Positions 1 through 35,777 of a stretch of 35,777 nucleotides of DNA are shown one piece after another. The translations under genes were made by a program, and so were the position numbers. Numbering within the stretch: the first letter of the stretch is position 1; every line of letters begins with the position of its first letter. The stretch lies in IMG/VR virus record IMGVR_UViG_3300007363_000015, positions 1 to 35,777 of that record, one strand, 5' to 3'. Below the pieces are notes generated by a model. That model did no database searches. It was not told where the DNA came from and saw only the letters and a program-made list of their open reading frames with translations. The DNA comes from a virus.

Positions 1-120
1 CTGCTGAAGGATGTGGTTGCCGAGGTGTTTGTTTCGGGTGGCAATCCGAAACTGCTGGTGGTCAACAGCGGTCTGAAGCAGAAGGTGTCGAGTTTCGCTG
101 GTATCGCTGCACAGCGTTAC
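1..120. repeat. Left copy of 120-bp terminal direct repeat (circular genome overlap)
   Basis: This segment is identical, base for base, to 35658-35777. Both copies lie in the same reading frame of the major capsid gene, and joining them restores one continuous gene. The simplest reading is a circular or circularly permuted genome whose assembly was cut inside the capsid gene, leaving a fixed overlap. A true terminal repeat of the virion DNA is less likely because it would split the capsid gene. Confidence 0.97.
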
Positions 121-402
121 ATGGCCCCAGGCGACCAGCCGACGACCATCATCGGTGCTGCTGATGTCTACATGAGCGACTTTGGTACGCTGTCGGTCAC
201 CCCGGATCGCTTCATGCGTACTCGGGATGCGCTGCTGCTCGATCCAGAGTATGCCGCGATTGCGTATCTGCGTCCGTTTGCGACGAACGATCTCGCAAAG
301 ACCGGTGATGCTGAGAAGACCCAGCTTCTCGCTGAGTTCACGCTGGAGATGCGGAACGAGGCAGCTCATGGCATCGTGGCTGACTTGAATCCGGCTCTGT
401 AA
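1..402 (+). CDS. Major capsid protein, C-terminal part (SU10-like)
   Basis: This is the downstream part of the gene that begins at 35115; the reading frame is open from base 1 and ends with TAA at 402. Joined across the circle it gives a protein of about 314 residues, a normal size for a HK97-fold capsid protein of the SU10-like type. It forms the icosahedral shell. The visible part includes a hydrophobic strand ending in LLVVNSG and a stretch around MRTRDALLLDPEYAAIAYLRP, typical of the P-domain and A-domain of this family as I know it. Position after portal and scaffold supports the call. A strong terminator follows it. Confidence 0.85.
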   Translation: MLKDVVAEVFVSGGNPKLLVVNSGLKQKVSSFAGIAAQRYMAPGDQPTTIIGAADVYMSDFGTLSVTPDRFMRTRDALLLDPEYAAIAYLRPFATNDLAKTGDAEKTQLLAEFTLEMRNEAAHGIVADLNPAL

Positions 403-419
403 TCAGTAATGACTGATGG

Positions 420-450
420 GAGGGAGTGGGGAAACCTGCTCCCTCTTTTT
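420..450 (+). terminator. Rho-independent terminator after the capsid gene
   Basis: A 7-bp stem (GAGGGAG at 420-426 with CTCCCTC at 439-445), a 12-nt loop and five T residues at 446-450 form a classical intrinsic terminator 18 bp after the capsid stop codon. It would reduce transcription of the downstream tail genes relative to the capsid gene. It also overlaps the leader of the next gene. Confidence 0.8.
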
Positions 451-452
451 GC

Positions 453-761
453 ATGAAAGACTTATTCAGTATTAGCGATACACGCTACACCGTAGCGACG
501 TTGCAAGACGATCAGATTATCCTGACCACAAAGCAGGATGTGTCTGACATCGTCGAAGCAAACAAACAACAGGTCAACGCTGCAACCAAGAAGGTTGACA
601 GTGTTATGACCCATGTTGCCAGGATTCCAAACACGGTGATCGATGTCCTCAACAAGATGGGCATCATGCGTGGATTCATGGTGACAGACGAAAAACGATT
701 TAAGGCTTGGTTGAATGACCCTGATAACCGAGTCTGGAGGACTTACCCAGGAAGCGTTTAA
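453..761 (+). CDS. Small conserved phage protein, unknown function
   Basis: I do not recognise a family. The protein is about 102 residues from ATG at 453, or 111 if the GTG at 426 is used. The GTG lies inside the terminator stem and has its purine-rich stretch too close, while the ATG at 453 has no clear Shine-Dalgarno sequence, so the start is uncertain. The middle is helical and polar (VEANKQQVNAATKKVDSV), and the C-terminus has aromatic and basic residues (RFKAWLNDPDNRVWR). It sits between capsid and a glycosyltransferase, so a virion-associated role is possible but not shown. Confidence 0.6.
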   Translation: MKDLFSISDTRYTVATLQDDQIILTTKQDVSDIVEANKQQVNAATKKVDSVMTHVARIPNTVIDVLNKMGIMRGFMVTDEKRFKAWLNDPDNRVWRTYPGSV

Positions 762-769
762 GGAGGAGC

Positions 770-1486
770 ATGAAGGTTGCAATCTGTGTCCCATGTCGGG
801 ACGAGGTGATGAGCGGATTCTGTTTTGACCTAGCAAGATTGGTCGGATACGAGGCAAAACGGGGTCAGAACGAAATACAACTGTTGCAGATGCCAGGAAC
901 GCTGATCTTCACTCAGCGGGAGAAACTGGCGCAGGAAGCTCTGGAATGGGGTGCAGACCAAGTTCTGTGGATTGACTCTGATCAGCGGTTTCCTGCTGAC
1001 ACGCTGGAGATCCTCCAGGCGAGGCAAGTACCGATCTGCGGTGTTAACGCTACGACCCGCAGAGAACCGATTCTGCCGACTGCGTTGAACCTTAAGATTG
1101 AGCGAGAAATGCTCAACGGTAAGCCAGGAGAGCCGAAACAGGTCTGGCACAAGGTTGAAAGCAGGGGGAAGAAGGGTGTAGAACAGGTGACCGCGGTCGG
1201 GTTTGCGGTTACACTTGTCAACAGGGAAGTGTTTGAGAAGATCCCTAGACCGTGGTTTGATGTCATTTGGACTGATCACGGCAATGTCATCGGTGAGGAT
1301 GTCACATTCTGCGTCCGGTGCATGGAGAATGACATTCCGGTGTATGTTGACCATGAACTGTCAATGCACATCGGACACATTGGCGTCAAGACCTTTGGAT
1401 GGGATGACGTGAAACATGGCCCTAGCAACTTACGGCGACCTGAAAACAGCAGTCGCAAACTATCTCGCAAGAAGCGATCTAAGTAG
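770..1486 (+). CDS. Phage glycosyltransferase, GT-A fold, DxD type
   Basis: The 238-residue protein starts like a GT-A enzyme (KVAICVPCRDEV at residues 2-13) and carries the metal-binding D-S-D at residues 69-71 in the context LWIDSDQRF. A later segment, GEDVTFC followed by a conserved His near HIGHIG, fits the acceptor and C-terminal metal site of the fold. It would transfer a sugar from a nucleotide sugar to an unknown acceptor, such as phage DNA, a virion protein or host glycan. AAGGAGGAG lies just upstream of the ATG. The C-terminus (RKLSRKKRSK) is strongly basic. The last 71 bp overlap the next gene in another frame. Confidence 0.75.
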   Translation: MKVAICVPCRDEVMSGFCFDLARLVGYEAKRGQNEIQLLQMPGTLIFTQREKLAQEALEWGADQVLWIDSDQRFPADTLEILQARQVPICGVNATTRREPILPTALNLKIEREMLNGKPGEPKQVWHKVESRGKKGVEQVTAVGFAVTLVNREVFEKIPRPWFDVIWTDHGNVIGEDVTFCVRCMENDIPVYVDHELSMHIGHIGVKTFGWDDVKHGPSNLRRPENSSRKLSRKKRSK

Positions 1487-2036
1487 CCAGATCCCTGACT
1501 TCATCCGGCTGGCTGAGATCCGTCTGCGGAGGCAGCTTCGCATCCGAGAAATGCTGAAGCTGTCTAGCACGACGATGACCGGTGGTGATAGCACTGTCGG
1601 TCTGCCAAGCGACTTCCTCCAGATGCGGAACTTGTATCTGGATGGCAATCCTGAGATCCCTATTGGATACCTGTCTCCTGCTTCGTTCACCAGGAATGCG
1701 CGGGTGACTGAGAGTGGCAAGCCTGTTGCCTACACCATCCTGTCGAACGAGATGCAGTTTGCTCCTGTAGCGGACAGCAACTACACACTCTGGATGCTGT
1801 ATTACGCTGCTCCGGCCTTCCTGAGCGATTCTGTGTCAACGAATGTGTTTACGGATGTTTGCCCGGACTTGCTGCTCTACGGGGCGCTAACGGAGGCAGA
1901 ACCGTATCTCATGAATGATGCTCGATTGCAGACCTGGGCGGCAATGTTCCAGAGGTCGATGCAAGATCTAACGGTGTCGGATGAGCAAGCAGAGTACAGC
2001 GGCAATCCGATGGTTATGACAGTTCAAAAGAGGTAA
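1416..2036 (+). CDS. Head-tail adaptor / connector protein (SU10-like adaptor)
   Basis: The 206-residue protein has the look of podoviral adaptor proteins that dock under the portal. It has a helical N-terminus (YGDLKTAVANYLARSDLSSQIPDFIRLAEIRLRR), then a beta-rich part with GLPSDFLQMRNLYLDG and YTILSNEMQFAP, and a C-terminal helix ending in GNPMVM. This pattern (LPxDF, LYLDG, P..Y) is familiar from phage adaptor proteins. It begins inside the end of the preceding glycosyltransferase gene. Its place between capsid and tail genes supports the assignment. Confidence 0.7.
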   Translation: MALATYGDLKTAVANYLARSDLSSQIPDFIRLAEIRLRRQLRIREMLKLSSTTMTGGDSTVGLPSDFLQMRNLYLDGNPEIPIGYLSPASFTRNARVTESGKPVAYTILSNEMQFAPVADSNYTLWMLYYAAPAFLSDSVSTNVFTDVCPDLLLYGALTEAEPYLMNDARLQTWAAMFQRSMQDLTVSDEQAEYSGNPMVMTVQKR

Positions 2037-2039
2037 ATC

Positions 2040-2462
2040 ATGGCTATCACCCAAGCAATGTGTACCAGCTTTAAGACGGAGCTTCTTGGTGGTACGCACG
2101 ATCTAGACACTGATACGATCAAGATCGCGCTGTACACCTCTTCAGCGTCTCTGGATGCCGCTACAACGACCTACAGCAGCACGAATGAGGTTGCTAATGG
2201 TAACGGGTACACTACCGGAGGAAACACGCTCACAGGGGCTGCAATCTCTTCTAGCGGCACAACTGCGTTTGTAGATTTCTCAGACAGCACTTGGGCGAGT
2301 GCATCATTCACGGCAAGAGGTGCATTGATCTACAACAGCAGCAAGTCCAATCGAGCGATTGCTGTGCTGGATTTTGGTGCTGACAAAACTAGTACAAACG
2401 GCAACTTTGTTGTTCAGTTCCCGGTTGCTGATGCGTCTAACGCGATCATCAGGATTGCTTGA
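2040..2462 (+). CDS. Putative virion decoration or tail-associated protein
   Basis: This 140-residue protein is rich in Ser, Thr and Ala and appears all beta. Features include IKIALYTSSASLDAATTTYS, a GNGYTTGGNTLTG turn, and a hydrophobic C-terminus VQFPVADASNAIIRIA. Proteins with this opening (a short helix, then FKIALYTSSA and an S-T-NEV-GNGY segment) are common in the virion clusters of environmental phages, but I know of no proven function. It sits 3 bp after the adaptor and 9 bp before the fibre gene, so a structural role is inferred from context. Confidence 0.6.
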   Translation: MAITQAMCTSFKTELLGGTHDLDTDTIKIALYTSSASLDAATTTYSSTNEVANGNGYTTGGNTLTGAAISSSGTTAFVDFSDSTWASASFTARGALIYNSSKSNRAIAVLDFGADKTSTNGNFVVQFPVADASNAIIRIA

Positions 2463-2471
2463 GGGTAAGTT

Positions 2472-3998
2472 ATGCCGCTTGTCCTCAAAGATCGTGTAAA
2501 AGAAACCACGACCACCATCAGCACTGGTACTTACACGCTGGCAGGTGCTGTTACTGGCTACCAGTCGTTTTCCGTTGTTGGTGATGGCAACACGACCTAT
2601 TACACGGTCACTAATGGTACTGACTGGGAAGTTGGTATTGGGACATATACAGCGTCTGGCACGACTCTTAGCCGAGACACGATCCTCGCATCTAGTAATT
2701 CCGGAAACGCTGTCAGTTGGGGTGCTGGCAGTAAGGATGTGTTTCTGACGTATCCAGCAGAGCGTTCAGTTTATGTTGACGGGGCAGAAATTGTCCCAGC
2801 GACATCAGCGTCATACTCAGGCAACGTCACGACAATCCAGCTACGGTTCAGCAGCACACCTGGGTCTGTCCCGACTGGCGCGAGTCTGTCTGCTGGTGAG
2901 TTAGTGGTCAACACCGCTGACGGGAAGCTGTACTTCAAAGACAGCGGCGGTACGGTAAAAGTATTGTCGCAAGCGGATCAGATTGCTCCTTTGACAACCA
3001 AAGGGGATCTGCTTGTCAACAATGGAACATCCAATGTCCGTTTGCCGGTCGGAACAGATAACTATGTTTTGACTGCTGACAGTAGCACCGCAACCGGCCT
3101 TGCATGGGCTGTCGGAGGAGGTGGTATTTCTAGTGCAAACATTCAAGACTTCACTAGCGTTGGCACATCAAACTGGACTAAGCCAGCCGGGGCCAAAATG
3201 GTCTATGTGGTTGTGTTTGGTGGTGGTGGTGGTGGTGGTTCTGGTAGGAGGCGCGCTACTGCAAGCATATCTACTACTGCTTGCTTTGGCGGCGGTGGTG
3301 GCGGCCCTGGGGGGCGTACTGATCTTTTTGTCGCAGCATCATTGCTTGGGCCGACTGAAACGGTAACTGTTGGAAGTGGCGGGACAGGCGGTGCTGCAAG
3401 AACTACTGACGACACATCTGGGGCAAACGGCATCGCGGGGGACAGCTCTAGCTTTGGAAGCTGGGTTCAAGCCAGAGGCGGGAGTGGCGGGGCTGGCGGG
3501 ACAGGCGGGGCTGGCGGGGCTGGTGGAAACGGTGGAGGCAATGTCGTTGTTTATTCTACTGGGACGACACAATATACAAATACCGGAGGGGCAGGCGCAA
3601 ATGGAACAGGCGGCGCTGGATCTAGAGGATCGATTGGGGCTGGAGGCGGTGGTGGCGGTGGTGGCAATGCCATAGGATCAACAGCTCAAAGCTCCGGGGG
3701 CGCTGGAGGGTTGGGCGGGTCGATCAATTCCAGTTCAACAACGACGACTGGTGGTGGCGGGACTGCCGGGCAGCTAGGCGGTGCTGGTGGTGCTGGTGGC
3801 GCGACAACGACATATTTTTTTGGTGGTTCCGGTGGTGGTGCAGGATCATCGAATTCTGTTGGTGCTGCTGGTGCTGGTGGTGCTGGAGGATTCCCAGGTG
3901 GTGGTGGTGGCGGCGGCGGTGCTGGTGGTAGTAGCACCAACAGCGGTGCTGGTGGCAATGGCGCGGATGGGTATGTCATCGTTATCACGTTCTTCTAA
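2472..3998 (+). CDS. Tail fibre with glycine-rich C-terminal adhesin-like domain
   Basis: The 508-residue protein has a beta-rich N-terminal half (TGTYTLAGAVTGYQSFSVVGDGN, then DWEVGIGTYTASGTTLSRDTIL) that resembles the attachment part of phage fibres. The C-terminal half starts near the NWTKPAGAKMVYVVVFGG segment. From about residue 248 to the end it is almost continuous Gly-Gly-X with Ala, Ser and Thr, and it ends in GNGADGYVIVITFF. Gly-rich sandwich domains of this kind are known at the tips of T4-like adhesins such as gp38. It likely binds a host receptor. Long GGT/GGC triplet runs in the DNA could vary in length without breaking the frame. Confidence 0.8.
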   Translation: MPLVLKDRVKETTTTISTGTYTLAGAVTGYQSFSVVGDGNTTYYTVTNGTDWEVGIGTYTASGTTLSRDTILASSNSGNAVSWGAGSKDVFLTYPAERSVYVDGAEIVPATSASYSGNVTTIQLRFSSTPGSVPTGASLSAGELVVNTADGKLYFKDSGGTVKVLSQADQIAPLTTKGDLLVNNGTSNVRLPVGTDNYVLTADSSTATGLAWAVGGGGISSANIQDFTSVGTSNWTKPAGAKMVYVVVFGGGGGGGSGRRRATASISTTACFGGGGGGPGGRTDLFVAASLLGPTETVTVGSGGTGGAARTTDDTSGANGIAGDSSSFGSWVQARGGSGGAGGTGGAGGAGGNGGGNVVVYSTGTTQYTNTGGAGANGTGGAGSRGSIGAGGGGGGGGNAIGSTAQSSGGAGGLGGSINSSSTTTTGGGGTAGQLGGAGGAGGATTTYFFGGSGGGAGSSNSVGAAGAGGAGGFPGGGGGGGGAGGSSTNSGAGGNGADGYVIVITFF

Positions 3999-4006
3999 AA
4001 GTTGTC

Positions 4007-4312
4007 ATGCGAAAACAATTCTTGTTAAACCCTGATGGGTCGATCCCGCAAAACGTCAATCTTGCCGCTCTGGAAGAGGCGGGAATACCGTTGGTCATGC
4101 CGACAGAGATGCCCAGGTCAACCGGCATGATTGCGGTCGAGCAAGATCCGCAACAAGACGAGCATGGAGTCTGGAGGCAAGTGTGGACGCTTGAGCCAGC
4201 GCCCGAGCCTGTTGCGCCTGAGCCTGTGGCAAATCCGCTTGCCGCTCTGACACTTGAGCAAAAACAGGCATTGATTGCGCTACTTAACGCACAGCCTGAC
4301 ACGGCTGGATAG
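4007..4312 (+). CDS. Small protein after tail fibre, possible fibre chaperone
   Basis: The 101-residue protein follows the fibre gene by 8 bp. It begins MRKQFLLNPDGSIPQNVN and continues with IPLVMPTEMPR. A GVWRQVWTLEP segment follows, then a Pro-Ala-Glu-rich linker and a helical tail (ALTLEQKQALIALLNAQP). The gly-val-trp and trp-trailing motif resembles small proteins encoded next to tail fibres, some of which act as assembly chaperones. No catalytic motif is visible. Function is inferred from neighbourhood only. Confidence 0.55.
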   Translation: MRKQFLLNPDGSIPQNVNLAALEEAGIPLVMPTEMPRSTGMIAVEQDPQQDEHGVWRQVWTLEPAPEPVAPEPVANPLAALTLEQKQALIALLNAQPDTAG

Positions 4313-4323
4313 AAGACAGTCGA

Positions 4324-5058
4324 ATGTACGGTTTCCAGTCATTTTCGGAGTCTCCATTCTCTGCGCTTGGTGGAGACATATATGTACTGGTTACAGGAGT
4401 TACAGCTACCGCATCAGTTGGTAGTGTTGTAGTTGCTGCTAGCGCAACCGTTTTAACAACTGGCGTTTCAGCAAATACATTTATTGGTGATGTAACGGTT
4501 GCTGCTGATGCAACCGTTTTGACAACTGGCGTTTCAGCAACAGGACAAACTGGCAATGTTGTAATTGCAATAATTGTTCCTGTTACTGGAGTATCTGCAA
4601 GTACGGACGTTGGATCTGTATCAATTGCCGTTAACCAAACGGCAATTGTTTCTGGATTACAAGCAACTGGACAGATCGGACAAGTTTCTGTTACAGCTAG
4701 TGCGGTGGTATTGCCAACTGGCGTATTTGCCACAGGGCAAACTGGAACTGTTACGATCCTTGTCGTTGTCCCTGTTACGGGAGTACAAGGCACATCTGTT
4801 CTTGGAACTATTACGCTCCAGAGCAACAACTTTCTGAATGTTTCTGGTCTACAGGGGACAACACAACTAGGAACGGTTACACTGTCAGGAGTGTGGAGCA
4901 ATCCAGATGATGGAGTGAATATTTGGATTCCTGACCCTGTTGATGTTAATTCTTGGATAGATGAACCAGATAGTGACAATGATTGGATTGCTGTTGTGAG
5001 TGGGTCGAATGTTTGGACTCAACAGCCAACCGGATCTAATAACTGGACAGCACAATGA
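4324..5058 (+). CDS. Repeat-built beta-rich tail or fibre protein
   Basis: The 244-residue protein is built from about eight copies of a roughly 22-residue unit of the form TGVSAT-x3-G-x-V-x-VxA (TGVTAT, TGVSAN, TGVSAT, TGVSAS, SGLQAT, TGVFAT, TGVQGT, SGLQGT). A Trp-rich tail follows, with repeated N-x-W or D-x-W units (VNIWIPDP, VNSWIDEP, DNDWIAV, SNVWTQQP, NNWTAQ). It is probably an extended beta structure exposed on the virion. The gene is noticeably richer in A and T than its neighbours, which fits exchange of receptor-facing modules. It overlaps the start of the tail nozzle gene by 4 bp (ATGA). Confidence 0.65.
   Translation: MYGFQSFSESPFSALGGDIYVLVTGVTATASVGSVVVAASATVLTTGVSANTFIGDVTVAADATVLTTGVSATGQTGNVVIAIIVPVTGVSASTDVGSVSIAVNQTAIVSGLQATGQIGQVSVTASAVVLPTGVFATGQTGTVTILVVVPVTGVQGTSVLGTITLQSNNFLNVSGLQGTTQLGTVTLSGVWSNPDDGVNIWIPDPVDVNSWIDEPDSDNDWIAVVSGSNVWTQQPTGSNNWTAQ
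4444..4540 (+). repeat. Near-identical 31-bp direct repeats within the beta-repeat gene
   Basis: Bases 4444-4474 and 4510-4540 match at 30 of 31 positions (one A/G difference), 66 bp apart, which is exactly 22 codons. They encode the adjacent units around LTTGVSA. The high identity implies recent duplication or gene conversion of the repeat unit. Confidence 0.85.
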
Positions 5059-6476
5059 GGATTGCATTCGGTCAGTGGACACCAGATCGGCCAGGGGTTT
5101 CTGGGAACCTGACCGAGGCTAAGAACATCTACCCTACAGCATCCGGGTATGCGTCTCTCAACGGGACTGCAAACCTGTCTGATGCTGCTAGTGAGAATCT
5201 GCTGACTGTGTTTGTTGGTCGATGGGCTGGCGCTACTACCCTATTCGGTGCTGGTGCTGGCAAACTGTTTAAGTTCGATCCTGCTGATGCTGATCTGGAT
5301 GATGTTTCCAGGACTCCGACTGCTTACTCCACAACTGACTTCTGGCAGTTCACTCAGTTTGGATCTCAGGTGATCGCGTCCAACGGTGTAGACAAGCTGC
5401 AAGCCTGGAACATGGCATCCAGCACAAGGTTTGCTGACCTTGCCGCTGCTGCTCCCACAGCATCGTTTGTGACCGTTGTGCGGGACTTTGTTGTTGCTGG
5501 CAAGACTTCAACGTATCCAAACAGGGTGTTGTGGTCTGATATCAACGATGAGACAGACTGGACTCCTGGTGCTGCCAGCCAATCCGACACGCAGGACATT
5601 CCTGACGGTGGTGAGATTCGCGGTATTACCGGAGGTGAGTTTGGTGTCGTTCTGATGGAGCGCGGTATCGTCCGGATGACCTACATTGGCGCACCATTGT
5701 TCTTCCAGTTCGACAACATTGCGCGAAACGTAGGCTGCTACGAGTCTCGATCTATTGCTCAATATGGCCCGATGACGTTCTTTCTGAGCGATGACGGGTT
5801 CTTTATGACCGATGGTCAGCAGGTCAAGCCTATCGGTGCAGAGAGGGTTGATAGGTGGTTCTACGCCAACGCAGATCCGTCTCAGTTCAGCAAGATGAGT
5901 GCTGCTGTCGATCCGGTCAACAAACTGGTGATCTGGTGCTTCCGGGACATCTTCAACGTCCAGAAGCTCCTGATCTACAACTGGTCAACGGATCGTTGGT
6001 CACACGGTGATTCCGGCGCTGACTACATCTCCAGCATTGCCACTGCATCTACTACTCTGGAACAGTTGGACAACATCTCAGCTAGTCTGGATGCGCTGCC
6101 AGCCTCTCTGGATTCGCGTCTGTGGACTGGTGGCAAACTGATCCTGGGTGGTGTATCCGGGGCCAGGATTGTCACCTTTGCTGGAACTGATCTCACCGGA
6201 ACGATTAACACAGGTGACATCACCGTAGAAGGCCAGGAAACGCTCATACGGCTTGCTAGGCCACAGATCGACAACGGCAGTGCTACGGTATCAGTCGCAA
6301 GCAGAAAACGCTTAGATGGGGCTATAACCTACTCTACCGCGGTTGCTGCTGACAGCGAGAACCGTGTGAGTCTAAGATCTAGGGGGAACTACCATCGGTT
6401 GAGTATCACCCCGACAGGGAACTACGACACTGCTGTTGGGATCGATGTGGACATTGTGTCTGTTGGTGGGCGCTGA
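5055..6476 (+). CDS. Tail nozzle / stabilisation protein (P22 gp10-like)
   Basis: The 473-residue protein closely matches the size of P22 gp10. It has the character of podoviral nozzle proteins: an N-terminal beta region with NLTEAKNIYPTASGYASLNG, then VLWSDINDETDWTPG, IVRMTYIGAPLFFQFDNI and FFLSDDGFFMTDGQQVKPIG. A beta-propeller-like series of W and G blades follows. These motifs are typical of phage stabilisation proteins, which seal the portal-adaptor channel. The start ATG overlaps the preceding stop by 4 bp, and the next gene starts on its last base, so these genes are co-translated. Confidence 0.8.
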   Translation: MRIAFGQWTPDRPGVSGNLTEAKNIYPTASGYASLNGTANLSDAASENLLTVFVGRWAGATTLFGAGAGKLFKFDPADADLDDVSRTPTAYSTTDFWQFTQFGSQVIASNGVDKLQAWNMASSTRFADLAAAAPTASFVTVVRDFVVAGKTSTYPNRVLWSDINDETDWTPGAASQSDTQDIPDGGEIRGITGGEFGVVLMERGIVRMTYIGAPLFFQFDNIARNVGCYESRSIAQYGPMTFFLSDDGFFMTDGQQVKPIGAERVDRWFYANADPSQFSKMSAAVDPVNKLVIWCFRDIFNVQKLLIYNWSTDRWSHGDSGADYISSIATASTTLEQLDNISASLDALPASLDSRLWTGGKLILGGVSGARIVTFAGTDLTGTINTGDITVEGQETLIRLARPQIDNGSATVSVASRKRLDGAITYSTAVAADSENRVSLRSRGNYHRLSITPTGNYDTAVGIDVDIVSVGGR

Positions 6477-7255
6477 TGTTTCGTAGGTTGCCGCAACAGG
6501 GTGGTAGTCAGCGAGAGGTTGCTGAGATTGTCAATCGTGTGCTGGATGGCAAGATCAACAGTCTTGGCTATCTCACTCTGGCAACCGGTGACGCTACGGC
6601 AACCACGCTGTACGACGCTCGGATAAGTCCTGAGAGCTTGATTCTGCTGATGCCATCGTCTGCTGCGGCAATGGCTGATCCTGTGCCTTATGGGGCATTC
6701 CAGGACACGACTGATCAGGCTGCTGCCAACACGACAACGGCATATGCCATTACTTACAACACGACTGACTTCTCCAAGGGCATCAGTGTTGTCAGCAACT
6801 CGCAGATCACGTTTGAGACTGGTGGCGTCTATGACATACAGTTTTCCATCCAGTTTGCGAACGACGATACTCAGATCCAGGACGTAGATGTCTGGTTCCG
6901 TAAGAATGGGACTGACATTGCTGGTAGCAACAGCAAGTTTAGTGTGCCAAACAGTCATGGTGGTGTTGATGGTCACTTGATTGCCGCGCTGAACTTCTAT
7001 GTTCAGGTGGCTGCAAATGACTATGTGCAGATCATGTGGGCAACCAGTAGTACATTGGTGACGATTGAGCATCTTGCTGTCCAGACCACACCGACAAGAC
7101 CTGCGACTCCGAGTGTGATTGTGACCGCTAACAAGGTCGACGAGTCATCCACATCTGATGTGTATGCGTCTTCCATAGGATACGGTCAGGCGACGATCAG
7201 TCATTTTGCGAACTCGACTGCGGACAAGACGTATCGCTATGTCGTCCTCGGGTAG
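6476..7255 (+). CDS. Tail/head fibre-like protein with C1q-like beta domain
   Basis: The 259-residue protein has a short N-terminal helix (SQREVAEIVNRVLDGKINSLGYLTLATGDATATTLYD) that is common in small podoviral neck or tail proteins. The centre has the strand order and composition of a C1q/TNF-like jelly roll: an AYAITYNTTDFSKGISVV strand pair, then FETGGVYDIQFSIQFAN, DVWFRKNGTDIAGS and YVQIMWA. The C-terminus is Thr/Ser-rich. It probably sits on the outside of the tail and may trimerise. The start codon shares one base with the preceding stop (TGATG). Confidence 0.65.
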   Translation: MFRRLPQQGGSQREVAEIVNRVLDGKINSLGYLTLATGDATATTLYDARISPESLILLMPSSAAAMADPVPYGAFQDTTDQAAANTTTAYAITYNTTDFSKGISVVSNSQITFETGGVYDIQFSIQFANDDTQIQDVDVWFRKNGTDIAGSNSKFSVPNSHGGVDGHLIAALNFYVQVAANDYVQIMWATSSTLVTIEHLAVQTTPTRPATPSVIVTANKVDESSTSDVYASSIGYGQATISHFANSTADKTYRYVVLG

Positions 7256-7679
7256 AGTGTTTGTTGAACCGCAGAGACTGCGGGAAGTGTGGGAATTTGT
7301 TAGACCTGGACTGCTGGAGGTTAGGAGGGCAAGCAGGGATCAGTGGATACCGGAGGATGTCTATGTTGACTGTTTTGAAGGACGGTCAATGCTCTGGTTG
7401 ATGGTAGAGGACGGAAATCCTGTCGGGTTTGGAGTTTTGCAACCGATGGGTGACACTCTGCACATTTGGGCTGGTTGGGGCAAGTTTCTGATGGAAGATG
7501 GTTTCCGTCATGCCCATGAGATTGCGCTAGCGGGTGGAGTGCGTAAAATCTCATTCGACAGCAGTCGTCCGGGATGGGCGAAGATAGCCGGTAAGTATGG
7601 ATTCAAACCGGTTAAATGGATTGCAGAGGTGAAAAATGGGTTCCAGAAGCAGACCGGAAGTAACCGAAACCAGGATTGA
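7239..7679 (+). CDS. GNAT-like domain protein in the virion cluster
   Basis: From ATG 7239 the protein has 146 residues. It looks like a GNAT-type fold: an N-terminal helix (LREVWEFVRPGLLEVRR), a strand pair (GRSMLWLMVEDGNPVGFGVLQPMGDTLHIWAGWG), a helix (AHEIALAGGVRKISFDSS) and a C-terminal GWAKIAGKYGFKPVKW segment. That segment recalls the acetyl-CoA-dependent enzyme end motif of YGF followed by a strand. Similar proteins occur in podoviral virion operons, where they may be structural rather than catalytic. GTG 7257 is an alternative start. The gene overlaps both neighbours. Confidence 0.6.
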   Translation: MSSSGRVFVEPQRLREVWEFVRPGLLEVRRASRDQWIPEDVYVDCFEGRSMLWLMVEDGNPVGFGVLQPMGDTLHIWAGWGKFLMEDGFRHAHEIALAGGVRKISFDSSRPGWAKIAGKYGFKPVKWIAEVKNGFQKQTGSNRNQD

Positions 7680-8547
7680 TCCTAGACTTGTTCCCTTTGT
7701 CGAGCAGGGTCTGAGTGGCGCTCAGAGTCTGTTCGAGACGGGTCAATTGCAGTTCAAAGATCCGACGACTGGCGAGATGAGAGCGGGTTTTGTCCCGCAG
7801 TTTTTCCCTGGTCAAACTTATGTCGGGCCTTCTGGATTTACTGAACAGGCTATCCAGTCTGCGGCTGAACGCGCACAGGCAGGATCTCCGCTAGTCTCCC
7901 AGGCTCAACAGACCGTCCAGCAACTTGCTGCTGGTCAGAGTCCATTGGCAGCTACTGCCAGCGGGTCAATGCTTGGTTATAACCCGTTCCTGCAAGGCAC
8001 GTTCGCATCCCTGGCAAGACCGTTGGAACAACAGTTCCAGCAGCAGATCGGCAATGTCACCTCTCAAGCCTCTCGCGCAGGACGATACGGGTCGAGTGCG
8101 ATGGGTCAAATGCAAGCTGGTGCTGCTGAGTCTTTAGCGGCAAACCTTGCTGGTTTGGGTGAGCGTCTTGGTTATCAGACATATAGTCTTGAGAGACAAC
8201 TGCAAGCACAGGCGCAGCAAGCTCAAACAGATGCAATGCTAAAAGCGGCGCAACTTGCTCCTGGTCTTGCGGAGCAAGATTACGCTGACGCACAGCGGTT
8301 GCTTCAGGCTGGTCAATTGAAAGAGTCATACAGTAGGCAGGAACTCCAAGACCTGATCAACAGGTTTAACTTTGAACAAGAAGCTCCGTTTCGTGCGCTT
8401 CAACAGTTCAGCGCATTCTTGTCTGGATTCCCTGCTGGTGGTCAACAAGGGACACCGTCCTACACTAACCCTGCTGCGTCTCTGCTCGGTGGTGCTGCGC
8501 TGGTGTCTGCATTCAATCAACCGAGTCCTTCTGACACTACGGCCTGA
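7636..8547 (+). CDS. Putative internal virion / ejection protein
   Basis: The 303-residue protein is rich in Gln and Ala. It contains long helical stretches (a SAAERAQAGSPLVSQAQQTV segment, then LEQQFQQQIGNVTSQASRAGRYGSSAMG, then QAQAQQAQTDAMLKAAQLAPG) and ends in a small hydrophobic segment, AASLLGGAALVSAF. This composition is typical of podoviral proteins ejected with the DNA to span the host envelope. It starts inside the end of the GNAT-like gene and is followed by two more Ala/Gln-rich genes in the same order as ejection-protein clusters. No enzyme motif is visible. Confidence 0.65.
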   Translation: MGSRSRPEVTETRIDPRLVPFVEQGLSGAQSLFETGQLQFKDPTTGEMRAGFVPQFFPGQTYVGPSGFTEQAIQSAAERAQAGSPLVSQAQQTVQQLAAGQSPLAATASGSMLGYNPFLQGTFASLARPLEQQFQQQIGNVTSQASRAGRYGSSAMGQMQAGAAESLAANLAGLGERLGYQTYSLERQLQAQAQQAQTDAMLKAAQLAPGLAEQDYADAQRLLQAGQLKESYSRQELQDLINRFNFEQEAPFRALQQFSAFLSGFPAGGQQGTPSYTNPAASLLGGAALVSAFNQPSPSDTTA

Positions 8548-8555
8548 GGTGAAAC

Positions 8556-9080
8556 ATGGCTGATCCCGTTACTCTTGCCGCTATTGGGGCTGTCGCTGGT
8601 GCTGCCACTAATAAGAAAGATCCGATCAAGGGTGCGCTCCTTGGAGCGACTCTCGGTTACGGTGGTGGTGCTTTTGCTCCTGCTCTTATGGGCGGCAGTG
8701 CTGCTGCTGCTCCTGCCGCAGGTTTGACTGGCATCACTCCGATGGGAGCGCAAGCAGCCGCAGGACTTACTAGTGGCGCAGCATCTGCTACAGCACCGAC
8801 CATGATGTCTAAGTTGATGGCTCCGCAAAGCCTTATGGCTGGCGCTCAGTTGGCTGGAGCGTTGCAACCTAAACCTCCGGTTGCACAGGCTATGCCGCTG
8901 CGTCCTGGTCAGCAGGTTCCGATCACACTCGATCAGATCCGCGCTATCGATGCTGGAATGTTCGACACTATCCCGATGGATCGCAGGATGATGACCATGC
9001 GTAGCCATTTCGGAGCGCCACCTGTGCCATTCCTACAAGACCTTGAGCCGATTGAATCGCGCAGACTGTCTCTGCTGTGA
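8556..9080 (+). CDS. Small Gly/Ala-rich virion protein, likely ejected
   Basis: The 174-residue protein begins with Gly/Ala-rich membrane-compatible helices (VTLAAIGAVAGAATNKK, then GALLGATLGYGGGAFAPALMGG). It then turns to Ala/Pro-rich sequence and a polar C-terminus with PITLDQIRAIDAGMFDTIP. Small glycine-zipper proteins of this type are usual beside podoviral ejection proteins. The gene has a GAGG ribosome site 8 bp upstream. The family is not named with certainty. Confidence 0.6.
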   Translation: MADPVTLAAIGAVAGAATNKKDPIKGALLGATLGYGGGAFAPALMGGSAAAAPAAGLTGITPMGAQAAAGLTSGAASATAPTMMSKLMAPQSLMAGAQLAGALQPKPPVAQAMPLRPGQQVPITLDQIRAIDAGMFDTIPMDRRMMTMRSHFGAPPVPFLQDLEPIESRRLSLL

Positions 9081-9088
9081 GGTGACTT

Positions 9089-10540
9089 ATGGAAGAAATC
9101 CTGAATCGACTGTTTCCGCAGCCACAGTATGTGTCTGGGTTGCTTGGAGATGAGTCGCAGATTGCACTTCAACAGGCTCGACAGCAGGGTCTGCTAGGTC
9201 TGGCTGCTGGTCTGTTGCAAGCCGGTGGGCCTAGTCGACAGAGAACCAACATCGGTCAGGCTATCGGTGCTGGACTCCAGGCTGGTCAACAAGCGTACAG
9301 GGGTGCGCTGTCGGAGCAGATCCAAGGTCAGCAGATGGCGCTGAAGCTGGCTGAACAGCAGAGATTGCAACAGCAGCAGCGAGCATTGCAAGGCATCATG
9401 CCGCAGTTGATGACGACTGGTTTGCAACAAGCGGAAAGAGCAGCAGATCCGATTGGTGCATTGCTTCAAACGATTGAAGCTGGGACTACCAACCAGCCGA
9501 TGCTGAATCAGCAAGCGTTGAACCTTGCTAGGTCATTCCTGAGTCCGAAAGACTTTAAGGATCTGGTTGAAGGATTGACCAAACAGCAGGAACTGGTTAC
9601 CGGGCCGAGAGAAGAGTATTCCACGACTCCGCAGACCATGTTGGTCAACAACCGTCCGACATCTGTTCTGTTCAGTAAGTCTGGTGGTATGCGTATTGTG
9701 GATGCTGCACCGCTACCGTCAGAGGAGAAGGTTGATACCGGGTCAGAGATTTTGTTCCGTGACAAGACGACTGGACGAATCATGTCTCGGATCAACAAAA
9801 CGCTTACACCTGGAGAAACTCGGCTGCTTGATCTGCGGGAGAGGGAGTTTGCTCGAGGTGGATACGACATTTTGCAAACGCCAGAAGGATTCGTTTACGC
9901 TCCGACTACTCCAGGTGCTGCTGCACAACCTGTTACTGCTGCTGGTGGCGCTCCTGTTCTGCCGATGGGTGCTGACAAACCTCCGACAGAAGGACAAGCA
10001 AAAGCAGCGAGCTTCCTTGGTGTAATGCGCGGTGCGTCTAGCGTGTTTGATCAGCCTTTGGTTGATCCTGCTGGCAAACCTGTGGTTGATGCGTCTGGTC
10101 AACAGATCACAGCAGAAATGGCTTATTCAACGCCAAATCTGTTGCAGTCTGCTGCTGGATCTGTTCCTTGGGTTGGTCAAACTTTGGAGCGATTGGGCAG
10201 TAGCGAAAACCGGCAGAGGGTATTGCAAGCTCAACAAGCATGGGTTCGTGCAAAGCTGCGTAAAGAGTCTGGTGCTGTCATCGGCGCTGATGAGATGGCA
10301 GACGAAATTAAGACGTTTTTCCCGCAGTTTGGTGATAAGCCTGAAACGATTAGGCAAAAGGCATTGCTTCGTCAGCAAGCCGAGTCTGGTCTTGTGGTAG
10401 AAGCTGGCCCGGCTGCGCGTGGCATTCAAACTGTTCCTGGCGCTCAAATCACTCCTTCGGCACGAGTTCAGCGTCAAGCAAGGCCACAGGTTGAGCTTCG
10501 ATACAATCCGCAAACCAGACGAATCGAGGAAGCGCAATGA
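9089..10540 (+). CDS. Putative internal virion / ejection protein
   Basis: The 483-residue protein has a Gln-rich N-terminal helical region (an LAGLLQAGG-type helix, QGQQMALKLAEQQRLQQQQRALQ), a middle beta part and a conserved-looking C-terminal helical block. That block contains QAQQAWVRAKLRKESGAVIG, then ADEMADEIKTFFPQFGDKPETIRQK and AEGL-type residues, and is familiar from ejection proteins of environmental podoviruses. It probably leaves the capsid ahead of the DNA. It overlaps the start of the next gene by 4 bp (ATGA). Confidence 0.65.
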   Translation: MEEILNRLFPQPQYVSGLLGDESQIALQQARQQGLLGLAAGLLQAGGPSRQRTNIGQAIGAGLQAGQQAYRGALSEQIQGQQMALKLAEQQRLQQQQRALQGIMPQLMTTGLQQAERAADPIGALLQTIEAGTTNQPMLNQQALNLARSFLSPKDFKDLVEGLTKQQELVTGPREEYSTTPQTMLVNNRPTSVLFSKSGGMRIVDAAPLPSEEKVDTGSEILFRDKTTGRIMSRINKTLTPGETRLLDLREREFARGGYDILQTPEGFVYAPTTPGAAAQPVTAAGGAPVLPMGADKPPTEGQAKAASFLGVMRGASSVFDQPLVDPAGKPVVDASGQQITAEMAYSTPNLLQSAAGSVPWVGQTLERLGSSENRQRVLQAQQAWVRAKLRKESGAVIGADEMADEIKTFFPQFGDKPETIRQKALLRQQAESGLVVEAGPAARGIQTVPGAQITPSARVQRQARPQVELRYNPQTRRIEEAQ

Positions 10541-12423
10541 TTATCGATGTCCCTGGTGTTGGAAAGATTGAGTTCCCGGATGGAACATCTCGGGAAGAAG
10601 CCAACCGCGCTATTGCTGAGTTTCTAGGTTCGCGTCAACAACCTGAACCTAGAGGTGTTGCTGCCGAGATTGGTCGGCAAGCTGGTCTTACTGGTCGAGC
10701 AGCAGTCTCTGGTATTACCGGACTACCTGCGTTGGCGTCTGATGCTCTGGTGTCTCTGATCAACCAGATCACCGGCAAGCAGATTCCGATGCCATCTCAG
10801 GCTCAACAGCAGTTGATGACCAGGGCTGGACTGCCTGAGCCAGAGACTCCGCAAGAGCGGGTTGTGCAAGACATTACATCTGCTGGATTTGGTGTGTTGG
10901 GTGCGTCCGGTCTTGGTCGAATGCTTCCAGGCACGATGGTTACACCTCCTGCTCCTGGTCAGGCAGTAGAGCGGTTTGCTCCTAGTGCTGCTGGTCTGCA
11001 AGCGACTAAGGAGCTTCTGACGCAATCTCCGGCATTCCAGATTGCTGCTGGTGGTGCTGGTGCGTTGGGTTCTGCTATGGCTCGGGAGGAAGGTCTGGGG
11101 CCATTGGGTCAGGTTGGTGCTGGCATTGCTGCTGGCATGGCTGTCCCGTCTGTCGGCACTGCTGCGCTGTTGGGTACTCAAGCAGCAGCCAGGGGTGGCA
11201 GAGAGCTTGTTAGACCGTTCACAGAGCCTGGGAGAGAGGTGATCGTAGGAAACATCCTCCGTCAGTTGTCACGCGATCCAGAGGCTGCTGTACGCAATCT
11301 GGAGGCATATCAGGCAGGTGTCCCAGGATACACACCGACGACAGCACAGGCTGCTCGGGATGTTGGTCTTGCTGCTGCGGTTCCTCCTGTTCGTGCGTTG
11401 GATGTTACTGGCAAACTGACTGAGCAAGCGCAGCAAGCCAATCGAGCAAGGATGGCAGTGCTTGATCGTCTTGCCAAGCAACAAGAAGATGTCAACGCAG
11501 CGATTGCCAAGCGGAATGAGGTAACTGCACCGTTGAGGGAAGAAGCCTTTGCACGAGCAACTGTAACGCCAGACCAGTTTGCAACGAACATTTCTGCTGT
11601 TGACAATGTTATCGCTGGCATTTTGGATTCACCGGCAGGAAAACGTCTTCCGGTTGAACGAGCGATGAATTTTGCTCGGCAGCGTATTGCAGAAGCAAGG
11701 ACTCCGCAGGAACTGTATGAGATTCGCAAGGACTTGCGTGATGCGGCTCAAGGTTTGCTGGACAAGGATGGATCTGCGTACAGGCTTGCAAAAGGCCAGC
11801 TAGAGCAAGTCATCCGATCTGTCGATGATCAGATTGAGTCTGTTGCTCCTGGTTATGCTGAATACTTGCGTAAGTTTGCTGCGTCAAGCAGAGGCATTGA
11901 GCGCATGGAAGCAGCGCAGCAATTCCGAGGCAAGGTTCTGACCACTACTCCATTGATCAGAGATCCTGGCAATGTTTCAGAGTATCTGATCTCTCAACCA
12001 AAGTTTGTGAATGCTATTCGCGCTGCCGAGAAAGAAACTGATCTTTCTAGGACGCAGCTTGCTGTGTTGAAGCGTGTTGCTCAGGACTTGGATGATGCAA
12101 CTTTGCGGGTGACGCAGGAACCTGGATCAAACACGTTCCGCAACCTGTCTGTTGCAAATGTGATGGGCGGCATTGTTGGCAAGTCAATATTTGGCGACAT
12201 CCCTCCTGCTCTGCAAAAGGTTGTCACGCCTATGCAGTGGTTGTATAACGGATCTGACGATATGATCCGAGAGGTCATCGTTGATGCGATGCTTGATCCT
12301 AAACTTGCTGCTCGGTTGATGCGTAAGGCAACGACTGCTGAGATGGTTCCTTTGTCCAAGGAACTCCAGAAACGCGCACTGAAACTTGGATATGGTCAGG
12401 TCTTTGGCCTGAGCGAGGAGTAA
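10537..12423 (+). CDS. Large internal virion / ejection protein
   Basis: At 628 residues this is the largest of the ejection cluster. It opens with a compact motif (IIDVPGVGKIEFPDGTSREE, then ANRAIAEFLG) seen at the start of many large phage virion proteins. It carries Gly/Ala-rich hydrophobic helices around residues 165-210 that could insert in a membrane. The rest is long helices (ANRARMAVLDRLAKQQEDVNAAIAKRNE) and a C-terminal block (IREVIVDAMLDPKLAARLMRKAT). I see no lytic transglycosylase catalytic motif, unlike T7 gp16. It likely forms part of the trans-envelope DNA conduit. Confidence 0.65.
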   Translation: MIIDVPGVGKIEFPDGTSREEANRAIAEFLGSRQQPEPRGVAAEIGRQAGLTGRAAVSGITGLPALASDALVSLINQITGKQIPMPSQAQQQLMTRAGLPEPETPQERVVQDITSAGFGVLGASGLGRMLPGTMVTPPAPGQAVERFAPSAAGLQATKELLTQSPAFQIAAGGAGALGSAMAREEGLGPLGQVGAGIAAGMAVPSVGTAALLGTQAAARGGRELVRPFTEPGREVIVGNILRQLSRDPEAAVRNLEAYQAGVPGYTPTTAQAARDVGLAAAVPPVRALDVTGKLTEQAQQANRARMAVLDRLAKQQEDVNAAIAKRNEVTAPLREEAFARATVTPDQFATNISAVDNVIAGILDSPAGKRLPVERAMNFARQRIAEARTPQELYEIRKDLRDAAQGLLDKDGSAYRLAKGQLEQVIRSVDDQIESVAPGYAEYLRKFAASSRGIERMEAAQQFRGKVLTTTPLIRDPGNVSEYLISQPKFVNAIRAAEKETDLSRTQLAVLKRVAQDLDDATLRVTQEPGSNTFRNLSVANVMGGIVGKSIFGDIPPALQKVVTPMQWLYNGSDDMIREVIVDAMLDPKLAARLMRKATTAEMVPLSKELQKRALKLGYGQVFGLSEE

Positions 12424-12425
12424 AC

Positions 12426-13541
12426 ATGGCAAAGACTAAGATCAGCGAGTTCGACACTAATCCAGACCTCAACACAGACATCAACAGCATCAACATTGCT
12501 GAAGGCTGCGCTCCGTCTGGTATCAACAATGCTATTCGGACGCTGATGTCAGACCTGAAGGAATGGCAGTCTGGCGCACAGGACATCTACATTGCTCCAG
12601 CAGGAACCGCTGCTGCGCCATCTTGGACATTCAACGGTGACTTGGATACCGGTTTTTACCGTGTCACTGCAAACGAGTTGGGTGTTGCCGCGGGTGGATC
12701 TGCTGTCGGTCGGTTTACCAGTGCTGGATTTGTTGGCAATGTCACTGGCAACGCTACAAACGTCACCGGCACTGTTGCTGTTGCCAATGGTGGAACCGGG
12801 GTAACGACTCTGGCATCCGGTCAGTTCTTGAAGGGTGCGGGGACTTCTGCTGTCACCACCTCTGCAACTGTTGCACTTGGTTCTGAGGTTGCTGGAACGC
12901 TGCCTATTGCCAATGGTGGGACTGGTCAGACGACTGCACTGGCTGCGTTTGATGCGTTGAAGCAGTCTGCATCGACAACCTATGTCGGCGCTGTAGAGCT
13001 TGCCACCAGTGCAGAAGTTCAGACGGGAACGGATACGACTAGGGCAATCACTCCGGATGCTCTGCGGCAAGGAGCGTTGGTTCGTGCTACCGCACAGGCA
13101 ACCACTAGCGGAACATTCATTGACTTCACTGGCATTCCGTCTTGGGTGAAGCGTATTACCATCATGTTTGCTGGTGTCAGCACTAATGGCACTGATTCAT
13201 TTCTTGTGCAGGTTGGCACTAGTTCTGGCGTAACAACGACTGGTTATGTTTCAACTGGTGTCGGAAGCAACGGTTCTGGTGGTGGAACTTTGTCATCTAC
13301 TAGCGGTTTTGCTGTGCGGCTTATTGGTGCATCTGGCGCTCTGAGTGGTCATATGCTGTTGACCAATATCAGTTCAAACTCATGGGTTTCATCTCACACT
13401 GCCAAGACAGATAACACTGGTGTCGTTGATTTTGGTGCTGGTGATGTGTCTTTGTCTGGGACTCTTGATCGTGTTCGCATCACAACTGTAAGCGGAACTG
13501 ATGCGTTTGATGCTGGTTCAGTTAACATCATCTACGAGTGA
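12426..13541 (+). CDS. Tail fibre protein with ANGGTG repeats
   Basis: The 371-residue fibre begins with KTKISEFDTNPDLNTDINSI and IAEGCAPSGINNAIRTLMSDL, a common N-terminal anchor in environmental phage fibres. It then shows WTFNGDLDTGFYRV and two ANGGTG motifs (VANGGTGVTTLASGQ and IANGGTGQTT), followed by GAVELATSAEVQTGTDTTRAITPDALR, a collagen- and fibre-associated repeat. The C-terminal 150 residues are beta-rich, end in GSVNIIYE and look like a receptor-binding head. This is the second fibre of the phage, after the glycine-rich one. Confidence 0.8.
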   Translation: MAKTKISEFDTNPDLNTDINSINIAEGCAPSGINNAIRTLMSDLKEWQSGAQDIYIAPAGTAAAPSWTFNGDLDTGFYRVTANELGVAAGGSAVGRFTSAGFVGNVTGNATNVTGTVAVANGGTGVTTLASGQFLKGAGTSAVTTSATVALGSEVAGTLPIANGGTGQTTALAAFDALKQSASTTYVGAVELATSAEVQTGTDTTRAITPDALRQGALVRATAQATTSGTFIDFTGIPSWVKRITIMFAGVSTNGTDSFLVQVGTSSGVTTTGYVSTGVGSNGSGGGTLSSTSGFAVRLIGASGALSGHMLLTNISSNSWVSSHTAKTDNTGVVDFGAGDVSLSGTLDRVRITTVSGTDAFDAGSVNIIYE

Positions 13542-13546
13542 TTGCC

Positions 13547-13741
13547 ATGAGCGAGGTCGAACAACTAAAGGCCCAGGTTGAGAAGCTAGAGCAGAAGGTC
13601 GATGACATCAACACCAGTATCAAAGACCTAGCAGAAGCCTGGAGAACCGCTCAGACGCTTGTAGCGTTTATGAAGTGGCTTGCAGGTATCGGCGCTGCTC
13701 TGCTGGTTATGAAAACAGCCTGGGACAATTGGGTTAGGTAA
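13547..13741 (+). CDS. XhlA-like small coiled-coil membrane protein of the lysis cassette
   Basis: The 64-residue protein from ATG 13547 has an N-terminal coiled coil (EQLKAQVEKLEQKVDDINTS), then a C-terminal membrane helix (TLVAFMKWLAGIGAALLVMKTAW). This is the layout of haemolysin XhlA-type lysis proteins. It starts 5 bp after the fibre gene and its stop TAA overlaps the next start (TAATG). A GTG at 13538 would add three residues but has no better ribosome site. It probably helps the holin. Confidence 0.65.
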   Translation: MSEVEQLKAQVEKLEQKVDDINTSIKDLAEAWRTAQTLVAFMKWLAGIGAALLVMKTAWDNWVR

Positions 13742-14256
13742 TGCTTGATCCAGTCACCCTGCTGGCCACAGCAACTGCGGTTTTCAACGGTCTTAAAAAA
13801 GCAGTTGAGATTGGCAGGGAAGCTGAAGATGTATTTGGTCAGCTAGGCAAGTGGGCGGGTGCTGTTGCTGATCTGCAGGAATGGATCCGCACCGAGGAAG
13901 AGAACGCTAACAAGCCTCCTCCGATCTTCAAGAAACTGGTGTGGAAGAAATCAGCGACTGCTGAAGCATTCGACACCTATGCTGCTAAGATCAAGATCCA
14001 GCAGATGGAGGAAGAGATCCGGCATATGTTCACGCTGGGTGAACTGTGGTGGCTCGGCAAGGAAGGTTATAACGAGTTCATCATGATGCGCCGAGGCATA
14101 AAAGAAAAGCGTGAAAAGATGATCTACGAGCAGATTCGTAGACGCAAGAAACTGATCCGCATGAGTGCAGATGGTATTTTCATCAGCATTGCTTTAGCAA
14201 TGGGCGGCATCATCATTTATCACATGATTGCATTCATCGTTGAGAAAATGGAATGA
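13741..14256 (+). CDS. Conserved lysis-region membrane protein, unknown function
   Basis: The 171-residue protein has an N-terminal helix (LDPVTLLATATAVFNGLKKAVEIGREAEDVFGQLGKW), a basic coiled middle (GIKEKREKMIYEQIRRRKKLIR) and one C-terminal membrane helix (about residues 145-167, ISIALAMGGIIIYHMIAFIV). The opening is familiar from marine and freshwater phages, where the gene lies with holin and endolysin, but the role is unproved. A spanin-like or holin-partner role is possible. It overlaps the next gene by 4 bp. Confidence 0.65.
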   Translation: MLDPVTLLATATAVFNGLKKAVEIGREAEDVFGQLGKWAGAVADLQEWIRTEEENANKPPPIFKKLVWKKSATAEAFDTYAAKIKIQQMEEEIRHMFTLGELWWLGKEGYNEFIMMRRGIKEKREKMIYEQIRRRKKLIRMSADGIFISIALAMGGIIIYHMIAFIVEKME

Positions 14257-14513
14257 CCAACGAAGAAATCGAGGTCAGAGTCTGGGCGGCAATCACTCTG
14301 TCACTGACCGGCATCCTTGTTGTGTCTGTGCTGACGATCCTTGGTGGTGTGCTGTTTGTCGAGCATGACATGGAGAGGATCAGCCCGATTGATGAAGCAT
14401 TCCTCGCTATCTTGAAAGATATTATGTTGTTGTGTATCGGCGCGATTGGTGGTGTTGTAGGCCGGAAATCATTGTCATCAGCACTGGAGAAGCGCAATGC
14501 TGCCAGCAATTAG
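14253..14513 (+). CDS. Small two-TM membrane protein, possible holin or antiholin
   Basis: The 86-residue protein has two hydrophobic segments, around residues 11-36 (ITLSLTGILVVSVLTILGGV) and 52-68 (ILKDIMLLCIGAIGGVVG). A charged C-terminus (RKSLSSALEKRN) follows. Size, topology and place directly before a three-TM holin gene suggest a holin partner. It overlaps the preceding gene by 4 bp and the next by 17 bp. Confidence 0.55.
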   Translation: MTNEEIEVRVWAAITLSLTGILVVSVLTILGGVLFVEHDMERISPIDEAFLAILKDIMLLCIGAIGGVVGRKSLSSALEKRNAASN

Positions 14514-14910
14514 TGCGTTGCTACCGTTTGCAGGGAAGATCCTTGATAAGGTAATTCCCGATCCAGAGGCTAAAGCCAAGGCTCAAGCAGAGCTTGCGCT
14601 GATGCAGCAGAACGGTGAGTTAGCAAAGATGGCTAACGAAACCGAGTTGTTCAAGGCAGAGCAGAGTAATCTGACAGAACGGCTAAAGGCCGATATGGGC
14701 AGCGACTCATGGCTGTCCAAGAATATCCGACCGATGACGCTGATCTTCATCCTTGCTGGATATTTCACCTTTGCCATGATGAGTGCGTTTGGCAAGGACA
14801 CCAATCAGAATTATGTCGAGCTTCTTGGTCAGTGGGGAATGCTGATCATGAGCTTCTATTTCGGCGGCAGGACTCTGGAAAAAATCATTGACATGAGGGC
14901 TAAGAAGTGA
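14497..14910 (+). CDS. Holin, three-TM superfamily III type
   Basis: The 137-residue protein fits the 3TM holin family: LLPFAGKILDKVIPDPEAKAK at the N-terminus, a Gln/Glu-rich amphipathic helix, a conserved WLSKNIRPMTL segment, then membrane helices (IFILAGYFTFAMMSAFG and GQWGMLIMSFYFGGRTLEKI). Holins of this type form the inner-membrane lesion that releases endolysin. The family is shared with gene-transfer agents. Its stop overlaps the GTG start of the endolysin gene. Confidence 0.8.
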   Translation: MLPAISALLPFAGKILDKVIPDPEAKAKAQAELALMQQNGELAKMANETELFKAEQSNLTERLKADMGSDSWLSKNIRPMTLIFILAGYFTFAMMSAFGKDTNQNYVELLGQWGMLIMSFYFGGRTLEKIIDMRAKK

Positions 14911-15422
14911 AGGGAAACTTTCCGCAGTGTCTGGATTTTGTGCTGCATCACGAGGGTGGATACGTTGACCATCCGAGAGATCCTGGTGGGATCACTAACC
15001 TTGGATGCACAAAGGCAACCTGGGAGAAGTGGTGTGGTCATCCTGTCAGCGCAGAAGACATGAGAAACCTGTCACCTGCTGATGTCATGCCGCTCTATCG
15101 CCAGAAGTATTGGGATGCGGTGAAGGGTGACGATCTTCCTACCGGGATCGACTACTGCGTGTTTGACACCGCAATCAACAGTGGGCCTGGGAGGGCTACA
15201 AAGTTCCTACAGGAGGCGATTGGTGTCACGGCTGATGGAGCTATCGGGCCGGTGACGATGAAGGCTATAAACGCTGCTGATGCGCGTCAGGTCATCGATG
15301 CTTACTGTGCTGCGCGGTTGAAGTTCTTGCAGGAACTCCCAACCTGGGACACATTCGGTCGAGGTTGGGAGCGCCGTGTCACTGATGTTCGTCGGCAAGC
15401 GTTGCTGATGCTGCATCCGTGA
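14907..15422 (+). CDS. Endolysin, GH108 N-acetylmuramidase
   Basis: The 171-residue protein shows the GH108 pattern: HHEGGYVDHPRDPGGITNLGCT, with the catalytic Glu at residue 16 of the E-GGY motif, then the KYWDAVKGDDLPTGIDYCVFD and FDTAINSG segments. The C-terminal part (GVTADGAIGPVTMKAINAAD) is the peptidoglycan-binding half of this family. It cuts the glycan strand of Gram-negative peptidoglycan. There is no signal peptide, so release should depend on the holin. The start is GTG, overlapping the holin stop (GTGA). The 3' end converges with a leftward gene. Confidence 0.9.
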   Translation: MKGNFPQCLDFVLHHEGGYVDHPRDPGGITNLGCTKATWEKWCGHPVSAEDMRNLSPADVMPLYRQKYWDAVKGDDLPTGIDYCVFDTAINSGPGRATKFLQEAIGVTADGAIGPVTMKAINAADARQVIDAYCAARLKFLQELPTWDTFGRGWERRVTDVRRQALLMLHP

Positions 15423-15546
15423 TTGCTCGGATGTGATAGCAGTTGCATTTGTTGCACAGATAAATTTCAGCCTGATCCAACACCAAAGCAAGCTCTAGGG
15501 ATTGCTCTGGTGTCTGGCAGTCTGGCTCAAAAAGGTGGATCGTCAT
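15379..15546 (-). CDS. Small CxxC protein at the end of the leftward operon
   Basis: Starting at ATG 15546 it is 55 residues. It has acidic N-terminal helices (CQTPEQSLELALVLDQAEIY) and a YLCNKCNCYHIRAI segment, with a CxxC-x-C pattern that could bind zinc. It overlaps the end of the previous gene of its operon by 20 bp, and its own end overlaps the endolysin gene on the other strand by 44 bp. A longer reading from 15612 would run deep into the upstream gene and is unlikely. Function unknown. Confidence 0.55.
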   Translation of the reverse strand: MTIHLFEPDCQTPEQSLELALVLDQAEIYLCNKCNCYHIRAITDAASATLADEHQ

Positions 15547-15751
15547 CGTAGTCTGCCTTTGGTTTCGGTGCTTCTTTCGGTTCAGCCAGCATTGCCCACC
15601 CATCCCAACCAACCGGGACAGCGTTGAGCTTCAGGCTCAGACCTTTCTGGGTTTGGATGACTGATCCAATCTTCATCCAAGACTTCTTCTCGGAACCGTC
15701 TTTAGCGGTGTAGGTTCCGGTCGCGGCAACAACATCAAACTTGACGGGCAT
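15527..15751 (-). CDS. Small SSB-like protein with acidic C-terminal tip
   Basis: The 74-residue protein has a beta-rich body (VKFDVVAATGTYTAKDGSEK, then KSWMKIGSVIQTQKGLSLKLNAVPVGWDGW) and ends in Pro/Lys-rich sequence plus the tip Y-D-D-D-P-P-F. The tip resembles the D-D-D-I-P-F end of bacterial SSB, which recruits partner enzymes. The body is shorter than a full OB fold of SSB, so DNA binding is inference. It lies directly after a YqaJ-type exonuclease and an ERF annealase, which strongly suggests a role in phage recombination. It overlaps the exonuclease gene by 17 bp. Confidence 0.65.
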   Translation of the reverse strand: MPVKFDVVAATGTYTAKDGSEKKSWMKIGSVIQTQKGLSLKLNAVPVGWDGWAMLAEPKEAPKPKADYDDDPPF

Positions 15752-16340
15752 TTAGAGCCTCCATTGCTTTGTTGACTTCATCCAAGAACTTCTGCACTCC
15801 TTCTTCCAGCTTCTGTATCTCCTCCTTCTTGGGTTGGAATCGCACGACAAACAGTTGCAGATGCTCCGGGACTCTAGGATCGAACGATACAAAGTCCACC
15901 CATTCCCTGCCTGTGCAAGCTAACTGAGCCAGCATCTGCTTGTGGTACTTGGTTGGAACCTTGCCAGCCATCAGGTAGTCGATGTGGGTTGTACTGTTAG
16001 GACATTTGACCTCCAGCAGTCCGTCCTCGACATACCCGTCTGGTGATGCGCCAAACCATTCGATGGTTGGGTGTTTTACGAATGGAGCATCGGAGACGAA
16101 GGCATCTCCTTTCAGCGTGGCTTGATACACAACACGCGCTAGAGGTTCTGTGTCTGTCCCCCATTGCATTGCTGCGTTGGTGAATGACTCCTGCTGTTGG
16201 CCTGTCAGACGCTCTGTGACAAGCTGGACGAGGTAGTTGCGTCTGGATGCTGTATCCGGGCCAGCCAGAGCATCCGATACCCTGGATGCGGTGACTGACC
16301 CGAGACGCGCAGCAAACCATTCTGGGCTGCGCTGTTCCAT
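15735..16340 (-). CDS. YqaJ-family (lambda exonuclease-like) recombination nuclease
   Basis: The 201-residue protein has the family signature: RSPEWFAARLGSVTASRVSD at the N-terminus, GTDTEP (Glu65), FGASPDGYV (Asp101) and LLEVKCP (Glu110, Lys112). These are the active-site residues of the PD-(D/E)XK exonuclease fold. It would chew 5' strands from double-strand ends and hand single strands to the ERF protein encoded just upstream. The ATG at 16340 shares a base with the ERF stop (TGATG) and has GGAG nine bases upstream. A GTG at 16343 is an alternative. Confidence 0.88.
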   Translation of the reverse strand: MEQRSPEWFAARLGSVTASRVSDALAGPDTASRRNYLVQLVTERLTGQQQESFTNAAMQWGTDTEPLARVVYQATLKGDAFVSDAPFVKHPTIEWFGASPDGYVEDGLLEVKCPNSTTHIDYLMAGKVPTKYHKQMLAQLACTGREWVDFVSFDPRVPEHLQLFVVRFQPKKEEIQKLEEGVQKFLDEVNKAMEALNARQV

Positions 16341-16954
16341 CACTTGATCTCCATCAGTTCAGCCTTACGCTTATTCTTTGCTTCTTCAATCACTGCCAGA
16401 GCAGCCTGATTCCCCTGGAATTCTTTGAAGGCTTTTGCATAGCATGACTTGAGGTCATCCATCGACTGAGTGTTGAGGATGATCTGTGCGATCACTTCAG
16501 GGTTTAGCGCGTCATGTTTTTTTATCTCATGATAATGCGCGTCTGCGTCATTATCTCCTTCTGTTGGGATAGCAAATGCCTGGAATGCTGCGTATTTGTA
16601 TGCAGCGGACATTGCCTTGTTAGTGGCTTTGTCAGCAGAATCCATTGCTTCACCGAATGTCCTGACGATGTGCTTGCTTCCGTCTTCAGCGCAAACGAAG
16701 TCGAACTCTGCTTCAACTGTTACGTTGAATAGAACACCACCTTTTGCGCTTGCACGTTCTACGCATTGACGCGAAAGGATACGAGGAAGAATGCACAACC
16801 CATGTTTTGCAAGCAACGGCGCAAGCGCATTGTAGACATCATCGATCCCGCGAAACGAGTACCCCTGTTGCTGGTTCTTGCGATCCTTTGTGATGCCGGT
16901 TTGAGCTAGTGCTGCCTGTACTGCATTGATTGCTTGATAGACCTTCATTTCCAT
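16340..16954 (-). CDS. erf: ERF-family single-strand annealing protein
   Basis: The 204-residue protein matches the ERF family: the KVYQAINAVQAALAQTGITK segment, then YSFRGIDDVYNALAPLLAKHGL, a beta core, and the hallmark GEAMDSADKATNKAMSAAYKYA. The C-terminus is helical and Lys-rich. ERF proteins anneal complementary single strands and help circularise phage genomes. Its partner exonuclease follows directly. The start is overlapped by the end of an HNH endonuclease gene, so the endonuclease has been placed snugly at its 5' boundary. Confidence 0.88.
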   Translation of the reverse strand: MEMKVYQAINAVQAALAQTGITKDRKNQQQGYSFRGIDDVYNALAPLLAKHGLCILPRILSRQCVERASAKGGVLFNVTVEAEFDFVCAEDGSKHIVRTFGEAMDSADKATNKAMSAAYKYAAFQAFAIPTEGDNDADAHYHEIKKHDALNPEVIAQIILNTQSMDDLKSCYAKAFKEFQGNQAALAVIEEAKNKRKAELMEIK

Positions 16955-17478
16955 GTCTCTCCGCGAATGATGCGATTTATTGTCATTGGTGAAACATCAA
17001 AAATCTTGCACATTGATCTTTGTGTTTCACCATTTGCTACACGAACCCGTATTTCGTCAACCTGTGATTGTGTAAGTTTTGATCTTGGATTTTTTTCTCC
17101 ATGAAGAGGTGTTTGCTTTGCTCTTCCTTTATCAACCATGTCTTTTACATTGTCTGCTTGAGTTCCAAGCATCAAATGTTTGGGGTTGACACAGCAACGA
17201 GTGTCACACTTGTGCAAAACAAACATACCATTAGGAATTTCTCCGCAAAACAGCTTATAAGCTGCACGGTGAGCTTTTGTTTCATTTAATGCAACAAAAA
17301 CACCATATCCAATCCTATTGATTGATCCAGTCCAGTACCAACAATCAGAAGATCCTGTGACAACCATTCTCCAAAAGCGTTCAAGTGGCGTTCCACTGCT
17401 ATGTTGATTCGTGCGTTTTCGTGGAGCAATTGATTTTTTGATCAACATTGCTTCTTGCATTCTCAGTTCTGGAGACAT
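16945..17478 (-). CDS. HNH homing endonuclease with C-terminal HTH
   Basis: The 177-residue protein has a central HNH module of the kind found in freestanding homing enzymes. It reads DCWYWTGSINRIGYGVFVAL, then HRAAYKLFCGEIPNGMFVLHKCDTRCCVNPKHLMLGTQADNVKDM. A Cys pair and His residues chelate zinc, and the tail folds as helix-turn-helix (SKLTQSQVDEIRVRVANGE and MCKIFDVSPMTINRIIRG). It is AT-richer than neighbouring recombination genes, consistent with mobility. AAGGAG precedes the ATG. It overlaps both the upstream small gene and the ERF start, so it sits in the operon without a promoter of its own. Confidence 0.85.
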   Translation of the reverse strand: MSPELRMQEAMLIKKSIAPRKRTNQHSSGTPLERFWRMVVTGSSDCWYWTGSINRIGYGVFVALNETKAHRAAYKLFCGEIPNGMFVLHKCDTRCCVNPKHLMLGTQADNVKDMVDKGRAKQTPLHGEKNPRSKLTQSQVDEIRVRVANGETQRSMCKIFDVSPMTINRIIRGETWK

Positions 17479-17623
17479 GATTGAACTCCTTATGCCTTAA
17501 CTTGATGCGATCTGCTTCATTGTCTGTCCTTTCTGAGATGGGTGTCCAACCAAACTTGCGCCATGTAATGGTGACGTCTGTAGCTGCGCTGTTTCGCCAG
17601 ACGAAGTTGGGGTCGTTGATCAT
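17399..17623 (-). CDS. Small conserved phage protein overlapped by HNH gene
   Basis: From ATG 17623 the protein is 74 residues: MINDPNFVWRNSAATDVTITW, then RKFGWTPISERTDNEADRIK. The WRNSAATDVTITWRKFGW core is a pattern I know from small phage proteins of unknown function. Its start overlaps the stop of the upstream membrane protein (ATGA). The last 80 bp lie inside the HNH gene in another frame. The tail after HKEFNHVS looks like unselected sequence, so the homing gene may have extended or replaced the original C-terminus. Confidence 0.6.
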   Translation of the reverse strand: MINDPNFVWRNSAATDVTITWRKFGWTPISERTDNEADRIKLRHKEFNHVSRTENARSNVDQKINCSTKTHEST

Positions 17624-17766
17624 GCTGCAAGTGCAAGCCAGAACAACAGCATCAGCAGCGAGAACGCAATCGACCAGCCCAGAGCATCGATCACCTTCTG
17701 CTTCAGGTCGTCCATCTCCTGGTGACGCTGCACCTCGTACTCCCAGCGATCCTGATCGTTTTCCAT
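17620..17766 (-). CDS. Small single-TM protein, first gene of the leftward operon
   Basis: A 48-residue reading frame from ATG 17766: a charged N-terminal half (MENDQDRWEYEVQRHQEMDD, then LKQKVIDAL) followed by a strong C-terminal membrane helix (WSIAFSLLMLLFWLALAA). AAGGAGC lies just upstream, and the frame begins about 27 bases after the leftward -10 box. Its stop overlaps the next start (ATGA). A tail-anchored mini-protein made first from the leftward early promoter is reminiscent of early host-takeover or exclusion proteins, but no homology is visible and function is unknown. Confidence 0.7.
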   Translation of the reverse strand: MENDQDRWEYEVQRHQEMDDLKQKVIDALGWSIAFSLLMLLFWLALAA

Positions 17767-17792
17767 GTTTGCTCCTTGTTGAAGGTGAAGCT

Positions 17793-17821
17793 ACTGTAAA
17801 CCAGTCTGTTGTGCTTGTCAA
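17793..17821 (-). promoter_or_regulatory. Leftward early promoter (PL-like)
   Basis: On the minus strand the -35 is TTGACA (17821-17816, perfect) and the -10 is TACAGT (17798-17793), 17 bp apart. The start of transcription would fall near 17786, just ahead of the 48-residue membrane protein. The -35 overlaps that of the rightward promoter, so the two polymerases compete for one patch of DNA. Confidence 0.75.
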
Positions 17822-17843
17822 GCGATTGGCAATGTGTTGTAAT
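17815..17843 (+). promoter_or_regulatory. Rightward early promoter (PR-like) and candidate operators
   Basis: The -35 is TTGTCA (17815-17820), the -10 TGTAAT (17838-17843), spacer 17 bp. Two small palindromes of the form TTGNCAA (17815-17821 and 17826-17832) lie 11 bp apart, one helical turn. They cover the -35 and spacer, so they are the best candidates for operators of the adjacent Cro/YdaS-like protein. The operator role is inference. Confidence 0.7.
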
Positions 17844-17862
17844 GTGGTCAGGAGGTAACACA

Positions 17863-18099
17863 ATGAACGTTCCCAATGCTCTCGACTACGCTGCTGCCAT
17901 TCTTGGCGGCAAGGGCAAGCTCTGTCTTGCTCTCAAGCTCCACCGTCAGAACCTGTACTCATGGAGGAAAGCTGGACGTGTCCCGCTGCCCAGGGCGCTC
18001 CAGATCGAGGAGTTGACTGGTGGCAAGGTTCGCAAAGAGTGGCTTGTTCCGGGGTTTTTCAATGACAACACTGACAGCACGAAGCAAGTGGCAGCTTGA
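17863..18099 (+). CDS. Cro/YdaS-like transcription regulator
   Basis: From ATG 17863 (AGGAGG eight bases upstream) the protein is 78 residues. It has a compact helix-turn-helix: NALDYAAAILGGKGKLCLAL with KLHRQNLYSWRKAGRVPLPRA as the recognition part, then LQIEELTGGKVRKEWLVPGFF. The spacing and the WRKxGRVP segment match small Cro/YdaS-type repressors of lambdoid phages. It is the first gene after the rightward promoter and most likely represses that divergent promoter. No CI-type partner lies opposite, as would be found in a classical lambda switch. A longer start at 17809 would run through the promoter and is rejected. Confidence 0.82.
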   Translation: MNVPNALDYAAAILGGKGKLCLALKLHRQNLYSWRKAGRVPLPRALQIEELTGGKVRKEWLVPGFFNDNTDSTKQVAA

Positions 18100-18373
18100 G
18101 GGTGATGGCTACCGTGTTGCCATCGTCGAGCATTACAACGCTTTCACCAAGCGCAAGCATGACCTGTTTGGCTGCATCGACATCCTTGCAATCGGCAACG
18201 GTGAGACGCTGGCAGTGCAAACGACAAGCAAGGCAAACATGGCAGCTAGGCGGCACAAGATCCAGGACTCGGATGCCTATGCCGAGATGGTCAGATCAGG
18301 CTGGCGCATCCAGATCCACGGTTGGCACAAGGAAGGCAACAGGTGGCAGTGCAAGGTGGAGGAGCTATGCTGA
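18062..18373 (+). CDS. PDDEXK-like (VRR-NUC/Hjc-type) protein, possibly inactive
   Basis: From ATG 18062 the protein is 103 residues and reads like a small nuclease-fold protein. It has an N-terminal KWQLEGDGYRVAIVEHYN segment, then HDLFGCIDILAIGNGETLAVQTTSKAN with Asp in CIDIL, and a helical end with GWHKEGNRWQCKVEE. In active members the strand after the Asp normally carries E-x-K or Q-x-K; here the positions read V-Q-T-T-S, so catalysis may be altered or lost. It overlaps the regulator gene by 38 bp and the NinB gene by 7 bp. Confidence 0.55.
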   Translation: MTTLTARSKWQLEGDGYRVAIVEHYNAFTKRKHDLFGCIDILAIGNGETLAVQTTSKANMAARRHKIQDSDAYAEMVRSGWRIQIHGWHKEGNRWQCKVEELC

Positions 18374-18801
18374 TCCCGCTGACAAACGAAGATGCCCGTA
18401 AACGTGCTTTAGAAGCCGTACAAGCCGCTAAACCTGGATGGGTGGTGTCGATCTCCAAACCCAACCGCTCAACCGCTCAGAACTCGCTCTATTGGGCAGT
18501 CTTGCAAGCGATCAGTGAGCAGATCATGCCTGGAGGACAAGGGCATCATCCTGATACTTGGCACATCTACTTCAAGACGCTGTTGCTGCCTGGACGGATG
18601 AAAGAGCTTCCAGGTGGTCAGATGGTCGAACTGGAGCCGACGACGACAGGGATGACGACCGCGGCATTCTCAGAGTACGTTGAGCAGGTGATTGCATGGG
18701 CAACGGAAAGGGGACTGGTATGGACGGAATCCTTGTCTGCTATGCGTGTGGAGAGAGACACGATCATGCAGTTGCCAAGCATTTACCAGACGGAAGCGTA
18801 G
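18367..18801 (+). CDS. ninB: NinB-like recombination protein
   Basis: From ATG 18367 (GGAGGAG just upstream) the protein has 144 residues. KPGWVVSISKPNRSTAQNSLYWAVLQAISEQI is characteristic of NinB/Orf proteins, and the conserved Trp/His/Tyr segment (TWHIYFKTLLLPG) and C-terminal helix (EYVEQVIAWATERGLVW) also match. NinB of lambda binds single-stranded DNA with SSB and stimulates recombination. Its placement between regulator and replication genes is normal for lambdoid phages. Confidence 0.8.
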   Translation: MLIPLTNEDARKRALEAVQAAKPGWVVSISKPNRSTAQNSLYWAVLQAISEQIMPGGQGHHPDTWHIYFKTLLLPGRMKELPGGQMVELEPTTTGMTTAAFSEYVEQVIAWATERGLVWTESLSAMRVERDTIMQLPSIYQTEA

Positions 18802-18971
18802 TGGGTCTGCACTCGAAAGAGTGGGCCATGTACTGTCAGGCGCGATTCGTCCTCTCTCAACCATTGAAGGCCAGGAGGGAGATCCTGGACGGTGTTGAAC
18901 GGTCGAGAGGTAAGGATGGTCGGGAACTGTTGGAGAGTGAAATTTTACGTTGGTACAACAAAGGAGCGTGA
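18720..18971 (+). CDS. Small conserved phage protein with CxxC
   Basis: From ATG 18720 the protein is 83 residues. It starts MDGILVCYACGERHDHAVAK, where C-Y-A-C and H-D-H could bind zinc. A helical part follows that is common in small phage proteins: LHSKEWAMYCQARFVLSQPL, then KARREILDGVERSRGKDGRELLESEI. The start overlaps NinB by 82 bp and has AGGGG about seven bases upstream. An earlier ATG at 18696 is possible but weaker. Function unknown. Confidence 0.6.
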   Translation: MDGILVCYACGERHDHAVAKHLPDGSVVGLHSKEWAMYCQARFVLSQPLKARREILDGVERSRGKDGRELLESEILRWYNKGA

Positions 18972-18972
18972 C

Positions 18973-19437
18973 ATGGTTCTGATTTATCTGTGTGCATTGG
19001 TGTTGGCTAATTTGTCTGTGTCTTATTTTGGGCCTTGGGTTAGTCCAATCAATGCGTTTCTGTTGATTGGTCTTGATCTGTCTTTACGAGACAAATTGCA
19101 CGAACGGTGGAAAGAGCATTTGTGGTCAAAGATGTTTGCGCTGATTGTTGGTGCTGGAGCTATTTCGTTTGTGCTTAATCCGGCTTCAATCAACATTGCT
19201 ATTGCTTCTGTGATTGCATTCATTGCTGCTGGATTGGTTGACGCATTCGTGTATCAACGACTGGTTTCCAAACAGTGGTTGATAAAGAGCAATGCTTCCA
19301 ATGCAGCTGGTGCTGCGGTTGACTCACTAATTTTCCCAACTATTGCATTCGGTTCGCTGATGCCAGCAATTGTTTTGCTTCAGTTTGCTGCCAAGGTTGT
19401 CGGTGGCGCACTGTGGTCATGGATGCTGAGAAAATGA
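18973..19437 (+). CDS. VUT/YhhQ-family membrane transporter (7-deazaguanine precursor)
   Basis: From ATG 18973 (AAGGAG at 18961) the protein is 154 residues with five to six membrane helices. It has the VUT family pattern: LANLSVSYFGPWVSPINAFL, then LIGLDLSLRDKLHERWKEHLW, later SNAAGAAVDSLIFPTIAFG and a C-terminal VVGGALWSW. Family members of the YhhQ type import preQ0 or preQ1, precursors of queuosine. It is shorter than bacterial YhhQ, as phage copies often are. The next gene, overlapping by 4 bp, resembles DpdA, which inserts 7-deazaguanines in DNA. The pair suggests salvage of the precursor instead of its synthesis. Confidence 0.78.
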   Translation: MVLIYLCALVLANLSVSYFGPWVSPINAFLLIGLDLSLRDKLHERWKEHLWSKMFALIVGAGAISFVLNPASINIAIASVIAFIAAGLVDAFVYQRLVSKQWLIKSNASNAAGAAVDSLIFPTIAFGSLMPAIVLLQFAAKVVGGALWSWMLRK

Positions 19438-20105
19438 TCCATTACCACGGAACACCAATCACACCGTTGATTGCTTTGGATTCAATGGTTGGTCAACACT
19501 TCTGTGTGTCGTACTTCCGTCCAGACTCGCTGCGTAAATGCTTGCAGATTGGACAAAGCATCATGTTTGATAACGGCGCATTCAGTTGCAAAACAAGAGG
19601 AGTACCGTTTGATTTAGATGGGTTTTACGAGTGGGTTGATCCTTTGCTTGGTCATCCGCATTGGGCAGTTGTGCCAGATGTCATAGACGGAACTGTCGAG
19701 CAGCAGAAGGAAATGGTTAAGACATGGCCATTCCCTAAGTCTCTCGGGATTCCTGTATGGCATCTTGGGTTGCCTATTGACTACCTTTTGGAGCTTGCCG
19801 ATCAGTGGGGTAAGGTTTGTTTCGGATCAGCTGGAGAGTATTGGCAAGTTGGTAGTCCAAAGTGGTCAGCAAGGATGGATGAGGCTTTCAACGCTCTTGA
19901 TAGAACCTTTAACAGGCTTCCCTGGGTTCATGGTTTAAGAATGCTTGGTCAGACAGAGTATCCGCTTGCCAGTGCAGATTCCACAAATGTTGCAGTCAAT
20001 CACTCTGGAAACACGTTCTGCGCTGGATGCATGGCAAAGCGAGTGAATGCAAACAATCCAGCTGGAAAGTGGGTTCAGCGTTTAGAACAGGAGGTTCTTT
20101 TCTGA
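19434..20105 (+). CDS. DpdA-like DNA transglycosylase candidate
   Basis: From ATG 19434 the protein is 223 residues. Features match DpdA-type proteins, distant relatives of tRNA-guanine transglycosylase: IHYHGTPITPLIALD at the N-terminus, FDNGAFS (Asp46), WAVVPDVIDGT (Asp82, Asp85), the IPVWHLG strand, GSAGEYWQVGSP, LPWVHGLRMLG, and ASADSTNVAVNH (Asp182). A C-x-x-C lies at 196-199. In this fold Asp residues act in base exchange, here of guanine in DNA. The start overlaps the transporter stop (ATGA), so the two are translationally coupled. No queD, queE, queC or folE homologue was seen. An alternative start is ATG 19419. Confidence 0.65.
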   Translation: MIHYHGTPITPLIALDSMVGQHFCVSYFRPDSLRKCLQIGQSIMFDNGAFSCKTRGVPFDLDGFYEWVDPLLGHPHWAVVPDVIDGTVEQQKEMVKTWPFPKSLGIPVWHLGLPIDYLLELADQWGKVCFGSAGEYWQVGSPKWSARMDEAFNALDRTFNRLPWVHGLRMLGQTEYPLASADSTNVAVNHSGNTFCAGCMAKRVNANNPAGKWVQRLEQEVLF

Positions 20106-20389
20106 TGTATCGGAGCAAACCACTGCTTAGAGCAGTCGCCAGTCTGCCGTGTCAACTGTGCGGCAAGGAGGACGAGACTCAAGCTGCTCATGCTAACTGG
20201 TCAGAGTACGGCAAAGGCATGGCTATCAAGGCGCATGACTGCTATGTCGCGGCTCTGTGTGTGTCTTGTCACCACAACATTGATCAGGGATCGAAACTCA
20301 ACTACGGAGAGCGGAAGGAACTATGGGAAGCAGCATGGAGAAAAACAATTCTGGTGTTGTTCGAACAAAACCTAGTAGGGCCAAAGTGA
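20105..20389 (+). CDS. YbcO-like (DUF1364 type) HNH nuclease
   Basis: From ATG 20105 (AGGAGG at 20089) the protein is 94 residues. It shows LPCQLCGKEDETQAAHANWS, then GKGMAIKAHDCYVAALCVSCHHNIDQG and ERKELWEAAW. Two Cys pairs (CQLC and CVSC) and His residues form the zinc/beta-beta-alpha-metal core of YbcO-like nucleases, which lie with Nin genes in lambdoid phages. It likely works on branched or single-stranded DNA during recombination. Start and preceding stop share a base (TGATG). Confidence 0.8.
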   Translation: MYRSKPLLRAVASLPCQLCGKEDETQAAHANWSEYGKGMAIKAHDCYVAALCVSCHHNIDQGSKLNYGERKELWEAAWRKTILVLFEQNLVGPK

Positions 20390-20709
20390 GCCTTCCAGAC
20401 TCATTGCTTGACCTGATTGTGTTGGTGCAGCGGGAGCCGATGACAGCGCAGGAGCTTGCAAGGCAGACAGGCATCTCAACTGACACTTGCAGAGCAGTGC
20501 TGAAGAAGATGCATCAGCGGAAGATGGCCCACATTGCTGATTGGGATGTTGTGCTGAATGGCCGGATCAAGTTACCTATGTACCGCTTTGGACAGGGCAG
20601 AGACCTTCCCAGGCCACCCCGAGAGCCAAACACACTGGTCAAGCGCAGGTGGAGGGAGAAGGAGAAGGCTCGGCAAGCGTTTGACCCGTTTTTTGCAATG
20701 TGTCGATGA
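20323..20709 (+). CDS. Winged-helix DNA-binding protein
   Basis: The 128-residue protein contains a helix-turn-helix: SLLDLIVLVQREPMTAQELA, then RQTGISTDTCRAVLKKMHQRKMAHIADWDVV, with a wing in RIKLPMYRFGQGRDLPRPP. The C-terminus is basic. It may regulate transcription or take part in replication. AAGGAA precedes the ATG. It overlaps the nuclease gene by 67 bp. ATG 20335 is an alternative start. A 140-bp gap with an unusual structure follows. Confidence 0.7.
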   Translation: MGSSMEKNNSGVVRTKPSRAKVSLPDSLLDLIVLVQREPMTAQELARQTGISTDTCRAVLKKMHQRKMAHIADWDVVLNGRIKLPMYRFGQGRDLPRPPREPNTLVKRRWREKEKARQAFDPFFAMCR

Positions 20710-20732
20710 GCATTGTAAGATTGTTCTGCGCC

Positions 20733-20858
20733 GTGAGAAGCGCATAGCAGGTCAGTGAGTCAGTCTCCATCGGGCTGGTCTATCTGACCGTTTCTTAACC
20801 CGTCCTGGGTGCAGACCTGCCGGAATTCTCACCGGATAGGCCAGCACCGATGGAGATT
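20733..20858 (+). other. Predicted large RNA structure: long stem plus pseudoknot over an HNH start codon
   Basis: Bases 20762-20786 pair with 20833-20858 as a stem of about 25 bp with one bulged A (20846) and a few G-U pairs. Two further 7-bp complements cross it: GTGAGAA (20733-20739) with TTCTCAC (20826-20832), and GCAGGTC (20747-20753) with GACCTGC (20814-20820). A 4-bp hairpin (20798-20801 with 20807-20810) sits in the loop. The order gives an H-type pseudoknot. The ATG of the HNH gene (20850) lies inside the 3' arm. I could not match it to a known riboswitch or ribozyme. Confidence 0.6.
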
Positions 20859-21380
20859 GCCTTGTCAAAAAGCAACTTCAAAAGTTCTTATGGAGCTTTG
20901 CTCCGCAATCCAAAATGGCAAAAGGCTCGTTTAGAAACGATGCAACGGGCTAACTTTGCTTGCGAACGCTGTGGAGACAAAGAGTCTACTCTTAACGTTC
21001 ATCATAAAAACTATAAACAAGGGAAAAACCCTTGGGAATATGAATTAAGCAATTTTGTTTGTTTGTGTGAAGCTTGTCATGAGTGCATACACAAACAAAA
21101 GCAAATGATCAACAATTTGCTTCCGTATTCTTATCTTGATTTTTCAGAAGTGCTTTCTGGGCTTATATCAGAACAGCCTAACTCTCGTTATGTAGGAATT
21201 ATTCATCCAAGGGTGTTTTCCCAAGAGTATGAGATTTTGTTTGGCAAGATAATTGCAAAAATGTTTGCGTATTGTGGGCTTGATGATATTAAATATTTTT
21301 GTAACTTGTTAGAAGATAGAGAGTTTTTGGATGAGTTTGAAGATTTGTTGAACGATCACATTGATAGGTGCTCAAAATGA
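20850..21380 (+). CDS. HNH endonuclease, mobile type
   Basis: The 176-residue protein has an N-terminal HNH module. NPKWQKARLETMQRANFACE leads into Cys38-x-x-Cys41, then NVHHKNY (His51, His52) and FVCLCEACHECIH (Cys73, Cys76, His77, His81). The C-terminal half (residues 90-176) is AT-rich coding, acidic and of unknown fold. The strong shift to A+T and the placement between two replication-region genes suggest an inserted homing endonuclease. No good Shine-Dalgarno is visible and the ATG lies in a long hairpin, so translation is probably repressed or conditional. Confidence 0.8.
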   Translation: MEIALSKSNFKSSYGALLRNPKWQKARLETMQRANFACERCGDKESTLNVHHKNYKQGKNPWEYELSNFVCLCEACHECIHKQKQMINNLLPYSYLDFSEVLSGLISEQPNSRYVGIIHPRVFSQEYEILFGKIIAKMFAYCGLDDIKYFCNLLEDREFLDEFEDLLNDHIDRCSK

Positions 21381-22066
21381 GCATTAAGTTAATGTGTATG
21401 GCGTTTGACGCAGAAATTCCTGCGACTCAAAAACTTGTTTTGCTTGCTTTGTGTGACAACGCTAATGAGCAAGGCCAGTGCTTCCCAAGCATTTCATTGC
21501 TTGAACGTAAGTGCTCACTTTCAGATAGGGCTGTTCAGTCTTCATTGTCATGGCTTGAACAGAACGGGTATTTGAGCAGGAATTTTAGGATTGGACGAGC
21601 GACGATCTATGTTGTAACCCCCGAACGTGGTTCACCCCCGAACGACGTTCACCCCCGAAGCAGCTTCACCCCACCCCCGAACGACGTTCACCCCACCCCC
21701 GAACGTGGTTCACCCTTAACCATCAAGGAATCATCAAGTAAACAAAAGAATAGAGGCACACGCATACCGTTTACAGAGCTTCCTGATGAGTGGAGCGAGT
21801 TCTGTAGGTCAGAGAGACCAGAGCTAAACCCAGTCAAGGTTTGGAATACGTTTTACGACTACTGGATTGCAGTACCAGGGGCAAAAGGCGTAAAAGCTGA
21901 TTGGTTTGCAACATGGAGGAACTGGGTTCGCAATCAACGTGCTGTGACAGAGAAGCAGCGCAAAGACGATAGTTGGAAAGCAAGATTTTCAAGTTTCGAC
22001 ACCATCGACATGGAGGCGAGCAATGGAAAAGTACCCGTACTTCCAGAGGATTCTGTTCCGTTTTGA
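21377..22066 (+). CDS. Lambda O-like replication initiator with internal origin
   Basis: From ATG 21377 the protein is 229 residues. The N-terminal part is a winged helix of replication-initiator type: IPATQKLVLLALCDNANEQG, then CFPSISLLERKCSLSDRAVQSSLSWLEQNGYLSR. Residues about 82-113 are a Pro-rich linker encoded by five DNA iterons. The C-terminal domain (FTELPDEWSEFCRSERPELN, then WRNWVRNQRAV) should bind the helicase loader. This layout is the same as in lambda O. Start overlaps the HNH stop (ATGA). The next gene overlaps by 44 bp and resembles lambda P. Confidence 0.78.
   Translation: MSIKLMCMAFDAEIPATQKLVLLALCDNANEQGQCFPSISLLERKCSLSDRAVQSSLSWLEQNGYLSRNFRIGRATIYVVTPERGSPPNDVHPRSSFTPPPNDVHPTPERGSPLTIKESSSKQKNRGTRIPFTELPDEWSEFCRSERPELNPVKVWNTFYDYWIAVPGAKGVKADWFATWRNWVRNQRAVTEKQRKDDSWKARFSSFDTIDMEASNGKVPVLPEDSVPF
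21617..21717 (+). other. Candidate replication origin: five iterons inside the initiator gene
   Basis: Five 11-bp dyads lie at 21623-21633 (GAACGTGGTTC), 21640-21650 (GAACGACGTTC), 21657-21667 (GAAGCAGCTTC), 21679-21689 (GAACGACGTTC) and 21701-21711 (GAACGTGGTTC). They are separated by C-rich spacers (ACCCCC or ACCCCACCCCC). Centres are 17, 17, 22 and 22 bp apart. The order of types is A-B-C-B-A, and the central unit differs in bases on both arms but keeps its symmetry. Iterons within the initiator gene mark the lambda origin, so initiator binding and origin melting here are likely. Confidence 0.72.
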
Positions 22067-22568
22067 GACGCTGTTTGGCAGCAACAAGACCAAATCTGTG
22101 TTCAATGTGTCAGATCAATCATGGTCTGATCTGTCGGCAGCTTGGGAGCAGTATCTGCGATCAGCTAACCCTGATGCCATTCGTGCTGCGCTGGCGTCTT
22201 TGGCGACAAACCCACCGGACTGGCCACCGGCGCTCGGTGAGTTCATCAAGCTCTGCAAGGAACACAACAGGCCAGAACACAAACCTGCGCTGCCACCACC
22301 GGCGAAAGAGATCACACCGGAAGGCCAGCGGATCATCGAGTCAGCAGTCAGGCAGACCAGGACGAGTGGGTTCGATTTCCTGCATTGGGCAAAGCATCCA
22401 AAGTCAGCACAGGCTGTCTTACTGCTGCACAGAGGCATCAAGCACGACACTAGGCTCAGAGACATCTGGGGTCACCACATAGCCACAGACGGACGGGACT
22501 GCACTCCGGAGGCTAGAGGTCAACTGCTGGCTATAAAGGAAATCTATAGACCTGTCGCTGTCGATTAA
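22023..22568 (+). CDS. Lambda P-like helicase loader
   Basis: The 181-residue protein starts MEKYPYFQRILFRFETLFG and has the WSDLSAAWEQYLRSANPDAIRAALASLATNPPDWPPALGEFIKLCKEH block typical of lambda P-family loaders (alternating W, LA..L and a P-P-x-x-x-EF-LC motif). It would bring the host DnaB helicase to the iterons. GGAGG lies upstream, within the end of the initiator gene. The two genes overlap by 44 bp, as expected for co-expression. Confidence 0.72.
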   Translation: MEKYPYFQRILFRFETLFGSNKTKSVFNVSDQSWSDLSAAWEQYLRSANPDAIRAALASLATNPPDWPPALGEFIKLCKEHNRPEHKPALPPPAKEITPEGQRIIESAVRQTRTSGFDFLHWAKHPKSAQAVLLLHRGIKHDTRLRDIWGHHIATDGRDCTPEARGQLLAIKEIYRPVAVD

Positions 22569-22586
22569 AAAATATTTTGCAGAAAG

Positions 22587-22615
22587 TTCACACAGGACTG
22601 CAAGGTTCATGTAAA
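22587..22615 (+). promoter_or_regulatory. Candidate promoter after the replication genes
   Basis: TTCACA (22587-22592) and TGTAAA (22610-22615) are separated by 17 bp, in the only sizeable gap of this stretch (22569-22651). It would start transcription near 22622 for the run of small accessory genes from 22652 on. The -35 matches 5 of 6 bases and the -10 matches 4 of 6. Confidence 0.5.
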
Positions 22616-22651
22616 GTTACTCCATCGACACACACAACAGGAGTAGCAAAC

Positions 22652-22867
22652 ATGAGCAACTTGTACGACAAAGCCTACGCTGAATACTGCAAGCTTCCAG
22701 AAGTGCGGATTGATCCTCTGGATATGCCAGAAGACATCAGTCACATGGTGTACCGAGCGCGACACGAGATTGATCTAATCGAGGAGGGTGAGCGCGATGA
22801 CGATATGCCATCACGCGCAGACATCAACAAGATCAAACGCTTTCTTAAAAAGTGGGCTGGCAAGTAA
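22652..22867 (+). CDS. Small accessory protein, unknown function
   Basis: From ATG 22652 (AGGAG ten bases upstream) the protein is 71 residues, acidic and helical: MSNLYDKAYAEYCKLPEVRI, then DPLDMPEDISHMVYRARHEIDLIEEGERDD. It ends in a basic helix (INKIKRFLKKWAGK). No family is recognised. It is the first gene behind a candidate promoter and is followed by a hammerhead ribozyme, so its mRNA would acquire a defined 3' end by self-cleavage. Confidence 0.6.
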   Translation: MSNLYDKAYAEYCKLPEVRIDPLDMPEDISHMVYRARHEIDLIEEGERDDDMPSRADINKIKRFLKKWAGK

Positions 22868-22883
22868 ATAATCTGGTGCGTTA

Positions 22884-22935
22884 GGTCGAAACCGGCGAGA
22901 GCCGGTCTGCCAGTGATGCTGGCACTGATGAGACC
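22884..22935 (+). ncRNA. Hammerhead ribozyme, type II
   Basis: All core elements of a hammerhead are present in the permutation open at stem II. Stem II is GGTC (22884-22887) with GACC (22932-22935), possibly extended by GTT/AAC outside a bulged A. The core GAA (22888-22890) follows. Stem III is ACCGGC (22891-22896) and GCCGGT (22901-22906) with a GAGA tetraloop. The cleavage site is after C22907 (GUC). Stem I is TGCCAG (22908-22913) and CTGGCA (22919-22924), followed by the CUGAUGA core (22925-22931). It lies in the non-coding gap; the next gene's AAGGAG begins at 22939. Confidence 0.92.
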
Positions 22936-22949
22936 AACAAGGAGCAGAA

Positions 22950-23123
22950 ATGAAGATCAAAGCATCAACCCTTGCAATCGCACTGCAAGCGATCAAATGG
23001 GCGCAGAACCAGAAGGATTGCCCGGATCATCTTAAGTTCATTGCGACCCTGGACGCGCAGGTCAACATCAAAGTGGTTCTGGATTCATTGCAGGTCGAGG
23101 TTGAGGATGAGCACGTGTGTTGA
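22950..23123 (+). CDS. Small protein downstream of the ribozyme, unknown function
   Basis: A 57-residue frame from ATG 22950, with AAGGAG six bases upstream: MKIKASTLAIALQAIKWAQN, then QKDCPDHLKFIATLDAQVNIKVVLDSL. It is mostly one amphipathic helical pattern. The last 17 bp overlap the start of the next gene. The ribozyme would leave a 5'-OH leader of 42 bases on its message. Function unknown. Confidence 0.6.
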   Translation: MKIKASTLAIALQAIKWAQNQKDCPDHLKFIATLDAQVNIKVVLDSLQVEVEDEHVC

Positions 23124-23298
23124 GTGTGGATCTTGGGATTCCAAGACGCTGGAGACCAGGAAAGACACTCGATACTGGTGGATCTGGAGAAGGAAGAAAT
23201 GTCATGACTGCGGAGCAACCTGGGCCACATACGAGGTTCCAGTGCAGTCACTGACAGCAGAAGCTTCTAACCCCGATGGAAAACTGGAGCGAAGATAA
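23107..23298 (+). CDS. Zinc-ribbon protein, NrdR/Ogr-like
   Basis: From ATG 23107 the protein is 63 residues. It has a four-Cys zinc ribbon (TCVECGSWDSKTLETRK, then WWIWRRKKCHDCGATWATYE), with C-x-x-C pairs near residues 4-7 and 32-35 and aromatic residues between. The fold and spacing resemble the N-terminal ribbon of NrdR and small phage transcription activators, with no ATP-cone domain. It may bind nucleic acid or act in transcription. Start overlaps the preceding gene and the stop shares bases with the next start (TAATG). Confidence 0.7.
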   Translation: MSTCVECGSWDSKTLETRKDTRYWWIWRRKKCHDCGATWATYEVPVQSLTAEASNPDGKLERR

Positions 23299-23546
23299 TG
23301 GAAATTGAAACCAGGATTCAAGGCATCCCTTGCATCGTCAAGCTGGTCAGCTATGAGCGAGTCAATGGATCTTTCTCTCGCAACTCTGCATCGGATCTGG
23401 ACTACTACGGATGGAGCGATGCAACTTATCAAGTGTGTGACCGCAGAGGTAGGCCAGCACCGTGGTTGGAGCGTAAAGCTACCGACAAAGACTGGATGAG
23501 CATCGACATTCAGATGGATCGCGTTAGGGAGTATCAGAATGACTAG
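23298..23546 (+). CDS. Small conserved phage protein, unknown function
   Basis: The 82-residue protein starts EIETRIQGIPCIVKLVSYER and has a beta-rich body ending with the polar SASDLDYYGWSDATYQVCDRR region and DKDWMSIDIQMDRVREY. The shape (I-G-IPC-V, then W or Y strands and a charged helix) is a familiar accessory-gene pattern in phages with no known role. It is coupled to its neighbours by overlaps at both ends. Confidence 0.6.
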   Translation: MEIETRIQGIPCIVKLVSYERVNGSFSRNSASDLDYYGWSDATYQVCDRRGRPAPWLERKATDKDWMSIDIQMDRVREYQND

Positions 23547-23814
23547 GCAACAAATAAAACAAATGATGCACGAGTCAAAAGCAATCGAATGGTTTGATTC
23601 TGAAAACATGGACTGGCTGGAGTATGTAAATGTATTTGATAGGTTTGCCAGCCTTGTTGTTGCTGCTGAACGCGTTGCAATCGAAGAGGCAGAGAAGCCG
23701 CGCCAATGGCAAGGGCTGCACTCAAGAAAGCAAGAGGTGAGAAATGACCGACAACATCAAACCATTTATCAAAGCCACTACACCAGACAACAGCGACGCG
23801 ATTGCAATGCTTGA
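23539..23814 (+). CDS. Small accessory protein, helical N-terminus
   Basis: The 91-residue frame begins with acidic helices (TRQQIKQMMHESKAIEWFDS, then ENMDWLEYVNVFDRFASLVVAAERVAIEEAE). After about residue 64 it becomes Arg/Gln/His-rich (RNDRQHQTIYQSHYTRQQRR) where it overlaps the next gene, so the tail may be tolerated rather than selected. Function unknown. Start overlaps the preceding gene by 8 bp. Confidence 0.5.
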   Translation: MTRQQIKQMMHESKAIEWFDSENMDWLEYVNVFDRFASLVVAAERVAIEEAEKPRQWQGLHSRKQEVRNDRQHQTIYQSHYTRQQRRDCNA

Positions 23815-23983
23815 GCAGTGGCTAGAGGACGCCAAGGCAGGCGAGATCGTCACGGTCGGTCTGGTCGGAAAGCGAATCGGTGGCGAGTGGCAGACAGGCA
23901 TGAGCAGCAGTCAGAACAGCCTTGAGGACGCAGCAATGCTGATCGAGTTGGGTATGCGGCGTCTTGGTTTTAAGCAGAGGTGA
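23744..23983 (+). CDS. Small accessory protein, unknown function
   Basis: The 79-residue protein has ATTPDNSDAIAMLEQWLEDA, then KAGEIVTVGLVGKRIGGEWQTGMSSSQNSLEDAAMLIELGMRRLGF. The helix-strand-strand-helix look (W-L-E-x-A-K-x-G-E-I-V-x-V-x-L-V, then a final helix with LIELGMRRL) is a common small phage fold, but I have no function for it. GAGGTGAG precedes the ATG. The gene overlaps the upstream frame by 71 bp. Confidence 0.65.
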   Translation: MTDNIKPFIKATTPDNSDAIAMLEQWLEDAKAGEIVTVGLVGKRIGGEWQTGMSSSQNSLEDAAMLIELGMRRLGFKQR

Positions 23984-24010
23984 GTTTTTTAACCGCAACA
24001 GGAGGTTGCA

Positions 24011-24241
24011 ATGAGTGATGATCTGACCTTTGGTATGAAAGCAGTTGGCCTGACCTTCAATCCGTCGAACGATCCGACGGTAGATGCGATCAAGCGCAAG
24101 TGCGCGGACTTGATTGACGAGATTCACGAACTACGAACCAATCAACCTAACAACGAGATTGCTCGTATGGCGAGTATCGCTATTACCGAGATCCAGACCG
24201 GGCAAATGTGGGCAGTGAAAGCTGCTACTTGGAAATACTAG
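24011..24241 (+). CDS. Acb2/Tad1-like candidate (DUF7681 type) cyclic-nucleotide sponge
   Basis: The 76-residue protein reads LTFGMKAVGLTFNPSNDPTV, then DAIKRKCADLIDEIHELRT, and a final helix with ARMASIAITEIQTGQMWAVKAATW. The two-helix layout and the closing I-A-I-T-E-x-Q-T-x-x-M-W-A-V-K-A-x-T pattern resemble Acb2-type proteins, which bind cyclic di- and trinucleotides and blunt CBASS or Thoeris defence. The ligand pocket cannot be checked by eye. AGGAGG lies in the loop of a small hairpin (GCAAC/GTTGC) ahead of the ATG. Other small helical proteins could share the pattern. Confidence 0.55.
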   Translation: MSDDLTFGMKAVGLTFNPSNDPTVDAIKRKCADLIDEIHELRTNQPNNEIARMASIAITEIQTGQMWAVKAATWKY

Positions 24242-24366
24242 CTCGTCGGTTGGAATGGAGAAAGCAGTACCAAGATGAGCAGAAAATGATCACCGAAGCA
24301 AAACTTAAGGAGAAGAACACATGCCAACACACATCACAAAGACATGGTTCGATGGCGATAAGGTAG
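24208..24366 (+). CDS. Possible 52-residue overlapping small gene
   Basis: A frame opening at GTG 24208 and bridging the gap between two genes encodes a helical, charged stretch: LEILARRLEWRKQYQDEQKM, then ITEAKLKEKNT. The later part runs out of frame over the next gene. It has no convincing ribosome site, so it is a candidate only. Codon content of the gap portion (24242-24320) looks coding-like because of its regular Glu/Lys/Arg helix. Confidence 0.3.
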   Translation: MGSESCYLEILARRLEWRKQYQDEQKMITEAKLKEKNTCQHTSQRHGSMAIR

Positions 24367-24671
24367 TGACGCAGGAAATCCCTGAGTCTAAGGTTTACAA
24401 GCAGGTGCCGGTGGCGTGGCTTGACGAATATGGCAATGTTTTTCCTTTGGCGGCAAAACAATATTCAGTTGTTGGTAAACATTGGGAACCCCTCTACACC
24501 ACCCCACCCGCCGCACAGCGCCAATGGATCGGGCTAACGGATGAGGAAGTACATGAGGGGTTTTGCCATGTCGAGTACGAAACCCCAAACGATTGGAACA
24601 CCGACCCGGACGATTGGTGTCAACAGTTTGCTCGCTACCTCGAGGCAAAGCTAAAGGAGAAGAACGGGTGA
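24321..24671 (+). CDS. Conserved phage protein with WxPLYTTPP motif
   Basis: The 116-residue protein shows the AWLDEYGNVFPLAAKQYSVV segment, then HWEPLYTTPPAAQRQWIGLTDEEV and DDWCQQFARYLEAKLKEKNG. The W-x-PLYT-x-PP motif is common in accessory proteins of many phages, with unknown function. It has AAGGAG about ten bases upstream. Its stop is overlapped by the GTG start of the next gene. Confidence 0.7.
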   Translation: MPTHITKTWFDGDKVVTQEIPESKVYKQVPVAWLDEYGNVFPLAAKQYSVVGKHWEPLYTTPPAAQRQWIGLTDEEVHEGFCHVEYETPNDWNTDPDDWCQQFARYLEAKLKEKNG

Positions 24672-24865
24672 CACACGATGACATCATTCGCATGGCAGCA
24701 GAGGCTGGATTCATCATCGACCAGGAGTCCAGGCAATTCCAGCCCAACTGCATCTCACACACTCATCATGTCATCGATGAGCAACTTACCCGGTTTGCAG
24801 AGCTTGTCGCTGCGTTTGTCAAGAAAGATCAGCGCACATCCATCGGTGCATTGTTGAGGGACTGA
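24668..24865 (+). CDS. Small conserved phage protein
   Basis: A GTG start at 24668 (GTGA overlap) gives 65 residues: THDDIIRMAAEAGFIIDQES, then RQFQPNCISHTHHVIDEQLTRFAELVAAFVKKDQ. The D-D-I-I-R-M-A-x-E-A-G opening and C-terminal helix are frequent in phage accessory proteins. AAAGGAGAAG lies just upstream. Function unknown. Confidence 0.65.
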   Translation: MTHDDIIRMAAEAGFIIDQESRQFQPNCISHTHHVIDEQLTRFAELVAAFVKKDQRTSIGALLRD

Positions 24866-25077
24866 TGCAGCCAGACAACGCACAGACAGACGCAAGCCTA
24901 TTCTTTCGCACGATGGACACCTGTCCAATCAACAAGAAAGTTCAGCTACTCAACAAGGCTGGAATTGCAACAACAGGATGGTGGGACGGGAAAGAAAAGT
25001 GGTATATCGGTTGGTTTCCCATTCCCAAAATCCCTGACAACCTAAAGAAGGAGATCGTCGGTGACACCAGAACTTGA
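24865..25077 (+). CDS. Small conserved phage protein
   Basis: The 70-residue protein has LFFRTMDTCPINKKVQLLNK, then AGIATTGWWDGKEKWYIGWFPIPKIPDNL. The T-C-P-x-x-K-x-VQLL-x-x-G-x-A-x-x-G-x-W core, with several Trp and Tyr residues, is common in small phage proteins of unknown role. Start and preceding stop share bases (TGATG). The next gene overlaps by 17 bp. Confidence 0.65.
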   Translation: MQPDNAQTDASLFFRTMDTCPINKKVQLLNKAGIATTGWWDGKEKWYIGWFPIPKIPDNLKKEIVGDTRT

Positions 25078-25561
25078 TCAGGTCTACAAATCAATCCCAG
25101 AGCAACGGTTGATCGCAGCGGTTGTCGCAACCGCAATGCGTGATGCTTGCATCAAACCATTCAAACCATTCGGAGAAAAGCACTTCAAACTGACATTCGA
25201 CTGCTTAACCGCTCACGATTTTCTGTGGACAGATGCGTTGGAAAGTTATCTGCACTACCTGGATATCGAGGTAAGTTACTTCCGAAAAGCACTTATCAAA
25301 GCAATGGACGATGACACGGAGAAAAAGATTGGATCATTCAACTCAGAAGACAGACGAGCATTCCGGTTCAACAAGAGGCTCTGGGATGCTCAACAACCCG
25401 GTGGACTGGTCGTCGCACTGGCTGACCCTGAATCAGATGACTGGAAATCTGTGGATCCAACTTTTGAACAAAAATTACAACGAAGCTCAAAATTTGTTGG
25501 TGGAAATGGCAGCACAAGCCAGACTCATGTCTCAGTTTCTGAAAATCCAGAAGGAGTCTGA
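25061..25561 (+). CDS. Conserved phage protein, unknown function
   Basis: The GTG start at 25061 has a good AAGGAG seven bases upstream. The 166-residue protein begins TPELDQVYKSIPEQRLIAAV and continues with VATAMRDACIKPFKPFG and TAHDFLWTDALESYLHYLDIEVSYFRKALIKAM. The W-T-D-x-L-x-x-Y-L-x-x-L-D-I block is a known environmental phage pattern. From about residue 110 the sequence becomes low in complexity where another frame (25386-25586) looks coding. The true end of this protein is therefore open. Confidence 0.6.
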   Translation: MTPELDQVYKSIPEQRLIAAVVATAMRDACIKPFKPFGEKHFKLTFDCLTAHDFLWTDALESYLHYLDIEVSYFRKALIKAMDDDTEKKIGSFNSEDRRAFRFNKRLWDAQQPGGLVVALADPESDDWKSVDPTFEQKLQRSSKFVGGNGSTSQTHVSVSENPEGV

Positions 25562-25586
25562 TCATGGCAACAATGTCTTTCGATGA
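25386..25586 (+). CDS. Candidate overlapping gene in the +1 frame
   Basis: From ATG 25386 this frame gives 66 residues: LNNPVDWSSHWLTLNQMTGN, then LWIQLLNKNYNEAQNLLVEMAAQARLMSQFLKIQKES. The second half looks like a regular amphipathic helix. It overlaps 176 bp of the preceding gene, the longest out-of-frame overlap in this operon. AGAGG lies upstream. Alternatives are a programmed shift from the preceding frame or a sequencing error. Confidence 0.4.
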   Translation: MLNNPVDWSSHWLTLNQMTGNLWIQLLNKNYNEAQNLLVEMAAQARLMSQFLKIQKESDHGNNVFR

Positions 25587-25884
25587 GCTTTATGTGCGGG
25601 TTGTCGGTTGGAGTCGGGCCAGACAGATCATCCCAAACTCAACAGCTAACGCTCAGTTTCTCAAGATGGTCAGTGAGATGGGTGAGCTTGCAGATGGGAT
25701 TGCAAAGAAGGATGTTGCTCTAACCGCTGATGCTGTGGGCGATGTTCTGGTATGCATGATCAACTTCTGTGAGCTTGCAGGGCTGGATATGCTGGATTGC
25801 CTGGAAGGTGCGTATAACGAGATCAAAGACCGGAAAGGCACTCTGATGCCTAACGGGGTGTTTATAAAGGAGACGATCGTATGA
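25564..25884 (+). CDS. MazG-like nucleotide pyrophosphohydrolase
   Basis: The 106-residue protein shows the all-alpha NTP-PPase pattern: FLKMVSEMGELADGIAKKDV with E-x-x-E (Met-Gly between), then ALTADAVGDVLVCMINFCEL, where the D-x-x-G-D motif binds metal, and LDMLDCLEGAYNEIKDRKG. It would hydrolyse a nucleoside triphosphate to monophosphate and pyrophosphate. Phage copies may keep dNTP pools clean or affect (p)ppGpp-linked stress, but the substrate is not evident. AAGGAG lies upstream. Confidence 0.82.
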   Translation: MATMSFDELYVRVVGWSRARQIIPNSTANAQFLKMVSEMGELADGIAKKDVALTADAVGDVLVCMINFCELAGLDMLDCLEGAYNEIKDRKGTLMPNGVFIKETIV

Positions 25885-26063
25885 AGCTGGCCACAGACTG
25901 TTATGTTTTGAGAGGCATCACCTGGGTTCCACACTGGCTGAAGCGTGGAAAGTTTGTCTCACCGGGTTATGGTCGGCAACACATGGTCGAGATGACAGCG
26001 CAAGAGTTGCTGGTGAAAGGCGCACAAAAGCAACCAGAACTGCTGTTTCCGTCTGCAAGATAA
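25881..26063 (+). CDS. Small protein before the attenuator, unknown function
   Basis: The 60-residue protein starts KLATDCYVLRGITWVPHWLK and has RGKFVSPGYGRQHMVEMTAQELLVKG. No family is recognised. Its start overlaps the preceding stop (ATGA). It is the last gene before the double-hairpin leader at 26068, and could be the last cistron of the early transcript. Confidence 0.55.
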   Translation: MKLATDCYVLRGITWVPHWLKRGKFVSPGYGRQHMVEMTAQELLVKGAQKQPELLFPSAR

Positions 26064-26067
26064 ATCT

Positions 26068-26113
26068 GGCACAATTGGGGCGCTCCTTCCTTGGGTGTCT
26101 CCCCGATTGTGCC
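26068..26113 (+). promoter_or_regulatory. Antiterminator-type long hairpin overlapping the terminator
   Basis: A 13-bp stem, GGCACAATTGGGG (26068-26080) with CCCCGATTGTGCC (26101-26113), with one T-G wobble and a 20-nt loop. Its 3' arm includes GTGCC (26109-26113), which is also the first part of the terminator stem that follows. Only one of the two hairpins can form at a time, the usual architecture of an attenuator or riboswitch expression platform. No ligand or protein is identified. Confidence 0.7.
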
Positions 26114-26136
26114 TCCTGCGTGGAGGCACTTTTTTT
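26109..26136 (+). terminator. Rho-independent terminator that also covers the next gene's ribosome site
   Basis: GTGCCTCC (26109-26116) pairs with GGAGGCAC (26122-26129) in an 8-bp stem with a 5-nt loop, followed by seven T residues (26130-26136). The 3' arm holds GGAGG (26122-26126), the likely Shine-Dalgarno sequence of the glycosyltransferase starting with TTG at 26135. The hairpin can thus both stop transcription and mask translation. Confidence 0.82.
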
Positions 26137-26746
26137 GATACCAAAACGACTTCATTTCGTCTGGGTTGGTGATGAGTCCAAACGTCCAGACGCAGAGATC
26201 CAGTCCTGGATCGACAAGAATCCAAGCTACACGGTCACGGTCTGGGGTAACAGCGACCTGAAAGATGGCTGGCTCCTTGCAAAACATATGCGGCACTACT
26301 GGGAGCGAGAGCTTTGCGGAGTTGCCGACTGTATGCGCTGGGAGATCCTCTACAACCACGGTGGGATCGCACTGGATGCTGACAGCCTGTGTGTCAGACC
26401 GCTCGAGGACTGGCTGTTAGAGCCGGATGTCTTTGCGTCTTGGGAGTCAGAGATCAAGCGTCCAGGGCTGATCGCAAACGGTGTGGTCGGATCAGTCCCG
26501 CGCCATCCGTTCATTGGTCAGATCATCAAAGACCTGGAAAACGACACTCCAGGCGATAGGATGGCCTGGGAGTTCTCAGGGCCAGCAAGAATCACTCAGA
26601 CAATGCACGAGCATGAGTTCAGCGATCTCACTGTTTATCCGTCTCATTACTTCCTGCCTGAACACTTTGCTGGCTCCCGCTATACGGGCAAAGGACAGGT
26701 ATTTGCAACGCAGGAATGGAAGAGTACAAGAGGTGGCTGGCAATGA
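26135..26746 (+). CDS. Glycosyltransferase, DXD sugar-binding (OCH1/capsule-like)
   Basis: With TTG 26135 as start the protein is 203 residues. It begins IPKRLHFVWVGDESKRPDA, a classic opening of the DXD sugar-transferase family, and carries CMRWEILYNHGGIALDADSL with D-A-D at residues 81-83 as the metal/nucleotide-sugar site. The end is HYFLPEHFAGS with several His and aromatic residues. Upstream in-frame ATG 26075 lies in the attenuator and is unlikely. It may modify phage components or host surface glycans. The next gene overlaps by 4 bp. Confidence 0.75.
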   Translation: MIPKRLHFVWVGDESKRPDAEIQSWIDKNPSYTVTVWGNSDLKDGWLLAKHMRHYWERELCGVADCMRWEILYNHGGIALDADSLCVRPLEDWLLEPDVFASWESEIKRPGLIANGVVGSVPRHPFIGQIIKDLENDTPGDRMAWEFSGPARITQTMHEHEFSDLTVYPSHYFLPEHFAGSRYTGKGQVFATQEWKSTRGGWQ

Positions 26747-27399
26747 GATTTTTGGTCACATCAGCGATCAACAACGACGAAAGACGTTGCTATGAGCTTC
26801 TAGGAACGCTTGAGAGCATCTGGAAGCGATTTCCACTGTCCTCCATCGTCCTGACAGAATCGTCGCGCTATAGGCCCGATAAAGCCTTCCTAGAGGCTAT
26901 CCCGCGCAGGGTGCATCTGGTTCCGTTCTGGGATTGTGATTTCATCCATGAGGCGCATGACAGTGGATTGCCTCGCGGGTTCATCCAGAACTCAATTGAG
27001 ATGCAGGTGATGATCCGGTCACTGGATTGGCTAACCGAGGCTAACAACTACAAAGTGAGTGGTCGCTATCAGTTGACGGATGACTTCAGTCCGGACTCGC
27101 ACGATCCAGAAAAACTGGTGTTCAAGCGCAGGATTCCGACAGGGTTCAGTCTGGAGGAATGCGGCACGACTCATATGTTCATGACTCGGTGTTACGGAAT
27201 ACCAAGCACACAGATTCCTACGCTAGAACTGGCGCTGAAACGCTCACTGGCATTCCATTGGAGTCAGTGGAAGGACAAAAAAGTCTTTGACATTGAGCAT
27301 GGATTGTTCAAATTCCTGCCGGAGACAAGTGTGCAAGAAGTTGATAAGATGGGTGTTATTGGGCGTATTGGGCACTTAGAACACATCGTCGAGGACTGA
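26743..27399 (+). CDS. Second glycosyltransferase-like protein
   Basis: From ATG 26743 the protein is 218 residues. It starts RFLVTSAINNDERRCYELLG with a GT-A-like first strand and helix. It shows FPLSSIVLTESSRYRPD, then FQ-type helix QNSIEMQVMIRSLDWLTEANNY, and KVSGRYQLTDDFSPDS, where the D-D pair may serve as metal ligand. The IxKxSGRYxxxDDF pattern is familiar in phage and bacterial sugar transferases. Together with the preceding gene it forms a two-enzyme glycosylation unit. Start overlaps the previous stop (ATGA). Confidence 0.6.
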   Translation: MRFLVTSAINNDERRCYELLGTLESIWKRFPLSSIVLTESSRYRPDKAFLEAIPRRVHLVPFWDCDFIHEAHDSGLPRGFIQNSIEMQVMIRSLDWLTEANNYKVSGRYQLTDDFSPDSHDPEKLVFKRRIPTGFSLEECGTTHMFMTRCYGIPSTQIPTLELALKRSLAFHWSQWKDKKVFDIEHGLFKFLPETSVQEVDKMGVIGRIGHLEHIVED

Positions 27400-27400
27400 A

Positions 27401-27559
27401 ATGCCGATCACCAGCAAGCAGCAGCAGCGGTTGATGTACGCAGCAGCCGGGTCAAAGAAGGTTGCTAAGTCAACCGGAGTCCCGCAGAAGGTTGCAAAAG
27501 AGATGATCGAGGCAACCCCTAAGTCTGCGTACAAAAAGATGCCAAAGAGGGCAAAATGA
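27401..27559 (+). CDS. Small Lys-rich phage protein (SKxQQRLM type, DUF3008-like)
   Basis: A 52-residue frame from ATG 27401: MPITSKQQQRLMYAAAGSKK, then VAKSTGVPQKVAKEMIEATPK. The S-K-x-Q-Q-R-L-M-x-A-A opening and A-K-E-x-I-E-A-T-P are recurrent in tiny phage proteins encoded before terminase genes. It is strongly basic. Function unknown. Its stop overlaps the next start (ATGA). Confidence 0.75.
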   Translation: MPITSKQQQRLMYAAAGSKKVAKSTGVPQKVAKEMIEATPKSAYKKMPKRAK

Positions 27560-27903
27560 ACGGTTGTCCAGTCTCAACGCAGGATCAGAAGGTCAATGAT
27601 CGGAACAAGGCTGAGGCTGAATCCAAAGCTGGATATACCGAGGCAGAAGACGATGAGATGAGTTGTGGGAACTGTGCGCGGTTCCTGCAAACCCCGGAGA
27701 TGATCGAGTGCATGGTTTCTGGTCTGCCAGAGGAAATGCAGGAGATCGTTGACGAGGACGACATCGGTTATTGCGCTCGATGGGACTTCCGGTGTTCAGA
27801 GGATTACGTCTGCGACCGTTGGCTGTCTGGTGGGCCTGTTAAGGGCATGACTGAGAAGCACAAGATCATGCTTAAGATGGCTAAGATGATGGAGGAAGAT
27901 TAA
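27556..27903 (+). CDS. Cys-rich small phage protein
   Basis: The 115-residue protein has an acidic N-terminus and then a Cys pattern: MSCGNCARFLQTPEMIECM, later DDIGYCARWDFRCSEDYVCDRW. Six to seven Cys residues could bind a metal or an iron-sulfur cluster; the pattern recalls HiPIP-like or small metal-binding modules. Function is unknown. Start and stop overlap the neighbours (ATGA, TAATG). Confidence 0.65.
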   Translation: MNGCPVSTQDQKVNDRNKAEAESKAGYTEAEDDEMSCGNCARFLQTPEMIECMVSGLPEEMQEIVDEDDIGYCARWDFRCSEDYVCDRWLSGGPVKGMTEKHKIMLKMAKMMEED

Positions 27904-27980
27904 TGGGTACGACCAATCAACCGAAGTACAAAAAGCCCAAGCCTGCCAAGAACAACGCTCCAAAGTACCCGAAGAAATGA
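27903..27980 (+). CDS. Very short Lys/Pro-rich peptide
   Basis: A 25-residue frame, MGTTNQPKYKKPKPAKNNAP followed by KYPKK. Its start overlaps the preceding stop (TAATG) and its stop the next start (ATGA), which makes translation as a coupled unit plausible. It is one of a run of tiny basic proteins here. Function unknown. Confidence 0.45.
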   Translation: MGTTNQPKYKKPKPAKNNAPKYPKK

Positions 27981-28132
27981 AGCCCGTCTGGGACAAGCCT
28001 CGGCCTAAGTCTGCTGGCAAGCCTGATCCGCTGTCGAAGAAGCAGAAGAAGTCTGCTAAGGCGATGGCGGCTGCTGCTGGCAGACCTTACCCTAATCTGG
28101 TGGACAACATCAGGGCAGGTAAGAAGAAATGA
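27977..28132 (+). CDS. Small basic phage protein (KPxWDKPRPK type)
   Basis: A 51-residue frame from ATG 27977: MKPVWDKPRPKSAGKPDPLS, then KKQKKSAKAMAAAAGRPYPNLVDN. The W-D-K-P-R-P-K opening and A-G-R-P-Y-P-N-L-V-D-N are recurrent in phages just before structural genes. Very basic, possibly nucleic-acid binding. Start and stop overlap its neighbours by 4 bp. Confidence 0.7.
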   Translation: MKPVWDKPRPKSAGKPDPLSKKQKKSAKAMAAAAGRPYPNLVDNIRAGKKK

Positions 28133-28428
28133 AGTCACCTGCATGGACTCGCAAGGCCGGTAAAAGCCCATCTGGTGGTTTGAATGAGGCTGGCAGGAAG
28201 TCTTACGAGCGAGCCAATCCAGGATCAGACCTGAAGGCTCCAGTGAAGTCTGGTGACAATCCGCGCAGAGCATCATTCCTGGCTCGGATGGGTGGGATGC
28301 CTGGGCCAGAGTACAAGGATGGAAAACCAACCCGTTTGCTGCTGTCACTGAGAGCATGGGGTGCGTCATCCAAGGCAGACGCTAAGGCTAAAGCTAAAGC
28401 TATCAGCGAACGCAACAAGGGCAAGTGA
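28129..28428 (+). CDS. Conserved basic phage protein (DUF6321-like)
   Basis: The 99-residue protein has AWTRKAGKSPSGGLNEAGRK, then APVKSGDNPRRASFLARMGGMPGPEYKDGKPTRLLLSLRAWGASSK and a basic helix. These motifs are highly conserved among small proteins of T7-like and related phages. Function is not known to me. It overlaps the previous stop by 4 bp. The reading frame is clean and typical of the family in length. Confidence 0.8.
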   Translation: MKSPAWTRKAGKSPSGGLNEAGRKSYERANPGSDLKAPVKSGDNPRRASFLARMGGMPGPEYKDGKPTRLLLSLRAWGASSKADAKAKAKAISERNKGK

Positions 28429-28429
28429 C

Positions 28430-29542
28430 ATGGATGTCAGCCAGCTACTCCGCGCATTGGGACTAGAACAGGCTTTTGGGGCTTACCAGCGCAACATTGG
28501 TGAGCCTTTTGCTGCTATGGTCGGCGGTGCTGGCAGGGGTTATCTCGGGCTGGATAAGCCGGAATACGGTGGTCTGCTGGCAGAGGAATCGTATCGTACA
28601 GGTCAGGCTCTAGGGAATATGCCAGCGTTGGGTGCTCCTGCTGGCGCGTTTAAGGCTGCTGCACAAATTCCAGGGTTGTTGGAGGCTGCTGGAACTATCC
28701 CTGCAATCTTTATCGGGCCTAAGTCAAGACTTTGGAATAAGGCTAGTGCAGAAACATTTGAGACTTTAGAAAAGTCTGGTGTGGCAAATAAGGATGCTTA
28801 CTTACAGACTGGCACATTTAGGTCACCAGATGGGATGCTCCGGCAAGAGATTAGTGACTTTTCTTCTGAATATCGACCCGGTAAAGAGTTTGGAAGGTTA
28901 TCAGAAAAATATGTTGAACAATTAGATGAAGCTATGGCTGCAAACTATTTGCGGCAAACGATGGATCGGCTGAATATAGGCATTGGGGACGCAAAAGAAC
29001 AGTTTAGACAATACTTTGGAAAGGAGCCTCCTGCTCGATCTGGTTTACTTGCAAAGTCGATGACTGCTGATGAAACAGAAGAAATGTTCAGAAAGTTTGA
29101 ACAAAGAACCCCGCCGACTCCAAACGAATGGCAAAGTGTAGTTGGTAACGTATTTGAACATCCAGAACTTTATAAAGCATATCCTGACTTCATTAGTACA
29201 AAATTCTTTGTAAAAGACACAAAAGATTTGCCTCCTGGAACATCAGCATATTATGATGGAAATGTCGTATTCGGAGGAGATATTTCGAGACTTATGCAAA
29301 CAGGAAGAAGCGTAATGGCCCATGAGTTGCAGCATGGGGTGCAAAACATCGAAGGTTTTGCAATTGGTGGATTGCCAGAAAAAAATCCTGATTTATATAG
29401 GCGTCTTGCTGGTGAAGCAGAGGCTAGAGCGGTTCAGGCTAGGATAGACATACCAAAAGAAGAACTACGCAGAAGGTTCCCACTGGAGTCATACGATGTC
29501 CCGATTGATCAACTGATCATTCGCGGATTGCTGACTCAATGA
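28430..29542 (+). CDS. Putative zinc metallopeptidase (HExxH) polyvalent-type protein
   Basis: From ATG 28430 the protein is 370 residues. The N-terminal 90 residues are helical and Gly/Ala-rich. The C-terminal part contains SVMAHELQHGVQNIEG with H298-E-x-x-H302 and a further Glu in LAGEAEARAVQAR (E329), the pattern of a gluzincin-like metal site. Such domains occur in large polyvalent proteins of phages and plasmids. From about 28730 to 29450 the gene is richer in A and T than its neighbours, consistent with acquisition. It may process virion or host proteins; the target is unknown. Overlaps the next start by 4 bp. Confidence 0.65.
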   Translation: MDVSQLLRALGLEQAFGAYQRNIGEPFAAMVGGAGRGYLGLDKPEYGGLLAEESYRTGQALGNMPALGAPAGAFKAAAQIPGLLEAAGTIPAIFIGPKSRLWNKASAETFETLEKSGVANKDAYLQTGTFRSPDGMLRQEISDFSSEYRPGKEFGRLSEKYVEQLDEAMAANYLRQTMDRLNIGIGDAKEQFRQYFGKEPPARSGLLAKSMTADETEEMFRKFEQRTPPTPNEWQSVVGNVFEHPELYKAYPDFISTKFFVKDTKDLPPGTSAYYDGNVVFGGDISRLMQTGRSVMAHELQHGVQNIEGFAIGGLPEKNPDLYRRLAGEAEARAVQARIDIPKEELRRRFPLESYDVPIDQLIIRGLLTQ

Positions 29543-30225
29543 TCGTAAACCACGATCCATACTGGCATTGTGTGATAGATGACTTCTTCACCAACCCAGA
29601 TCAGCTAGCAGAAGAGTTCCCGCAGCCAGATGATCCATGCTGGTTTCGGTATGACAGTCCGTTAGAGGTCAAGCGCACCTGCAACGACTGGCACAAGTTC
29701 CCGCCAGAGACATACAAGACTTTTGCTTGGCTAACTAGCGACAAATTCACACAGTCCCTGGAAGCAATGGTAGACGAGGACTTGTTTGCTGACCAAGGAT
29801 TACACGGTGGTGGCTGGCATCAGCACAGCAGAGGAGGGAAGCTCAATGTTCACCTGGATTACAACATCCATCCAAAGCTACACCTACAACGTCGCCTTAA
29901 CCTTATTGTTTACCTGTCTCCTGCATGGGAATCGTCCTGGGGTGGTGGGTTGGGTCTCTACAAGGACAGCAGAACTCTTGCAAAGGTCATTGAGCCGAAG
30001 TACAACCGGGCAGTGATCTTCGACACTAGAGGCTCATGGCATGGACTGCCTGATCCAATCAAATGTCCTGCTGATGTAACCAGAAACTCAATTGCTGTAT
30101 ATTATTTGTCTGAACCGGCACAGGTGACAGACAACAGAAAACGAGCATTGTTTGCACCAACACCGGAGCAGATGGGTGATCCAGAGATCGACAAACTGAT
30201 TAAGGATCGAGTAAAGACAGCGTAA
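29539..30225 (+). CDS. 2-oxoglutarate/Fe(II)-dependent oxygenase
   Basis: The 228-residue protein has the double-stranded beta-helix motif set: LNVHLDYN with His105 and Asp107, RRLNLIVYLSPAWESSWGGG, AVIFDTRGSWHGLPDPI with His168, and TRNSIAVYYLS with Arg182 for 2-oxoglutarate. It would hydroxylate a protein, nucleic acid base or other substrate. Related phage enzymes are often seen near virion or DNA modification genes. ATG overlaps the metallopeptidase stop (ATGA). Confidence 0.82.
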   Translation: MIVNHDPYWHCVIDDFFTNPDQLAEEFPQPDDPCWFRYDSPLEVKRTCNDWHKFPPETYKTFAWLTSDKFTQSLEAMVDEDLFADQGLHGGGWHQHSRGGKLNVHLDYNIHPKLHLQRRLNLIVYLSPAWESSWGGGLGLYKDSRTLAKVIEPKYNRAVIFDTRGSWHGLPDPIKCPADVTRNSIAVYYLSEPAQVTDNRKRALFAPTPEQMGDPEIDKLIKDRVKTA

Positions 30226-30253
30226 ACCGATGACCCGTTAGGAGTCGGACAAA

Positions 30254-30550
30254 GTGGAAATTTTAGAGAAACCAATCAAGAAGCGCGGAGGGCCGAGGGC
30301 TGGTGCTGGTAGGCCAAAGGGTGTGCCAAACAAGGTCAGCACTAGCATGAAGCAAGCTATCGCTGATGCGTTTGATCAGTTAGGTGGCACTCATCGAATG
30401 GTGCAGTGGGCAATGGAAGATCCAAAGCACCTGACTGAGTTCTACAAACTCGCAGCAAGGCTGATCCCTGTAGAGACAAACGTCTCCGGGGCAAACGGTG
30501 GGCCAATCCAAACGGTTCTAGAGATTGTCGGTGTCCAGAACCAGAGTTGA
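30254..30550 (+). CDS. terS: Terminase small subunit (putative)
   Basis: The GTG start at 30254 has AGGAG ten bases upstream. The 98-residue protein shows KRGGPRAGAGRPKGVPNKVS, the basic opening seen in many small terminases, then AIADAFDQLGGTHRMVQWAM and a helix EDPKHLTEFYKLAARLIPVE, ending in VSGANGGPIQTVLEIV. It should recognise packaging sites and guide the large subunit, whose gene follows and overlaps. Exact family is not certain as small terminases diverge fast. Confidence 0.75.
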   Translation: MEILEKPIKKRGGPRAGAGRPKGVPNKVSTSMKQAIADAFDQLGGTHRMVQWAMEDPKHLTEFYKLAARLIPVETNVSGANGGPIQTVLEIVGVQNQS

Positions 30551-31787
30551 GATTCCGCAGAAGCTACTGCCGCTCTTCCAGCCTAAGCGATACAAGATCC
30601 TTCACGGTGGCAGGGGTTCAGGCAAGTCCTGGTCGATTGCTCGGGCATTGGTAGCACTCGGAGCATCCAAACCGATCAGGGTTCTCTGCGCCAGGGAGAC
30701 GCAGAAGTCTATTCAGGAGTCTGTGCATAGACTGCTGAAGGATCAGATCACACTGCTTGGTCTGGATAGCCTGTACGAAGTGCAGGAAAACAGGATTCTA
30801 GGTTCCAACGGGACAGAATTCACTTTTGCAGGTATTCGCCAGCAAGGTGTGGCGAATATGAAGTCCTACGAGGGAACTGACATCTGTTGGGTGGAAGAAG
30901 CTCAAGTTGTCACCCGTAAGTCCTGGGATGTTCTGATTCCAACGATCCGCAAGCCAGCATCAGAAATCTGGATCAGCTTCAATCCTGAACTAGACACGGA
31001 TGAAACTTTTACCCGGTTTGTGGCGCAACCACCGTCTGATTCTTGGGTGTGCGAGGTCAACTGGTCAGACAATCCTTGGTTTCCACCAGAACTGGACAAG
31101 GAGCGCAAAGACTGGCTAGACAGAGATCCGCAGGGCTATCTCACTGTCTGGGAAGGTCGATGCAGACCTGCTGTCGATGGTGCGATTTACGCTAATGAGA
31201 TCGAGGCTTTGCAGCGAGAAGGCCGGATCAGGTCTGTTCCATACGATGCAACACTGAAAGTCCATACCGTCTGGGATCTGGGATGGAACGACTCCATGTC
31301 GATCATCTTTGTCCAGAAGGTTGCGTCAGAAGTCAGGATCATTGACTTCATCGAGGATAGTCATCGAACCATTGACAGCTATGTCATGGAAATCGAGTCG
31401 AGAAAATGGAGATGGGGTACAGACTTCATACCGCACGACGGAGCAAACAAGAACTTCCAGACTGGTAAATCCACCCAGAACCTTCTAGAAACGCTTGGAA
31501 GGCGCGTTACTGTGCTGCCAAGGGGTAACCCAGAGGAAGGCATCAGAATGGCTAGGATGGTCTTTCCAAGGGCTTATTTCGATGCTGACAAGACGATGGA
31601 GTTAGTCAACCATCTGAAACGGTACAGACGGGCTATCAATCAGGTCACGCAGGAGGCTGGTGCGCCATTGCACGATGAGCATTCTCACGCTGCTGATGCA
31701 TGGCGTTATCTTGCAGAGTCACTGGAAATGATGTCCAATGACGATTGGGGTAAACCGATTAAACATAGTGCAAAATGGGTGGTTTGA
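30531..31787 (+). CDS. terL: Terminase large subunit
   Basis: The protein is about 418 residues from GTG 30531; TTG 30525 is an alternative start. The ATPase part has the Walker A motif GGRGSGKS (about residues 26-33) and Walker B-like TDICWVEEAQ, with Glu as catalytic base. The nuclease part has VWDLGWNDSMSI, FIPHDGANKN and HSHAADAWRY, with the Asp residues of the RNase H-like fold. It drives headful or cos packaging through the portal. It overlaps the small-subunit gene by 20 bp and is followed by a 55-residue protein and the portal gene. Confidence 0.92.
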   Translation: MSRTRVEIPQKLLPLFQPKRYKILHGGRGSGKSWSIARALVALGASKPIRVLCARETQKSIQESVHRLLKDQITLLGLDSLYEVQENRILGSNGTEFTFAGIRQQGVANMKSYEGTDICWVEEAQVVTRKSWDVLIPTIRKPASEIWISFNPELDTDETFTRFVAQPPSDSWVCEVNWSDNPWFPPELDKERKDWLDRDPQGYLTVWEGRCRPAVDGAIYANEIEALQREGRIRSVPYDATLKVHTVWDLGWNDSMSIIFVQKVASEVRIIDFIEDSHRTIDSYVMEIESRKWRWGTDFIPHDGANKNFQTGKSTQNLLETLGRRVTVLPRGNPEEGIRMARMVFPRAYFDADKTMELVNHLKRYRRAINQVTQEAGAPLHDEHSHAADAWRYLAESLEMMSNDDWGKPIKHSAKWVV

Positions 31788-31954
31788 TGCTAGTTCCGCA
31801 GGGAAACATCGTTCTACGTCGAGATTTTGACCAAACCATTCACGAATTGCGTGAGCGCATTCGCCAGTTGGAGCAGGAGATTGCTGCGCTGAAACAGGCA
31901 GATCCTCCACCTAAACGGCAATACACTCGCAGGGCAGAGGTGCAAAATGGATGA
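31787..31954 (+). CDS. Small coiled-coil protein between terminase and portal
   Basis: A 55-residue frame from ATG 31787: LVPQGNIVLRRDFDQTIHEL, then RERIRQLEQEIAALKQADPPPKRQYTRRA. The heptad-rich helix predicts a coiled coil with a basic tail. The start shares a base with the terL stop (TGATG), and it overlaps the portal start by 8 bp. It fits the space exactly, which supports its reality. It may aid packaging, but no family is recognised. Confidence 0.65.
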   Translation: MLVPQGNIVLRRDFDQTIHELRERIRQLEQEIAALKQADPPPKRQYTRRAEVQNG

Positions 31955-33953
31955 AGGTAGGCTCAAGGGCATTCTGTCGTCTGAGATCGATGACGCTATT
32001 GGCTATCTCGATACAGAGACTTCCGCTGAACGCGCAAAAGCGATGGATTACTACCTCCGCAAGCCGTATGGCAATGAGGTAGAAGGTCGATCACAGATCA
32101 TCACCGCAGAGGTTGCAGAGGCTGTAGATGGTGCGTTGCCCGATCTGATCCGGGTGTTCACTCGCGCAGACGACATCATCCAGTATGAGCCTGTTGGCCC
32201 GGGTGATGAGGAAGGTGCGAAGCAAGCAACTGATTACGCAAACTGGGTGTTCTACAAGCAAAACCCAGGTTTCACCATCCTGCATCATTGGTTCAAGGAT
32301 GCGTTGCTCCAGAAGACCGGGACGGTCAAAGCGTATTGGGATGAGAAGCTGGATGTGATCGAGGAGGTTTACAAGAACCTCTCTGAGATCGAGCTTGCAC
32401 TGTTGCTGGCAGACGGAACCCGACAGGTTGTTGCAGAGCAGATCGAGGAAGTCGAGGTTGACGGTCAGGTCACGCAGACTCGCAGTGTTGTTGTACAGAA
32501 GCGCAACAAGATCGGCCGAGTTGTCGTTGAGAACGTCCCTCCGGAAGAGTTGATCGTCTCCAAGAAGGCCAGAACCGTTCAGGATGCGCCATTCCTTGCT
32601 CACCGTACTTTGGTTCCCAGGTCGATCCTGATCCAGATGGGGTTCGATAAGGAGATCGTTGACGGTCTGCCAGCATTCAACAGCCTAGACTTCACCGAGG
32701 AGCGTCTTGCTCGATACACGCCTGGAGAGGAGCCTTTCGAGGTCACTTCGCTGGATGAGTCGATGCAGGAGGTCGAGGTTTTCGAGTGCTACATTTATGT
32801 GGACTATGACGGGGACGGTCTTGCTGAGTTGCGGAAGATCTTCTACAGCAACAACGAGATTCTGAGCAACGAGAAGACGGACTATGTTCCGTTCCACGTT
32901 ATTTGCCCGATCCCGATCCCGCACAAGTTCTTTGGTCAGTCGCTGGCAGACAGGACAATTGATCTGCAACTGATCAAGTCCACCCTAGTGCGTCAGTCGT
33001 TGGACAACTTGTACCTGTCGAACAACGCTCGGATGGGTGTGGTCGAGGGTCAGGTCAACATCGATGACTTGCTCAATGTGACTCCGGGTGGTGTCGTCAG
33101 GATGAAGAGTCCCAACGCTATGACTCCGATCAATGTTCCATCCATCGGTGATCAAATCTTCCCGATGATGGGCTATTTCGATCAGGTTCAGCAGAAACGG
33201 ACTGGTGTATCGGATGCTCAACAGGGACTCGATCCAAACATCCTGCAAAACGTCACTGCTGCTGCTGTTGCTGCGGTAACCAACGCTGCTCAAGGCAAGA
33301 TCGAACTGATCGCCAGGATCTTCGCTGAGACAGGGGTCAAATCGCTGTTTAAGGGCATTTTGCACCTGCTCTGCAAGTATCAGGACAAGCAGGTTCTGAT
33401 GCGTATGCGCGGCAAGTTTGTGCCGATGGATCCGCGAGAGTGGAGCAATCAGTACGATGTCAGCATTCGGGTTGGTCTTGGGACTGGTACGAAGCAAGAG
33501 CAGATGGCAATGCTTCAGATGGTGCTTGCAAAGCAGGAGCAGATCCTACAGTTGGCAGGGCCAGCTAATCCGTTGGTCAGTCTCGGGCAGTATCGGGCGA
33601 CTCTGGGTCGGTTTGTTGAGGCTGCTGGATTCAAGGACTCAACTGAGTTCTTCAAGGACATCACTCCAGAACAGGATCAGCAACTGTCCAATCCTCCTCC
33701 GCAGCAACCGCAGTCCAATCCTGCTACCGATGCCATGATTGCTCAGGCTCAAGCGCAGATCCAGATCGAGCAGCAGAAAGCAATGGCAGCAATCGAGACT
33801 CAGCGGATGAAGGCTCAAGCCGATATTCAGTTGGCTAGAGAGAAGGCTGCTGCTGAGTTGGAGCTTAAACGAGCAGAGTTTGAGGCAGAGGCACAACTGA
33901 AAGCTGCCAAGATCGGCGCGGGTATTAGTGCGAACGTGGAAATCCCAGGATGA
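31947..33953 (+). CDS. Portal protein (P22-like)
   Basis: The 668-residue protein fits a P22-type portal in length and motifs: an N-terminal KGILSSEIDDAIGYLDTETS segment with YGNEVEGRSQIITAEVAEAVDGALPDLIRVF, then NVPPEELIVSKKARTVQDAPF and PFHVICPIPIPHKFFGQSLAD. It also has GVSDAQQGLDPNILQNVT and a long C-terminal helix rich in Ala, Gln and Glu. Twelve copies would form the ring for DNA entry and exit. The next gene overlaps its stop by 4 bp. Confidence 0.9.
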   Translation: MDEGRLKGILSSEIDDAIGYLDTETSAERAKAMDYYLRKPYGNEVEGRSQIITAEVAEAVDGALPDLIRVFTRADDIIQYEPVGPGDEEGAKQATDYANWVFYKQNPGFTILHHWFKDALLQKTGTVKAYWDEKLDVIEEVYKNLSEIELALLLADGTRQVVAEQIEEVEVDGQVTQTRSVVVQKRNKIGRVVVENVPPEELIVSKKARTVQDAPFLAHRTLVPRSILIQMGFDKEIVDGLPAFNSLDFTEERLARYTPGEEPFEVTSLDESMQEVEVFECYIYVDYDGDGLAELRKIFYSNNEILSNEKTDYVPFHVICPIPIPHKFFGQSLADRTIDLQLIKSTLVRQSLDNLYLSNNARMGVVEGQVNIDDLLNVTPGGVVRMKSPNAMTPINVPSIGDQIFPMMGYFDQVQQKRTGVSDAQQGLDPNILQNVTAAAVAAVTNAAQGKIELIARIFAETGVKSLFKGILHLLCKYQDKQVLMRMRGKFVPMDPREWSNQYDVSIRVGLGTGTKQEQMAMLQMVLAKQEQILQLAGPANPLVSLGQYRATLGRFVEAAGFKDSTEFFKDITPEQDQQLSNPPPQQPQSNPATDAMIAQAQAQIQIEQQKAMAAIETQRMKAQADIQLAREKAAAELELKRAEFEAEAQLKAAKIGAGISANVEIPG

Positions 33954-34177
33954 GTCCAGATCGCGCAGCCAACCTGCTCCGAGATGATGAGTTTGTCAGG
34001 GAACTGGAAAGCCTGAAACAAGGGTTTGTTGACAGGATTGTTAACTCTAGTGATCACGAGGTTGACGCTAGAGAAAATTCCTATAGAATGATTCGCGCAA
34101 TAGATTTGATCAAAAGTCATTTCCAAGCGATTGCCGACACGACTGAGATCAGGTCTAAACGATGGAAAATTTTGTGA
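33950..34177 (+). CDS. Small protein after portal, unknown function
   Basis: The 75-residue protein has ANLLRDDEFVRELESLKQGF, then VDRIVNSSDHEVDARENSYRMIRAIDLIKSHFQAIADT. The length and mixed helical nature match a small class encoded between portal and scaffold in many podoviruses and siphoviruses. Role unknown. ATGA overlap with the portal stop. Confidence 0.65.
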   Translation: MSPDRAANLLRDDEFVRELESLKQGFVDRIVNSSDHEVDARENSYRMIRAIDLIKSHFQAIADTTEIRSKRWKIL

Positions 34178-34185
34178 GGGTTTGA

Positions 34186-35103
34186 ATGGACACTACTCCG
34201 CAAGGAAGTGGACAGCTTGATGTAAACAGTGGCGCTGCCGCAATTCTTGGATTGATGGGCGATGCTGAAGGTGAAAAGCCTGACCAGCAGGAACCGCAGG
34301 AAGAGGTTGTTGAGCAGGAGCAGGAACAGACTGAGCAGGTTGAGGAAACTCCGCGCTACCGGGTGAAAGCAGCCGGTGAGGAACGCGAAGTTACTCTGGA
34401 TGAACTGATCAAGTCTTACCAGCTTGGCACGGATTACACTCAGAAAACCCAATCGCTAGCGGAACAGCGGAAGGCTCTGGAAGCAGAGAGACAGGCTGTC
34501 GAGCAAGCGAAAGCTCTCCGAGATCAGTATGCCGAGCGTCTGCAAGCTATTCAGCAGGTTCTGGCAGAACAGTCGAAGGGCGAAAACCTTGAGGCACTGA
34601 AAGAATCTGATCCAATCGGATACGCAGTCAGAGTCGCAGAGTTACAGCAACGCCGAGAGCAACTAGCAGCAGTCCAAGCAGAACAGCAACGAATTGCCTA
34701 CCAGCAACAATCGGAGCATCAGCAGAGACTCGCGCAATTGGTTGCCGAGGAACAGCAGAAGCTGGCTCAAGCGATCCCTGAGTTTGCGGATCCACAGAAG
34801 GGTGAAACGGTTAGAGGCGAGATCAGGACTTACGCCAAACAACTCGGTTTCACGGATCAGGAACTTGCCCAGGTCTACGATTCACGCGCTGTATTGACTC
34901 TCTGGAAAGCCGCGCAATACGACAAACTTCTGTCGCAGAAGCCGGGTGTCCAGAAGAAGGTTGCAGAAGCTCCGAAAGTGTTGAAACCGGGAACCAGTAG
35001 GCCGGTGAACACAGAGGAGATGGCAATCAGGGATCAGCGCAAAGTCCTGAAAAAGACCGGCAAAGCGCGAGACGCTGCTGCCATTTTTGAACGATTCCTG
35101 TAA
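34186..35103 (+). CDS. Scaffolding protein
   Basis: The 305-residue protein has an acidic N-terminus rich in Gln and Glu, then a long coiled-coil region (QKTQSLAEQRKALEAERQAV, then EQAKALRDQYAERLQAIQ and further heptads) and a basic C-terminus ending RKVLKKTGKARDAAAIFERFL. This charge pattern and the place between portal and capsid are typical of phage scaffolds that guide HK97-type capsid assembly and are then removed. A GAGGG ribosome site lies upstream. Confidence 0.8.
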   Translation: MDTTPQGSGQLDVNSGAAAILGLMGDAEGEKPDQQEPQEEVVEQEQEQTEQVEETPRYRVKAAGEEREVTLDELIKSYQLGTDYTQKTQSLAEQRKALEAERQAVEQAKALRDQYAERLQAIQQVLAEQSKGENLEALKESDPIGYAVRVAELQQRREQLAAVQAEQQRIAYQQQSEHQQRLAQLVAEEQQKLAQAIPEFADPQKGETVRGEIRTYAKQLGFTDQELAQVYDSRAVLTLWKAAQYDKLLSQKPGVQKKVAEAPKVLKPGTSRPVNTEEMAIRDQRKVLKKTGKARDAAAIFERFL

Positions 35104-35114
35104 GGATTATTGAG

Positions 35115-35777
35115 ATGAGCACTTTTACCGCACACAGCGCAATCGGGATGCGCGAAGACCTGATTGATGTTATCTACGACATCAGTCCTACCGAAACCCC
35201 GATCCTGTCCACCCTGGCTCGCACCAAAGCGACTGCTGTTTACCACGAATGGCAAAGCGATTCGCTGGCTGCTGCTACGACTGCAAACGCTGCGGTTGAG
35301 GGCGCTGATGCTGTTGCTACCACGATCAGCCCGACTGTTCGTCTTGGCAACTACACGCAGATCGTTCAAAAGACGATCAGCATCTCCAACACACTGGAAG
35401 CCGTTAACAAGGCTGGCCGGAAGTCGGAGAAGGCGTATCAGCTTTCCAAGGCTGCGTCGGAACTGAAGCGCGACATGGAAACCATCATCACTGCCAACCA
35501 AGGGCAGACTGCTGGTTCGTCCACCACCGCTCGGAAACTCGGTGCGATTCTGTCCTGGCTGAAGACCAACACTTCCGCTGGTACGTCTGGCACTGATCCG
35601 ACGACGATTGGTGTCTCGACTCGCTCGGATGGTGCTACCCGTACCTTCACCGAGACGCTGCTGAAGGATGTGGTTGCCGAGGTGTTTGTTTCGGGTGGCA
35701 ATCCGAAACTGCTGGTGGTCAACAGCGGTCTGAAGCAGAAGGTGTCGAGTTTCGCTGGTATCGCTGCACAGCGTTAC
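35115..35777 (+). CDS. Major capsid protein, N-terminal part (SU10-like)
   Basis: The gene starts at ATG 35115 and runs off the window end; its 221 codons here continue at base 121 on the circle. The N-terminus (STFTAHSAIGMREDLIDVIY, then DISPTETPILSTLARTKATA) is typical of SU10-like capsid proteins, with an N-arm followed by the E-loop region (TAVYHEWQSDSLAAATTANA). NYTQIVQKTISISNTLEAVN lies at the spine helix. It follows scaffold after 11 bp. Total length about 314 residues. Confidence 0.88.
   Translation, partial: MSTFTAHSAIGMREDLIDVIYDISPTETPILSTLARTKATAVYHEWQSDSLAAATTANAAVEGADAVATTISPTVRLGNYTQIVQKTISISNTLEAVNKAGRKSEKAYQLSKAASELKRDMETIITANQGQTAGSSTTARKLGAILSWLKTNTSAGTSGTDPTTIGVSTRSDGATRTFTETLLKDVVAEVFVSGGNPKLLVVNSGLKQKVSSFAGIAAQRY
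35658..35777. repeat. Right copy of 120-bp terminal direct repeat
   Basis: It is an exact copy of bases 1-120, at the same codon phase. See the left copy. Removing one copy gives a circle of 35,657 bp. Confidence 0.97.

Follow-up and report, generated by a model that had tools for sequence, protein, structure and literature searches.

The ribozyme and its setting

The window, by which we mean the whole analysed stretch of 35,777 bp, is a circular phage record with an exact 120-bp terminal repeat (1–120 and 35658–35777), and the major capsid gene is cut by the contig ends. Its phage genes include an SU10-type portal, Terminase_3, Erf and a YqaJ exonuclease, together with a Cro/YdaS-like regulator, NinB, an O-like replication gene and a weak match to a P-like helicase loader. 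A gene of 71 aa lies to the right of the P-like gene and is followed by the ribozyme described here and by a gene of 57 aa (Table 1), the end of which overlaps a run of small genes (23107–23298, 23298–23546 and 23539–23814). The regulator, NinB, O-like and P-like genes all stand upstream of the ribozyme on the same strand, which supports the early setting, here a rightward region, assigned by an earlier model reading of the bare letters (the sequence-only reading).

Profile searches returned no family match for the product of the 71-aa gene, the 57-aa gene had no Pfam, PHROG or PADLOC match, and a defence-library search of the neighbouring genes gave no match. The annotated phage collection held no close relatives of the region or of the 57-aa protein, and its terminase relatives had less than 60% identity. 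Two side observations lie apart from the ribozyme: a gene at 19419–20102 of the window matches PHROG 887 (queuine tRNA-ribosyltransferase-like), an unusual cargo for an early region, and the viral contig L111 carries on its minus strand (6081–6146) a tmRNA match above the Rfam threshold that is only 66 bases long.

Table 1. Positions of the ribozyme, its parts and its neighbours in the window.
Feature	Position	Strand	Basis and remarks
Leader ahead of the accessory slot	22569–22651	+	Slot comparison
71-aa accessory gene (MSNLYDKAY...)	22652–22867	+	Open reading frame upstream of the ribozyme; slot with unrelated genes in related phages
Stem II, 3′ strand (GGTC)	22884–22887	+	Pairs with 22932–22935; direct reading, fold, covariation
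Core G12 A13 A14 (GAA)	22888–22890	+	Invariant across 47 class B sequences
Stem III hairpin (ACCGGC-GAGA-GCCGGT)	22891–22906	+	Fold, covariation, product folds; would cap the upstream product at its 3′ end
C17, predicted cleavage 3′ of this base	22907	+	Position in the hammerhead fold; upstream product would carry a 2′,3′-cyclic phosphate
Stem I hairpin (TGCCAG-TGATG-CTGGCA)	22908–22924	+	Class B form, 6 bp and UNANG loop; class sorting, covariation, product folds
Core CUGAUGA (C3–A9)	22925–22931	+	Direct reading, Rfam match, class B alignment
Stem II, 5′ strand (GACC)	22932–22935	+	Direct reading, fold, covariation
Shine-Dalgarno AAGGAG of the downstream gene	22939–22944	+	Direct reading
57-aa downstream gene	22950–23123	+	Open reading frame; conserved in 17 IMG/VR loci

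The two genes are separated by 82 non-coding nucleotides (22868–22949), and positions 22884–22935 within this gap form a complete type II hammerhead ribozyme, with every core base and three helices. The stretch reads GGTC-GAA-ACCGGC-GAGA-GCCGGT-C-TGCCAG-TGATG-CTGGCA-CTGATGA-GACC. All letters of the hammerhead core (CUGANGA, GAA, A15.1–U16.1 and H17) are present at 22888–22891, 22906–22907 and 22925–22931, and the three helices around them have covariation support. Loops close stems I and III and stem II is open, which is the type II arrangement. Direct reading therefore bore out the stem-II-open hammerhead that the sequence-only reading had placed here, along with the size of the gap, the AAGGAG three bases past the ribozyme and the coordinates of a 42-nt leader (22908–22949) for the downstream gene. 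Its predicted cleavage site, after C22907, agrees with the hammerhead fold. The minimum-energy fold (−24 kcal/mol, z = −3.7) reproduces the hammerhead exactly, and one of 200 shuffles folded equally well. Scans of the 35.8-kb record with the Rfam model and with the class B model described below found no type II hammerhead besides this one; another weak Rfam ring, at 10201–10307 (11.7 bits, E 0.4), was judged to be chance. A scan for promoters and terminators gave counts at the level of shuffled sequence, a weak promoter-like site at 22845–22872 included.

Specificity, sub-forms and the Rfam threshold

The Rfam model RF02276 (Hammerhead_II) scored the ribozyme at 33.5 bits (E = 5.5e-5 in a 601-nt scan), against a curated gathering score of 37 bits, and a scan of the window at the gathering threshold returned no match, which is an effect of the threshold. 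The sequence-only reading had named an Rfam covariance score above threshold as its check, and that check formally failed. The shortfall is a property of the Rfam model, because the model describes a pseudoknotted sub-form and members of the class to which the window ribozyme belongs generally miss the cut-off. We file the window ribozyme as a type II hammerhead by structure, rather than as a gathering match to RF02276.

The specificity of the structural description was assessed with a descriptor of the core and three stems, which matched 203 sites, spread over 120 loci, when run on 1.35 Mb of loci; the reversed DNA gave none. A match in L129 at ~5327 sits inside coding sequence and is likely a false positive. 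A pattern consisting of the core letters only matched at least 120 IMG/VR stretches, and pairing in all three stems was found in 130 of 151 viral and 47 of 50 genomic letter-only matches.

When 187 distinct type II ribozymes were sorted by their stems II and I, they fell into two tight groups. Class A (n = 116), which is the Perreault/Rfam consensus form, has mostly a 2–3-bp stem II and a 21–24-nt stem I hairpin, and in 95 of the 116 loop I could form a pseudoknot of 4 bp or more with the 3′ tail. Class B (n = 70) has a stem II of at least 4 bp and a stem I hairpin that is mostly 17 nt long and carries a UNANG loop (U in 49, A in 42 and G in 37 of 52), with an A immediately 5′ of stem II in 64 of 70 and immediately 3′ of it in 57 of 70. 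Pseudoknot matches occurred in 12 of 70 class B members, below the ~30% expected from shuffled tails, an expectation taken over the whole set. The window ribozyme belongs to class B, with a 4-bp stem II, a 17-nt stem I and a UNANG loop. It lacks the combination of short stem II and loop I/3′-tail pseudoknot of at least 4 bp that marks the pseudoknotted sub-form: the 4-mer pseudoknot found automatically in it draws on stem I bases, and on inspection the UGAUG loop itself shows no run of 4 unbroken pairs with the 3′ tail. Depending on the tertiary contact of class B, cleavage may be slow at physiological magnesium.

Rfam scores separated the classes, with 45–64 bits for class A (in L116) and 26–34 bits for class B, such that the gathering threshold caught three of 34 distinct class B ribozymes in 14 loci and left 31 below. 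A class B covariance model gave the window ribozyme 72.9 bits, with an identical twin (L126) in the training set, while other class B orthologs scored 61–77 bits and mainly class A loci 25–49 bits. In the class B alignment (n = 47), 98.7% of cells were paired, double changes occurred at 13 of 16 pairs, and covariation was 0.83 compared to 0.17 in shuffled alignments and at most 0.12 with slid partners; the 47 sequences were chosen partly for pairing, and for this reason the letter-only and ortholog tests matter.

Placement, arrays and the accessory slot

Orthologous loci were picked by similarity of the 57-aa protein alone, and six distinct loci carried the ribozyme. The core and stem II were identical among them, and stems I and III had changed. 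A model-fitted alignment contained eight two-sided changes with pairing kept, a number reached by none of 500 shuffles, and a plain MAFFT alignment contained three such compensatory cells, reached by 15 of 500. MAFFT misplaces stem III in this six-ortholog alignment; consequently, the covariance-model alignment was used as well.

Comparison of these relatives revealed an accessory slot ahead of the 57-aa gene. In seven loci the slot gene is absent, and a leader related to 22569–22651 runs straight into the 57-aa gene. Where the slot is occupied, the leader is followed by one of six unrelated small genes and then, in the window type and in L125, L129, L130, L132 and L134, by the ribozyme. L131 has nothing in the place of the ribozyme, and in L136 (~4960–5000) a GGGGC-UUCG-GCCCC hairpin replaces it with the same accessory gene upstream. 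The next gene after the ribozyme or its substitute is always the 57-aa gene, and CAAC-A(A)GGAG is common to both slot edges. In the slot comparison, the ribozyme thus stands where an accessory gene that can be exchanged meets a downstream gene that stays the same. Judged from L131, L136 and the seven loci without a slot gene, the ribozyme is not essential at this place.

Placement relative to codons followed a recurrent pattern. Among 183 viral ribozymes, an open-frame stop lay within 12 nt before G12 in 68%, compared to 4% at random positions, and a start codon with a Shine-Dalgarno sequence lay 10–45 nt past A9 in 74%, compared to 11%; random positions are a weak control here, as intergenic elements of compact genomes lie near stops and starts anyway. 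Class A and class B were alike in this, and an independent set of 53 class B ribozymes from GTDB genome contigs, gathered by letters only, followed the stop rule in 66% and the start rule in 75%. Median distances were 5–7 nt from stop to G12 and 27–28 nt from A9 to start, and some genome copies (L151, L168) have a TAG stop that abuts stem II or falls within it. In the window, 16 nt separate the stop from the ribozyme and 18 nt separate A9 from the start, which fits the start rule and just misses the stop rule. By this sequence comparison, the order of stop, ribozyme and start appears to recur in hundreds of other phage copies. Type II hammerheads also occur in arrays, with 10–11 in 7 kb of L116 (nearly one per gene), nine in L028 and seven in L062.

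The stem III region gave a weak BLAST match that pointed to the cultured Streptomyces phages Haizum (MH590601, L192) and Daudau (MF766045, L193), which contain eight and nine type II ribozymes, respectively, none of them annotated. All belong to one leftward operon (genes 60–83) and lie on its coding strand. Eleven of the 17 copies stand 9–25 nt before an annotated start, three annotated starts fall inside a ribozyme, and gene 75 of Haizum is annotated from the first base of a ribozyme, which suggests that starts in these genomes have been mis-annotated. In each phage one ribozyme directly precedes an OCR-like antirestriction gene; in the account of Perreault et al., ardA immediately follows hammerheads in Legionella and has them on both sides in Agrobacterium (PMC3088659). 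The Rhodobacter phage RcWaterboi (MW677528) carries a single unannotated hammerhead of the pseudoknot class at 10392–10462, between an HU-like gene and gene 20. The literature searched, the main texts of openly accessible papers, yielded no earlier account of class B and its Rfam shortfall, of the placement statistics or of the cultured multi-copy phages; class B members may be present in the dataset of Perreault et al.

Possible role in the operon

We consider it likely that 22884–22935 is a cis-acting, self-cleaving and pseudoknot-free type II hammerhead that serves as intercistronic punctuation in an early phage operon. The evidence for this consists of its anatomy, the covariation, the recurrent order of stop, ribozyme and start, and the conservation of the ribozyme while the genes upstream of it change. 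Genes on the same strand flank it on both sides, and one transcript across them is predicted. The nascent polycistronic RNA would fold and cut after C22907, splitting the mRNA as the sequence-only reading had proposed, and we find that reading of the element supported. The upstream message, with the 71-aa accessory gene, would end in the stem III hairpin and a cyclic phosphate, whereas the downstream message, with the 57-aa gene and the genes overlapping it, would begin with a 5′-OH, have the stem I hairpin as its first structure from the first base and continue into the ribosome site. In a type II hammerhead stems I and III both end in loops, and it follows from the topology that this permutation, alone of the three, gives the upstream product a hairpin at its new 3′ end and the downstream product one at its new 5′ end. 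Predicted folds of the products kept the terminal hairpin on each side.

Cleavage of this kind should make the two messages independent of each other in stability, and the downstream genes would keep the same 5′ end no matter which accessory gene precedes them. We regard such uncoupling, with stable and constant ends for both messages, as the likeliest effect, based on the difference between a 5′-OH and a 5′-monophosphate, on stabilisation by hairpins and on the behaviour of RiboJ. RNases E, Y and J prefer a 5′-monophosphate (PMC3997798), for which a 5′-OH cannot stand in, and a hairpin near or at the 5′ end can stabilise mRNA (PMC3997798). RiboJ, an engineered hammerhead with a hairpin, yields more mRNA and protein from the downstream gene (PMC6206723). 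Release of the Shine-Dalgarno sequence by cutting was also considered and was unsupported by folding; in the product, weak pairing with an in-gene CCUUG is possible. Against punctuation, the close spacing of stops and starts could simply come from the compactness of phage genomes.

A second reading is a translation-gated switch, in which terminating or initiating ribosomes compete with folding and cleavage occurs mainly when a flanking gene is untranslated. Given the size of ribosome footprints, the median spacings would put ribosomes at either codon over the core or stem II, and the TAG stops of L151 and L168 at or in stem II are consistent with this. Compact genomes yield short gaps anyway, however, and the window stop is as far as 16 nt upstream of the ribozyme, and we hold the switch to be possible but doubtful.

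The slot could also reflect a role at the level of DNA, with ribozyme sequences acting as recombination joints for the swapping of accessory genes and RNA activity secondary. Different accessory genes stand ahead of the same ribozyme and core gene, CAAC-A(A)GGAG lies at both slot edges, class B stem-loops are more alike within a contig (0.72 and 0.77) than between contigs (0.54), and genes between ribozymes of the same contig are mostly unrelated. The core-plus-stem repeats are nevertheless short, and a strict core with compensatory stem changes points to selection for RNA rather than for DNA identity, which makes a recombination joint improbable. We give little credence to the idea that the hairpins alone matter, through protection of mRNA ends or ribosome spacing, with cleavage unimportant. 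The simple UUCG hairpin of L136, in the same place and with the same accessory gene, speaks for it, but the single-stranded GAA, CUGAUGA and C17 are kept in nearly all copies, a figure inflated by selection on core letters, and also in the orthologs, which were not core-selected. That the element is a chance look-alike or a decayed, inactive ribozyme, as the Rfam score under the curated threshold might suggest, is highly improbable in light of the specificity control (none versus 203), the orthologous conservation with compensatory changes and the class B score.

Returning to punctuation by self-cleavage, the ribozyme is of a kind already known. Perreault et al. in 2011 found type II hammerheads to be frequent in prophages and to flank genes, proposed operon processing, showed that some cleave in vitro and in E. 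coli, and noted many without a pseudoknot (PMC3088659). The sequence-only reading, which called the role poorly defined, understated what Perreault et al. had reported; the role has been open since 2011 (PMC3088659) and is still called unknown in later papers (PMC6155905, PMC10085705). The window ribozyme shares with their type II set and RF02276 the core, the open stem II, the sites between (pro)phage genes and the tendency to occur several per region, and its sub-form lies under the standard threshold. The consensus has a short stem II and a loop I/3′-tail pseudoknot, whereas the window ribozyme combines a stem II of 4 bp with a 17-nt stem I hairpin that ends in a UNANG loop, and any pseudoknot in it is unclear. 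The type I and III hammerheads of viroid-like RNAs, satellite RNAs and retroelements have the same catalytic core and use non-Watson-Crick loop contacts without a pseudoknot (PMC6155905), and the window ribozyme may do likewise; they are other permutations and resolve replication multimers, whereas the window ribozyme would cut phage mRNA. As predicted here, it would resemble RiboJ (PMC6206723) in cutting off the upstream leader and leaving a hairpin before the ribosome site. RiboJ is synthetic, combining the sTRSV hammerhead with an added hairpin after a promoter, whereas in the window stem I itself is the hairpin and the ribozyme lies between genes.

More speculatively, and with considerable reservation on our part, class B and pseudoknotted type II hammerheads could be a standard gene-boundary part, a compact unit of stop, ribozyme and ribosome site that caps both mRNA ends, is gated by ribosomes at the flanking codons and admits accessory genes without disturbing their neighbours. 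Haizum and Daudau, with eight to nine copies in one operon, are cultured and make the question of function testable at the bench. Taken with the placement and the class that the Rfam threshold misses, they bring the role of phage hammerheads within experimental reach, and the type II ribozymes of phages are a possible source of natural insulator parts.
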